Shown here: positions 1 to 43,142 of the stretch, piece by piece | Numbering within the stretch: position 1 is the first letter of the stretch | How the letters are laid out: each line of letters opens with the position of its first letter | NCBI GenBank assembly: GCA_022425325.1 | Contig: JAKMFW010000019.1 | Location: 1-43,142 of the forward strand | DNA length: 43,142 nt | Source of the DNA: Acidimicrobiales bacterium | GTDB lineage: Bacteria; Actinomycetota; Acidimicrobiia; Acidimicrobiales; Aldehydirespiratoraceae | Reading direction: 5' to 3' | Position numbers and translations under genes: made by a program | The notes under the pieces: model-generated | The model's input: the letters and a program-made list of their open reading frames with translations, nothing else | What the model was told of the DNA's origin: nothing | The model's database searches: none

Positions 1-767
1 CCGTTGGCCTCGTAGACGTGAACGCACCCAGGTGACTGTTCGTCGGCCGGAACGTCGGGGTCGAACACGACGGCCACGTCCTCGCCTTCGCACACGATCG
101 GCGGGGAGCCGTCCCCCATGTCCCAGCGAACGTTGCGGAACTCGGGCCGCACCGTCGCCCAGAGCGGGCCGGCATTCGCCGTGATCGGTGCGTAGTCGCG
201 CTCGCTCGTCACCGCGAGCCAGGTCGGCACCCCCACGAACTGCTCGACCGGCGGGGACAGCCCGGCGACGGGTTGCTCGAACTGGAGTGCCCGGTGGGCG
301 TAGATCTCGAGACGGGGTTCCTCGACGACGTCGGGCGCCGGCGGGAACGGCGGCTGCGGCGGATCGAAGAACCGAGGGAAGCCCGGAAGCAGGGTGGGTG
401 ACCCGGCGACCCAGCACCGGATCTGCACGGAGTACCACTCGCCCAGGCCGAGCAACTCGGCATGCTCGACCGCGTCGGCCCACCCGAACGACAGCGACTC
501 ACCGAGCAACGGACCAAGGTCGGAGAAGAACTCGCAGCCCAGCTGCGGGCCTGGTGACGGCGACGGATCCGGCGTGTAGGTGATCGTCGGCCGGTACGCC
601 GCCGTCACCCACGCGATCCGCCCATCGGATTCCGCCCACTCGCCGAGGCCGGCCGCTGGTTCGAGCGTGCCGATGCTCACGGGGCCGAGACCACCCACAA
701 CGGCACCGACCATCAGGCCGAACCCGGCCATCAGGCCAAGCACCTTCCTTCCGCTCAGCCCGCTCAC
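1..767 (-). CDS. Secreted or membrane-anchored PKD-like protein (partial, 3' end outside window)
   Basis: An open frame runs leftward from a GTG at 765-767 and leaves the window at base 1 without a stop, giving about 255 residues. The N-terminus (MSGLSGRKVLGLMAGFGLM, then VGAVVGG) is a short basic stretch and a hydrophobic segment, so a Sec signal peptide or membrane anchor. A Pro-rich stretch follows (FFDPPQPPFPPAPDVVEEP). Near the window edge VRWDMGDGS followed by a Cys-containing strand and CVHVYE resembles a PKD-type beta-sandwich, where W-D-x-G-D-G is typical. A -10 hexamer TACCGT sits 8 nt before the GTG, which supports this start and suggests leaderless transcription. The function is unknown; a surface or cell-envelope role is inferred. 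It is divergent from the MFS gene at 874. Confidence 0.72.
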   Translation of the reverse strand, partial: MSGLSGRKVLGLMAGFGLMVGAVVGGLGPVSIGTLEPAAGLGEWAESDGRIAWVTAAYRPTITYTPDPSPSPGPQLGCEFFSDLGPLLGESLSFGWADAVEHAELLGLGEWYSVQIRCWVAGSPTLLPGFPRFFDPPQPPFPPAPDVVEEPRLEIYAHRALQFEQPVAGLSPPVEQFVGVPTWLAVTSERDYAPITANAGPLWATVRPEFRNVRWDMGDGSPPIVCEGEDVAVVFDPDVPADEQSPGCVHVYEAN

Positions 768-775
768 GGGGCAGC

Positions 776-781
776 ACGGTA
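776..781 (-). promoter_or_regulatory. -10 element TACCGT of the PKD-like gene
   Basis: TACCGT on the minus strand lies 8 nt before the GTG at 767, matching the TANNNT-N6-8-start arrangement seen repeatedly in this window. A leaderless transcript is inferred. Confidence 0.5.
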
Positions 782-860
782 ACGAGCCGCCCGATGCGTA
801 AACAGGGCCGATGGTCCCCTTCTGGCCTCCGAGGCCTAACGCTTCAAGGACCCGAGACCG

Positions 861-866
861 TACGCT
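861..866 (+). promoter_or_regulatory. -10 element TACGCT of the MFS gene
   Basis: TACGCT lies 7 nt before ATG 874. It favours that start over the in-frame ATG at 811 and points to a leaderless mRNA. Confidence 0.5.
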
Positions 867-873
867 CCCGACG

Positions 874-2085
874 ATGCGTTCACGCTCCGCCGCTCTCTGG
901 ATCTTCGCCGGCCTGTCGGCGGCGCTTGCGTCCGGCTACGGCGTGCTCTTCACGATCGTCGCCGACTACCGCGAAACCTACGGCATCAGCGAGACCGCGA
1001 TCGGATGGCTGATCGGTGTCGGCTTCATCGCCGCCTTCTTCTCCCAGACCCTGGTCGCACCGATCGCCGACCGTGGCTACGCCCGGCGCGTCATCGTCGC
1101 CGGCGTCGCGATCAACATCGCCGGGCTCCTGCTGATGGCCTTCGGCGAAAGCCTCTCGATCCTGATGCTCGGCCGCATCATCTCCGGCATCGGCATCGGC
1201 GGATCGCTACCGGCAATCCGCCGCGTCGTCATCCTCACCGACAACGAGAACCTCGGCACCAACCTCGGCCGCCTCCTGAGCGCCGACGTGTTCGGGTTCG
1301 CCATGGGTCCCGCGATCTCCGCCGTGCTTGTCGGCCCCTACGGACTCGCCTCGCCGTTCCTGGTCGTCTCGGCAGCGACCGCGATCCTGCTGGTGATCAG
1401 CCGGACCGTGCCCGTCGAGGAAACGGTGGCCAGCACCAACACACCCCAACGCCTTGCCGTCGATCTGCTCACCAGCCGGGTCGTCGCCGGCGCTGTCGTC
1501 CTCGCCGCCGGCGCGTTCTTGATGATCGGCGCCTTCGACGCCCTGTGGGATGTCGTCCACGACGACCTCGGCACCGCCGACTGGATCGCCAACCTCGGCA
1601 TCACCCTGTTCGCGATCCCGCTGATCATCCTCGGACCGACCAGCGGACGCCTCGCCCAGAACTACGGACCGTTCCGGATCGGCGGCGCCGGCCTGCTCGC
1701 CGGCGCGTGCTTCATGTTCATGTACGGCCAGCTGCCCGACGGCAACTGGATCTTCGCCTTCACCATGGGCCACGCCCTGACCGACGCCCTCTCCATCTCC
1801 GCCTCAGGTGTCGCCGTCGCCATGGCGGTGCCCGAAGAACGCCAGGCCGGCGCCCAAGGCCTCATCGGCGCAGCTCAGGCCCTCGCCGCCGGCCTCACCG
1901 CCGGCGCCATCGGCGCCATCTACGAAGGCTCGGGACGCACCACCTCCTACACGGTCGCCGCCATCGTCATGATCGTGTTCGTCGCCGCCGGCATGTGGCT
2001 GGCAAAGGATTTCTGGCGATCCAACCGCCACCGCGACCACGCCCCCGAACCCCAACGCGTCACCGCCCGGCGAAGGGACCGGTAG
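874..2085 (+). CDS. MFS transporter
   Basis: The 403-residue protein is almost wholly hydrophobic and fits a 12-helix major facilitator. After the second helix it has VAPIADRGYARRVIVAG, a form of the MFS loop motif (GxxaDRxGrrxxl), and the fourth-helix region reads LGRIISGIGIGGSLPA, a typical MFS signature. The C-terminus is short, basic and cytoplasmic. I start it at 874 rather than the in-frame ATG at 811 because the extra 21 residues are hydrophilic and unlike the family, and because TACGCT lies 7 nt before 874. It sits divergent from the PKD-like gene. The substrate cannot be read from the sequence; an exporter of small organic molecules is the usual default for this type. Confidence 0.85.
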   Translation: MRSRSAALWIFAGLSAALASGYGVLFTIVADYRETYGISETAIGWLIGVGFIAAFFSQTLVAPIADRGYARRVIVAGVAINIAGLLLMAFGESLSILMLGRIISGIGIGGSLPAIRRVVILTDNENLGTNLGRLLSADVFGFAMGPAISAVLVGPYGLASPFLVVSAATAILLVISRTVPVEETVASTNTPQRLAVDLLTSRVVAGAVVLAAGAFLMIGAFDALWDVVHDDLGTADWIANLGITLFAIPLIILGPTSGRLAQNYGPFRIGGAGLLAGACFMFMYGQLPDGNWIFAFTMGHALTDALSISASGVAVAMAVPEERQAGAQGLIGAAQALAAGLTAGAIGAIYEGSGRTTSYTVAAIVMIVFVAAGMWLAKDFWRSNRHRDHAPEPQRVTARRRDR

Positions 2086-2327
2086 CAGCGGTGACCTTGC
2101 CGGGCGGCGGGGTGGGGGGTTCTGTTGTATGCGCAGCCCGCTTGGTGTCGACCTGCACGGACGAACCTAACGAGGCCTCGTTCCGTCTCGATGGCATCGA
2201 GGAGACGAGCAGGTGAACGCTGCCTGACGGCTGGGAACAGCCCCGTTCCAAGTGCTAAACCCGCACCATCGGGCAGGCCCCGATCACCACGCCCCACCGC
2301 CCAACCGGCAGAAAGCGAGCAGGCACC
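2086..2327. other. Intergenic region with palindrome and small hairpin
   Basis: This 242-bp gap has no convincing gene. It holds a perfect 14-bp palindrome (2169-2182) and a hairpin with arms GGAAC at 2234-2238 and GTTCC at 2245-2249 around a 6-nt loop. No TANNNT lies 6-8 nt before the next start at 2328, so that gene's promoter is probably within this gap and its mRNA carries a leader. Confidence 0.5.
2169..2182. repeat. Perfect palindrome AACGAGGCCTCGTT, possible operator
   Basis: The 14 bases equal their own reverse complement. The site is 145 bp upstream of the LLM gene at 2328 and 84 bp after the MFS stop. There is no loop or T-run, so it suits a dimeric repressor site better than an intrinsic terminator. 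The binding protein is unknown. Confidence 0.4.
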
Positions 2328-3353
2328 ATGAAGGTCGACGGAGGTCTCGGACTCAGCCCCGACATCGACAAGATCGTCGCCAACGCCAAAGCCCAGGAAG
2401 CGGCCGGCTACGACGGCGTCTGGACAGCCGAGACGAGTCACGACCCGTTCCTGCCCTTGGTGCTCGCTGCCGAACACACCGAAACGCTCGAACTCGGCAC
2501 GTCGATCGCGGTCGCTTTCGCCCGAAACCCGATGCTGCTCGCGAACCTCGGCTGGGATCTTCAGGCGCTCAGCAAGGGCCGCTTCAACCTCGGCCTCGGC
2601 ACCCAGATCAAGCCACACATCACCAAGCGGTTCTCCATGGAATGGAGCAAGCCCGCAGCCCGGGCGAAAGAGATGATCTCGGCCATCAGCGCCATCTGGG
2701 ACACGTGGGAGCACGGCGAACCGCTGCAGTTCCGCGGCGAGTTCTACACCCACACCCTGATGACCCCGTTCTTCACGCCCGATAAGAGCGACCTTGGCGA
2801 CTTCGGCCGCCCGAACATCTGGCTCGCCGGCGTCGGTGAACTCATGACTCGCACCGCCGGCGAGGTCTGCGACGGCTTCATCTGCCACGGCTTCACCACC
2901 GAGAAGTACCTGCGTGAAGTCACCCTGCCGAACCTCGCCGAAGGCCGTGAACGAGCGGGCAAGTCGATGGACGACTTCATGATCTCCGGCCCGTTCTTCG
3001 TCGTGTCCGGCAACACCGAGCAGGAGTTCGACGCCGCAATGGCGGCCACCAAGCAACAGATCGCCTTCTACGGCTCGACCCCCGCCTACGCCAAGGTCTT
3101 CGAGTGCCACGGCTGGGAAGATCTCCAGCCCCGGCTCAACACCTTGTCAAAGCAGGGCGACTGGGTCGGCATGGGCGACCTGATCAACGACGAAGTGCTC
3201 GACGCCTTCGCCGTGGTCGGCGAACCGCACGAGATCGCGCCAGGGCTCAAGGCCCGGTACGGCGATGTCGTCGACCGCATCTCGTTCTACGCACCCGGCC
3301 AGGGCGACATCACGGCGTACCGCTCCGTGATGGACGAACTCAAAGCCGGCTGA
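2328..3353 (+). CDS. LLM-class F420-dependent oxidoreductase (TIGR03617-like)
   Basis: 341 residues forming the luciferase-like TIM barrel. Recognisable blocks are EAAGYDGVWTAETSHDPFLP near residues 25-44, LELGTSIAVAFARNPM (about 58-73), LSKGRFNLGLGTQIKPHI (about 85-102) and the C-terminal barrel segment with WLAGVGELMTRTAGEVCDGF. The H-D-P-F and GLGTQ pattern with FYT..TPFF matches the TIGR03617 group of probable F420-binding enzymes. The reaction is unknown; relatives oxidise or reduce alcohols, aldehydes or activated acids using coenzyme F420. No good Shine-Dalgarno or leaderless -10 is seen at this ATG. The following gene is convergent. Confidence 0.85.
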   Translation: MKVDGGLGLSPDIDKIVANAKAQEAAGYDGVWTAETSHDPFLPLVLAAEHTETLELGTSIAVAFARNPMLLANLGWDLQALSKGRFNLGLGTQIKPHITKRFSMEWSKPAARAKEMISAISAIWDTWEHGEPLQFRGEFYTHTLMTPFFTPDKSDLGDFGRPNIWLAGVGELMTRTAGEVCDGFICHGFTTEKYLREVTLPNLAEGRERAGKSMDDFMISGPFFVVSGNTEQEFDAAMAATKQQIAFYGSTPAYAKVFECHGWEDLQPRLNTLSKQGDWVGMGDLINDEVLDAFAVVGEPHEIAPGLKARYGDVVDRISFYAPGQGDITAYRSVMDELKAG

Positions 3354-3380
3354 GCAACAGCGGCGCGGCCGCTGGCCCGC

Positions 3381-4436
3381 TCAGCGCTCCTCGAGGCGGT
3401 AGAACGCGGCGGCGTTGCCGGCGAGCAGTGCCGCCTGCTGGGTGGCGTCGAGACCGGCGTTGGCGATGATCTGCAGGAACGCGTCCCAGAGCACCTCGTA
3501 GTCGACGGACACTTTGTCCATCGGGAAGTTGCTGGCGAACATGCAGCGTTCGACACCGAACGTCTCGATTCCGAACAGCACATGCGGGCCGAGCGCGTCG
3601 ACGACCTCGCCGACCGAGGGCTTGGTGTCGCGTTGGTGGAACCCGAAACCGCAGATCGGCATCAGCAGCCCCGACAGCTTGCAGTGCACGTTCCGATGCT
3701 CGGCGACCGCAACAAGGCCGGCGTGCCAGTCATCGAGGATCCGCGCCCGGTCGGCCTCCGTCTCACCCTGTCCCCCGTGCGGGCCGGCGAGGCCGACCGG
3801 TGTGCCCATGTGGTCGAGCACCATGGTGGTCATCGGCACATCGTCGGCAAGGCGGGCGAGTTCACCGAGCTGGTTCGAGTAGCACCACGCCTCGAAGGTG
3901 AGTCCCCGCTCGGCGAGCGTGCCGAGCCCGACACGAAGCGCATCGCTACCGATCCGGCTCGGATCGGTCCAGGTGTGCACTCGCTTGTCGGGGTGGGCAG
4001 AAAGAATGTCGCGCACGCCACGCAGGCGGCCGCTGGCGATCGAATGGCCATCGAGTTGCGCCTCGAGCGCTGTCGGATCGTCGACGACCGCATGGGCGAC
4101 GATCCCGAGCGGCGGCTCGTTGAGACGATCGAGCCACTGGGTCTCACCGACCGGGCCGAGCGTGCCTCGGGCCGTCCAACCGGCCTCGACGTGCACGATC
4201 CCCTCCACCTGATGATGACCGACATCTGCCCGGAAATCCGCCGGCAGGTGCGCGTTCATGACGTACTGCGTGTCGCCGACGAACTCGACGAGCGGGGTCG
4301 GGGTCAACGCCCGACCGACCCGTTCGAGCACGTTCGGGAACCGGCCGAGCAGCTTCACCAGCGGGGTGATCTGCCGCGGCGTGGTCCGCGGATCCCAGAG
4401 ATGGACGTGAGGATCGATGATGCGCTGCCCGGTCAC
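3381..4436 (-). CDS. Amidohydrolase-2 family protein with intact HxH
   Basis: 351-residue metal-dependent TIM-barrel hydrolase. The N-terminus RIIDPHVHLWDP carries the metal-binding HxH. Further conserved pieces are VEGIVHVEAGW, VLDHMGTP (a metal-ligand His), NVHCKLSGL and C-terminal ERCMFASNFPMDKVS, the variant of the usual GSDYP motif found in the lactonase/decarboxylase branch of the family. I chose GTG 4436 because it is the first plausible start after the upstream gene's stop at 4466 and has TACGGT 8 nt before it; a longer frame would run into the neighbour. It is probably co-transcribed with the amidohydrolase-like gene 4466-5335 (29-nt gap). The substrate is unknown; lactones or carboxylated ring products are typical. 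Confidence 0.82.
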   Translation of the reverse strand: MTGQRIIDPHVHLWDPRTTPRQITPLVKLLGRFPNVLERVGRALTPTPLVEFVGDTQYVMNAHLPADFRADVGHHQVEGIVHVEAGWTARGTLGPVGETQWLDRLNEPPLGIVAHAVVDDPTALEAQLDGHSIASGRLRGVRDILSAHPDKRVHTWTDPSRIGSDALRVGLGTLAERGLTFEAWCYSNQLGELARLADDVPMTTMVLDHMGTPVGLAGPHGGQGETEADRARILDDWHAGLVAVAEHRNVHCKLSGLLMPICGFGFHQRDTKPSVGEVVDALGPHVLFGIETFGVERCMFASNFPMDKVSVDYEVLWDAFLQIIANAGLDATQQAALLAGNAAAFYRLEER

Positions 4437-4444
4437 GCTCAGCG

Positions 4445-4450
4445 ACCGTA
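4445..4450 (-). promoter_or_regulatory. Possible internal -10 TACGGT
   Basis: TACGGT on the minus strand lies 8 nt before GTG 4436, in the gap between the two amidohydrolase genes. It may give the downstream gene its own leaderless transcript. No Shine-Dalgarno is visible here. Confidence 0.35.
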
Positions 4451-4465
4451 CTGCCGCCGCGTCGG

Positions 4466-5335
4466 TCAGGAAAGTGGCGACGCGAGACCGAGGATGCGTC
4501 GGGCATTGCCGGCCAGGAACGGCTCCCACACCTGGTCACGCAACGGCAGATCGCGAAGCTCGGCGACGATGCGTTCGAGACTCAACGCCATCGGGAAATA
4601 CCCGCCGTACAGGATCTTCTCGACCCCACGAGTGTTGGCGTAGTCGACGATGGCCGACGGGTAGTGCCGAGGCGCGAAGGCCGAGGTCGAGTAGTGGAGC
4701 CCCGGCCACTTCAGCATGAGCTTCACCGCCAGATCGGTCCACGGCTCGGCGCCGTGCCGCATGACGATGACGAGTTCGGGGAAGTCGTAACAGACCCGAT
4801 CGAAACCCTCGACCCGCTGCGCCGCCATCGGCACCCGCGGGCCCGGCACCCCGGCGTTGACGAAGACGGGAAGGCCGAGCTCCACGCACGTCGCATAGAT
4901 CGGGTACCACGTCGCCGCATCGACCGGCACCTGCGGCACCGGACCGACCGGAAAGAACGACACCGCGCGAGTGCCGAACTCGGCATGCTCGGCCCGGATC
5001 CGCCGGACCTCGCCCACGATGTCGACGGGCCGCCCCATCTGACCGACGTGCGTCTCGAGCACGAATCGGTCCGGGTGGCGGCGGGCCGCTTCGATCGCCT
5101 CCGGCCGACCCGTGTTGACCAGTCCGACACCGACACCGTGGCGATTCATCTCTGTCAGCGTCGCCGTGATCGGATCGTCGGGATCGTCGTCGGGCACGTC
5201 GGTGAACATGTAATCGGCCGTGTGCGCGGAGCCGCGATGCGCCGCCTTGACCTGCGGAATCTCCCGATCGACCCCCGACGGCGCCGCGAATCCGATCATC
5301 GTGTCGACGATCGAGATTCCCTCCAGCCCGGCCAT
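4466..5335 (-). CDS. Amidohydrolase-2 family protein with degenerate metal site
   Basis: 289 residues with the amidohydrolase-2 fold: VGLVNTGRPEAIEAARRHPD, RFVLETHVGQMGRP, LGLPVFVNAGVPGPR and LVIVMRHGAEPW. At the N-terminus, where active relatives have HxH, it reads SIVDTMIGF, and the C-terminal GSDYP-type motif is ILYGGYFPMA, so two usual metal ligands are absent. Members with D-x-M-x-G are, to my recollection, a recurring actinobacterial subgroup, so this looks like a stable variant rather than decay. The frame extends upstream to 6109, but ATG 5335 has TAGTGT 7 nt before it and marks where homology starts. It is divergent from the enoyl-CoA hydratase gene, with start codons only 18 bp apart. 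Confidence 0.78.
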   Translation of the reverse strand: MAGLEGISIVDTMIGFAAPSGVDREIPQVKAAHRGSAHTADYMFTDVPDDDPDDPITATLTEMNRHGVGVGLVNTGRPEAIEAARRHPDRFVLETHVGQMGRPVDIVGEVRRIRAEHAEFGTRAVSFFPVGPVPQVPVDAATWYPIYATCVELGLPVFVNAGVPGPRVPMAAQRVEGFDRVCYDFPELVIVMRHGAEPWTDLAVKLMLKWPGLHYSTSAFAPRHYPSAIVDYANTRGVEKILYGGYFPMALSLERIVAELRDLPLRDQVWEPFLAGNARRILGLASPLS

Positions 5336-5341
5336 GTGCGT

Positions 5342-5348
5342 GACACTA
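5342..5348. promoter_or_regulatory. Overlapping divergent -10 elements
   Basis: On the minus strand TAGTGT (5343-5348) lies 7 nt before ATG 5335. On the plus strand GACACT (5342-5347) lies 6 nt before ATG 5354. The hexamers share five base pairs, so both promoters cannot be opened at once, and each -35 region must lie inside the other gene's coding sequence. Confidence 0.45.
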
Positions 5349-5353
5349 CGTGG

Positions 5354-6199
5354 ATGAGCGATCCCGACGTCCATTCCCAGACCAACGAGGCCGGCGAACC
5401 GGTCGTGCTCGTTGAACGCCCCCGCCCCGGCACGGCCGTCATCCGGATGAACCGACCCGAGCGGATGAACTCGATGGCGTTCGAGTTGATGGTGCCGCTC
5501 GCCGCCGTGTTCGACGAGATCGATGCCGACAACGACATCACCTGCGTCGTGCTCACCGGGACCGGCAGCGGCTTCTGCTCCGGCGCCGACACCCGCGACA
5601 CCATGCCGCCGCCCAACATCGACGGGCTCGGCCTGAGCGGCATCGCCACCAAAGCGATGGCGACCCTCGCCGATCTCGTGCCTCGCATGCGCCGCATGAA
5701 CAAACCGATCATCGCCGCGATCAACGGCGCCGCCATCGGTGGCGGCATGTGCCTCACGCTCGGGGCCGACATCCGTCTCGCCGGCGAATCCGCCTACTTC
5801 CGGGCCGCCGGCATCAACAACGGTCTCACCGCAACCGAACTCGGCCTGTCGTTCCTTCTCCCCCGGGCCGTCGGCTCGACACACGCCTTCGAGTTCATGC
5901 TGTCGGGCCGCGACCTTGACGCCGAGGAAGCCGCCCGCATCGGGCTGGTCTCCCGGGTCGTGCCTGACGAGGAACTCCTCGACGCGGCGCTCGATCTCGC
6001 CGATCAGATCAACGGCTGGAGCACCCAAGGCGTGGCGCTCACCAAGAAGATGATGTGGTCCGGACTCGAGACGGCAAGCCTCGCCGCCGCGATCGAACTC
6101 GAAAGCCACACCCAGCTCTATGTGCGGCTTACCACCCAGAACTTCCAGGAAGCGACCCGGGCCCGCGCCGAAGGCCGGGCTCCCAACTTCACGGACTGA
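5354..6199 (+). CDS. Enoyl-CoA hydratase/isomerase (crotonase family)
   Basis: 281 residues with the crotonase core: TAVIRMNRPERMNSM, then VLTGTGSGFCSGADTRD (first oxyanion-hole strand), KPIIAAINGAAIGGGMCLTLGADIRLA (second oxyanion-hole helix) and ELGLSFLLPRAVG. The usual second catalytic Glu position reads TATELGLSF, keeping a Glu. The enzyme should act on an enoyl-CoA or related acyl-CoA ester in the cytosol. ATG 5354 begins where crotonase-like sequence starts; a longer frame back to 4664 is antisense to the amidohydrolase gene and was discarded. It faces the LLM gene at 6242-7198, which ends 42 bp away. The exact substrate is not readable. Confidence 0.9.
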   Translation: MSDPDVHSQTNEAGEPVVLVERPRPGTAVIRMNRPERMNSMAFELMVPLAAVFDEIDADNDITCVVLTGTGSGFCSGADTRDTMPPPNIDGLGLSGIATKAMATLADLVPRMRRMNKPIIAAINGAAIGGGMCLTLGADIRLAGESAYFRAAGINNGLTATELGLSFLLPRAVGSTHAFEFMLSGRDLDAEEAARIGLVSRVVPDEELLDAALDLADQINGWSTQGVALTKKMMWSGLETASLAAAIELESHTQLYVRLTTQNFQEATRARAEGRAPNFTD

Positions 6200-6241
6200 C
6201 CTGCGACGACCCCGACGATCAGGCGAGCAGGGTGTCGGCTC

Positions 6242-7198
6242 TCAGCCCTCGTTCACCATCGGCACGACGACTTCGCTGAACGCCGCAAGGCTGTCGGCGT
6301 ACTCCTGCGCGTCGCGGGCCCGGAACTTGAGGTGCACCACATTGCAGCCGAGCTCACGAGCGGCCCGGATGTCCTCGGCGAGCCCTTCGGGACCGCCCTG
6401 CAGCCAGTGCATCCCGATGCCCTCCGGCGGGTCACCGAGGATGTACCCCCACGGGGTCATGTAGCCGACATCGAGCGGAACATCCTCGGGACGCCCCGCC
6501 GCGACCGCCGCCTCTCGCATGATCCCGATGGCCTCGGGGTACTGCTCCTTCGGCAGACCCATCGGGATGTAGCCGTCGCCGAGACGGCCCGTGCGCTTCC
6601 ACGCCGCCTTGCCCGCCCCGCCGATCCAGATCGGCAGCTCGCTCTGGGGCTGCGGCGACACACCGACATCGGCGTAGGAGAAGAACTCGCCCTCATGGCT
6701 GACATAGGTGTCGGTGAACGCACCCCGCACGGCCTCAAGCGTCTCGTCGAGCCGCTTCCCTCGAGTGCGGAAGTCGACACCGAGGGCATCGAACTCCGCC
6801 TCCACGTGCCCGGCACCGACCCCCAGAATCGCCCGACCACCCGAGAGATGATCGAGGGTGCCGAACGCCTTCGCCGTCTGCAGCGGATGCCGATACGCCG
6901 CGATCCACACGACGGATAACAGATGCGTGTGCTGCGTGTGAGCTGCCAGGTACGACAGGGTCGAGATCGTGTCGTACCACGTCGTGGTCATCTTCGACGC
7001 GTAGTCGTTGTCGGGGATGGCGACGTGGTCGCACACGCCGACGAAGTCGTAGCCGTGCTGGTCGGCAGCCTTGGTGATCGCGACGAGATCGTCGACGGTC
7101 GCTGCGTCCTCCCACTCGTCGACGAGGGTGCGGGTCAAGGTCTGGATCGGGAGCTGGATTCCGTACGTCCACTCCCCCGGCTTTGTCAACGCACTCAC
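6242..7198 (-). CDS. LLM-class F420-dependent oxidoreductase (TIGR03619-like)
   Basis: 318-residue luciferase-like enzyme. Diagnostic blocks are AADQHGYDFVGVCDHVAIP, LSYLAAHTQHTHLLSVVWI, LSGGRAILGVGAGHVEAEFDALGV, RGKRLDETL and PIWIGGAGKAAWKRTGRLGDG, close to the TIGR03619 group. Coenzyme F420 is the likely cofactor; the substrate is unknown. The start is GTG 7196-7198, preceded at good spacing by AGGAGG, so it is translated from a leader or as the second gene of an operon. The Lrp/AsnC gene lies 43 bp upstream on the same strand, so the two are likely co-transcribed and the regulator may control it. Confidence 0.87.
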   Translation of the reverse strand: MSALTKPGEWTYGIQLPIQTLTRTLVDEWEDAATVDDLVAITKAADQHGYDFVGVCDHVAIPDNDYASKMTTTWYDTISTLSYLAAHTQHTHLLSVVWIAAYRHPLQTAKAFGTLDHLSGGRAILGVGAGHVEAEFDALGVDFRTRGKRLDETLEAVRGAFTDTYVSHEGEFFSYADVGVSPQPQSELPIWIGGAGKAAWKRTGRLGDGYIPMGLPKEQYPEAIGIMREAAVAAGRPEDVPLDVGYMTPWGYILGDPPEGIGMHWLQGGPEGLAEDIRAARELGCNVVHLKFRARDAQEYADSLAAFSEVVVPMVNEG

Positions 7199-7241
7199 AG
7201 CGACCTCCTCGGCGGCCTGTTCGACATGGCCCGAACCTAGA

Positions 7242-7721
7242 TCAGGAGCCGGTTCCGGGAAGAAAATGCAGGGGCAGGGCGGTGGTGCGTTTGATCTCCT
7301 CCATGACGAAGACCGAACGCACGTCGTACAACTCGACCTTGCCGATCAGGCGCCGGTAGAAGTCGTCGTAGGCATCGATCGACGGCACCACGACCTTGAG
7401 CGTGTAGTCGATCTCACCGGAGATCCGGTACGCCTCGATGATCTCGGGCAGGTCCTCGATCGCCGCCGCGAAACGGTCGAGCCACGCCGCACTGTGATCG
7501 TTCGTGCGCACGTGCACCATCACGGTCACACCCAGGCCGAGCGCCTCGGGATCGACCAGCGCGACCCGGGCGGTGATCACACCGGCGTTCTCGAGGATCT
7601 GCACCCGCCGCCAAACGGGCGTGGCCGTGAGCCCGACATGCTCCGCGAGTTCCCGGGCCGTCAGCGACGCATCCCCCTGCAGAAGACGCACGATTTCCCG
7701 ATCGATCTCATCCAGATTCAA
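7242..7721 (-). CDS. Lrp/AsnC family transcriptional regulator
   Basis: 159 residues. The N-terminal winged helix-turn-helix (residues 3-60) reads LDEIDREIVRLLQGDASLTA then RELAEHVGLTATPVWRRVQI. The RAM ligand-binding domain follows (about 65-150) with VMVHVRTNDHSAAW, IIEAYRISGEIDYTLKVVV and FVMEEIKRTTALP. Length is typical. The start is TTG 7719-7721, supported by GAGGAG at good spacing; no in-frame ATG or GTG suits better. Such proteins usually sense amino acids or other small acids. The LLM gene downstream on the same strand and the divergent genes at 7829-10407 are candidate targets. Confidence 0.92.
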   Translation of the reverse strand: MNLDEIDREIVRLLQGDASLTARELAEHVGLTATPVWRRVQILENAGVITARVALVDPEALGLGVTVMVHVRTNDHSAAWLDRFAAAIEDLPEIIEAYRISGEIDYTLKVVVPSIDAYDDFYRRLIGKVELYDVRSVFVMEEIKRTTALPLHFLPGTGS

Positions 7722-7816
7722 CGAATTTCTCCTCGAACATCGTGCCTGTAGATGATTCTTTCACACAACGCGTCGATACTGCGAAAATCCGCACAGAACG
7801 TGCAGGCAGCATCTCG

Positions 7817-7822
7817 TAGGGT
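7817..7822 (+). promoter_or_regulatory. -10 element TAGGGT of the DUF6356 gene
   Basis: TAGGGT is 6 nt before ATG 7829. The 107-bp gap to the divergent Lrp gene is comparatively AT-rich (about 7750-7800) and is the natural place for the regulator's own site. Confidence 0.5.
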
Positions 7823-7828
7823 GACGAC

Positions 7829-8149
7829 ATGGCTGTCACGAACCCGTTCACCCATCACCCGCACAGCGCTGGCGAGAGCTACTTCCAGCACATGCGGGTC
7901 GCGATCGGGTTCGCACGACAGACCATCGGTGCCGGCCTGTGCGCCCTCGTGCATGCCATCTTCCCGATGTTCCACCAGACGACCGCAAGCGAGCGGATCC
8001 AGTGCCTCGCCGCCTGCATCGAGCGCGGCGACCGTGACGCGATCACCATCGTGAAGGCCGCCCGACTCGCCCCCACCGACGACACCGCAGGCGCTCCCGC
8101 CGCAGGTGAACTCGACCGACGCGACTCCGCGGTTTTGACCGCGTCCTGA
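7829..8149 (+). CDS. DUF6356 family protein
   Basis: 106 residues. The pattern NPFTHHPHSAGESYFQHM then IGAGLCALVHAIFPMFHQTT, followed by a short polar tail, matches a small family I recognise as DUF6356, of unknown function. The middle (GFARQTIGAGLCALVHAIFP) is amphipathic to hydrophobic and could associate with a membrane, but there is no clear full-length helix or signal peptide. ATG 7829 follows TAGGGT by 6 nt. The amidohydrolase gene starts 21 bp later, so the two may share a transcript. Confidence 0.7.
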   Translation: MAVTNPFTHHPHSAGESYFQHMRVAIGFARQTIGAGLCALVHAIFPMFHQTTASERIQCLAACIERGDRDAITIVKAARLAPTDDTAGAPAAGELDRRDSAVLTAS

Positions 8150-8170
8150 CGATCCGGGGACCATGCCGGG

Positions 8171-9487
8171 GTGACGAATCCCGTACTTCCCGAAACCGAT
8201 CACCACATCGTCGTCTCAGCCGACGCCCACTGCGGCGCCGGCGTGCGTGACTACAAGCAGTACCTCGAGGCGAAATACCACGCCGACTTCGACGCCTGGG
8301 CCGACGACATCGAAGCCGGTGTCGCCCGCCAAAAGGCGATGTACAAGGACATGGAACGCTCGCCGCTCGAGGTCGGCGTCGATGGCGACCCCGACGAGTT
8401 CGGTGACCGCAACTGGTCCAGTGAGCGCCGCCTCCGTGAGCAGGAACAAGACGGCGTCGTCGCCACCGTGCTGTTCCCGAACACCCAGCCGCCCTTCGCC
8501 CCGCCGCCCGCCAGCAGCTTCGAGGCACCGGCCTACGCCGACAACTTCGAGTACCGCTGGGCCGGGCTGCGGGCCCACAACCGCTGGCTCGCCGACTTCG
8601 TGAGCGAGGCCCCCACCCGCCGAGCCGGAGTCTTCCAGATCTTCCTCGGCGACGTCGACGGCTCGGTCGCCGAGATCGAATGGGCCGCCGAGCAGGGCCT
8701 CACCGGCGGCGTACTGGTGCCGGGCGCACCACCCGACTCACCGTTCGAACCGCTCTACTCGGCCAGCTACGAGCCCATCTGGGCCGCAGCCGCCGCCCAC
8801 GGCATGCCGCTCAACCACCACGCCGGCGGTGCGTCACCGAACTTCGGCAACCACTTCCCCGCCTCGCTCGCCATGTTCATGCTCGAGGTCCAGTGGTGGA
8901 CCCAGCGAGCGCTGTGGCACCTGATGTTCTCCGGCGTGTTCGAACGCCACCCCGAGCTCGACTACGTCATCACCGAAACCGGCACCGCCTGGGTGCCCGA
9001 CACGCTCGCGAAGCTCGACAGCTTCCACCACCGCATGAAGTACAGCCGGTACGGCTCCGAGTCGATCTTCGGCGGCCAGGCCGTCGCCGAGATGTCGTTG
9101 ACACCGAGCGAATACTTCGACCGCCAGTGCCACATCGGCGCTTCGTTCCTGCGGCCGTCCGAGACCGACGTCGCCAGATCGGTCGGCACCCACAAGGTGA
9201 TGTGGGGCAGCGACTACCCCCACATCGAAGGCAGCCACCCCCACACGAAGGAACACCTGCGTCTCACCTTCGCCAACTACAAAGTGGAGGAGGCGACACA
9301 GATGCTCACCACCAATGCGGCAAAGGTCTACGGCTTCGATCTCGAGGCGCTCCTCCCACTCGCCGAACAGTTCTGCCCCACCAAGGCGCAGGTCGCCAAC
9401 CCGATCGACTACTCGGAGATCCCGGAGCGGGCCAAGGGCTGCCCGGGCATGAACCCACTCAACCAACGTGAGGAGGTCGTCGCATGA
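8171..9487 (+). CDS. Amidohydrolase-2 family metal-dependent hydrolase
   Basis: 438 residues, longer than the two paralogs at 3381-5335. The N-terminus IVVSADAHCGAGV has the D-x-H variant of the metal-binding motif. Further conserved pieces are GMPLNHHAGGASPNFGNHFP, ELDYVITETGTAWVP and C-terminal VMWGSDYPHIEGSHPHTKEH, with the catalytic-type Asp in GSDYP. It belongs to the ACMSD/amidohydrolase-2 superfamily, whose members decarboxylate or hydrolyse ring-derived acids; this substrate is unknown. The GTG start at 8171 has GACCAT 6 nt before it, a weaker form of the leaderless pattern. It overlaps the SDR gene by 4 nt (ATGA), so the two are translated together and probably act on one route. Confidence 0.87.
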   Translation: MTNPVLPETDHHIVVSADAHCGAGVRDYKQYLEAKYHADFDAWADDIEAGVARQKAMYKDMERSPLEVGVDGDPDEFGDRNWSSERRLREQEQDGVVATVLFPNTQPPFAPPPASSFEAPAYADNFEYRWAGLRAHNRWLADFVSEAPTRRAGVFQIFLGDVDGSVAEIEWAAEQGLTGGVLVPGAPPDSPFEPLYSASYEPIWAAAAAHGMPLNHHAGGASPNFGNHFPASLAMFMLEVQWWTQRALWHLMFSGVFERHPELDYVITETGTAWVPDTLAKLDSFHHRMKYSRYGSESIFGGQAVAEMSLTPSEYFDRQCHIGASFLRPSETDVARSVGTHKVMWGSDYPHIEGSHPHTKEHLRLTFANYKVEEATQMLTTNAAKVYGFDLEALLPLAEQFCPTKAQVANPIDYSEIPERAKGCPGMNPLNQREEVVA

Positions 9488-10407
9488 GCGAACCGACCCA
9501 GGACCAGACCACCGTCCTTCAGGACATCGTCATCAGCGACTCGGTCGCCGTCGTCACCGGCGGCGCATCGGGCATCGGCAAGGGCATCGTCGGTGCACTG
9601 CTGCGCCATGGCGCAAAGGTCGTCATCGCCGACATCGAACAGTCGGCGATCGACGAGACCGTCGCGGAGATGAGCGCACACGGCGACGTCACCGGCATCC
9701 GCACCGACATCACCGACGAGGCCTCGGTCAAGGCCCTCGCCGACGCCGTCTACGAACGCCATGGCAAGGTCAACCTCCTCTACAACAACGCTGGCGTCAC
9801 CTCCGGCGGCGGTGGCAAGCCGTGGCAGCAAGAACCCAACGACTGGCGCTGGTGCTTCGGCGTGAACGTCTTCGGCACAGCCATCTGCACCTCGGAATTC
9901 GTGCCCCGCATGATCGAGGGCGGCCATCCCGGCCAGGTCGTCAACACATCATCGGGCGACGGCGGCTTCGCCCCGGTGCCCACGGCATCGGTCTACGCCG
10001 CGTCGAAAGCGGCCGTCAGCTGCTTCACCGAGGCCCTGCACCACAACCTCGAATCCGAGGGCACCCAGCTGCGAGCATCGGTCTTCTACCCTGCCGGCGG
10101 CCTCCAGCGCACGGGCCTCTTCACCGCCCAACGCAACCGTCCCGAACACCTTCAGCGGGTCGGTGAGGGCACCGGACGCAAGAGCATGTCGTTCGACGAG
10201 ATGAAGGCCCTCCTTGAGCGGTCGGGTCGCGACGTGAAGGAAGCCAACCTCGACGCCCAGGGCGACATGGTCGTCAACAACACCGTCGCCCGCACCTACA
10301 TCATCACCAACGACCTGCGCGACACCGTCGATCTGCTGCACCGCCGAGCCGACGCCATCGGCCGGCTCGAGGTGCCACCGCACCACGGCATGCCCAAGAT
10401 GACCTGA
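9484..10407 (+). CDS. Short-chain dehydrogenase/reductase
   Basis: 307-residue classical-type SDR. The Rossmann glycine motif is VAVVTGGASGIGKGIVGALL (about residues 20-39), the NNAG motif is YNNAGVTSGGGG, and the active site is Ser in NTSSGDGG with YAASKAAV. It is longer than the usual 250 residues because of a C-terminal extension ending in LEVPPHHGMPKM. It should oxidise or reduce a secondary alcohol or ketone with NAD(P). The gene overlaps the upstream amidohydrolase by 4 nt, and a strong GAGGAGG lies before the ATG, so it is the second gene of a coupled pair. The substrate is unknown. Confidence 0.9.
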   Translation: MSEPTQDQTTVLQDIVISDSVAVVTGGASGIGKGIVGALLRHGAKVVIADIEQSAIDETVAEMSAHGDVTGIRTDITDEASVKALADAVYERHGKVNLLYNNAGVTSGGGGKPWQQEPNDWRWCFGVNVFGTAICTSEFVPRMIEGGHPGQVVNTSSGDGGFAPVPTASVYAASKAAVSCFTEALHHNLESEGTQLRASVFYPAGGLQRTGLFTAQRNRPEHLQRVGEGTGRKSMSFDEMKALLERSGRDVKEANLDAQGDMVVNNTVARTYIITNDLRDTVDLLHRRADAIGRLEVPPHHGMPKMT

Positions 10408-10419
10408 GGTCGGGTCGGG

Positions 10420-11586
10420 CTACCAGGAGTGGGTGAGCCCGGCCGCGACGCGAGGCAACCACAGATCGGCCATCTCCGAGCCGGTGTTGTCGCCCTGCCC
10501 CTCGAAGACCGTGAGGGTCAACAGCTGAAGGACGGCGTTGATCTCGTACGCCGCGTCGACCCCACGCCGGAGTTCGGCCGGGTCGAAATCGACCCCGAGG
10601 CCGGCGAGCGTGCCGTGGTAGTGCTCGACGAGCGAGCCGAGCGAGTCGATGCGGTCGGCATCGAGGCAGCTGCTGAGCAGGTAACCGACATCGAAGCCCG
10701 GATGGCCACGCGACACCATCGCCCAGTCGAGGATGATCGCCTCACCGTCGGGCGAGAACATGAAGTTGTCGCTGCGACTGTCGCCGTGCACGAGCGCCCA
10801 GCGTTCGTTGGCTCGGGCGATGTTCTCCGGGAAGCGATGCGTTGCGGCCTCGAGCGCCGCACGCTCAGCCGGGCCGCACCAGTCGTAACGCGCCTCGGCG
10901 ACCGACAACGCGGCCGTGCGGGCGACATCGCTGAGCAAGGTCGGGGTGGAGGTGACCATCTGGACGAAGGTCTCGTCATCCTGATCGAGCTCCGGTGACT
11001 TCCAGAACGACGCGTGCACACCGGCGAGCGCCGTGAGCGCCGCACGCAACTCGTCGTCACCGGGTGGTTCACCGAGACCGTAGACCGCCCCGGCATCGCC
11101 CATGTCCTCGATGAGGAGGGCGTAGCGGCGCTTGGTCGGGCGCAGGTACTTGACGGTGTTGCGCGAGATCCACCGCTTCACCCCGACCGGCAGCGACTCG
11201 ATGATCCGCACGACAACCGGGCCGGGCTGTCCGTGCGTGCCGGGGTCGTAGTCGGCGCCGAGGTACTTCGGGGTACGAACGGGGACCCGCTCGGCATACC
11301 GCTCGTAGAAGCGGATCTCGCGGGCATAGGAGTCGTAGGACTCCGTGATGCCCCGGGTCTGGGCCTGCGACGCCGCGAACTTGGCGACGGCCGTGGCCGG
11401 CGCACCATCACCCTCGATCCGCACCCGGACGGTCTGGCCGGTCATGCCCACGCCACCGCCGAGCGGTTCGACGCGGACGTCGTCGACCGTGCACGTCTCC
11501 CCGGCCCCGCGAAGCGCCTCACCCACCCAGGCGGCAGTGAGTTCGTCGGGGGTGTTCGGGATGAACGTGTCCTTCGGCTTCGGCAT
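10420..11586 (-). CDS. Aminoglycoside-phosphotransferase-like kinase family protein
   Basis: 388 residues with an APH-type kinase fold: a nucleotide-loop region VEPLGGGVGMTGQTVRVRI, AVAKFAASQAQTR with the ATP-binding Lys, the catalytic loop WALVHGDSRSDNFMFS (HGDxxxDN) and the metal-binding IILDWAMVSRGHPGFDVGY. It resembles the EcdA/DUF1679-like group often found beside acyl-CoA dehydrogenases and SDRs, rather than true drug-resistance enzymes. Two ATGs are possible, 11598 and 11586. I prefer 11586 because TAATGT lies 8 nt before it and the shorter N-terminus is family-like. It is divergent from the nitroreductase gene. The phosphorylated substrate is unknown. Confidence 0.82.
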   Translation of the reverse strand: MPKPKDTFIPNTPDELTAAWVGEALRGAGETCTVDDVRVEPLGGGVGMTGQTVRVRIEGDGAPATAVAKFAASQAQTRGITESYDSYAREIRFYERYAERVPVRTPKYLGADYDPGTHGQPGPVVVRIIESLPVGVKRWISRNTVKYLRPTKRRYALLIEDMGDAGAVYGLGEPPGDDELRAALTALAGVHASFWKSPELDQDDETFVQMVTSTPTLLSDVARTAALSVAEARYDWCGPAERAALEAATHRFPENIARANERWALVHGDSRSDNFMFSPDGEAIILDWAMVSRGHPGFDVGYLLSSCLDADRIDSLGSLVEHYHGTLAGLGVDFDPAELRRGVDAAYEINAVLQLLTLTVFEGQGDNTGSEMADLWLPRVAAGLTHSW

Positions 11587-11594
11587 CGATGCGG

Positions 11595-11600
11595 ACATTA
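11595..11600 (-). promoter_or_regulatory. -10 element TAATGT of the kinase gene
   Basis: TAATGT on the minus strand is 8 nt before ATG 11586 and contains the alternative upstream ATG 11598. It is the reason for choosing the downstream start. Confidence 0.4.
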
Positions 11601-11649
11601 GCCCTCGATCGCCGAGCGCTCCGAAATTCATGCCGGGCACGGCGCCCCC

Positions 11650-11655
11650 TAGGGT
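11650..11655 (+). promoter_or_regulatory. -10 element TAGGGT of the nitroreductase gene
   Basis: TAGGGT lies 6 nt before ATG 11662, the same arrangement as at 7817 and, on the minus strand, at 35509-35514. Confidence 0.5.
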
Positions 11656-11661
11656 CGGGGT

Positions 11662-12393
11662 ATGGCGACCCCCGACAGCCTCGACCAGATCCCGACCCCC
11701 GACGATTCGATCGGCCTCCTCGAGGGCATCGCGACCACACGATCGATCCGGCGCTACGCCGACGAACCCGTGCCGGAATCAGTGCTGCGCGACATCTGCT
11801 TCGCCGCATCACGAGCCCCGACGGGCAGCAACCGCCAACAGTTCCGCATGATCGTGTTGACCGACGGCGACATCGCGCAGCAGGCGAAACACCTGATCGC
11901 CGAGGGCGCCCAACGCCTCTGGTCGGCCAAACGGCGCAACGACGGGTACGACGAAGGCAGCGGCATCACCGACGACTCGCCCAAAGCGCGCATGGCCCGC
12001 AGCATGGAGACCTACGTCGACGGCCTCAGCGACGTACCCGCCCTCATCCTCCCCACGCTCATCCGCCACCGAGAGCCGACCTCGACCGAGGGCGCCTCGG
12101 TCTACCCCGCGATGCAGAATCTGCTGCTCGCCGCCCGCGGCCTCGGCTACGGCGGGGTCGTGACGATGTGGCACGCCGCCGTCGAACCCCAACTGCGGGC
12201 CCTGCTGCAGATCCCCGACGACGTCTTCCTCGCCGCGACCGTCACCCTCGGCAAACCCGCCGGCAACCACGGACCCGTCCGTCGCCGCCCGCTCGACCAC
12301 TTCGTCTACGACGGCGTGTGGGGCCAGACCCCGACATGGGCGATCGACCCACCCGGCACCCGCCACACCAGCGCCGGCCCACCCCGTCGCTGA
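11662..12393 (+). CDS. Nitroreductase family protein (FMN-type)
   Basis: 243 residues. TTRSIRRYADEPVPESVL and ASRAPTGSNRQQFRMIVLTD form the N-terminal FMN-binding block of the nitroreductase fold. GASVYPAMQNLLLAARGLGY and the end motif LGKPAGNHGPVRRRPLDHFV are also characteristic. It likely binds FMN as a dimer and reduces a nitro group, quinone or flavin-accepting substrate with NAD(P)H. ATG 11662 follows TAGGGT by 6 nt and the kinase gene is divergent 75 bp away. The C-terminal 20 residues are Pro/Gly-rich and variable. The physiological substrate is unknown. Confidence 0.9.
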   Translation: MATPDSLDQIPTPDDSIGLLEGIATTRSIRRYADEPVPESVLRDICFAASRAPTGSNRQQFRMIVLTDGDIAQQAKHLIAEGAQRLWSAKRRNDGYDEGSGITDDSPKARMARSMETYVDGLSDVPALILPTLIRHREPTSTEGASVYPAMQNLLLAARGLGYGGVVTMWHAAVEPQLRALLQIPDDVFLAATVTLGKPAGNHGPVRRRPLDHFVYDGVWGQTPTWAIDPPGTRHTSAGPPRR

Positions 12394-12420
12394 CCCCGCA
12401 CCGCCATCACGGCCGGTGGC

Positions 12421-12435
12421 CTGACGGATCGTCAG
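12421..12435. promoter_or_regulatory. Inverted repeat CTGACG-GAT-CGTCAG, probable operator
   Basis: Perfect 6-bp arms flank a 3-bp centre, 30 bp upstream of the -10 hexamer at 12466 and 76 bp before the MFS-LivF start codon. The position and form suit a dimeric regulator, for example of the TetR type (inference). Thirteen of the 15 bases recur at 22306-22318. Confidence 0.5.
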
Positions 12436-12465
12436 GTTTGTCTGGTTCCGCTTCGAGCGGTCGCC

Positions 12466-12471
12466 TAGGGT
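12466..12471 (+). promoter_or_regulatory. -10 element TAGGGT of the fused-transporter operon
   Basis: The same hexamer as at 11650 but 40 nt before the GTG start, so this mRNA would carry a leader of about 34 nt. A GGGGGA stretch just before GTG 12512 can serve as ribosome binding site. Confidence 0.4.
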
Positions 12472-12511
12472 CCTGCGGGACCAGGCCGCTGCAGACACCG
12501 TTGGGGGACGC

Positions 12512-14716
12512 GTGAGCGACATCGAGGACTCGACAAGCGCGTCGTCGCTCACCGCCGCAGTGCTCGACGAAGAGGCCGCCCGCCAGGCGAGTCAGGCCGA
12601 ACGGTCAGCCGACGTCATCTTCGCCGACGACTTGCTGCCCGGAGTCGGTAGCGAAGAGATGCCGCTCAAGGAAGGGCTCCGCAAAGGCGGCTTCTTCACC
12701 TTCGTCGTGTTGTTGCTGCTCAACTCCCTCGACGAACTCGAGCAGGCCGCGATCAATATCCTCGGCCCCGACATCGCCGAGACCTTCGGCGTCTCCGACG
12801 GCACGATCACCTTCATCTCGACGGCATCGGTGGCGTTCTTCGTGCTCGGCGCCGGCCCCATGGGCTGGCTCGCCGACCGGATCCGTCGAGGCCCGATCGT
12901 CGGCGTCGCCAGCCTCGCCTTCGGGTTCTTCGTGTTCCTGTCCGGCGCCGCAGTCAACGCCTTCATGTTGTTCGTCGCCCGCTTCTTCGCCGGCATCTCC
13001 AAGGCCAACACGATCACCGTCCACTCGACCCTGCTGGCCGACACCTATCCGATCGCCACCCGCGGCCGCATGTACGCCACCAACGCCGGCGTCGGCCGCA
13101 TCTTCGGCGCCGCCTCACCGATCCTCGTCGGCGGCGTCGCCGCCATCGCCGGCGGCGTCGCTGGCTGGCGCTGGGCCTACTTCATCCTCGGCATCCCCGT
13201 CGCCATCCTCGGCATCCTCGCCTTCTTCATCCCCGAACCCGAACGCGGCCAATGGGAGAAGCAGGACGTTCTCGGCACCGGCCTCGAACGCAAGGAAGAG
13301 GCCCCGATCTCCGTCGAGGCCGCCTTCGCCCGCATCTGGCGAATCGACACGATCCGCTACATGACCCTCGCAATGGCGGCGATCGGCTTCGCGCTCTTCC
13401 CCGCCCAATCGATTCAGAGCTTCTTCCTCGAAGAAGAATTCGGTCTCGACGCACTCGAACGCGGCCTCGCCGTCGCACCGGCCGGCGTGCTGCTGATCCT
13501 CTTCTTGCCCTGGGTCGGCCGCAAGTTCGACCAGACCTTCCGCAAGAACCCCGACGGCGCACTCCGCATCCTCGGCCTGCTGCTTCTCCCCGCCACCCTG
13601 CTGGTACCCATCCAGTACTTCATGCCCAACGTGTGGCTGTTCGCCGCCGTCGGCGCCCTCAACACGACCTTCCTCGGCGCCGCGTTCGCGATGATCCAGC
13701 CATCGATCCAGAGCGTGGTGCCGTATCGCCTGCGAGGAATGGGCACGGCGATCATCACCTTCTTCATGTTCGCCATCGGCGGCATCGGCGGCGGCATGCT
13801 CTCCGCCTTCCTGCAGGACGCGATCGGCGAACGACAGACGATCATCATCCTCACGATGCTCTTCATGCCGGTGGGCGGCTTCTTCGTCATCCGCGGTTCG
13901 GGCCGTCTGCGTCGCGACCTCAGCCTCGTCGTCGCCGAACTCCAGGAGGAGCAGGAAGAAGAGCGTCGCCAAGCCGCCGACCCCGACGAGATCCCGGCAA
14001 TCCAGGTCAACCAGATCGACTTCAGCTACGGCCAGGTCCAAGTGCTCTTCGACGTCTCGTTCGAGGTGAAGAAGGGCGAGTCGCTCGCCCTGCTCGGCAC
14101 CAACGGCGCCGGCAAATCGACCATCCTCAAGGTCATCACCGGGCTCGGCACGCCCGAACGGGGCGTCGTCCGACTCAACGGGCAGACCATCACATTCGCC
14201 ACCCCAGAGATCCGCGGTGGGCTCGGCATCGAGATGCTCCCCGGCGGACAGGGCACCTGGCAGGCCATGACCGTCGCCGACAACCTCGAGATGGGCGCCT
14301 TCCGGTACCGGCGCGACCCAGCCGACGTGAAGCGTCGCATCGCCCGGGTCAAGGAGCTGTACCCGTCGCTCAACGACCACCCCACCAAGCGGGCTGGTGA
14401 TCTGTCGGGCGGTCAGCAGCAGATGCTCGCCCTCGCCCGGGTGATGCTGCACGAACCCGACGTGTTGATCATCGACGAACTCAGCCTCGGCCTCGCACCG
14501 ACCGTCGTGCAGGATTTGCTGAGCCACATCGACACCCTGCGCGCCGCGGGACAGACGATGATCATCGTCGAGCAGTCACTCAACGTCGCACTCGCGATCG
14601 CCGACCGGGCCGTCTTCCTCGAGAAGGGCCAGGTCCGGTTCGAGGGCGACGCCCAGGAACTCGCCGAGCGTGACGACCTCGCCCGAGCCGTGTTCCTCGG
14701 AAAGGAGGGTGGCTGA
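12512..14716 (+). CDS. MFS permease fused to LivF-type ABC ATPase
   Basis: A single 734-residue frame. Residues 1-50 are a polar N-terminus. About 55-465 is a complete MFS permease, with MGWLADRIRRGPIVGVAS as loop motif A and VARFFAGISKANTITVHSTL in the fourth-helix area. A Glu-rich linker (AELQEEQEEERRQAADPDE) follows. From about 494 comes a LivF-like ABC ATPase with Walker A GTNGAGKST (529-537), signature LSGGQQQ (631-637) and Walker B VLIIDE with catalytic Glu 656. All ATPase motifs are intact. Reading is continuous and codon use is even, so this is a true fusion. Its stop overlaps the next start by 1 nt (TGATG), coupling it to the LivHMG fusion. A joint importer with that protein is inferred; the role of the MFS half is unknown. 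Confidence 0.92.
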   Translation: MSDIEDSTSASSLTAAVLDEEAARQASQAERSADVIFADDLLPGVGSEEMPLKEGLRKGGFFTFVVLLLLNSLDELEQAAINILGPDIAETFGVSDGTITFISTASVAFFVLGAGPMGWLADRIRRGPIVGVASLAFGFFVFLSGAAVNAFMLFVARFFAGISKANTITVHSTLLADTYPIATRGRMYATNAGVGRIFGAASPILVGGVAAIAGGVAGWRWAYFILGIPVAILGILAFFIPEPERGQWEKQDVLGTGLERKEEAPISVEAAFARIWRIDTIRYMTLAMAAIGFALFPAQSIQSFFLEEEFGLDALERGLAVAPAGVLLILFLPWVGRKFDQTFRKNPDGALRILGLLLLPATLLVPIQYFMPNVWLFAAVGALNTTFLGAAFAMIQPSIQSVVPYRLRGMGTAIITFFMFAIGGIGGGMLSAFLQDAIGERQTIIILTMLFMPVGGFFVIRGSGRLRRDLSLVVAELQEEQEEERRQAADPDEIPAIQVNQIDFSYGQVQVLFDVSFEVKKGESLALLGTNGAGKSTILKVITGLGTPERGVVRLNGQTITFATPEIRGGLGIEMLPGGQGTWQAMTVADNLEMGAFRYRRDPADVKRRIARVKELYPSLNDHPTKRAGDLSGGQQQMLALARVMLHEPDVLIIDELSLGLAPTVVQDLLSHIDTLRAAGQTMIIVEQSLNVALAIADRAVFLEKGQVRFEGDAQELAERDDLARAVFLGKEGG

Positions 14717-17595
14717 TGTCGAACCAACTGCTCGCCGTCCTCGGGCTCTTCGAAGGGCCGGCCCCGACCCGCAATGTCTGGTTCGACGGCGTCGTCTTCG
14801 GCCTCGTCATCGGCCTGCTGGCGATGGGGGTCATCCTCATCTACCGGTCGACGAAGGTCATCAACTTCGCCGTCGGCAACATGGGCCTACCCGGCGCCAC
14901 CCTCTTCGCACTGCTCGTCATCAACTGGGGATGGCCGTTCTGGCTCGCCCTTATCACCTGCCTGCTCATGGGGGCACTGATCGGCGCCGTCATCGACCTG
15001 ACAGTCATCTGGCGACTCTTCGACCGCCCGCGCGTCATGTTGCTGGTCGCCACCGTCGGCCTCAGCCAGCTCATGCTGGGCGCCAACCTCGCCCTGCCCG
15101 ACGTCGACACCGACGCCGCCCAGATCCGCTTCCCCGCTGCGATCGGGCGGTCGTGGGACGACATCGTCGGCCTCACCCCCACCGGCCCCCAGGTCCAGAT
15201 CCTGATCGCCGTGCCGGCGGTGGCCCTCGCCCTCGCCTACTGGCTCAACCGCACGACCTTCGGCAAGGCCGTCACCGCATCAGCCGACAACCCGAGCCTG
15301 TCCCGCCTCGCCGGCATCAGCCCCCGCACCGTCTCGACCATCGTGTGGACGGTCGGCGGCTTCCTCGCCACGTTCTCGATGATCCTGCTGAGCAGCGGCG
15401 GACCCAGCACCGGTGTCAGCAACCTCGGCATCACCACCCTCAACCTGGCGCTCGTCGCCGCCGTGCTCGGCGGGATGCGCTCGTTCACCCGGGCGATGGT
15501 CGGCGGTGTCGTGATCGGCATCCTCACCAACATCTTGCAGTGGTACTACTCCCGCGAGGTCGGCCTCAACAGCTTCATCTTCTTCGTCGCCGTCCTGATC
15601 GCCATCTATTGGCAACGCCGACCGGCCGGCAATGAAAGTTCGGCCTTCACCCCGAAGGTCCGGCCGATCCCTGCCCACCTGCGCGAGATCTGGTGGATCC
15701 GCAACATGGCGAAGCTCACGGTCGGCGCCCTGTTGGTGATCGCGTTCGTCCTGACCTGGTACCACGAGCGACTGCTGTACGTGGACTTCCCGCCGTCGCG
15801 CTTCTTCCTCTACTCGACGATCATCGTCTTCGCCCTCGTGGCGTCGTCGGTCACCGTCATCACCGGATGGTCGGGCCAGTTGTCGCTCGCCCAGATGGCG
15901 TACGCCGGCATCGGCGGCCTGTTGGCCGTCCACCTCCACAACGGCTTCTCGATGGACGTCGGGTTCGGCTCGACGCGGCTGCTGAAATTCGAACTGGTCG
16001 GCGTCACCCAGGGCTGGGCGGTCATCGTCGCCGCCTTCGTCACCGCCGGCATCGCCGTGCTCACCGGCCTCACCGCGCTTCGGGTTCGAGGCCTGATGCT
16101 GGCCGTCGTCACGTTCGCCTTCGCCAACGCCGCCCTCGGCTACCTCTACAACCGTCCGTTCTTCAACGGTGGCCAGCGCACGCCGTCGGTTGAACGCGGC
16201 ACCTTCTTCGGGGTCGACATGTTCGACCAGCGCAACTTCTTCTACTTCACGGCAGGCAGTGCGCTCATCGTCCTGCTGATCCTCAACCATCTACGCGGCT
16301 CGGCGATCGGCCGTCGGATCTACGCCGTTCGCGACAACCCCGACACCGCCGCCGCCTACACGGTCAGCCCCACCCGCACGAAGCTGCTGGCGTTCGGGCT
16401 CGCCGGCTGGGTCGCCGGCCTCGCCGGTGGCCTCTTCGCCAACCTGCTGCCCGCCGTCCGCTACGGCGACGCCCATTTCCTGATCGGCGAATCGCTCGAG
16501 GTCGTCGGTATCGCCGTGATCGGCGGACTCGGCTCGATCACCGGCGCCATCCTCGGTGCGCTGTGGGTGATCGGTCTGCCGGCCTTCTTCCCCGACAACG
16601 AACTCGTCCCGCAGTTCACCTCGTCGGTCGGCCTGCTCATCATGTTGATGTACTTCCCGGGCGGGTTCATCCAGATCGCCAACAGTGCCCGCAACGGCAT
16701 CGTGTCGTTCGCCGAACGCCGCATGGGCCTCGAGGCCACACCGGCATCGAGCACGGCCGCACCGGCATCGATCAGCCGCCGCAGCAGCGACGAGCCGCTC
16801 CCCGACATCACCCTCAAGGTCACGGACGTCAAGGTCACCTTCGGTGGCAACGTGGCGGTCGCCGGCGTCGACCTCGAGGTGCGTCGCGATGAGATCGTCG
16901 GCCTGATCGGCACCAACGGCGCCGGCAAGTCCACCTTGATGAACGCCATCGGCGGCTACGTCTCGTCGACCGGCACGGTCGAGCTCCTCGGCCGTGACAT
17001 CAGTTCGAAGAGCCCCTCGCAGCGCGCCCCGCTCGGGCTCGGCCGCACGTTCCAGGCGGCCACCCTCTTCCCGGAGCTGACCGTTCGCGAGACGATCCAG
17101 GTCGCGCTGGAGGCCCGCAGACGGTCATCGTTCGTGCGGTCGGCGCTCTTCCTCGATGGCCGAGCCGAACGCCGTCAACGAGCCGAGGCCGACGAGTTGA
17201 TCTCGTTCCTCGGCCTGGGCCGCTACGCCGACTCGTTCATCAGTGATCTGTCGACCGGTACCCGCCGCATCGTCGAGCTCGCCGGCCTGTTGGCGGTCGA
17301 CGCCAAGGTTCTATGTCTCGACGAGCCGACGGCAGGCGTCGCCCAGCGAGAAACCGAGGCATTCGGCCCACTGATCCAGGAGATCCGGCGCGAGCTCGGA
17401 GCATCCATGTTGATCATCGAGCACGACATGCCGCTGATCATGAGCATCTCGGACCGGGTGTACTGCCTCGAGTCCGGCGCAGTGATCGCGTCGGGCGAAC
17501 CGACCGAGGTTCGCAACAACCCAGCCGTGGTGGCCAGCTATCTGGGCACCGACGTCCGGGCAATCGAGCGCAGCGACAGCGGCACGACCTCCTAG
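14716..17595 (+). CDS. LivH-LivM-LivG fusion: BCAA-type ABC permeases plus ATPase
   Basis: A 959-residue single frame joining three proteins that are usually separate. Residues 1-300 are LivH-like, with STKVINFAVGNMGLPGA near 50. About 345-660 is LivM-like, with VITGWSGQLSLAQMAYAGIG near 384 and YAVRDNPDTAAAYTVSPTR. About 700-945 is a LivG-like ATPase with Walker A GTNGAGKST (732-740), FPELTVRETIQVALEA and Walker B LCLDEPTAGV with catalytic Glu 870. Its signature is LSTGTRR (845-851) instead of LSGGQ, a form I recall in some actinobacterial LivG-like proteins. With the upstream MFS-LivF protein it completes two permeases and two ATPases. No periplasmic binding protein lies nearby. Substrates of this class include branched-chain amino acids, urea, amides and aromatic acids. 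Confidence 0.93.
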   Translation: MSNQLLAVLGLFEGPAPTRNVWFDGVVFGLVIGLLAMGVILIYRSTKVINFAVGNMGLPGATLFALLVINWGWPFWLALITCLLMGALIGAVIDLTVIWRLFDRPRVMLLVATVGLSQLMLGANLALPDVDTDAAQIRFPAAIGRSWDDIVGLTPTGPQVQILIAVPAVALALAYWLNRTTFGKAVTASADNPSLSRLAGISPRTVSTIVWTVGGFLATFSMILLSSGGPSTGVSNLGITTLNLALVAAVLGGMRSFTRAMVGGVVIGILTNILQWYYSREVGLNSFIFFVAVLIAIYWQRRPAGNESSAFTPKVRPIPAHLREIWWIRNMAKLTVGALLVIAFVLTWYHERLLYVDFPPSRFFLYSTIIVFALVASSVTVITGWSGQLSLAQMAYAGIGGLLAVHLHNGFSMDVGFGSTRLLKFELVGVTQGWAVIVAAFVTAGIAVLTGLTALRVRGLMLAVVTFAFANAALGYLYNRPFFNGGQRTPSVERGTFFGVDMFDQRNFFYFTAGSALIVLLILNHLRGSAIGRRIYAVRDNPDTAAAYTVSPTRTKLLAFGLAGWVAGLAGGLFANLLPAVRYGDAHFLIGESLEVVGIAVIGGLGSITGAILGALWVIGLPAFFPDNELVPQFTSSVGLLIMLMYFPGGFIQIANSARNGIVSFAERRMGLEATPASSTAAPASISRRSSDEPLPDITLKVTDVKVTFGGNVAVAGVDLEVRRDEIVGLIGTNGAGKSTLMNAIGGYVSSTGTVELLGRDISSKSPSQRAPLGLGRTFQAATLFPELTVRETIQVALEARRRSSFVRSALFLDGRAERRQRAEADELISFLGLGRYADSFISDLSTGTRRIVELAGLLAVDAKVLCLDEPTAGVAQRETEAFGPLIQEIRRELGASMLIIEHDMPLIMSISDRVYCLESGAVIASGEPTEVRNNPAVVASYLGTDVRAIERSDSGTTS

Positions 17596-17609
17596 GTCGG
17601 CAGCAGTCG

Positions 17610-17624
17610 CCGCCGAGCAGGCGG
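17610..17624. terminator. Small hairpin between convergent genes
   Basis: CCGCC (17610-17614), a 5-nt loop and GGCGG (17620-17624) form a GC-rich stem in the 29-bp gap between the LivHMG gene and the MscS gene, which end toward each other. There is no T-run, so intrinsic termination is uncertain. Confidence 0.3.
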
Positions 17625-18710
17625 TCAGTCGCTCGCTTGGTCGTCGGTGACCGGGGCCGGATCGTGCGTCTCGATGGTGACGGGCGCAGGCGGCGGGTCG
17701 AGCGGATGATCGCCCTGATGGCGGAACCATACGGTCTGCTGGGGGAACGGGATCTCGATGCCGGCCTCATCCAGCGCTTCCTTGACCCGCAGACGAATCT
17801 CACGCTCGACCGACCACTGCATCGAAGGCTCGGTCTTCACCGCAAGCCGGATCGCGACGCCGCTGGCGCCGAGGCTCTGGATGCCCCACACCTCGGGACG
17901 CTCCATCAGTTCGTCGCCGCCCCATTCGGGGTCCTCCCACAAGCCGTCGGCGACCCGCTGGATGATGCCCTGGGCGTAGCGGAGATCGACGTCGTAGGCG
18001 ACCTCCACATCGATCACGGCCCGGGACCACAGCTGGCTGTAGTTGCCGACCCGACTGATCTCACCGTTGGGGATGTGCCACACGGTGCCGTGGACATCAC
18101 GCAGAGTCGTGGACCGAAGCGACACCTCTTCGACCGTGCCGGTGGCGGGCCCGATATCGATGACGTCGCCCACGCCGTACTGATCCTCGATCAACATGAA
18201 CAGTCCGGACAGGAAGTCCTTCACGACCGACTGAGCGCCGAAGCCAAGCGCCAGACCACCGATACCGGCGCCGGCGATCAGTGGTGCGAGATCGATGTTG
18301 AGCTGCCCGAGCACCAGCAGGGTGGCAACACCCCAGACCGCTGCGCCGACGACGCTGCGGAGAACAAGACCGATGGTCTCGGCGCGGGCCTCAGCACGCT
18401 TTCGGGCGGTCTCCTCGATGAGGTGTCGACCAGGACCGCGCTCACGCAACTGGCTGAGTGCGTTGCTGTCGGACGGATTGGCGATCGCCCGGGTGAAGCG
18501 GATCACAGTTCGCTGCAACAGCCGCGTGACGAGCCAGGCCGCCAGCAGGATGAGCGCGATGCGGATCGGTCGGTCCAGGATCCACTCCGCAGCGACCGCC
18601 CAGAACTCGCTGTCGGTCCACTCGAAGACCCGCTTACAGGTGAACGTGGGTTCGAGACCGCACGCATCGGTCAACGGATCGGTCGCTTCTTGGCCCAACA
18701 CGCTTGTCAT
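17625..18710 (-). CDS. MscS-family small-conductance mechanosensitive channel
   Basis: 361 residues. An N-terminal periplasmic-like segment with two Cys leads to a membrane helix (about 46-66, RIALILLAAWLVTRLL). A second helix lies near 115-135, and the pore helix shows IAGAGIGGLALGFGAQSVVK, the Gly/Ala-rich MscS pore signature. FLSGLFMLIEDQYGVGDVI and GTVEEVSLRSTTLRDVHG follow, opening the cytoplasmic beta domain. The C-terminus is Pro/Asp-rich. It should open on membrane tension to release solutes during osmotic downshock. ATG 18710 has TACCGT 7 nt before it. It is divergent from the molybdate operon and its 3' end faces the LivHMG gene. Confidence 0.93.
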   Translation of the reverse strand: MTSVLGQEATDPLTDACGLEPTFTCKRVFEWTDSEFWAVAAEWILDRPIRIALILLAAWLVTRLLQRTVIRFTRAIANPSDSNALSQLRERGPGRHLIEETARKRAEARAETIGLVLRSVVGAAVWGVATLLVLGQLNIDLAPLIAGAGIGGLALGFGAQSVVKDFLSGLFMLIEDQYGVGDVIDIGPATGTVEEVSLRSTTLRDVHGTVWHIPNGEISRVGNYSQLWSRAVIDVEVAYDVDLRYAQGIIQRVADGLWEDPEWGGDELMERPEVWGIQSLGASGVAIRLAVKTEPSMQWSVEREIRLRVKEALDEAGIEIPFPQQTVWFRHQGDHPLDPPPAPVTIETHDPAPVTDDQASD

Positions 18711-18717
18711 GGCCGAG

Positions 18718-18723
18718 ACGGTA
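18718..18723 (-). promoter_or_regulatory. -10 element TACCGT of the mechanosensitive channel gene
   Basis: TACCGT on the minus strand lies 7 nt before ATG 18710, so a leaderless transcript is inferred. Confidence 0.5.
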
Positions 18724-18758
18724 CGCCGCGTCGCCGAGCGTCTGGTGGATCAGCCGTC

Positions 18759-18804
18759 TTGCTGCATGTACCGTCTTTTCGATAGTTTTTCTTTGCATGC
18801 ACCG
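18759..18804 (+). promoter_or_regulatory. Molybdate operon promoter with direct repeat TGCATGyACCG
   Basis: TTGCTG (18759-18764) and either GATAGT (18781-18786) or TAGTTT (18783-18788, 8 nt before ATG 18797) form a plausible promoter in an AT-rich stretch. TGCATGTACCG (18763-18773) and TGCATGCACCG (18794-18804) are near-identical and start 31 bp apart, about three helical turns. One overlaps the -35 and the other the start codon. The HTH-TOBE protein encoded next is the natural candidate to bind them (inference). Confidence 0.42.
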
Positions 18805-19189
18805 GTTTCGCATTGGAAAAGCAGCGCAACTGCTGGGAGTCAGCCCTGACACGGTCCGACGCTGGGCCGATCAGGGCCGCGTCGCAACCGTGCGCACCGA
18901 CGGCGGCCAGCGCGAGATCGAAGGACCCGAACTCGCCCGCCTCGCACTCGAACTCGGCGACCAGCCACTCGACGACGCCGACTCGGTGTCGGCGCGCAAC
19001 CGCTTTCCCGGACTCGTCACCCGAGTGATCCGCGACACGGTGATGGCCCAGGTCGAGATCCAGGCCGGACCCCACCGGGTGGTGTCGCTCATCTCGGCCG
19101 AAGCGGTCGATGCGCTCGGGCTCGAACCAGGAGTCCCAGCCGTCGCCTCCATCAAATCGACGAACGTCGTCATCGAACGGGCCACGTGA
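18797..19189 (+). CDS. HTH-TOBE molybdate-responsive regulator/binding protein
   Basis: 130 residues. Residues 1-50 are a MerR/excisionase-like helix-turn-helix (RFRIGKAAQLLGVSPDTVRR, then GQREIEGPELARLALEL). Residues 65-128 are a single TOBE/Mop-like domain (ARNRFPGLVTRVIRDTVMAQ, then VVSLISAEAVDALGL and ASIKSTNVVIERAT), the fold that binds molybdate or tungstate. I start at ATG 18797; a longer frame from 18704 adds residues unlike the family. Its stop overlaps the modA GTG (GTGA), making it the first gene of the operon. It probably senses Mo and represses or activates its own operon. It may also supply the TOBE domain missing from ModC (inference). Confidence 0.88.
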   Translation: MHRFRIGKAAQLLGVSPDTVRRWADQGRVATVRTDGGQREIEGPELARLALELGDQPLDDADSVSARNRFPGLVTRVIRDTVMAQVEIQAGPHRVVSLISAEAVDALGLEPGVPAVASIKSTNVVIERAT

Positions 19190-19917
19190 GCGGACGGATC
19201 ATGGCGCTGACCGGCGCCGTTGCGGCAGCCGTCGTCGCGCTCGCCGTCCTCGGTGTGAGGGGTGACGCCGACACGGCGCTCGTCCTCGCGCCATCGTCGC
19301 TCGCACCGTTCGAAGCCGAACTCGACGCGGCGCTGACCGAGTCGGGCGTCGGCCCGGTCGAGTGGGTGTTCGCCGGAAGCCAATCGCTCGTCGCCCAACT
19401 GATCGACGGCGCACCGGCCGACGTGTTGATCACCGCCGATGCCGCCACCTTCGCCCGGGCGAACGCCGCCGGCGTGACCTGGGACGACGGTCGCGACCTC
19501 GTCGCCAACCGCCTCGCCCTGGCGGTGGCGCCCGGGAATCCCGGAGGTGTCACGTCGCTCGATGATCTGGGCCGCAGTGGCCTGCTCGTCGGTGTCTGCG
19601 CCCCCGAGGTCCCATGCGGCCGCCTGGCCGTGACAGCGACAGACGGCCGAGTCACGATCGACGCCGATACCGAGGAGACGAACGTCCGGGCGTTGACCAC
19701 GAAGCTCGCGGCGGGCGAGCTCGATGTCGGGCTCGTGTACCGCACCGATGCCCGAGCCGCGGGTCTGGAGACCATCGCCGACGACACGCTCCGCCAGGCG
19801 ACCACCGCCTACCGGGGCAGCGCGAACCCCGACGGTGCCGCAGTGCTTGCGTCGTTCCGCAACGGCGCAGCCCATGCCGTGCTCCTCGAGGCCGGCTTCC
19901 TCGACGTGACGACATGA
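19186..19917 (+). CDS. modA: Molybdate ABC transporter substrate-binding protein
   Basis: 243 residues. A hydrophobic N-terminal segment (about 4-24, IMALTGAVAAAVVALAVLGV) is a signal peptide or anchor. There is no Cys after it, so it is not a lipoprotein, unlike many ModA of Gram-positive bacteria. The mature part has the ModA pattern: VLAPSSLAPFEAELDAAL, VFAGSQSLVAQLIDGAPADV, LITADAATFARANAAG, VGVCAPEVPCGRLA and AGELDVGLVYRTDA. It should capture molybdate or tungstate outside the membrane. The GTG start overlaps the regulator stop, and the stop overlaps modB (ATGA). Confidence 0.92.
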   Translation: MSGRIMALTGAVAAAVVALAVLGVRGDADTALVLAPSSLAPFEAELDAALTESGVGPVEWVFAGSQSLVAQLIDGAPADVLITADAATFARANAAGVTWDDGRDLVANRLALAVAPGNPGGVTSLDDLGRSGLLVGVCAPEVPCGRLAVTATDGRVTIDADTEETNVRALTTKLAAGELDVGLVYRTDARAAGLETIADDTLRQATTAYRGSANPDGAAVLASFRNGAAHAVLLEAGFLDVTT

Positions 19918-20705
19918 AGCCGCCGACCGCACGCCCGTCAGCACTCCTGCTGATTCCTGCCGGCGCCGGCCTCCTCCTCGTGGCCGTTCCGGTGATCGGC
20001 CTACTGCAACGAGCGCCGTGGTCGTCGCTGCTCGACCGTCTCACGAGCGACACCGTGCTCGACGCGATCCAGGTCTCGGTCACGGTCAGCGTCGCGGCGG
20101 CGATCATCGCCACCGTGCTCGGCCTGCCGCTCGCCTGGCTGCTCGCCCGGCACGACGGTCGGCTGGCGACACTCGTCCGGGCGGCCGTGCTGGTGCCGAT
20201 GGTGTTACCTCCGGTCGTCGGCGGCACCGCCTTGCTGTTCGCGCTCGGGCGACGCGGCCTCGTCGGCCAGTGGCTCGACTCCTGGTTCGGCATCTCGCTG
20301 CCGTTCACCACCGCCGGGGCAGTCGTCGCCGCCAGCTTCGTCGCGCTGCCGTTCTTCGTCACGACGGTCGAGGCAGCACTTCGGCAGGCTGGCACCGACC
20401 TCGAGGAAGCAGCGGCCGTCACCGGCGCCGGGCCGCTCACCGCCTTCGTCACCGTGACCGTGCCCGCCTCACGCGATGCGATCCTCGCCGGGCTCGCGCT
20501 GGCGTGGGCCCGGGCCCTCGGCGAGTTCGGCGCAACCATCACCTTCGCCGGCAACCTCGCCGGCCGCACTCGCACGCTGCCGCTCGAGATCTTCTTGGCG
20601 CTCGAATCGGACCCGGAATCCGCTGTCGCCGTGAGCGTGCTCCTCCTCTCGGTCAGCTTCGCCGTCCTGATCGTCCTGCGGGGACGGTGGTTCTCTCGTG
20701 GCTGA
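19914..20705 (+). CDS. modB: Molybdate ABC transporter permease
   Basis: 263 residues with about five to six membrane helices. The permease contact loop reads LALAWARALGEFGATITFAG, the EAA-type motif that ends in G-E-F-G-A in ModB/CysT proteins. Other typical blocks are LGLPLAWLLARHDGRL and LPPVVGGTALLFALGRRGLV. I take ATG 19914, which overlaps the modA stop; the frame opens earlier but only antisense or out of frame to modA. Its end overlaps modC by 8 nt, so modA, modB and modC are translationally coupled. Confidence 0.93.
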   Translation: MKPPTARPSALLLIPAGAGLLLVAVPVIGLLQRAPWSSLLDRLTSDTVLDAIQVSVTVSVAAAIIATVLGLPLAWLLARHDGRLATLVRAAVLVPMVLPPVVGGTALLFALGRRGLVGQWLDSWFGISLPFTTAGAVVAASFVALPFFVTTVEAALRQAGTDLEEAAAVTGAGPLTAFVTVTVPASRDAILAGLALAWARALGEFGATITFAGNLAGRTRTLPLEIFLALESDPESAVAVSVLLLSVSFAVLIVLRGRWFSRG

Positions 20706-21333
20706 GCAGCTGTCCATCTCCGGCCGCTTCCGACGCGGCGACGTCGATTTCGACCTCGACCTGTCACTCCCCGCCGGCCGCATCGCCGTCGTCGGCCCCA
20801 ACGGCAGCGGCAAGTCGAGTCTGCTGCGCCTGATCGCCGGACTCGAAGCGCTCGATGACGGCCACCTGACCCTCGACGGCATGCTCCTCGATCACCGCCC
20901 CGAGATCTTCGTTCCGCCGCACGAGCGACCGATCGCGATGTCGTTCCAGGAACCGCGTCTCTTCGCCCACCTGCGGGTGATCGACAATGTCGCCTATCCG
21001 CTCCGACGCGCCGGCCGACCCCTCGACGAGGCGCGTGTTCAACTCGAGCGGGTCGGGGCTGGCGCCCTCGCCGACCTTCGACCCACTCGGTTGTCGGGCG
21101 GACAGGCGCAACGGGTCGCCCTCGCCCGCGCCCTCGCCGTCGACGCCCCGACCCTGCTGCTCGACGAGCCGCTCGCTGCGATCGACGAAGCCGGTCGCGC
21201 CGAGGTCGGCTCCCTTCTCCGATCGCTCGACACCCGCCGCATCGTCTGGGTCACCCACGATCCGGCCGACGCCGGCGACGCCGACGTCGTCGTGTCGATC
21301 CGAGACGGTGTCGTGCGCCAGACTGCAACCTAG
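20698..21333 (+). CDS. modC: Molybdate ABC transporter ATPase, short form without TOBE
   Basis: 211 residues. Walker A is GPNGSGKSS (33-41), the Q-loop is MSFQEPRLFAHLRVIDNVAY, the signature is LSGGQAQRVALARALA and Walker B is LLLDEPLAAID, with H-loop VWVTHDPADA. Typical ModC is around 350 residues and carries a C-terminal TOBE domain; here the protein stops right after the ATPase core. The only TOBE domain in the operon is on the first gene's product. The GTG start overlaps modB by 8 nt. It should energise molybdate uptake with ModA and ModB. Confidence 0.92.
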   Translation: MAEQLSISGRFRRGDVDFDLDLSLPAGRIAVVGPNGSGKSSLLRLIAGLEALDDGHLTLDGMLLDHRPEIFVPPHERPIAMSFQEPRLFAHLRVIDNVAYPLRRAGRPLDEARVQLERVGAGALADLRPTRLSGGQAQRVALARALAVDAPTLLLDEPLAAIDEAGRAEVGSLLRSLDTRRIVWVTHDPADAGDADVVVSIRDGVVRQTAT

Positions 21334-22107
21334 ATGACCAGCACCGACCCCACCGCCGCCTTCCGTCTCGACGACAAGGTCGTCCTGATCACCGGCGCGA
21401 GTAGCGGCCTCGGTGCAAGGTTCGCCCGGGTCGCCTCAGCCGCTGGCGCGACGGTCGTCGTGGCCGCCCGGCGCGCTGAACGGCTGGCCGAACTCGCCGA
21501 CGAACTCGATGACGCCCATGCCGTCGAGGTCGATCTCACGGCGACCGGAGGGCCAGAAGCGTGCGTCGCCCGATCGATCGAACTCGCAGGCCGAATCGAT
21601 GTCCTCATCAACAACGCCGGGATCTCGCAGGTGGCACCGGCACTCGACTTCAGCACCGAGGACTTCCGTCACGAGATCGAGATCGACCTCGTCGCGCCCT
21701 TTGCCCTTGCCCGTGACGTCGCCCGCGACGCGATCACCAACGGTCGCCCGGCATCGATCATCAACATCGGCTCGATCCTCGGCGAGGTCGGAGGCGGCAA
21801 GCTCCGGGTGCCGGGCTACGCCGCAGCCAAAGGCGGCCTGCACAACCTCACACGCGAACTGGCGTCGCAGTGGGGCCGCAAGGGCGTGCGCGTGAACGCC
21901 ATCGCACCGGGCTGGTTCGAGACCGAGATGAACGACGCCATGTTCGGCGACGGCGGGGGCCAGGCGTACATGGAAGCGGGCGCGGCAATGGGTCGACCCG
22001 GCATCGAGGGCGAACTCGACGGGGCGATGCTGTACCTCGCGAGCGACGCCTCGAGCTTCGTGACCGGTCACGTGCTCCAGGTCAGCGGCGGCTGGACCGC
22101 CACCTGA
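21334..22107 (+). CDS. Short-chain dehydrogenase/reductase
   Basis: 257-residue classical SDR: VVLITGASSGLGARFARVAS (nucleotide-binding Gly motif), LINNAGISQVAP, Ser in INIGSILGEVGG, YAAAKGGLHNLTRELA (YxxxK) and the C-terminal VTGHVLQVSGGWT. It starts at the base after the modC stop, with no gap and no visible Shine-Dalgarno, so it is probably read on the molybdate transcript by reinitiation. Its link with molybdenum is unclear: SDRs use NAD(P) and no metal. It resembles FabG-like or gluconate-type dehydrogenases, but the substrate is unknown. Confidence 0.9.
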   Translation: MTSTDPTAAFRLDDKVVLITGASSGLGARFARVASAAGATVVVAARRAERLAELADELDDAHAVEVDLTATGGPEACVARSIELAGRIDVLINNAGISQVAPALDFSTEDFRHEIEIDLVAPFALARDVARDAITNGRPASIINIGSILGEVGGGKLRVPGYAAAKGGLHNLTRELASQWGRKGVRVNAIAPGWFETEMNDAMFGDGGGQAYMEAGAAMGRPGIEGELDGAMLYLASDASSFVTGHVLQVSGGWTAT

Positions 22108-22192
22108 ACGCACCCCGAGATCGGGAAGCCCATCGCGGCGGCGACGGAACGCACCTCCTCCCCCAAAGGGTGCGCACCATCGCCCCGCAATC

Positions 22193-22208
22193 CGGAGCCG
22201 TAGCTCCG
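22193..22208 (+). terminator. Hairpin CGGAGC-CGTA-GCTCCG, possible terminator
   Basis: A perfect 6-bp stem with a 4-nt loop lies 85 bp after the SDR stop. No T-run follows. It may end the mod-SDR transcript with help from Rho. Confidence 0.35.
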
Positions 22209-22305
22209 TCGTCGCCACTCGGTCTCCCGCAGTGGTGAAGCGGTCGACATGTTGCGTCCGTCACACCTCGGGCGTCAAGGCTTCACGACCGTTCGTGTGC
22301 AAAAT

Positions 22306-22318
22306 CTGACGGATCGTC
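22306..22318. repeat. Second copy of CTGACGGATCGTC
   Basis: Identical to the first 13 bases of the inverted repeat at 12421-12435; here the last two bases read TC rather than AG, so the right arm is incomplete. It abuts the DUF1214 stop codon, an odd place for an operator. Confidence 0.35.
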
Positions 22319-23491
22319 TCAGGATGTGAGATCCGAGACCGGAATCAGTCGGCACGAGACCTGAGGCTCGCGGCTGGGCCGCACGAAACGGATCCCCATG
22401 ACCCCGTGATCGTGGGTGTCGGGCTGGATCCAATTCGGCACGCCCGGATCTTCGTGGGCGACGACGATGCGCAGGTGCGAGCCATCGCGCACCGCGTTCT
22501 CCTTGTCGATGTAGCCCTCGCCGGTCGAGTAGTTCGCGAGGTTCTCCATCCAGTGGTTGCACAGCTGGAAATTCCAGTGCTGTGTCGGCATCTCCTCGAA
22601 CTCGACGACGAGCGCCATGCCCTCGGGCACCCGCCAGTACCCGAATTCGAAGTGGCGGTCGTCGGGCGAGCCACCGATGCGTTCGTACCACTCGCGGGTG
22701 AAATGCGTGTCGTTCTCCCGAGCGAGCAGATCGTTGGTCCAACCCTCGTAGTCGGCCTTCTGGCCGAGGATCAGCTGGCCGGCGACGGCAAGTCGTTCGG
22801 CCATGTCCTCCGGCGATGGCGTCTCCGGCTGCTCGTGTTCGTCGAGGCACTCGATCACCAGACGCGGCGGCGTCTGTTCGTTGCGGTCATCCCAGACGAC
22901 TCGACCCATGAGCTCTCGGGTGGTCGGCGCCATCGACATCCAAACAGAACCGTCCTCGGGCGGGTCGACCGACAAGATGAAGTCGACCGTGCCATCGGCG
23001 TTGGCGATGTCGCCGAGCACGAGCGTGTGCGGCGTGAGCGCCATGTTCGGATTGAACGTCTCGAGATGATCCTCGGCGTCGAGGCCGACGGGAACCGCAC
23101 CGACATCGTTGGGAATCGGCGGACTCCACGCCGACAGGTGGGTGTAGACGTCGCCGGCCGTGCCCGTGATGCGGTAGCGATACCGCGCGTCGACCGGTTG
23201 CACAATGTGGTCCTGATTGGGCGACTGCACCCCGATACCACCCTTGAGCGGCGGCGGGATCAGCCCGATGAAGCGAGGCTTGGTGCCCGGGGTGCGGCGC
23301 TCGATCACGCGGAAGTTGCCCATCATGAGCATGCGGGTGAGATAGCGGTAGCCCTCGACCGCATCCTGCGGATCGCCGCCGGCGGTCTCACGGGCCACGA
23401 TCTGGCCTGCAGCCTTCAACTGATCACAGAAATCGTCCCACGCCTCGCCGCTCATCAGCCGGGCGCGGCGTGCCTCGTCAACGCTCATCAT
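22319..23491 (-). CDS. DUF1214 domain-containing protein
   Basis: 390 residues (389 if the second ATG is used). The C-terminal part HFEFGYWRVPEGMALVVEFE, HWNFQLCNHWMENLANYSTG and HLRIVVAHEDPGVPNWIQ is the DUF1214 beta-rich domain, rich in Trp, His and Asn. The N-terminal 110 residues are helical (EAWDDFCDQLKAAGQIVARE). There is no signal peptide. The function is unknown; the family often lies beside lipid or steroid catabolism genes. A strong AGGAGG precedes the start, and the S9 peptidase gene ends 31 bp upstream on the same strand, so it is probably the second gene of that unit. Confidence 0.85.
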   Translation of the reverse strand: MMSVDEARRARLMSGEAWDDFCDQLKAAGQIVARETAGGDPQDAVEGYRYLTRMLMMGNFRVIERRTPGTKPRFIGLIPPPLKGGIGVQSPNQDHIVQPVDARYRYRITGTAGDVYTHLSAWSPPIPNDVGAVPVGLDAEDHLETFNPNMALTPHTLVLGDIANADGTVDFILSVDPPEDGSVWMSMAPTTRELMGRVVWDDRNEQTPPRLVIECLDEHEQPETPSPEDMAERLAVAGQLILGQKADYEGWTNDLLARENDTHFTREWYERIGGSPDDRHFEFGYWRVPEGMALVVEFEEMPTQHWNFQLCNHWMENLANYSTGEGYIDKENAVRDGSHLRIVVAHEDPGVPNWIQPDTHDHGVMGIRFVRPSREPQVSCRLIPVSDLTS

Positions 23492-23522
23492 CCCCCCTCC
23501 TGCTCCGACACCAATCGCTGTG

Positions 23523-25613
23523 TCAGGTGTCGATGCCCAAAGCCTCGCGGAGGAACGCCGACTGCACCAACAAGAGGTTCTCGGCGACCTCCTCCTGCGG
23601 CGTCATGTGGGTGACGCCGGAGAGGGGCAGCACCGTGTGGGGCTTGCCCGCCTCGAGCAGCGCCCGGCTCAACTGCAGCGTGTGAGCGGCGACGACGTTG
23701 TCGTCCGCGAGGCCGTGGATCAACATCAGCGGCGGAAGTTCCCGGTCGCCGAGCGCGGCCGCATCGGCGCAGAGATCGGTGCGCGCATAGTTGGCCGGTT
23801 CGTCGTTCGGGTTCCCGAGATAGCGCTCGGTGTAATGCGTGTCGTAGAGCCGCCAGTTGGTGACCGGCGCGCCGGCAATCGCGGCGTGGAAGACGTCTGG
23901 ACGCCGCAAAACCGCAAGAGCCGCCAGATAGCCACCGAACGACCAGCCCTTGATCGCCACTCGAGACAGATCGAGGAACGGATGCTCGGCCGCCATGGCG
24001 TGAAGCGCATCGACCTGATCGTCGAGCACCGGTGCGGCAAGGTCGCCTCGGACCGCGCGTTCGAACGCCGGACCGCGGCCGGGGGTGCCGCGCCCGTCGG
24101 TCACGATCACGGCGAAACCCTGATCGGCGAACCACTGCGACGCAGAGAAGAGGCCGGCCACTCGTTGCACCCGCTGGGCGTGGGGGCCGCCGTACGGGTC
24201 CATGAGCACGGGAAGCGGCGTCACCCCGTCGTGACCGCTCGGAAGGATGAGTGCCGTTGTGAGGTCTCGCTCGCCGACCGCATGGAACCTGACGTTGAGA
24301 TCCATCGCCGGGATCTCGCTGAGGTCGACGAGATCGCCGATCGGCTCGTTGTTCGACACGACCGTGCTGCGACGCTCTGCAGGGTGCATCGAACGAACGG
24401 AGCGCACCATGGTCGACCCACCGACGACTGCGCCGTGGAACTCGAGGGCCGGGCTTCGCCCGTGCTCGGTGCCATCCCAGTCGACGTGCACCAACGTCAT
24501 CTCGGTCGGGTCGTGCGAACCGGCGACGAGCACCCCGTCATCGCTCACGTCGATCACCTTGCGGACCTGCAGATCGTCGCCGGTCACGGCTTCGCCGTCG
24601 ACACAGAGGCGACGGGCCGCACTGCGGTCCTCGACGGTGACGAGCTTGCCGCCGTGTAGGCGAGGCGAGCCGGGGATGAGGTCGACCCAGTGCTCGTCGG
24701 TCACCCGATGACGCTCGGCGCACACACCGGTGTCGGGATCGACATCGAGAACGGCAAGCGTGCGCTGGTCGCGGGTCTGCACGGTGAGGATGAGACCCTC
24801 GCTCGACCACAAGGCATCCGCGAGGTACTCCCACTGCCCCGTCGGATTCCACTCAACGGAGCGTCGCTCGCCATCGAGTCCGATGATGGCGAGCGCAACC
24901 TCGGCATTGGGGGTGCCGGCGCCGGGATACCGGATCGGACGCGGAGCCTGAGCCGGCGTGACGGGTGCGGCAATCCACCACGTGTCGATCGGCGCGACAT
25001 CGACTCGTTCGACGAGCAGTCGCTGTGAGTCGGGCGCCCACCAGAAGCCACGAGTACGGCCCATCTCCTCGCCGGCGATGAACTCCGCCGCCCCCCACGA
25101 GATCGTGTCACCGTCCTCGTGGATCACGCTGCGATCCCCTCGGGCATCGACGACCCGAAGACCGTCGTCAGCGATATACGCAACCGCCGACCCGTCGGGC
25201 GCCAGGCGAGGGTCGAAGCCCCCCGGCGCGGTGGCGAGAAGTTCGGCCGTGCCCGCGATGAGGTCAGCCCGTCCGATCTGACCACCGAGCGCGAAGCAGG
25301 CGGTGGTCAGATCACGGTCGGCGTCGAACGCAACGATGCCGCCCCCGCTCTCCCGCGCCCGTTCGCGACGAGCCTGTTCCTCCGGCGGCAGATCGGCGTC
25401 GTCGGCACCGAGCGCCGCCGGATCGACAACACGGCGCTCCGTTGCGGAGTCGACGTCGAACACCCAGAGGCCGTTGACCGGATCCTCGGGCCCGGACGAG
25501 CGAAGGAACGCGACCCGGGCACCATCGGCCCCGACGACGATGTCGCGGGGAGCGCCGAGGGTGAAGCGCCTCGTGACGGCATTGCGGCGGGGATAGGACT
25601 GCGCGCTGGCCAT
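23523..25613 (-). CDS. S9 family (DPP-IV-like) prolyl oligopeptidase
   Basis: 696 residues. The N-terminal two thirds is a beta-propeller (VNGLWVFDVDSATERRVVDP, FWWAPDSQRLLVERVDVAPI, WEYLADALWSSEGLILTVQT). The C-terminal alpha/beta hydrolase has the catalytic triad in view: Ser558 in KGWSFGGYLAAL, Asp637 in HGLADDNVV and His669 in LSGVTHMTP. PVLMDPYGGPHAQRV also matches S9B enzymes. It lacks a signal peptide, so it is likely cytosolic and trims proline-containing peptides. I use ATG 25613, which has CATGAT 6 nt before it; ATG 25631 is possible. The DUF1214 gene follows 31 bp downstream. Confidence 0.93.
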   Translation of the reverse strand: MASAQSYPRRNAVTRRFTLGAPRDIVVGADGARVAFLRSSGPEDPVNGLWVFDVDSATERRVVDPAALGADDADLPPEEQARRERARESGGGIVAFDADRDLTTACFALGGQIGRADLIAGTAELLATAPGGFDPRLAPDGSAVAYIADDGLRVVDARGDRSVIHEDGDTISWGAAEFIAGEEMGRTRGFWWAPDSQRLLVERVDVAPIDTWWIAAPVTPAQAPRPIRYPGAGTPNAEVALAIIGLDGERRSVEWNPTGQWEYLADALWSSEGLILTVQTRDQRTLAVLDVDPDTGVCAERHRVTDEHWVDLIPGSPRLHGGKLVTVEDRSAARRLCVDGEAVTGDDLQVRKVIDVSDDGVLVAGSHDPTEMTLVHVDWDGTEHGRSPALEFHGAVVGGSTMVRSVRSMHPAERRSTVVSNNEPIGDLVDLSEIPAMDLNVRFHAVGERDLTTALILPSGHDGVTPLPVLMDPYGGPHAQRVQRVAGLFSASQWFADQGFAVIVTDGRGTPGRGPAFERAVRGDLAAPVLDDQVDALHAMAAEHPFLDLSRVAIKGWSFGGYLAALAVLRRPDVFHAAIAGAPVTNWRLYDTHYTERYLGNPNDEPANYARTDLCADAAALGDRELPPLMLIHGLADDNVVAAHTLQLSRALLEAGKPHTVLPLSGVTHMTPQEEVAENLLLVQSAFLREALGIDT

Positions 25614-25619
25614 GTCGGC

Positions 25620-25625
25620 ATCATG
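25620..25625 (-). promoter_or_regulatory. Possible -10 CATGAT of the S9 peptidase gene
   Basis: CATGAT on the minus strand is 6 nt before ATG 25613 and matches TATAAT at four of six positions. It is weaker than the TANNNT sites elsewhere. Confidence 0.3.
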
Positions 25626-25680
25626 CCCCACGCCAGCCCCTCATCGGCCGCCCGGGGCTCGAACGGCGAAACGTTCGGCC

Positions 25681-26484
25681 CTACTCGGACCGGTCGGTGC
25701 CGGCGACGTTCTCGCGCTTCATGGCGCCGAGAGGATCGGCTCGGAAGGCCTGGACCGAAGCCTGGTGGCCGGCGAGGGCCTGGAACTCCTGTCCCGACCG
25801 GATTGCAGCCCGTCCGCCGCGCACATCGAATTGGCGGTGCACCAGCCGCTTCTTGATCTGGGTGAGATCCGTGGCGACACCCGCGATACGCGCCGCAACG
25901 GCGAGCACCTCGTCGGCCAAACGGTCGGCCGGGTAGGCCCGGTTCGCCCACCCGATACGAGCCGCTTCGATCCCGTCGACGGCATCGCCGGTGAGCAGGG
26001 CCTCCATGGCGTGGCGCAGGCCGAGCAACGGCTCGTGGTACTGCCAGTCGGGCGGCGAGGCGACACGGACCACCGGGTAGGAGATCTGCGCATCCTCGGC
26101 GACATAGACGAGGTCGCAGGCCGACGCGAGTTCGGTCGCACCCGCCATTGCGTAGCCGTGCACCTGCGCGATGACCGGCTTGGCGAGGTCCCAGATCGAG
26201 AACCAGCCGTCGGTGGCTTGACGACTCCACGCACCGTCGCCTGGCGCCGAGTGGTACGGCGGATCGTCCATCAACCCCGACGAGAGGTCATACCCCGACG
26301 AGAAGCAGTCACCGGCACCACGGATCACCGAAACCCGGACGGCGTCGTCGTGATCGTGAGCTTGGAGGGTGGCGAACAACTCGGCCCGCATCGCGGTCGA
26401 AATCGCGTTCTTCTTCTCGGGCCGGTTGAGCGTGACGTACCGCACCCCGTCGGCGGCGTCGGTGATCGTGATCAGTTCCGTCAT
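25681..26484 (-). CDS. Enoyl-CoA hydratase/isomerase family protein
   Basis: 267-residue crotonase: RYVTLNRPEKKNAISTAMRA, VIRGAGDCFSSGYDLSSGL (first oxyanion strand), KPVIAQVHGYAMAGATELAS (second oxyanion helix) and YPVVRVASPPDWQYHEPLLG. At the second catalytic position the family's Glu is not evident, the segment reading SPPDWQY, so isomerase or hydrolase chemistry is as likely as hydration. ATG 26484 follows the LLM stop by 1 nt, and AGGAGG lies inside the end of that gene, so the two are translated from one mRNA. The C-terminal RADPLGAMKRENVAGTD is typical of actinobacterial members. Confidence 0.88.
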   Translation of the reverse strand: MTELITITDAADGVRYVTLNRPEKKNAISTAMRAELFATLQAHDHDDAVRVSVIRGAGDCFSSGYDLSSGLMDDPPYHSAPGDGAWSRQATDGWFSIWDLAKPVIAQVHGYAMAGATELASACDLVYVAEDAQISYPVVRVASPPDWQYHEPLLGLRHAMEALLTGDAVDGIEAARIGWANRAYPADRLADEVLAVAARIAGVATDLTQIKKRLVHRQFDVRGGRAAIRSGQEFQALAGHQASVQAFRADPLGAMKRENVAGTDRSE

Positions 26485-26485
26485 C

Positions 26486-27538
26486 TCAGACCTCCTCGGC
26501 GAGCTCGGACGCTCCGGTGATCGACGCAGCGATCTCCAGCGCCTCGAGATCCTCGGTGCGGAGGATCACCCCGGTCAACCCGTCGGGCACGACCTCGTCC
26601 CAACGGTTGGCGATCCTCGACGCCGGACCGAAGAGGGCACCGGCATCGATGTAGTCGTCTGGCACGGCGGCGATCGCCTCGTCTTTGCGGCCCGCGAGCC
26701 AGAGTTCCTGAATCCGAGCTGCGGCCTCGGGCCACCCGCGCCGGGCCATCGCATCACGGTGGAAGTTGTTGTCCTCGCTGCCCATGCCCCCCACATACAT
26801 GCCAGTGAGTGGCTTCTTTGCGTCGATCGCCGCCTGGACGTCGTCGGTGACCTCGATGGTGAGGTTGCCCATGATCTCGAAGTTGTCGGGCCGGCCGCCG
26901 CGCCGAGCCCAACCCTGTTCGAGGTTGGCGCCATGGATGGACCACCCATCGGAGCCGTACCCCATCGGCAACCAGCCGTCGGCGACCTCGGCTGCAAGGG
27001 CGGTGTTCATCGGTCCACCCGACGCGATCCAGATCTCGACCCGGCCGGCCGGGTGCAGGATCGACTTCAGCGCCTTGCCCTCGCCGATCGCGCCCGGACC
27101 ATCGAACGGCAACGAGAGTTCAGCCCCTCGGTGTTCGACCGGCGCTTCCCGATCGACGACCTGCCGCATGATCGAGACATAGTCACGCAGGCGCCGATTG
27201 GGGCTCCCCCACGGCTGGCCGTACCACCCCTCGACGATCTGTGGGCCGCTCACCCCGAGGCCGATGATCACACGATCACCGCCGGCGAGCTGGTCGATCG
27301 TTAGTGCGTGCATCGCCGTCGCCGCCGGCGTGCGGGCCGACACCTGGACGACACCCGTGGCCAGCTTGATCTGGGAGGTGTGCGCGGCAAAGAAGGCGAG
27401 CGGGCTCAACGCATCGGCGCCATAGGCCTCTGCGGTCCACACGGAGTGGAAGCCGAGACGATCGGCGGCCGTGACGAGATCAAGCGGCACATCGAGGTGC
27501 TTCGCCCGATAGAGCTCCAAGCCGAGTCCGAGTTTCAC
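26486..27538 (-). CDS. LLM-class F420-dependent oxidoreductase (TIGR03559-like)
   Basis: 350 residues. MKLGLGLELYRAKHLDVPLD, FHSVWTAEAYGADALSPLAF, SQIKLATGVVQVSARTPAAT, LAGGDRVIIGLGVSGPQIVE and WYGQPWGSPNRRLRDYVSIM fit the F420-binding LLM group TIGR03559. The last 100 residues carry AVPDDYIDAGALFGPASRI, common in this branch. The GTG start at 27538 has TAGCAT 7 nt before it, so the transcript should be leaderless, and the enoyl-CoA hydratase follows 1 nt after the stop. The pair suggests one oxidation route on a CoA thioester, but the substrate is unknown. Confidence 0.88.
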   Translation of the reverse strand: MKLGLGLELYRAKHLDVPLDLVTAADRLGFHSVWTAEAYGADALSPLAFFAAHTSQIKLATGVVQVSARTPAATAMHALTIDQLAGGDRVIIGLGVSGPQIVEGWYGQPWGSPNRRLRDYVSIMRQVVDREAPVEHRGAELSLPFDGPGAIGEGKALKSILHPAGRVEIWIASGGPMNTALAAEVADGWLPMGYGSDGWSIHGANLEQGWARRGGRPDNFEIMGNLTIEVTDDVQAAIDAKKPLTGMYVGGMGSEDNNFHRDAMARRGWPEAAARIQELWLAGRKDEAIAAVPDDYIDAGALFGPASRIANRWDEVVPDGLTGVILRTEDLEALEIAASITGASELAEEV

Positions 27539-27545
27539 GGCGCCG

Positions 27546-27551
27546 ATGCTA
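27546..27551 (-). promoter_or_regulatory. -10 element TAGCAT of the LLM-hydratase operon
   Basis: TAGCAT on the minus strand lies 7 nt before GTG 27538. The divergent DUF2889 promoter is 72 bp away. Confidence 0.5.
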
Positions 27552-27623
27552 GGACGGCAGTCGGGCCGAGCCCGAACTCCGACGGAAGGCGGCCGACATC
27601 TCGATCACGTCGACTGTCCCCGA

Positions 27624-27629
27624 TAGCGT
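27624..27629 (+). promoter_or_regulatory. -10 element TAGCGT of the DUF2889 gene
   Basis: TAGCGT lies 7 nt before GTG 27637 and decides this start among several GTG/ATG options. Confidence 0.5.
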
Positions 27630-27636
27630 CCCTCGC

Positions 27637-28464
27637 GTGTCGTCGAGTCCACCGCCCCAGGACCGCCGTGTCCGATTCGACCGGCGGAACGAGACCCAGC
27701 GAGCGGGTGACCGGCCCTGGGGCGAGGGCATCTACCGGCGGCGAATCACCGTGCGCCGCACGGGGCCGAACACCGTCGTCGGCGAACTCGAAGACGACTT
27801 CCATCACTTCGGTGTGCAGATCGACCACGACAACACCGAGATCACGGCGATCGCCGCCGACGCGGAGCGACATCCCTGGGACATCTGTGCCGAAGCCGAC
27901 CGACCGATCCAGATGATCATCGGCACAACCCTGCGCGATCACCCGAGCGTGCTCGGTGAACACGACGCCCGAGCCAACTGCACCCACCTCTTCGATCTCA
28001 CCGGCCTCGTCGTCGCCCACGCCGCCCGGTCGACCACCGAGCGACGGTTCGAAGCCGAGGTCACCGACCCCGACGAGCACGGCGACCGGACGGCACGTCT
28101 CTGGGTCGATGGTGATCTCAGAATCGAATGGGCGATGCGCCAACGCGACATCGTCGGACCGGACCGCTGGACGGGAGCGCCCCTCTGGAGCGGCTTCATG
28201 GGGTGGGCGCTCGCCGAACTCGACGACGCGACCGCCGAGGCGGCGATCGTGCTGCGCCGAGCCGTCGATATCAGCCGAGGCCGGATGCAGGATCTCGACG
28301 ACTACCGCAGCAACGCAGAACTCGCCGGGTTCATGACCGGCATCTGCCACGCGTTCACCCCCGAGAACAATGAGCGCGGCGTGCGACTCGTGGGAACGGC
28401 TCGCGACTTCACCGACCAGCCCGAACTGCTCCTCGCCGACTTCGACGACCGCAACCCGAACTGA
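27637..28464 (+). CDS. DUF2889 domain-containing protein
   Basis: 275 residues. The core GIYRRRITVRRTGPNTVVGE, DDFHHFGVQIDHDNTEITAI, HPWDICAEADRPIQMIIGTT and CTHLFDLTGLVVAHA matches DUF2889, a family of unknown function often next to genes for CoA-linked degradation. The C-terminal part has RRAVDISRGRMQDLDDYRSN and a final CHAFTPEN. The conserved His and Cys residues could form a metal or ligand site, but none is proven. No signal peptide is present. It is divergent from the LLM-hydratase operon and its 3' end faces the putative dioxygenase 13 bp away. Confidence 0.82.
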   Translation: MSSSPPPQDRRVRFDRRNETQRAGDRPWGEGIYRRRITVRRTGPNTVVGELEDDFHHFGVQIDHDNTEITAIAADAERHPWDICAEADRPIQMIIGTTLRDHPSVLGEHDARANCTHLFDLTGLVVAHAARSTTERRFEAEVTDPDEHGDRTARLWVDGDLRIEWAMRQRDIVGPDRWTGAPLWSGFMGWALAELDDATAEAAIVLRRAVDISRGRMQDLDDYRSNAELAGFMTGICHAFTPENNERGVRLVGTARDFTDQPELLLADFDDRNPN

Positions 28465-28477
28465 CGGCATCGATCAC

Positions 28478-29470
28478 TCAACCGCCGTAGTGCTCGATCC
28501 CGGACGGCGCACCGGCACGCATCTCGGCGGCGGCCTGCGCGACCTCGGCGATGGCGGAATCGAGTTGTGCAGCGACCGCTTCGGGATCGGCGGAGAACTC
28601 GAGTTCGTCGAGGAGGGCTCCGAGTCGGCCGTGGGAGCGCCATGCGGCGAACTTCGCCCACTCCGTGTAGAGCGCATTGGGATCGTCGACGACGATCAGG
28701 TCGGCCGACCGGCTCTGTTCGTCACGACTGGTGTCGACCGCCACATAGCCGTTGACCATCGAGATGCGTTCCGTCAGCTCCGTGAGAGGCCCGGCCCGAT
28801 GCACGACCATGTCGCCGTGAAGGGCGATGGCGTAGCCCGGCCCCGGGAAGTCGGGCGCGACGGTGCGATCGGGCGGCGGGGTCTCACCCTGCGCCGAGAG
28901 CGCTGCGGCCTCGTGCTTGGTGCCGAGGAAGTACTCGAAGCGGCCACCGGCGACGAGGGCCGGGTCGGTGACCGTCATGACGAAGTCGAGCGGCAAGGTG
29001 TCGTGGTGCCACTTGTCGATCGCGGCATCGATGCGGCTCGGCTCGAAGTTGATGTGGCCCAGATGCAACGGCATGGCGTGCGGGGCGATCTCGATCCCAT
29101 AGATCCGCTCGAGATGGGCCGTGACCTCGGGGCTCACGCAGAGATCGCGCAGCCACATCGAGCGGTAGCAACCCCCACGGGTCATCGACTCGATCCGATC
29201 GCCAGCCGGCATGGCGAACGCACGAAGCCGCCGGGCGACCGTCAACATGATCTCGGCACCCTCGTCGCTGAGCATCCGGAACGGTGACGACGCCGCCACC
29301 GGCGTGGCTTTCGTGGCGATCTCCTCCTCCGAGTAGCCGAGATCGGCCAGCAGCACGATGTCGGCCGGTGCCTCAAGTTGGAGATGCCGGGCCGGGTCGA
29401 AGACCGGCTCGTCGGCGAACCACTCATAGCCGGGAGGCTGCGTGTCGGGGAACGGAACAGCGATGCCCAT
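28478..29470 (-). CDS. Unrecognised protein, possible Fe(II)/2OG dioxygenase fold
   Basis: 330 residues that I do not place in a named family. The N-terminal part (ADLGYSEEEIATKATPVAAS) is helical. The second half has ILE-rich strands with KWHHDTLPLDFVMTVTDPA, RFEYFLGTKHEAAAL, GYAIALHGDMVVHRAGPLTE and ERISMVNGYVAVDTSRD. An H-x-D (WHHD), a distal His (VVHRAGPL) and an Arg (ERISMV) occur in the order expected for a double-stranded beta-helix Fe(II)/2-oxoglutarate enzyme, as in phytanoyl-CoA hydroxylase-like proteins. This is inference from the motif order only. AATACT lies 6 nt before ATG 29470, and the MFS gene is divergent 128 bp away. Confidence 0.6.
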   Translation of the reverse strand: MGIAVPFPDTQPPGYEWFADEPVFDPARHLQLEAPADIVLLADLGYSEEEIATKATPVAASSPFRMLSDEGAEIMLTVARRLRAFAMPAGDRIESMTRGGCYRSMWLRDLCVSPEVTAHLERIYGIEIAPHAMPLHLGHINFEPSRIDAAIDKWHHDTLPLDFVMTVTDPALVAGGRFEYFLGTKHEAAALSAQGETPPPDRTVAPDFPGPGYAIALHGDMVVHRAGPLTELTERISMVNGYVAVDTSRDEQSRSADLIVVDDPNALYTEWAKFAAWRSHGRLGALLDELEFSADPEAVAAQLDSAIAEVAQAAAEMRAGAPSGIEHYGG

Positions 29471-29476
29471 CCCGCC

Positions 29477-29482
29477 AGTATT
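29477..29482 (-). promoter_or_regulatory. Possible -10 AATACT of the putative dioxygenase gene
   Basis: AATACT on the minus strand is 6 nt before ATG 29470 and matches TATAAT at four positions. Confidence 0.35.
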
Positions 29483-29586
29483 GGCACGGAACGATCATGC
29501 GTCCAACACCCCTGGCGGCCCCCGGCGACCGCCGCGGAGCGGCACCGACGGTCCGTTGCACGACCGTGGAGCCGAACCGTCGCCGG

Positions 29587-29592
29587 TAGCGT
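29587..29592 (+). promoter_or_regulatory. -10 element TAGCGT of the MFS-dehydrogenase pair
   Basis: TAGCGT lies 6 nt before ATG 29599; the same hexamer is used at 27624. Confidence 0.5.
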
Positions 29593-29598
29593 TCCAGC

Positions 29599-31059
29599 AT
29601 GGCCGAGACCGCACCTCCAGACACCATCTTCAGTGGTGAGAAACGAGGGCTGACGATCGCGGTGATGGCCTCGATCGGGATCATCGCCTACTCCAACCTC
29701 GGCCTCACCGCCGCCCTTCCGGACATCGGCAACGACCTCGGCGACGTCGCGCTCCTGCCGTGGACGATCACGGTCGAGTTGCTCATGTCCGGCGTCGCCG
29801 TCCTCGCCGCCGGTCCCGTCGTCGACGGCCTCGGCACCCGCAGAGTCTTTCGCTGGTCCGTCGTCGGCTTCGTGATCACGTCGGCGTTGTGCGGGCTGGC
29901 TCCGACGATGCTGCTGCTCGTGATCGGACGAGCACTCCAGGGCATCACGATCGGTGTGCTGCTCACCTCGGCGATGGCGGCAATCGGTCTCTCCTATCCC
30001 GTGCACCAGCGCGCCCGGGTATTCGCCATGAACTCCACTGTCTGGGGCGTGATGAGCGTCGCCGGGCCCTCGATCGCTGCGGTCATGGTTGCCACCCTCA
30101 ACTGGCGTGGTGTCTTCTTCTTCAGTGTTCCGGTTGGCCTCGTCGCCGGGGCGCTTGCCTGGAACAACCTTCCCGGCCCGACAAGCGAGGCCCGGGCCTC
30201 CACCGCCGACGTTCGCGGTATCGGCATCGTCGCTGTCATCGCTGCTGCCGGCCTCGCCGTCGCTCAGGGTTCGTTGACGGCGATCGCCGGCGGCACGCTC
30301 GTCGCGGCGCTCGGCGTGTTCGGGTACGCCCGTCACGCCCGTTCGGTGCCCGACCCTGTCGTGCGGCCCCGGCATCTGTTCGCCACCCGGTTCCGCAGCG
30401 TGCACACCACCTCGCTGCTCGCCGTCGGCGGAGCGCTCGGCTTTCACTCGTTCTTGCCGGTGTACCTCAACGGTGCCCGCGGCCTCTCGACCACTGCCGC
30501 CGCCTTCTCGGTCGCCTACCTGTCAGCCGGGTGGACGACCGGCGCCGTCAGCAGCAGCCGACTCCAGGACCGCATCCTGCGCGAGCAGGTCGTGTTGATT
30601 GGATCAGTCGTCTTGTCGATCGGCATCCTCCTCTCAACGGTGCTCGTCTGGGCCGAGGCGCCGGTCGCCGTGCTCGCGATCGGCCTGTTCATCTCCGGAC
30701 TCGGAACAGGCGCGATCTCCACCACCGGCATCAACGTCCTGCAGGAACGCACACCGCTTTCCGAGATGGGTCGGGTCAACGGGGCCCACCAATTCACCCG
30801 CTCGATGTCGGTCACCTACGGCGTCGGCATCGCCGGCGCAGTGATCCTGACAACCGTCGACCGCCGCACCGGCGACGTGGAAGCGGTGCGCGACCTCCTC
30901 GGTGGCGACGTCGAGACGGTGAGCCGGCCGGTCGCCGATGCCCTCGGCGCCGGCTTCCTCTTCGCCATTGCGGTGGCGGCAGTTGCCGCGGTGACGACCA
31001 TCCCGGCTGCCCGGCACCTCGTGCGGAGCCGGCCCGAAGCGGTAACCTCCGCGGCGTGA
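29599..31059 (+). CDS. MFS transporter (DHA2-like drug/metabolite exporter)
   Basis: 486 residues and up to 14 membrane helices, a length that fits the DHA2 branch. Motif A is GPVVDGLGTRRVFRWSVVGF, the fourth-helix region is VIGRALQGITIGVLLTSAMA and the fifth-helix motif is NSTVWGVMSVAGPSIAAVMV, the G-x3-G-P-x3-G pattern of proton-driven exporters. LNWRGVFFFSVPVGL follows, as in this group. The N-terminal 15 residues are polar. ATG 29599 has TAGCGT 6 nt before it. Its stop overlaps the GTG of the zinc-dehydrogenase gene (GTGA). The exported compound is unknown. Confidence 0.88.
   Translation: MAETAPPDTIFSGEKRGLTIAVMASIGIIAYSNLGLTAALPDIGNDLGDVALLPWTITVELLMSGVAVLAAGPVVDGLGTRRVFRWSVVGFVITSALCGLAPTMLLLVIGRALQGITIGVLLTSAMAAIGLSYPVHQRARVFAMNSTVWGVMSVAGPSIAAVMVATLNWRGVFFFSVPVGLVAGALAWNNLPGPTSEARASTADVRGIGIVAVIAAAGLAVAQGSLTAIAGGTLVAALGVFGYARHARSVPDPVVRPRHLFATRFRSVHTTSLLAVGGALGFHSFLPVYLNGARGLSTTAAAFSVAYLSAGWTTGAVSSSRLQDRILREQVVLIGSVVLSIGILLSTVLVWAEAPVAVLAIGLFISGLGTGAISTTGINVLQERTPLSEMGRVNGAHQFTRSMSVTYGVGIAGAVILTTVDRRTGDVEAVRDLLGGDVETVSRPVADALGAGFLFAIAVAAVAAVTTIPAARHLVRSRPEAVTSAA
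31043..31048 (+). promoter_or_regulatory. Possible internal -10 TAACCT
   Basis: TAACCT lies 7 nt before GTG 31056, inside the last codons of the MFS gene. It could give the dehydrogenase its own leaderless transcript in addition to coupling through the 4-nt overlap. Confidence 0.35.
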
Positions 31060-32249
31060 AGGCTCTCCGCTTCTCCCGCAAAGAAGGTCGCTACGCCGCT
31101 GCGATGGCGGCATCTCGGCTCCGCCCCGGCGCCGGCGCCGCAGTCGGGCCCCTTTCACTGATCGACGACGACGCCCCCGAACTCCCGACCCCGGACTGGG
31201 TTCGCGTCTATCCCCGGCTCGCCGGCATCTGCGGTTCTGACCTATCGACGGTCGACGGCCACGCGTCGCGCTACTTCGAACATTTCGTCAGCTTCCCGTT
31301 CGTTCCCGGCCACGAGGTCGTCGGCGACACCGACGACGGCCGCCGGGTCGTCCTCGACCCGGTGCTCGGCCATGCCGCCCGCGGCTTCGAACCTCCGTTC
31401 GACGGTGCGCAGCCCGGCGACGGCGACGACTACCGCCATCTCACCACCGGTGATCTCGAGCCCGGCATCCAGACCGGCTTCTGTGAGACGACCGGCGGCG
31501 CGTGGTCGACCGAGTTCGTCGCCCACCCCAGCCAGCTTCACGAGGTTCCCGACTGGATGAGCGATGAACTCGCCGTCCTGATGGAGCCGGCCGCTGGCGG
31601 TGTCCACGCCGCACTCCGGGCGAAGGTCGCCAACGACGACACCGTCGCAGTGATCGGTGCAGGCACGATGGGGCTGGTCACCGTCGCCGCCCTGCGTCAT
31701 CTGACCTCCCCCGGCTCGATCCTGATCGGGGCCAAGTACCCGATCCAACGGCAGCTCGCAGAAGAGTTTGGCGCCGACGTCGTGTGCGCACCCGACGAGC
31801 TCAGCCGGGCAGTCCGACGAGCGACCGGCTCGTTCATGATCGACGGCCGACTCTCCGGGGGTGCCGACATCGTGATCGATGCCGTCGGCTCCCAGCAGTC
31901 GATCGAAGCAGCGATCGGGATGTGTCGCCCGCGGGGCCGGGTGGTGCTGCTCGGCATGCCGAGCGTGGTCGAGCTCGATCTCACCGCCCTGTGGCATCGC
32001 GAGACCGAACTCATCGGTACGTACACCTACGGATCCGAGACCACCGACGACGGCCGCCGCACGAGCAGTTTCGAGCTCGCATTCGAACTCGCCGGCAAGG
32101 TGCCCTTCGACAAGATGCTGTCGGCCACCTACCCCTTGGCCCGCTATGTCGACGCAATCGCCCATGCGGCCGAGTCGGGGACTCGAGGCGGGGTGAAGGT
32201 CGCCTTCGACATGCGAGACGAAAAACGTCGAGGCACCGGCGACACCTGA
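31056..32249 (+). CDS. Zinc-type alcohol dehydrogenase (MDR superfamily), no structural zinc
   Basis: 397 residues. RLAGICGSDLSTVDGH carries the catalytic Cys, FPFVPGHEVVGDTDDG the catalytic-zinc His-Glu and VAVIGAGTMGLVTVAALRHL the NAD(P) Rossmann motif. Where typical members have four structural Cys, this one has a long loop with LDPVLGHAARGFEPPFDGAQ, so the structural zinc is absent. C-terminal LFELAFELAGK-like residues and GGVKVAFDM close the fold. It should oxidise an alcohol or reduce a carbonyl with NAD(P). It overlaps the MFS gene by 4 nt, suggesting joint action in making or exporting a compound. Confidence 0.85.
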   Translation: MKALRFSRKEGRYAAAMAASRLRPGAGAAVGPLSLIDDDAPELPTPDWVRVYPRLAGICGSDLSTVDGHASRYFEHFVSFPFVPGHEVVGDTDDGRRVVLDPVLGHAARGFEPPFDGAQPGDGDDYRHLTTGDLEPGIQTGFCETTGGAWSTEFVAHPSQLHEVPDWMSDELAVLMEPAAGGVHAALRAKVANDDTVAVIGAGTMGLVTVAALRHLTSPGSILIGAKYPIQRQLAEEFGADVVCAPDELSRAVRRATGSFMIDGRLSGGADIVIDAVGSQQSIEAAIGMCRPRGRVVLLGMPSVVELDLTALWHRETELIGTYTYGSETTDDGRRTSSFELAFELAGKVPFDKMLSATYPLARYVDAIAHAAESGTRGGVKVAFDMRDEKRRGTGDT

Positions 32250-32307
32250 CAAGGATTTCGCCGCCCATCGAGTCGTGATCGCGGCGAGGACCAGCCAGAA
32301 TACGGCC

Positions 32308-32778
32308 ATGGCCGAAACCGATACCGCCCCGTCGCTCGACGACGAGACGACCGCAGCGCTCACGCTCTTCAACGAGTACGTCGACGCTGATCGTGAGCGC
32401 ACTCGCCGCGAGAAGCGGGTGAAGAAGGCCGAACGGGCCAAGGACGAAGCCGCCGCCGCCGTGCGCAAGGCCAACGAATCCGGCTCCGCCGAGGACAAGG
32501 CTACGGCTGAGGCCGCCTACCGCGAAGCGCAAGACGCGTTCAAGAAGATCCGCGACGGCGAGGAACCCGAAGAGGCGCCGACCGCCGAGGTCGCAGCCGA
32601 CGAACCTGCGGCTGATGAGGCTCCGGCCGACGAGACCGGCACCGAAGCCGCCCCTGCCGAGGACGCCGCCGCCGAAGCGGCTCCCGCCGACGAACCGGCG
32701 ATGGCCACCGATCGCACCGACGACGACGCCGAGGACGCCGCCGACGACGAAGCGCCGGCCGCAGACGAAGAGCAGTAG
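32308..32778 (+). CDS. Acidic Ala/Glu-rich protein with charged coiled coil
   Basis: 156 residues of unknown function. Residues 20-80 are rich in Arg, Lys, Glu and Ala (RERTRREKRVKKAERAKDEA, then AAYREAQDAFKKIRDG) and should form a charged helix or coiled coil. Residues 83-156 are almost only Ala, Glu, Asp, Pro and Thr, with repeats of the type ADEPAADEAPADE, strongly acidic and probably disordered. No signal peptide or membrane helix is seen. Codon bias follows the neighbours, with G/C third positions. ATG 32308 has CAGAAT 6 nt before it. The reading frame is supported by the biased charge pattern; the mixed helix and acidic tail recall nucleic-acid-binding or chaperone-like accessory proteins, but that is a guess. 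Confidence 0.7.
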   Translation: MAETDTAPSLDDETTAALTLFNEYVDADRERTRREKRVKKAERAKDEAAAAVRKANESGSAEDKATAEAAYREAQDAFKKIRDGEEPEEAPTAEVAADEPAADEAPADETGTEAAPAEDAAAEAAPADEPAMATDRTDDDAEDAADDEAPAADEEQ

Positions 32779-32851
32779 TCCCCCCGACGCCACCGCCACG
32801 CCGAACCCGGCGTAGTGGCAGTCACGTTCGCGAGCGTGGTCAACTGAGCCG

Positions 32852-33784
32852 ATGCGCGCAGTACGAATCGTCGACGGCACCCCGACCCTGGAGACCCTCG
32901 CCGGGCCGGAGGGCGACGGCGTTCGCGTGAAGGTCGTGAGTTCGTCGATCTGCGGGAGCGACCTGCACCTGCTCGACGGTGGGATCGCCGAGGGCATGAT
33001 CCTCGGCCACGAGTTCTGCGGCATCGCCCCCGACGGCACCCCGGTCGCGGTCGAACCGATGGCGGGATGTGGCAGTTGCTGGGCATGCGACGAGGGCCAC
33101 CTGAGCTTCTGCTCGAACGGCGCGATCTTCTACGGCATCGGCCTGCCGGGCGGCATGGCCGACGAGATCATCGTGCACCCCGACGCACTCGTCGCCCTGC
33201 CAGCGGGACTGGCACTCGAACACGCCTGTCTGGTCGAGCCACTTGCGGTCGCCACCCACGCACTGGACCGCGCCCGAGTCACCGAGACCGACCGGGTGCT
33301 GGTCATCGGTGCAGGTCCCATCGGCTTGGCCGCTGCCGCGATGCTCCGCCACCGGGGGATCCCCGCCACGGTCAGCGCCCGTCACCCCCACCAGCAGGCC
33401 GCAGCGGAACGGTTGGGTGCCGCTCTCGATGTCGGCGACGGGTACGACGTCGTGATCGACGCCGTCGCCACCAGCGCCTCGATCGGCGAGGCCGTCCATC
33501 GCGCCCGCCCGATGGGCCGGGTCGGGTTGGTCGGCACGACATGGCAGCCGGCCGAGCTCGGTATCGCCGCCTGCATGAAGGAGATCGAGATCCTCCCGGC
33601 GATGACGTACCGGTGCCGCGTCCCCGGCCGCGACTTCGACGAGGCGGCGGCCGCCCTCGCGGCGGCGCCCGACATCGGCCCGACGATCATCACCCATCGC
33701 TTTCCACTCGACGGCTGCGTCGAGGCGTTCGCAACGGCGGCCGATCGTTCCTCGGGCACGATCAAGGTGGCGTTCGACCTCTGA
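32852..33784 (+). CDS. Zinc-dependent alcohol dehydrogenase (MDR superfamily)
   Basis: 310 residues, shorter than the usual 340-370. VVSSSICGSDLHLLDGG holds the catalytic Cys and MILGHEFCG the His-Glu pair. GCGSCWACDEGHLSFC is the structural-zinc set of four Cys (C-x2-C-x2-C-x7-C). VLVIGAGPIGLAAAAML is the Rossmann Gly motif. DLWIDA-like elements are missing, but DVVIDAVATSASIGEAVHRA and the end GTIKVAFDL are family-like. It should be a cytosolic NAD(P) alcohol dehydrogenase. It keeps the structural zinc, unlike the paralog at 31056. No strong start signal was found. The thioesterase gene is convergent 15 bp away. Confidence 0.88.
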   Translation: MRAVRIVDGTPTLETLAGPEGDGVRVKVVSSSICGSDLHLLDGGIAEGMILGHEFCGIAPDGTPVAVEPMAGCGSCWACDEGHLSFCSNGAIFYGIGLPGGMADEIIVHPDALVALPAGLALEHACLVEPLAVATHALDRARVTETDRVLVIGAGPIGLAAAAMLRHRGIPATVSARHPHQQAAAERLGAALDVGDGYDVVIDAVATSASIGEAVHRARPMGRVGLVGTTWQPAELGIAACMKEIEILPAMTYRCRVPGRDFDEAAAALAAAPDIGPTIITHRFPLDGCVEAFATAADRSSGTIKVAFDL

Positions 33785-33799
33785 TCGTCGGCCGCTCGA

Positions 33800-34579
33800 T
33801 CAGGCCCGCCGCCCACCGACCGTCGAGACGACGGCCACCCGACCGGTGCCGGCATCGACGAGTTCGACCCGAACGAGTCGGGTCTCGCCGCGGTCGATCG
33901 TCTCCACGACCCGGATCTCTCCCGGCCCCTCCTTCACCGCCCGCAGATAACGAGTGACGAAGTCGGTCGGTGCCGCGATTCCCGCACAAAACGCCGCCTG
34001 CTCGATGAGTAGCCCGGTGAGGCCGCCGTGCAGGATTCCCCACGGGTTGCGGGTGCGTTCGGAGAGGTCGATTCGAAGCTCCTCGGCGCTCACATCGACC
34101 CCGAAGTAGGACTCGAGCGAGTCGCCAGGATCGGTTGGCGGCGTGAACACCCGACGGCCACCGACCGTCATGCCGCGAAGGTCGTCGTTGAACGTGGGCT
34201 CCAGTACGCCGTGATTCGCCGTGGCAAGGGCGACGAGTTGGTCGTCGGCGCCAGCGTCGACGACACGGCACTCCACGACGGACATGCTGCGCCCCGGCTT
34301 GACCGCCCGAGCGTCGACCCGAAGTGGCCCGATGGCGCAGCGACCCACAAGGCGGGTCTCGATGTCGGCGGTGACGGTCCATCCGGGCAGCACCGCCTGT
34401 CCGGCCGTGATTCCGGCGCCCATGTCGATCCCCATCAGGACCGCAGCGATGCGAAGGCTGCCGTCGGGGGCGGCGAGATCCGGACGCAGCGGGACGAAGG
34501 TCGATGTCCCGCTGTCGGTGCGTTCGATTTCGACGCCGTAGCGCCCCGGAATGTGTTCGTAGCCTGGAACGTCGTTCAC
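33800..34579 (-). CDS. Double-hotdog thioesterase (PaaI/4HBT-like)
   Basis: 259 residues. The C-terminal hotdog has NPWGILHGGLTGLLIEQAAF, the H-G-G helix of PaaI-type acyl-CoA thioesterases, followed by FVTRYLRAVKEGPGEIRVVE. The N-terminal half (MGIDMGAGITAGQAVLPGWT, then RCAIGPLRVDARAVKPGRSM) looks like a second, degenerate hotdog without the catalytic Gly pair, so two domains pack within one chain. It would hydrolyse an acyl-CoA in the cytosol. The GTG start at 34579 overlaps the nucleoside hydrolase stop by 4 nt, so it is coupled to that gene, an unexpected pairing. Confidence 0.8.
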   Translation of the reverse strand: MNDVPGYEHIPGRYGVEIERTDSGTSTFVPLRPDLAAPDGSLRIAAVLMGIDMGAGITAGQAVLPGWTVTADIETRLVGRCAIGPLRVDARAVKPGRSMSVVECRVVDAGADDQLVALATANHGVLEPTFNDDLRGMTVGGRRVFTPPTDPGDSLESYFGVDVSAEELRIDLSERTRNPWGILHGGLTGLLIEQAAFCAGIAAPTDFVTRYLRAVKEGPGEIRVVETIDRGETRLVRVELVDAGTGRVAVVSTVGGRRA

Positions 34580-35502
34580 GTTCGGTACGCGTTGAAGAGC
34601 AACTCGAAGAAGTGATCGCTCGGGTAGTGGGTGACGATGTCGACGTTGGGCTCACCGCCGACAAAGCCCATGCGATCGACCTCCATCACCCCGCGCTGGC
34701 CACCGTCGCCGAACATGACCTTGACGTTCAGTCGGCTGATCTCAGCGACCGATGGATCGATGGCGTGGGCCATCGCGATCGGGTCGGGCAGATCGTCGCC
34801 TTCCATGCCGTGCTCGAGGGCGAATCGACGCACGGCTTGCGCGATGTCGACACCGAACCTCGCAAGCGGGGTGCCGATGGCGAGCATCGCATCGTGGCGT
34901 TCCTGGGTGACGATCGCCGACGTGATGGAGATGTCCCAGCCGACGAACTCCAACGGCATCCCGGATGCCGTGACGATCGCCGCAGCCTCGGGATCGGCCC
35001 AGAAGTTGAACTCCGCCATCGCGCTCACATTGCCGGGGCCGTGCACACCCGTGCCGCCCATGATCACCACTCGCTCGACCGCCTCGGCGATCTCCGGAGC
35101 ACGGAGGACGGCCGCGGCGATGTTCGAGAGCGGACCGAGGCACACAAGGGTCACCTCACCCGGCGAGCCGAGGATCGTGTCGACGATGACGTCGACCCCA
35201 CGCCCCGCAGCCGGCGTGCGGCCGTGAAGCGGCAGACCACAATCGCCCATGCCGTCCTGACCGTGAATGCTCTGGGCGGTCTCGAGGGTGCGCATGATGG
35301 GCTGGGCCCGGCCGGCGTACACCGGCGTCTCCTTGCCACACAGTTCCACCGTGTAGAGCGCGTTCTGCACCGCTTGGTCGAGCCCAACATTGCCGGCGAC
35401 AACCGTAAGCGCCTCGACATGCACGTCGGGGTGCTGCAGGGCCATGACGATCGCAACGGCGTCGTCGCTGGCGGTGTCAGTGTCGATGAGAAAACGTCGC
35501 AT
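34576..35502 (-). CDS. Inosine-uridine-preferring nucleoside hydrolase family
   Basis: 308 residues. The calcium-binding motif is FLIDTDTASDDAVAIVMALQ (D7, D9, D13, D14). Further conserved blocks are VVAGNVGLDQAVQNAL, VYAGRAQPIM, IHGQDGMGDCGLP, LVCLGPLSNIAAAV, IMGGTGVHGPGNVS, AEFNFWADPEAAAIV and, near the end, LPDPIAMAHAIDP with the last Asp. It should cleave nucleosides to ribose and base for salvage. ATG 35502 has TAGGGT 6 nt before it. It is divergent from ileS by 69 bp, and the thioesterase gene overlaps its 3' end by 4 nt. Confidence 0.93.
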   Translation of the reverse strand: MRRFLIDTDTASDDAVAIVMALQHPDVHVEALTVVAGNVGLDQAVQNALYTVELCGKETPVYAGRAQPIMRTLETAQSIHGQDGMGDCGLPLHGRTPAAGRGVDVIVDTILGSPGEVTLVCLGPLSNIAAAVLRAPEIAEAVERVVIMGGTGVHGPGNVSAMAEFNFWADPEAAAIVTASGMPLEFVGWDISITSAIVTQERHDAMLAIGTPLARFGVDIAQAVRRFALEHGMEGDDLPDPIAMAHAIDPSVAEISRLNVKVMFGDGGQRGVMEVDRMGFVGGEPNVDIVTHYPSDHFFELLFNAYRT

Positions 35503-35508
35503 GGCCGC

Positions 35509-35514
35509 ACCCTA
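35509..35514 (-). promoter_or_regulatory. -10 element TAGGGT of the nucleoside hydrolase gene
   Basis: TAGGGT on the minus strand lies 6 nt before ATG 35502. Confidence 0.5.
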
Positions 35515-35557
35515 ATGTCGGCGGTGAGACAGCGACCGGCGGATCGGACTGCGCCGA

Positions 35558-35563
35558 TAACCT
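35558..35563 (+). promoter_or_regulatory. -10 element TAACCT of ileS
   Basis: TAACCT lies 8 nt before ATG 35572. The 69-bp gap to the divergent gene leaves no space for a T-box leader. Confidence 0.45.
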
Positions 35564-35571
35564 GCGTCGCT

Positions 35572-38500
35572 ATGAGTGACGCAGCGAAGGCGCCGTACCC
35601 GCATGTCGAGAGCCCGGACCTCCCGGGCATCGAGCGGCGAATTCTTGCGCGGTGGAGCACCGACGAGACCTTCGACAAGAGCGTGGAGAGCCGGCCCGAG
35701 GACGACGAATACGTCTTCTACGACGGCCCGCCGTTCGCCAATGGCCTCCCTCACCACGGTCACCTGCTCACCGGCTATGTGAAGGACGTGGTGCCCCGGT
35801 ACCAGACCATGAAGGGCAAGCGGGTCGAGCGCCGCTTCGGCTGGGACTGCCATGGCCTCCCGGCGGAAATGGAAGCCGAGAAGGACCTCCCCGTCAGCGG
35901 CCGAGCCTCAATCATCGACTACGGCATCGAGCGTTTCAACGAGTACTGCCGCACCTCGGTGCTGAAGTACACCCAAGAGTGGGAGAAGACGGTCACCCGT
36001 CAGGCCCGCTGGGTCGATTTCGAGAACGACTACAAGACCATGGACCTCGACTACATGGAGTCGGTCATGTGGGCGTTCAAGCAGCTGTGGGACAAGGGGC
36101 TGATCTACCAGTCCAACCGCGTGCTGCCGTACAGCTGGGGGGCGGAGACCCCGCTGTCGAACCACGAGATTCGTCTCGACGATGCCACGCGCCCCCGTCA
36201 GGACCCGGCCGTCACCGTCGCGTTCGAGCTCGACGACCCTTCGGGCATCCCCGGCGATGCCGACACGCCCGCCAAGATCCTCGCCTGGACCACCACGCCG
36301 TGGACCCTGCCCTCGAACCTCGCACTCGCCGTCGGCCCCGAACTCGACTACGCCGTGATGCTTGACGACGACGGCTCGCGCTACCTGCTCGGCGAAGCCG
36401 TCATCGGCAGCTACGAAAAGCAGCTCGAGAACGCCACCCAGGTCGGCACCCTCAAGGGTTCCGACCTCGTCGGCCGCACCTACACACCGATCTTCCCGTA
36501 CTTCGCCGACATGGCCGAGGTCGACCCGACCAAGCCGCACCACGGCACCGAACGGGCATTCCAGATCCTCGCCGGCGACTTCATCGACACCTCCGAGGGC
36601 ACCGGCGTCGTGCACATGGCCCCCGGTTTCGGCGAGGACGACCAGCGAGTGGTCGGCGAAGCCGGCATCGGCATGGTCGTGCCGGTCGACGACTCGGGTC
36701 GCTTCACCGACGACGTCGTCGAGTGGGCCGGCCAGAACGTGCTCGAGGCCAACAGCGGCATCATCAAGCGCCTGCGCGAAACGGGTCAGCTGGTCCGCCA
36801 CGACAGCTACACCCACAACTACCCGCACTGCTGGCGCACCGACACGCCGATCATCTACAAGGCGATGCCCTCCTGGTACGTGAAGGTCACCGACATCCGC
36901 GACCGGATGCTCGAGACCAACCAGGCGATCAACTGGGTACCCAGCCACATCCAGAACGGCCGCTTCGGCCAATGGCTCGAAGGCGCCCGCGACTGGTCGA
37001 TCAGCCGCAACCGGTTCTGGGGCTCACCGATCCCCGTGTGGGTCAGCGACAACCCCGACTACCCGCGCATGGACTGCTACGGCAGCCTCGACGAGCTTGA
37101 GGCCGACTTCGGCGTCCGTCCGACCAACCTGCACCGTCCCTACATCGACGAACTCGTGCGCCCCAACCCCGACGACCCGACCGGCACGTCGATGATGCGC
37201 CGCGTGCCCGAGGTCCTCGACTGCTGGTTCGAGTCGGGCTCGATGCCGTTCGCCCAGGTCCACTACCCGTTCGAGAACAAGGACTGGTTCGACGAACACT
37301 TCCCGGCCGACTTCATCGTCGAGTACATCAACCAGTCGCGTGGCTGGTTCTACACGCTCCATGTGCTCGCCACGGCGCTGTTCGACCGTCCTGCGTTCCA
37401 GAACGTCATCTGTCACGGGATCCTGCTCGCCGACGACGGCGCCAAGCTCTCCAAGAAGCTCCGCAACTACACCGAGCCCGAGCTGATCTTCGAGAACCAG
37501 GGCTCCGACGCCCTGCGGTGGTACTTCATGTCCACCAACATCGTCCGTGGCGGCGACACGCGAATCTCCGATCAGGCGATCGACGATGTCGTGCGCCAGG
37601 TGATCCTGCCGATCTGGAACGCCTACTCGTTCTTCACGCTGTACGCGAACGTTGAAGGCCACCGAGCGACATTCACGCCCGACCCGGGACCCGACGCCGA
37701 TCTGCTCGACCGCTACATCCTCGCCAAGACCCGCGACCTCGTCGCCGCGGTCGAGGCGAACATGGACGACTACGACCTCCCCGGCGCCGCCATGGAGATC
37801 CAGGCGTTCATCGACGCCCTGAACAACTGGTACATCCGCCGCAGCCGCGACCGCTTCTGGGGCACGGGCGAGGGCGGCGCCGATCTCGCCGGACTCGACA
37901 CGCTCTTCACCGTGCTCGTGACGCTGACCCAGGTCGCAGCGCCGTTCCTTCCGATGATCACCGAGGAGATCTGGTCAGGACTGTGCGACGGCGACGACAC
38001 CATGCCCTCGTCGGTACACCTGTCGACATGGCCCGCCGCCGCGACCTACTGCGACGACCCCGGCCTCGTCGCTGCGATGGACCGTTTGCGCGACGTCGCC
38101 TCCACCGGCCTTCGCCTTCGTGAGGATCAAGGTCTTCGCGTCCGTCTCCCGCTCGCGTCGGTCACGATCGCCGGTCGCGACGCGTCGACCCTCGAGGCCT
38201 TCGCCGACCTGCTCCGCGACGAACTCAACGTTAAGGACGTTTACGTCACCGAGGAGATCGGTGACCTCGCCACCTTCATCCTTCGCCCCGACGGCAAGGC
38301 ACTGGGACCCCGCCTCGGCAAGGACGTGCAGGCCGTGTTCGGCGCCGCCCGATCCGGCGACTGGACCGCCAACGATGACGGCACCGTCGATGTCGGCGGC
38401 CACCTGCTCCAGCCCCACGAGTACGAACTGGCGCTTGAGTCGCCCGAGGGTGTGGTCGCTGCTGCGCTGCGCTCCAACGACGCTGTCGTCACGCTCGACA

Positions 38501-38784
38501 CCGACGTCACGCCCGAGCTCGAAGCCGAGGGCCTGGCCCGCGATGTCGTGCGTGAGATCCAGAACGCCCGCAAGGCCGAGGATCTCGTCGTCACCGACCG
38601 CATCGACCTCTGGATCGACGCCGCCTCGGACACCGTCGCCGCTGCGATCGGCACCCACGAGGCCTACATCGCCGAACAGGTGCTCGGTACGTCGATCACC
38701 ATGGGCGCCGGCCCCGACGAGGTGTCGGCGCACGAGGCCACCGTCGGTGGCGAGCCCCTGCGCTTTTCGCTGAAGGTCAGCTGA
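35572..38784 (+). CDS. ileS: Isoleucine-tRNA ligase, type-2-like (IleRS2)
   Basis: 1070 residues, a full-length class I synthetase. The HIGH-equivalent is PPFANGLPHHGHLLTG (HHGH at 61-64). The editing domain has WTTTPWTLPSN near 240 and VVHMAPGFGEDDQRV. The KMSKS-equivalent is KLSKKLRNY, with KLSKK at 625-629. RNTEPE-like spacing, DCWFESGSMPFAQ and FPADFIVEYINQSRGWFYTL are all family blocks. The H-x-G-H after NGLP and the KLSKK...NY form belong to the eukaryote-like type 2 rather than to bacterial type 1. It charges tRNA-Ile. ATG 35572 has TAACCT 8 nt before it; the frame is open further upstream but that part is antisense to the nucleoside hydrolase gene. Confidence 0.96.
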   Translation: MSDAAKAPYPHVESPDLPGIERRILARWSTDETFDKSVESRPEDDEYVFYDGPPFANGLPHHGHLLTGYVKDVVPRYQTMKGKRVERRFGWDCHGLPAEMEAEKDLPVSGRASIIDYGIERFNEYCRTSVLKYTQEWEKTVTRQARWVDFENDYKTMDLDYMESVMWAFKQLWDKGLIYQSNRVLPYSWGAETPLSNHEIRLDDATRPRQDPAVTVAFELDDPSGIPGDADTPAKILAWTTTPWTLPSNLALAVGPELDYAVMLDDDGSRYLLGEAVIGSYEKQLENATQVGTLKGSDLVGRTYTPIFPYFADMAEVDPTKPHHGTERAFQILAGDFIDTSEGTGVVHMAPGFGEDDQRVVGEAGIGMVVPVDDSGRFTDDVVEWAGQNVLEANSGIIKRLRETGQLVRHDSYTHNYPHCWRTDTPIIYKAMPSWYVKVTDIRDRMLETNQAINWVPSHIQNGRFGQWLEGARDWSISRNRFWGSPIPVWVSDNPDYPRMDCYGSLDELEADFGVRPTNLHRPYIDELVRPNPDDPTGTSMMRRVPEVLDCWFESGSMPFAQVHYPFENKDWFDEHFPADFIVEYINQSRGWFYTLHVLATALFDRPAFQNVICHGILLADDGAKLSKKLRNYTEPELIFENQGSDALRWYFMSTNIVRGGDTRISDQAIDDVVRQVILPIWNAYSFFTLYANVEGHRATFTPDPGPDADLLDRYILAKTRDLVAAVEANMDDYDLPGAAMEIQAFIDALNNWYIRRSRDRFWGTGEGGADLAGLDTLFTVLVTLTQVAAPFLPMITEEIWSGLCDGDDTMPSSVHLSTWPAAATYCDDPGLVAAMDRLRDVASTGLRLREDQGLRVRLPLASVTIAGRDASTLEAFADLLRDELNVKDVYVTEEIGDLATFILRPDGKALGPRLGKDVQAVFGAARSGDWTANDDGTVDVGGHLLQPHEYELALESPEGVVAAALRSNDAVVTLDTDVTPELEAEGLARDVVREIQNARKAEDLVVTDRIDLWIDAASDTVAAAIGTHEAYIAEQVLGTSITMGAGPDEVSAHEATVGGEPLRFSLKVS

Positions 38785-38808
38785 TCGGCGATCGGCCAGA
38801 GGCGACGG

Positions 38809-39492
38809 TCAGTTACGACTGGCCGGCATGTTCCGGTAGATGTACTGCACGATTTCGTCGGGGTTGCGTGACTGCATCATCAGCTCGCCCGGGCCGGTGA
38901 ACACGAAGACAAAGCCCTCGCCGGTCTTGGCCGACTTCATGAACGAGTCGCTGGCCCGCGTGAGTTCCATCTGGACGCTCTCGGCGAAGGCGACCATGTG
39001 GTTCGTGTCGACGACCACCTGCTGGCCGGCCTGCAACTCGAAGCGGTCGAGCGCGCCGTAACACGACAGCACGACCTTCCCCTGCCCGCTCGCACGCAGG
39101 AGGAACCCGCCCTCGCCACCGATGAGGTTGCGCATCCCACCCCACTGGGTGTCGATCTCGACACCCATCTCGGCGCACAAGAACGAGCCCTTCTGGATGA
39201 GCAACGGCGTCTCGGGGGTGACGTCGAAGACGGTGACGTCGCCCGGCAACGAGGGAGCGAAGTCGATCCAGCCGCCGTGGGGCGCAGCCGTCGCCGTCGT
39301 CATGAACAACGACTCGCCGCCGAGGACACTGCGTTTGAGGCCCTTCATCAGGCCGCCCTCGATCTTCGCGTCGAGATTGAGGTCGGCGGCCATCGCCATC
39401 ATGGCGCCCGATTCGGCTCGGATCGCCTCAGAGGGGCCGAGGATGGCGCGCGCCACCGAGAACGAAGGGTTGTGTCGCAGTTGGATCTCCAT
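38809..39492 (-). CDS. AIM24/TIGR00266 family protein
   Basis: 227 residues. MEIQLRHNPSFSVARAILGP, then SGAMMAMAADLNLDAKIEGG, LKRSVLGGESLFMTTATA, GSFLCAEMGVEIDTQWGG and LIGGEGGFLLRASGQGKVVL are characteristic of the TIGR00266/AIM24 beta-helix-like family found in bacteria, archaea and mitochondria. The role is unknown; a membrane-associated or scaffold role has been suggested for mitochondrial members. No signal peptide is present. I start at ATG 39492, where TACGAT lies 6 nt before it; a longer frame to 39708 has unrelated residues. Its 3' end faces ileS 24 bp away. Confidence 0.9.
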   Translation of the reverse strand: MEIQLRHNPSFSVARAILGPSEAIRAESGAMMAMAADLNLDAKIEGGLMKGLKRSVLGGESLFMTTATAAPHGGWIDFAPSLPGDVTVFDVTPETPLLIQKGSFLCAEMGVEIDTQWGGMRNLIGGEGGFLLRASGQGKVVLSCYGALDRFELQAGQQVVVDTNHMVAFAESVQMELTRASDSFMKSAKTGEGFVFVFTGPGELMMQSRNPDEIVQYIYRNMPASRN

Positions 39493-39498
39493 GCGGCG

Positions 39499-39504
39499 AT
39501 CGTA
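39499..39504 (-). promoter_or_regulatory. -10 element TACGAT of the AIM24 gene
   Basis: TACGAT on the minus strand lies 6 nt before ATG 39492 and fixes that start. Confidence 0.5.
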
Positions 39505-39592
39505 GGCCACCCCTGTCGCCGCGTGCCTTCGGCTCGACGCGCTGCGGATGCCGGTCCGCATCGTCACCGATGGCCTGTGGGAGGGTCGCACC

Positions 39593-40336
39593 ATGACTGA
39601 ACCTCGAGTCGCGCTCGTCACCGGCGGCGCTCGCGGCATCGGTGCCGCCGTCGCCCACCGGCTCCACGCCCAGGGCCGCCGAGTCGTGCTGGCCGACCTG
39701 CTCACCACCGAGGCCGAGGCGTTGGCCGACGAACTCGACGGCCGCGCCTACCGCTGCGACGTCACCGACTCCGATGGCGTACGCGACATGGTCTCGGCGA
39801 TCGAGACCGACCTCGGCCCAGTCGACGTGCTCGTCAACTGCGCCGGGTTCGATCGATTCGTGCGCTTCGTCGACACCGACGAGGACTTCTGGGACACGAT
39901 CATCGACATCAATTACAAGGGCACCTTGCGCACCTGTCACGCCGTCCTTCCGGGCATGACCGAACGCGGCTGGGGCCGCATCGTGAACTTCGCCTCGGAT
40001 GCGGCTCGGGTCGGCAGCTCACTCGAATCGGTCTACGCCGGCGCAAAGGCCGGCGTGATCGGTTTCACCAAGACGATCGCTCGGGAGACGGTCAAGAAGG
40101 GCGTCACGTGCAACGTCGTGTGTCCCGGCCCGACCGACACGACGCTCATCCGGGAGATGGGTGAGCAAGGCGAGCTTCCGGCCAAGATCGTCGGCGGGCT
40201 CGACCGTGCCATGCCGATCGGCCGGATGGCCCAGCCCGACGAAATCGCATACGGCGCCACCGTCTTCACCCACGATGACGCCCTCTTCATCACCGGCCAG
40301 ACCCTTTCGGTCAGCGGCGGCCTCACGATGGCCTGA
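39593..40336 (+). CDS. Short-chain dehydrogenase/reductase (FabG/BadH-like)
   Basis: 247-residue classical SDR: VALVTGGARGIGAAVAHRLH, VDVLVNCAGFDRFVRF (NCAG instead of NNAG), IVNFASDAARVGSSLESVYA with the active Ser, YAGAKAGVIGFTKTIA (YxxxK), CNVVCPGPTDTTLI and ITGQTLSVSGGLTM. The length and pattern fit 3-oxoacyl reductases and hydroxyacyl-CoA dehydrogenases such as BadH. It uses NAD(P) in the cytosol. ATG 39593 follows GGGAGGG by 7 nt, and GAGGGT is 6 nt before it, so leadered and leaderless readings both fit. It is divergent from the AIM24 gene. Confidence 0.9.
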   Translation: MTEPRVALVTGGARGIGAAVAHRLHAQGRRVVLADLLTTEAEALADELDGRAYRCDVTDSDGVRDMVSAIETDLGPVDVLVNCAGFDRFVRFVDTDEDFWDTIIDINYKGTLRTCHAVLPGMTERGWGRIVNFASDAARVGSSLESVYAGAKAGVIGFTKTIARETVKKGVTCNVVCPGPTDTTLIREMGEQGELPAKIVGGLDRAMPIGRMAQPDEIAYGATVFTHDDALFITGQTLSVSGGLTMA

Positions 40337-40367
40337 TGTCAGGTCCGGGTCCCTGTGGGCGGCGGTG

Positions 40368-41345
40368 TCAGTCGTCGGCGTCGACCCGGCGGCCGTCCTC
40401 CACCAGGTTGATCTCGTAGAGCACCTTGTCGAGCGCATCGCTCGCAGCGATCGCGCTGTACCGCAGCGGATTCTCCGCAGTGACGGTGCTCGGCATCGGC
40501 GCCAGAACCGTCCATGGTGTCGGGTGGGCGAACTGTACGACCGAATAGCGATCGCCCTGCTGGCCCTCACCCGACACGACACGATGAATCCCGGGCGGGA
40601 TCATGCCGTTGCTCAATCGCTCGAGCATCAGACCGGTGTTGATGATCGCAGAGCCCTCCGGCGGGGCGACATCGGACCACTCGCCGTCGGGGGTCTTGAG
40701 CTGCAGGCCAGCCGCCGTCGCGCGGGGCAACGCCGTGATGAGGTTGATGTCGGCGTGTTCGCCGGCCCAGACGTGTTGTTCACCGGGTGCCTGCCCCATG
40801 GCCGGGTAGTGGATCGCCCGGGTGAGGGTGGCGCCATCGGTGAGCATCTCGTCGAAGAAGGTCTCGTGAGCCCCAAGCCCTTCGGCGATGATCCGCAGAA
40901 CACGACGCTGCAGGTCGGCAACGCTGTGATGGAAGTGCATCAGTAGGTCGCGGACCCCCGGCAGGTCGTGCTCGGGAAGGGTCGGCATGCCATAGCGGTG
41001 GGGATACTTCGCCCGCAGCGGGTGACCATCGCCGAGCGGTGCTCCCCAGTTGAGCATCTCCTTCCAGTCGGGCACGTCGGCGACCGCCGCCGTCTCGACC
41101 AGCAGGCCTGTGTAGCCGCTCTGCCCGTTGGAGCCCGGCACGACATAGGTGTCCTTGCGCTCCTGGGGAAGGGTGAAGAACGCCTCGAGCTGCGCATACG
41201 CCTCATCGATGAGATCGACCGACAGGTCGTGTTCCACATAGACGAAGCCGGTCACGAGGCTGCGAAGCACACCGTCGACGACCGAGCGGCGCTGTTCGGC
41301 GCTTCCGGTCTCGAAGGCGAGTAGATCGACGTCAAGGATCTCCAT
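40368..41345 (-). CDS. Fe(II)/2-oxoglutarate or IPNS-like non-heme oxygenase
   Basis: 325 residues. The N-terminal DIOX_N-like part has RSLVTGFVYVEHDLSVDLID and EAFFTLPQERKDTYVV. The catalytic domain has VWAGEHADINLITALPRATA (H-x-D), AIINTGLMLERLSNGMIPPG, IHRVVSGEGQQGDRYSVVQF with the distal His and the R-x-S that binds the co-substrate. It belongs to the isopenicillin N synthase-like superfamily, with 2-oxoglutarate the likely co-substrate, and hydroxylates or desaturates an unknown small molecule. Two starts are possible; TAGAGT is 6 nt before ATG 41345 but only 3 nt before GTG 41348, so I take ATG 41345. Confidence 0.88.
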   Translation of the reverse strand: MEILDVDLLAFETGSAEQRRSVVDGVLRSLVTGFVYVEHDLSVDLIDEAYAQLEAFFTLPQERKDTYVVPGSNGQSGYTGLLVETAAVADVPDWKEMLNWGAPLGDGHPLRAKYPHRYGMPTLPEHDLPGVRDLLMHFHHSVADLQRRVLRIIAEGLGAHETFFDEMLTDGATLTRAIHYPAMGQAPGEQHVWAGEHADINLITALPRATAAGLQLKTPDGEWSDVAPPEGSAIINTGLMLERLSNGMIPPGIHRVVSGEGQQGDRYSVVQFAHPTPWTVLAPMPSTVTAENPLRYSAIAASDALDKVLYEINLVEDGRRVDADD

Positions 41346-41351
41346 CACGTC

Positions 41352-41357
41352 ACTCTA
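41352..41357 (-). promoter_or_regulatory. -10 element TAGAGT of the oxygenase gene
   Basis: TAGAGT on the minus strand lies 6 nt before ATG 41345. It decides against the GTG just upstream. Confidence 0.5.
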
Positions 41358-41406
41358 CCGCCGGCGACGTTGGCGCCCGGAGCCGTATCCGTGTGACGCT
41401 GGCGCC

Positions 41407-41886
41407 ATGTCGAAGACACCGAAACCGCGCGCAGGAGCCGACGACGCCCTCGCCAAGATCGTCACCAAAGACTGGTTCCGAGCGGTCGCCCCCAAGATCA
41501 TTCCGCCGATGCACAAGGCGATGAACAAGCTCACCCGGGGCCGCTTCGTTCCGGGCGCCGGACTCGTGCTCTACACCACCGGCGCGAAGTCGGGAAAGCG
41601 TCGCGAGACACCGCTCGAAGCGGTGCCGAGCTCGAACGGCTCGTGGGTGGTGGTTGGGTCGAACTTCGCACGCGAGTCCCACCCGGCGTGGACCGGAAAC
41701 CTGATCGCCCTCCCCGAATGCGAGATCCTGGTCCGGGGCAAGACAACACCGGCGACGGCCACGCTGCTCGAGGGCGACGCCCGCGAGGAGGGGTGGCAAG
41801 AGGCCCTCGCCCATTTCGGCGGCTGGCAGGGCTACACGGGCATCACCGATCGCCAGTTCCGAATCTTTCGACTGACCCCCCACTGA
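41407..41886 (+). CDS. Ddn-like nitroreductase/deazaflavin-dependent family protein
   Basis: 159 residues. Characteristic sequence includes RFVPGAGLVLYTTGAKSGKR, ETPLEAVPSSNGSWVVVGSN, FARESHPAWTGNLIALPECE, then FGGWQGYTGITDRQFRIFRL. This is the split-barrel F420-binding fold of the Ddn/FDOR-B type, close to mycobacterial deazaflavin-dependent nitroreductases. It likely uses F420H2 to reduce quinones or similar acceptors. GACGCT is 6 nt before ATG 41407, a weak form of the leaderless pattern. The divergent oxygenase starts 61 bp away, and the MarR gene is convergent 30 bp downstream. Confidence 0.9.
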   Translation: MSKTPKPRAGADDALAKIVTKDWFRAVAPKIIPPMHKAMNKLTRGRFVPGAGLVLYTTGAKSGKRRETPLEAVPSSNGSWVVVGSNFARESHPAWTGNLIALPECEILVRGKTTPATATLLEGDAREEGWQEALAHFGGWQGYTGITDRQFRIFRLTPH

Positions 41887-41916
41887 GGGCGCACCAGAGG
41901 CACGACGCCGACGGGC

Positions 41917-42417
41917 TCAGTCGTTCTCGAGAGACGCAACCAGGCGCGGTAAGACGCTGGCGAGGACCTCGATCTCATCGGCTCCGAGTCGGTCGATGAA
42001 CGCCTCCCGCACGGCCTCGACATGGCCTGGTGCCGTGGCCTCCAACTTCTCGCGCCCGGCGGCGGTGAGTTCGACCCACCAGACCCGGGCGTCGGTGTCG
42101 CACCGGACCCGGGCCACATAGCCGTCCCGGCTGAGACGGTCGACCCGCTGCGATAGCCGACTCGGCGAGTTGGTGACCGAACTCGCGAGGTCGGACATGC
42201 GCAGCCGGTGCCCGTCGGCTTCGCTCAGCCGCACGAACACCTCGTAATCGTCGGTGGTGAGGCCGGCATCACGCTTGAGCTGGCGATCGGTGGCCGCGAG
42301 CACGCGGCGGCTGGCGTCGATCCAACCCCGCCAGGCGAGCTGTTCGGCCTCGGAAAGCCAGCGAACATCGGCGTTTTCGGCGTCGATGTGTGTTGCCGTG
42401 CGGGCGGTGGATGCCAT
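41917..42417 (-). CDS. MarR family transcriptional regulator
   Basis: 166 residues. The winged-helix core reads LTTDDYEVFVRLSEADGHRL, RMSDLASSVTNSPSRLSQRV, DRLSRDGYVARVRCDTDARV and WWVELTAAGREKLEA, a standard MarR DNA-binding domain with its wing. Helices before and after form the dimer interface. I start at ATG 42417, with TAGGTT 7 nt before it; the frame opens earlier but that part is not family-like. A 12-bp palindrome overlaps the expected -35, suggesting autoregulation. It is divergent from the ribonucleotide reductase gene and convergent with the Ddn-like gene; its ligand is unknown. Confidence 0.92.
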   Translation of the reverse strand: MASTARTATHIDAENADVRWLSEAEQLAWRGWIDASRRVLAATDRQLKRDAGLTTDDYEVFVRLSEADGHRLRMSDLASSVTNSPSRLSQRVDRLSRDGYVARVRCDTDARVWWVELTAAGREKLEATAPGHVEAVREAFIDRLGADEIEVLASVLPRLVASLEND

Positions 42418-42424
42418 GCCGTGC

Positions 42425-42430
42425 AACCTA
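42425..42430 (-). promoter_or_regulatory. -10 element TAGGTT of the MarR gene
   Basis: TAGGTT on the minus strand lies 7 nt before ATG 42417. A TTCAAC hexamer 17 bp further upstream can act as -35. Confidence 0.5.
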
Positions 42431-42441
42431 GCGGTTTTCGT

Positions 42442-42453
42442 TTCAACGTTGAA
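42442..42453. promoter_or_regulatory. Palindrome TTCAACGTTGAA, probable MarR operator
   Basis: A perfect 12-bp palindrome that covers the -35 position (42448-42453) of the MarR promoter. Its form, a TTCAA...TTGAA dyad, is common for MarR-type regulators, so autorepression is inferred. Confidence 0.55.
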
Positions 42454-42531
42454 GTTGTGCCGTGCCGACACACAGGCTGTGGACAGCACCCCAAAATCAC
42501 CCCCACGACGGGTTTTGTCACTGTGCGTAAT

Positions 42532-42547
42532 TTGGGGATAACCCCAA
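42532..42547. promoter_or_regulatory. Inverted repeat TTGGGG-ATAA-CCCCAA
   Basis: Perfect 6-bp arms around 4 nt, followed by TTTT (42548-42551). It covers a GATAAC hexamer that could be the -10 of a second promoter with TTGTCA at 42515-42520 (16-bp spacer). It may be an operator or a hairpin terminator; the sequence does not decide. Confidence 0.4.
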
Positions 42548-42593
42548 TTTTGGTTGGAAACATGGGGATTTCTGGAAAACCTGGGCGCCCCCC

Positions 42594-42623
42594 TTGACGG
42601 AGACGTAATTACGGGGGTGTAAT
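42594..42623 (+). promoter_or_regulatory. Ribonucleotide reductase promoter TTGACG-N18-TGTAAT
   Basis: TTGACG (42594-42599) and TGTAAT (42618-42623) match the sigma-70-type consensus at five positions each. The spacer contains the palindrome CGTAATTACG (42604-42613), a likely operator. The leader to ATG 42725 would be about 95 nt. Confidence 0.55.
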
Positions 42624-42724
42624 GTTCAACCCGGTCAGCACCTGTCCGGGGCGGGACGAAGGTGATGCTGAGAGCCTTCTACAGACCGACTTGGTGATCT
42701 CGGCGAGAAATTCAGAGGGCACTC

Positions 42725-43142
42725 ATGGCGATCACGGAGGACCGGCTGTCCGCAGTCGGCGACAACGGCACGACGGTCGAAGCGTCCACCACCATGCGCG
42801 TGAAGAAGCGCAACGGCTCGCTCGAACCCGTCGATCTCAACAAGATCGTCAACGCCATCGCCCGTGCCGCCGAGGGCCTGATGGGTGTCGACCCGATGGT
42901 CGTCTCCACCCGCACGATCTCCGCGCTCGCCGATGGCTCCACCACCCAAGAGCTTGACGAGCTGTCGATCCGCACCGCAGCCGGCCTCATCGTCGAGGAG
43001 CCCAACTACTCCAAGCTCGCCGCCCGCATGCTGGCGACCTATGTCGACAAAGAAGTCCGCAACCAGAATGTCCCCTGGTTCTCGGAGTCGGTCACCCTCG
43101 GCCACACCCTCGGCCTGATCGGCGACGACGTCCTCGAGTTCG
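42725..43142 (+). CDS. Ribonucleoside-diphosphate reductase alpha subunit (5' part)
   Basis: 139 codons are visible before the window ends, and the frame stays open. The N-terminus MAITEDRLSAVGDNGTTVEA is followed from about residue 24 by an ATP-cone domain: MRVKKRNGSLEPVDLNKIVN, AIARAAEGLMGVDP, TTQELDELSIRTAAGLIVEE and NYSKLAARMLATYVDKEV. The ATP cone is the allosteric on/off site of many class I and class II alpha subunits. My recollection of similar acidimicrobial sequences favours a class I alpha subunit; class II (B12-dependent) cannot be excluded from this part. GAGGG (42715-42719) is the ribosome binding site. It supplies deoxynucleotides. Confidence 0.85.
   Translation, partial: MAITEDRLSAVGDNGTTVEASTTMRVKKRNGSLEPVDLNKIVNAIARAAEGLMGVDPMVVSTRTISALADGSTTQELDELSIRTAAGLIVEEPNYSKLAARMLATYVDKEVRNQNVPWFSESVTLGHTLGLIGDDVLEF

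Follow-up and report, generated by a model that had tools for sequence, protein, structure and literature searches.

Transport by ABC systems (primary) and by MFS carriers (secondary) is commonly assigned to separate mechanistic classes. The ABC importers of the HAAT/Liv class (LivJ-HMGF, UrtABCDE) have two BPD_transp_2 transmembrane domains, LivF-type and LivG-type ATPases and a BCA_ABC_TP_C tail, all of which are present in the gene pair described here, and most relatives of the pair have an adjoining gene for a protein resembling a substrate-binding protein (SBP); the pair differs from these importers in that both permeases and LivG are on one chain, LivF is fused to an MFS carrier, and the SBPs are very divergent. 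The MFS half resembles the Spinster family (human Spns1, SPNS2) in fold and sequence, but has a C-terminal ABC ATPase and LivHMG as its gene partner. Azospirillum records named 'branched-chain amino acid ABC transporter ATP-binding protein/permease' also combine permease and ATPase in one chain, to judge by the record name only, but the name includes no MFS. An ABC system and an MFS carrier that serve one pathway, for cholate metabolites (review PMC8399759), are CamABCD and CamM of Rhodococcus jostii RHA1, which, unlike the modules of the present pair, are encoded at separate loci (ro04888-ro04885 and ro05792). Importers of the Liv class, fusions of permease and ATPase, and carriers of the Spinster family are already known; the apparently new part is the junction of MFS and LivF, with LivHMG as partner. 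The preliminary description of this DNA knew of no experimental account of such a pair, and full-text searches of an open-access library found none; the consulted portions of PMC8399759, PMC7593942, PMC6498646, PMC4810484, PMC3924187, PMC7997004, PMC11004387 and PMC7689651 contain no such fusion.

Anatomy of the two chains

The pair is located on the forward strand of a stretch of 43,142 nucleotides (the window) that belongs to a draft genome (G000) of 2.6 Mb in 102 contigs, 95% complete. Both open reading frames were found as first reported: the MFS-LivF fusion (12512..14716, 734 amino acids), delimited by the ORF list, Pfam, NCBIfam and an AlphaFold model, and the LivH-LivM-LivG fusion (14716..17595, 959 amino acids), delimited by the ORF list, Pfam, NCBIfam, alignment and a predicted model. 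They are linked by a Shine-Dalgarno-like GGAGG and a TGATG overlap (14700..14718, forward strand), in which the TGA of the MFS-LivF gene (14714-14716) gives its A to the ATG of the LivHMG gene, a 1-nt overlap, and the ATG is 7 nt past the GGAGG, a putative ribosome-binding site.

MFS-LivF consists of an N-terminal segment (residues 1-55), a Spinster-like MFS domain (approximately 57-465), a helix (466-489) and the LivF ATPase (497-730); LivHMG consists of LivH (approximately 18-305), LivM (approximately 322-665) and LivG (approximately 697-947) with a BCA_ABC_TP_C tail (923-946). Pfam recognizes MFS_1 (73-427) and ABC_tran (513-656) in the first chain, and in the second BPD_transp_2 (PF02653, E 1e-52) in two stretches that correspond to the transmembrane domains LivH and LivM of a HAAT/Liv importer, followed by ABC_tran and BCA_ABC_TP_C. 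The top NCBIfam names for the two ATPases are UrtE/LivF and LivG/UrtD, with scores under the curated equivalog cut-offs, and the junction of MFS and LivF is spanned by none of the best 25 NCBIfam models for each chain (of 215 and 193). The ATPases are of the LivF and LivG types with intact motifs: the residues of Walker A, the signature and Walker B are invariant in alignments of 32 and 28 sequences. The domain assignments of Pfam and NCBIfam agree with the earlier account, in which two chains make up a complete Liv-class importer core and one of them is joined to a whole MFS carrier.

In the AlphaFold model of MFS-LivF (mean pLDDT 80.3), helix 466-489 leads from a full MFS fold into LivF; the C-terminus of an MFS carrier is expected in the cytosol. 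For the predicted model of LivHMG (mean pLDDT 79.8), the VIA-align comparison covers the LivG part only. A Foldseek list was taken up by ABC proteins, from which nothing further was gained.

Conservation and distribution of the pair

Loci were gathered with MFS-LivF as the query, so the result that was tested is the presence of LivH, LivM and LivG beside it. The 101 loci examined comprise the window, its paralog, 20 from a sample of the phylum, 78 from a scan of named genomes and one on a plasmid; five were dropped, one as a duplicate (L040, of L075) and four at contig ends (L092, L097, L100, L117). In 94 of the 96 assessable loci, two adjacent chains contain all five modules, and in the other two (L119, L138) the contig stops before LivG. 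Layout A, MFS-LivF plus LivHMG as in the window, accounts for 85 loci and layout B, LivHM plus MFS-LivF-LivG, for nine; LivG switches chain between them and the MFS remains on LivF. The genes of layout A overlap by 1 nt in 33 chain pairs and by 4 nt in 21 (54 of 80, with the duplicate L040 counted). Recurrence of the pair in approximately 100 loci is far beyond chance. The preliminary description had named assembly error as one finding that would overturn it; an artefact or broken gene is ruled out, because near-identical frames are present on other MAG contigs (L069, 97% identical; L111, 99%) and distant relatives keep the two-chain arrangement. The fusion is genuine, and many actinobacteria have kept it.

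Twelve further loci (L192-L203) were read in addition to the 101. Two of these (L201, L203) have layout B, and one (L202:5235-10602, forward strand) has LivHM, MFS-LivF and LivG as three chains, possibly an intermediate between layouts A and B. Another (L200) has LivHM and MFS-LivF, with no LivG detected. LivH, LivM, LivF and LivG are on a single chain without MFS in L192:6411-10262 (reverse strand, 1283 amino acids) and L194:5154-8900 (forward strand, 1248 amino acids), and L193:6648-8867 (forward strand) has a different N-terminal part of approximately 200 amino acids ahead of LivF-LivG, adjoining LivHM and an SBP-like gene; this part is hydrophobic by eye and apparently membrane-spanning, with no match to the MFS profile. 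The MFS half thus appears to be exchangeable or dispensable in relatives. The modules are mainly on separate chains without MFS in L197-L199 and, in an irregular form, in L195; a contig end truncates L196. In L192 and L194 the single polypeptide is a whole ABC importer core, and an SBP-like gene adjoins it. At L095 and L098, two pairs point away from each other and enclose two different SBP-like genes.

In a draw of 396 genomes across the phylum, a match that spans MFS and LivF was counted by hand in 19 (23 pass the E-value, four of them with matches to LivF only), of which six are outside the window's class. Within the class, 67 of 247 sampled genomes have such a match, also by hand count (77 pass, ten of them with matches that cover LivF by itself or together with an incomplete MFS). 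Among named records, Acidimicrobiaceae MAGs come closest, with 97-99% identity in MFS-LivF. On a megaplasmid of Embleya, LivHMG and an SBP-like gene accompany a copy with 56% identity; among the 26 plasmid records matched by a layout-B chain (E 1e-60), none covers 80% of the chain. The genome of the window encodes a second pair, 48% and 47% identical to that in the window, and an unfused Liv-class system (C19).

The MFS half and its tether to LivF

The predicted MFS half is a 12-helix fold nearest to human Spns1 (VIA-align Z 39.9, rmsd 2.7, 409 residues aligned), followed by Spns2 (Z 39.2, 393 residues) and MCT1 (Z 37.5), so that the next MFS folds after Spinster score only about 2 Z units lower; by sequence, Spns1 is also the first match (phmmer E 1e-10). 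An Asp/Arg pair resembling motif A is conserved (D122, 0.90; R126, 0.99; weighted conservation). The conserved aspartate D74 of the first transmembrane helix was considered as the Spinster acidic site and dropped, because phmmer aligns E77, not D74, with the Asp of Spns1. The N-terminal segment bears a DDLLPGVG motif, matched as a regular expression in 65 of 92 layout-A MFS-LivF frames (a count that includes a duplicate, tandem copies and truncated frames, with a near variant in some unmatched rows) and in none of nine layout-B frames; it is possibly a docking element.

In six comparisons, with domain bounds transferred via alignment and LivHMG chains longer in two of them, the dN/dS of the MFS half is 0.038-0.108, near that of LivF (0.030-0.074), with 0.038-0.276 for LivH, 0.032-0.241 for LivM and 0.045-0.164 for LivG. 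The MFS value is under that of LivH in five comparisons, of LivM in four and of LivG in five; in one comparison the MFS half is evolving faster than LivH. The MFS half is under strong purifying selection, and these values rule out a degenerating passenger. Such selection speaks against an inert passenger and is compatible with a structural role; together with the Spinster-like fold, it indicates that the MFS half is probably a working carrier.

Among 28 non-redundant loci of the 65 with layout A, MFS distances correlate with SBP distances (rho 0.67), with a partial correlation of 0.39 after controlling for LivF and LivG, and the same control leaves LivH at 0.45 and LivM at 0.41 (Mantel p 0.0005 each); MFS divergence follows that of LivM strongly (rho 0.88). 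Co-divergence of the MFS with SBP and LivM is consistent with a part that acts on the same substrate, and it may come partly from membrane and secreted proteins outpacing the ATPases, since fast-evolving parts correlate anyway.

The account we favour, at slightly better than even confidence, is a Liv-class (HAAT) importer fed by an SBP, to which an active MFS carrier for the same or a related catabolic substrate is tethered via LivF. The two genes would encode one membrane complex, in which LivH and LivM would form the permease, LivF and LivG the ATPase pair as in other Liv-class importers, and LivF would carry a complete Spinster-like MFS through the cytosolic helix. The MFS would be an active carrier beside the importer, moving the same compound or a related one, either as a second route in or for release of a metabolite or counter-solute.

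Less probable, though the strongest of the alternatives, is a structural or regulatory module that anchors LivF, stabilizes the complex or senses substrate and moves no solute. LivF is the partner of the MFS in every locus found, as a fused-protein query would favour; L193 with its other N-terminal part and L192 and L194 without MFS are consistent with an anchor, as is the finding that the strongest co-divergence of the MFS is with LivM. An anchor needs no intact carrier, however, and what is kept under strong purifying selection is a full MFS fold with the D122/R126 pair. It is doubtful, and a step less probable again, that the pair is a dual-energy transporter, in which ATP hydrolysis and docking of the SBP on LivHM would gate or drive the MFS through the helix that joins it to LivF; uptake through LivHM would then be obligatorily coupled to the passage of another compound (a counter-solute or metabolite) through the MFS, which would otherwise run on an ion gradient. 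More improbable still is a neutral fusion that joined two independent carriers for co-expression only, the MFS being a free carrier of the same pathway: the unfused Liv-class system (C19) of the same genome is in keeping with it, as is the separation of ABC and MFS carriers in the CamABCD/CamM pathway (PMC8399759), but the junction is unchanged over deep divergence and in both layouts, and searches with the fused protein, which favour fusions, showed no relative in which MFS and LivF are separate.

Substrate-binding proteins, neighbouring genes and substrate

The preliminary description found no binding protein in the window, which holds for the Liv type; a molybdate-type SBP (PF13531, SBP_bac_11) is encoded at 19186-19917 (forward strand). 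An SBP-like gene, defined as one scoring more than 60 bits against profiles built from the neighbours of 20 of the loci, is present within 3.5 kb in 75 of the 96 assessable loci: at no more than 600 bases from a chain in 60 and at 0.6-3.5 kb in 15. One other locus has such a gene at 4.3 kb, and none was seen in the remaining 20, seven of which are contig-cut within 600 bases of MFS-LivF. These SBPs are weakly similar to leucine-binding proteins (Peripla_BP_6), and Pfam PF13458 recognizes two of eight scanned. The 20 loci without such a gene include the two subclades closest to the window, 13 distinct loci in all (the window, L069-L072, L075-L080, L111 and L116, with L079 and L116 cut by a contig end), none of which has an SBP of this family in the stretch covered. 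In related loci (L073, L074, L120 and most of L081-L093), an SBP-like gene is found at a distance of 0.9-3.2 kb.

The least probable reading is the earlier suggestion that the MFS half takes the place of the binding protein in supplying the ABC part, at least in the nearest relatives of the window: the absence of an SBP from those 13 loci, the dN/dS of the MFS in the comparison of the window with L070 (0.108, versus 0.276 for LivH and 0.241 for LivM) and the position of the sole full-length SBP of one genome (G396) beside its other pair are in its favour, but the related loci just listed have an SBP-like gene at short distance, at least one full-length family member is encoded somewhere in all ten tested genomes whose locus has no SBP nearby, and the 75 loci with a nearby SBP-like gene leave the idea of an SBP stand-in unsupported across the family.

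According to the favoured account of an SBP-fed importer with a tethered carrier, the ABC part would be fed by a divergent lipoprotein-like SBP, adjoining in most relatives and in trans for the window. The genome of the window (G000) encodes two pairs and two full-length SBPs of this family (C30, C97). C30 adjoins the second pair; C97 (G000:C97) is an orphan, with no such transporter over the initial 10 kb of its contig, and its relatives in the genomes of L070, L078, L076 and L072 likewise have no such pair in the surrounding 13-15 kb. The genome of L078 (G403), which has a pair of the window type, contains a single MFS-LivF gene and a single full-length SBP, and the two are not linked. The C97 SBP is a good candidate for the in-trans partner of the window pair. 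Its role remains that of a candidate because G396, the MFS-LivF of which is 99% identical to that of the window, encodes two pairs and only a single full-length SBP, located next to the second pair, which leaves the other pair without one nearby (the C97 SBP is absent from this draft genome), and because neither of the two of the several SBPs of G398 that were placed in the tree, a FastTree phylogeny with several long branches, is an ortholog of C97. The C97 group also takes in SBPs that adjoin other pairs (L102, L106). SBPs of this family outnumber pairs in three genomes (G401, G400, G405); there are many more SBPs than transporter pairs in G401, the genome of L080, which suggests that several share one transporter there.

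Upstream of the pair in the window, in a catabolic context outside the transporter, are an amidohydrolase (8171-9487, forward strand) and an SDR (9484-10407, forward strand). Downstream by 1.6-3.7 kb are the molybdate-type SBP and an ABC ATPase (20698-21333, forward strand); with the intervening stretch of permease length, 19186-21333 is apparently a separate ModABC-like system, and an SBP_bac_11 protein recurs near the pair in nine loci, the window included. An MscS-type mechanosensitive channel (17625-18710, reverse strand) is convergent with the pair, and its family is found near the pair in 14 loci including the window. The window also has three luciferase-like monooxygenase genes (PF00296) at 2328-3353, 6242-7198 and 26486-27538.

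Families that recur near pairs are SDRs, amidohydrolases, luciferase-like monooxygenases, sulfatase, acyl-CoA ligases and P450, as well as enoyl-CoA hydratases (by eye; by Pfam in the window); the enzyme neighbours vary, and the counts carry no genomic background and come from many closely related loci. A family-3 glycosidase adjoins the pair in one subclade and in the Embleya copy. The enzyme neighbours, the Spinster-like carrier and the very divergent SBPs together suggest that the substrates are organic acids or lipid-like catabolic compounds, not specifically branched-chain amino acids; similarity to the Spinster fold gives no substrate. The compound that the complex takes up would be a catabolic one, probably not a branched-chain amino acid but an organic acid that is bulky or hydrophobic.

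A label of 'MFS transporter' or 'ABC transporter' would overlook half of such a protein. A stable and widespread fusion, on one chain, of a full MFS carrier with the ATPase of an ABC importer is a natural system for studying whether an MFS carrier can respond to ATP hydrolysis.
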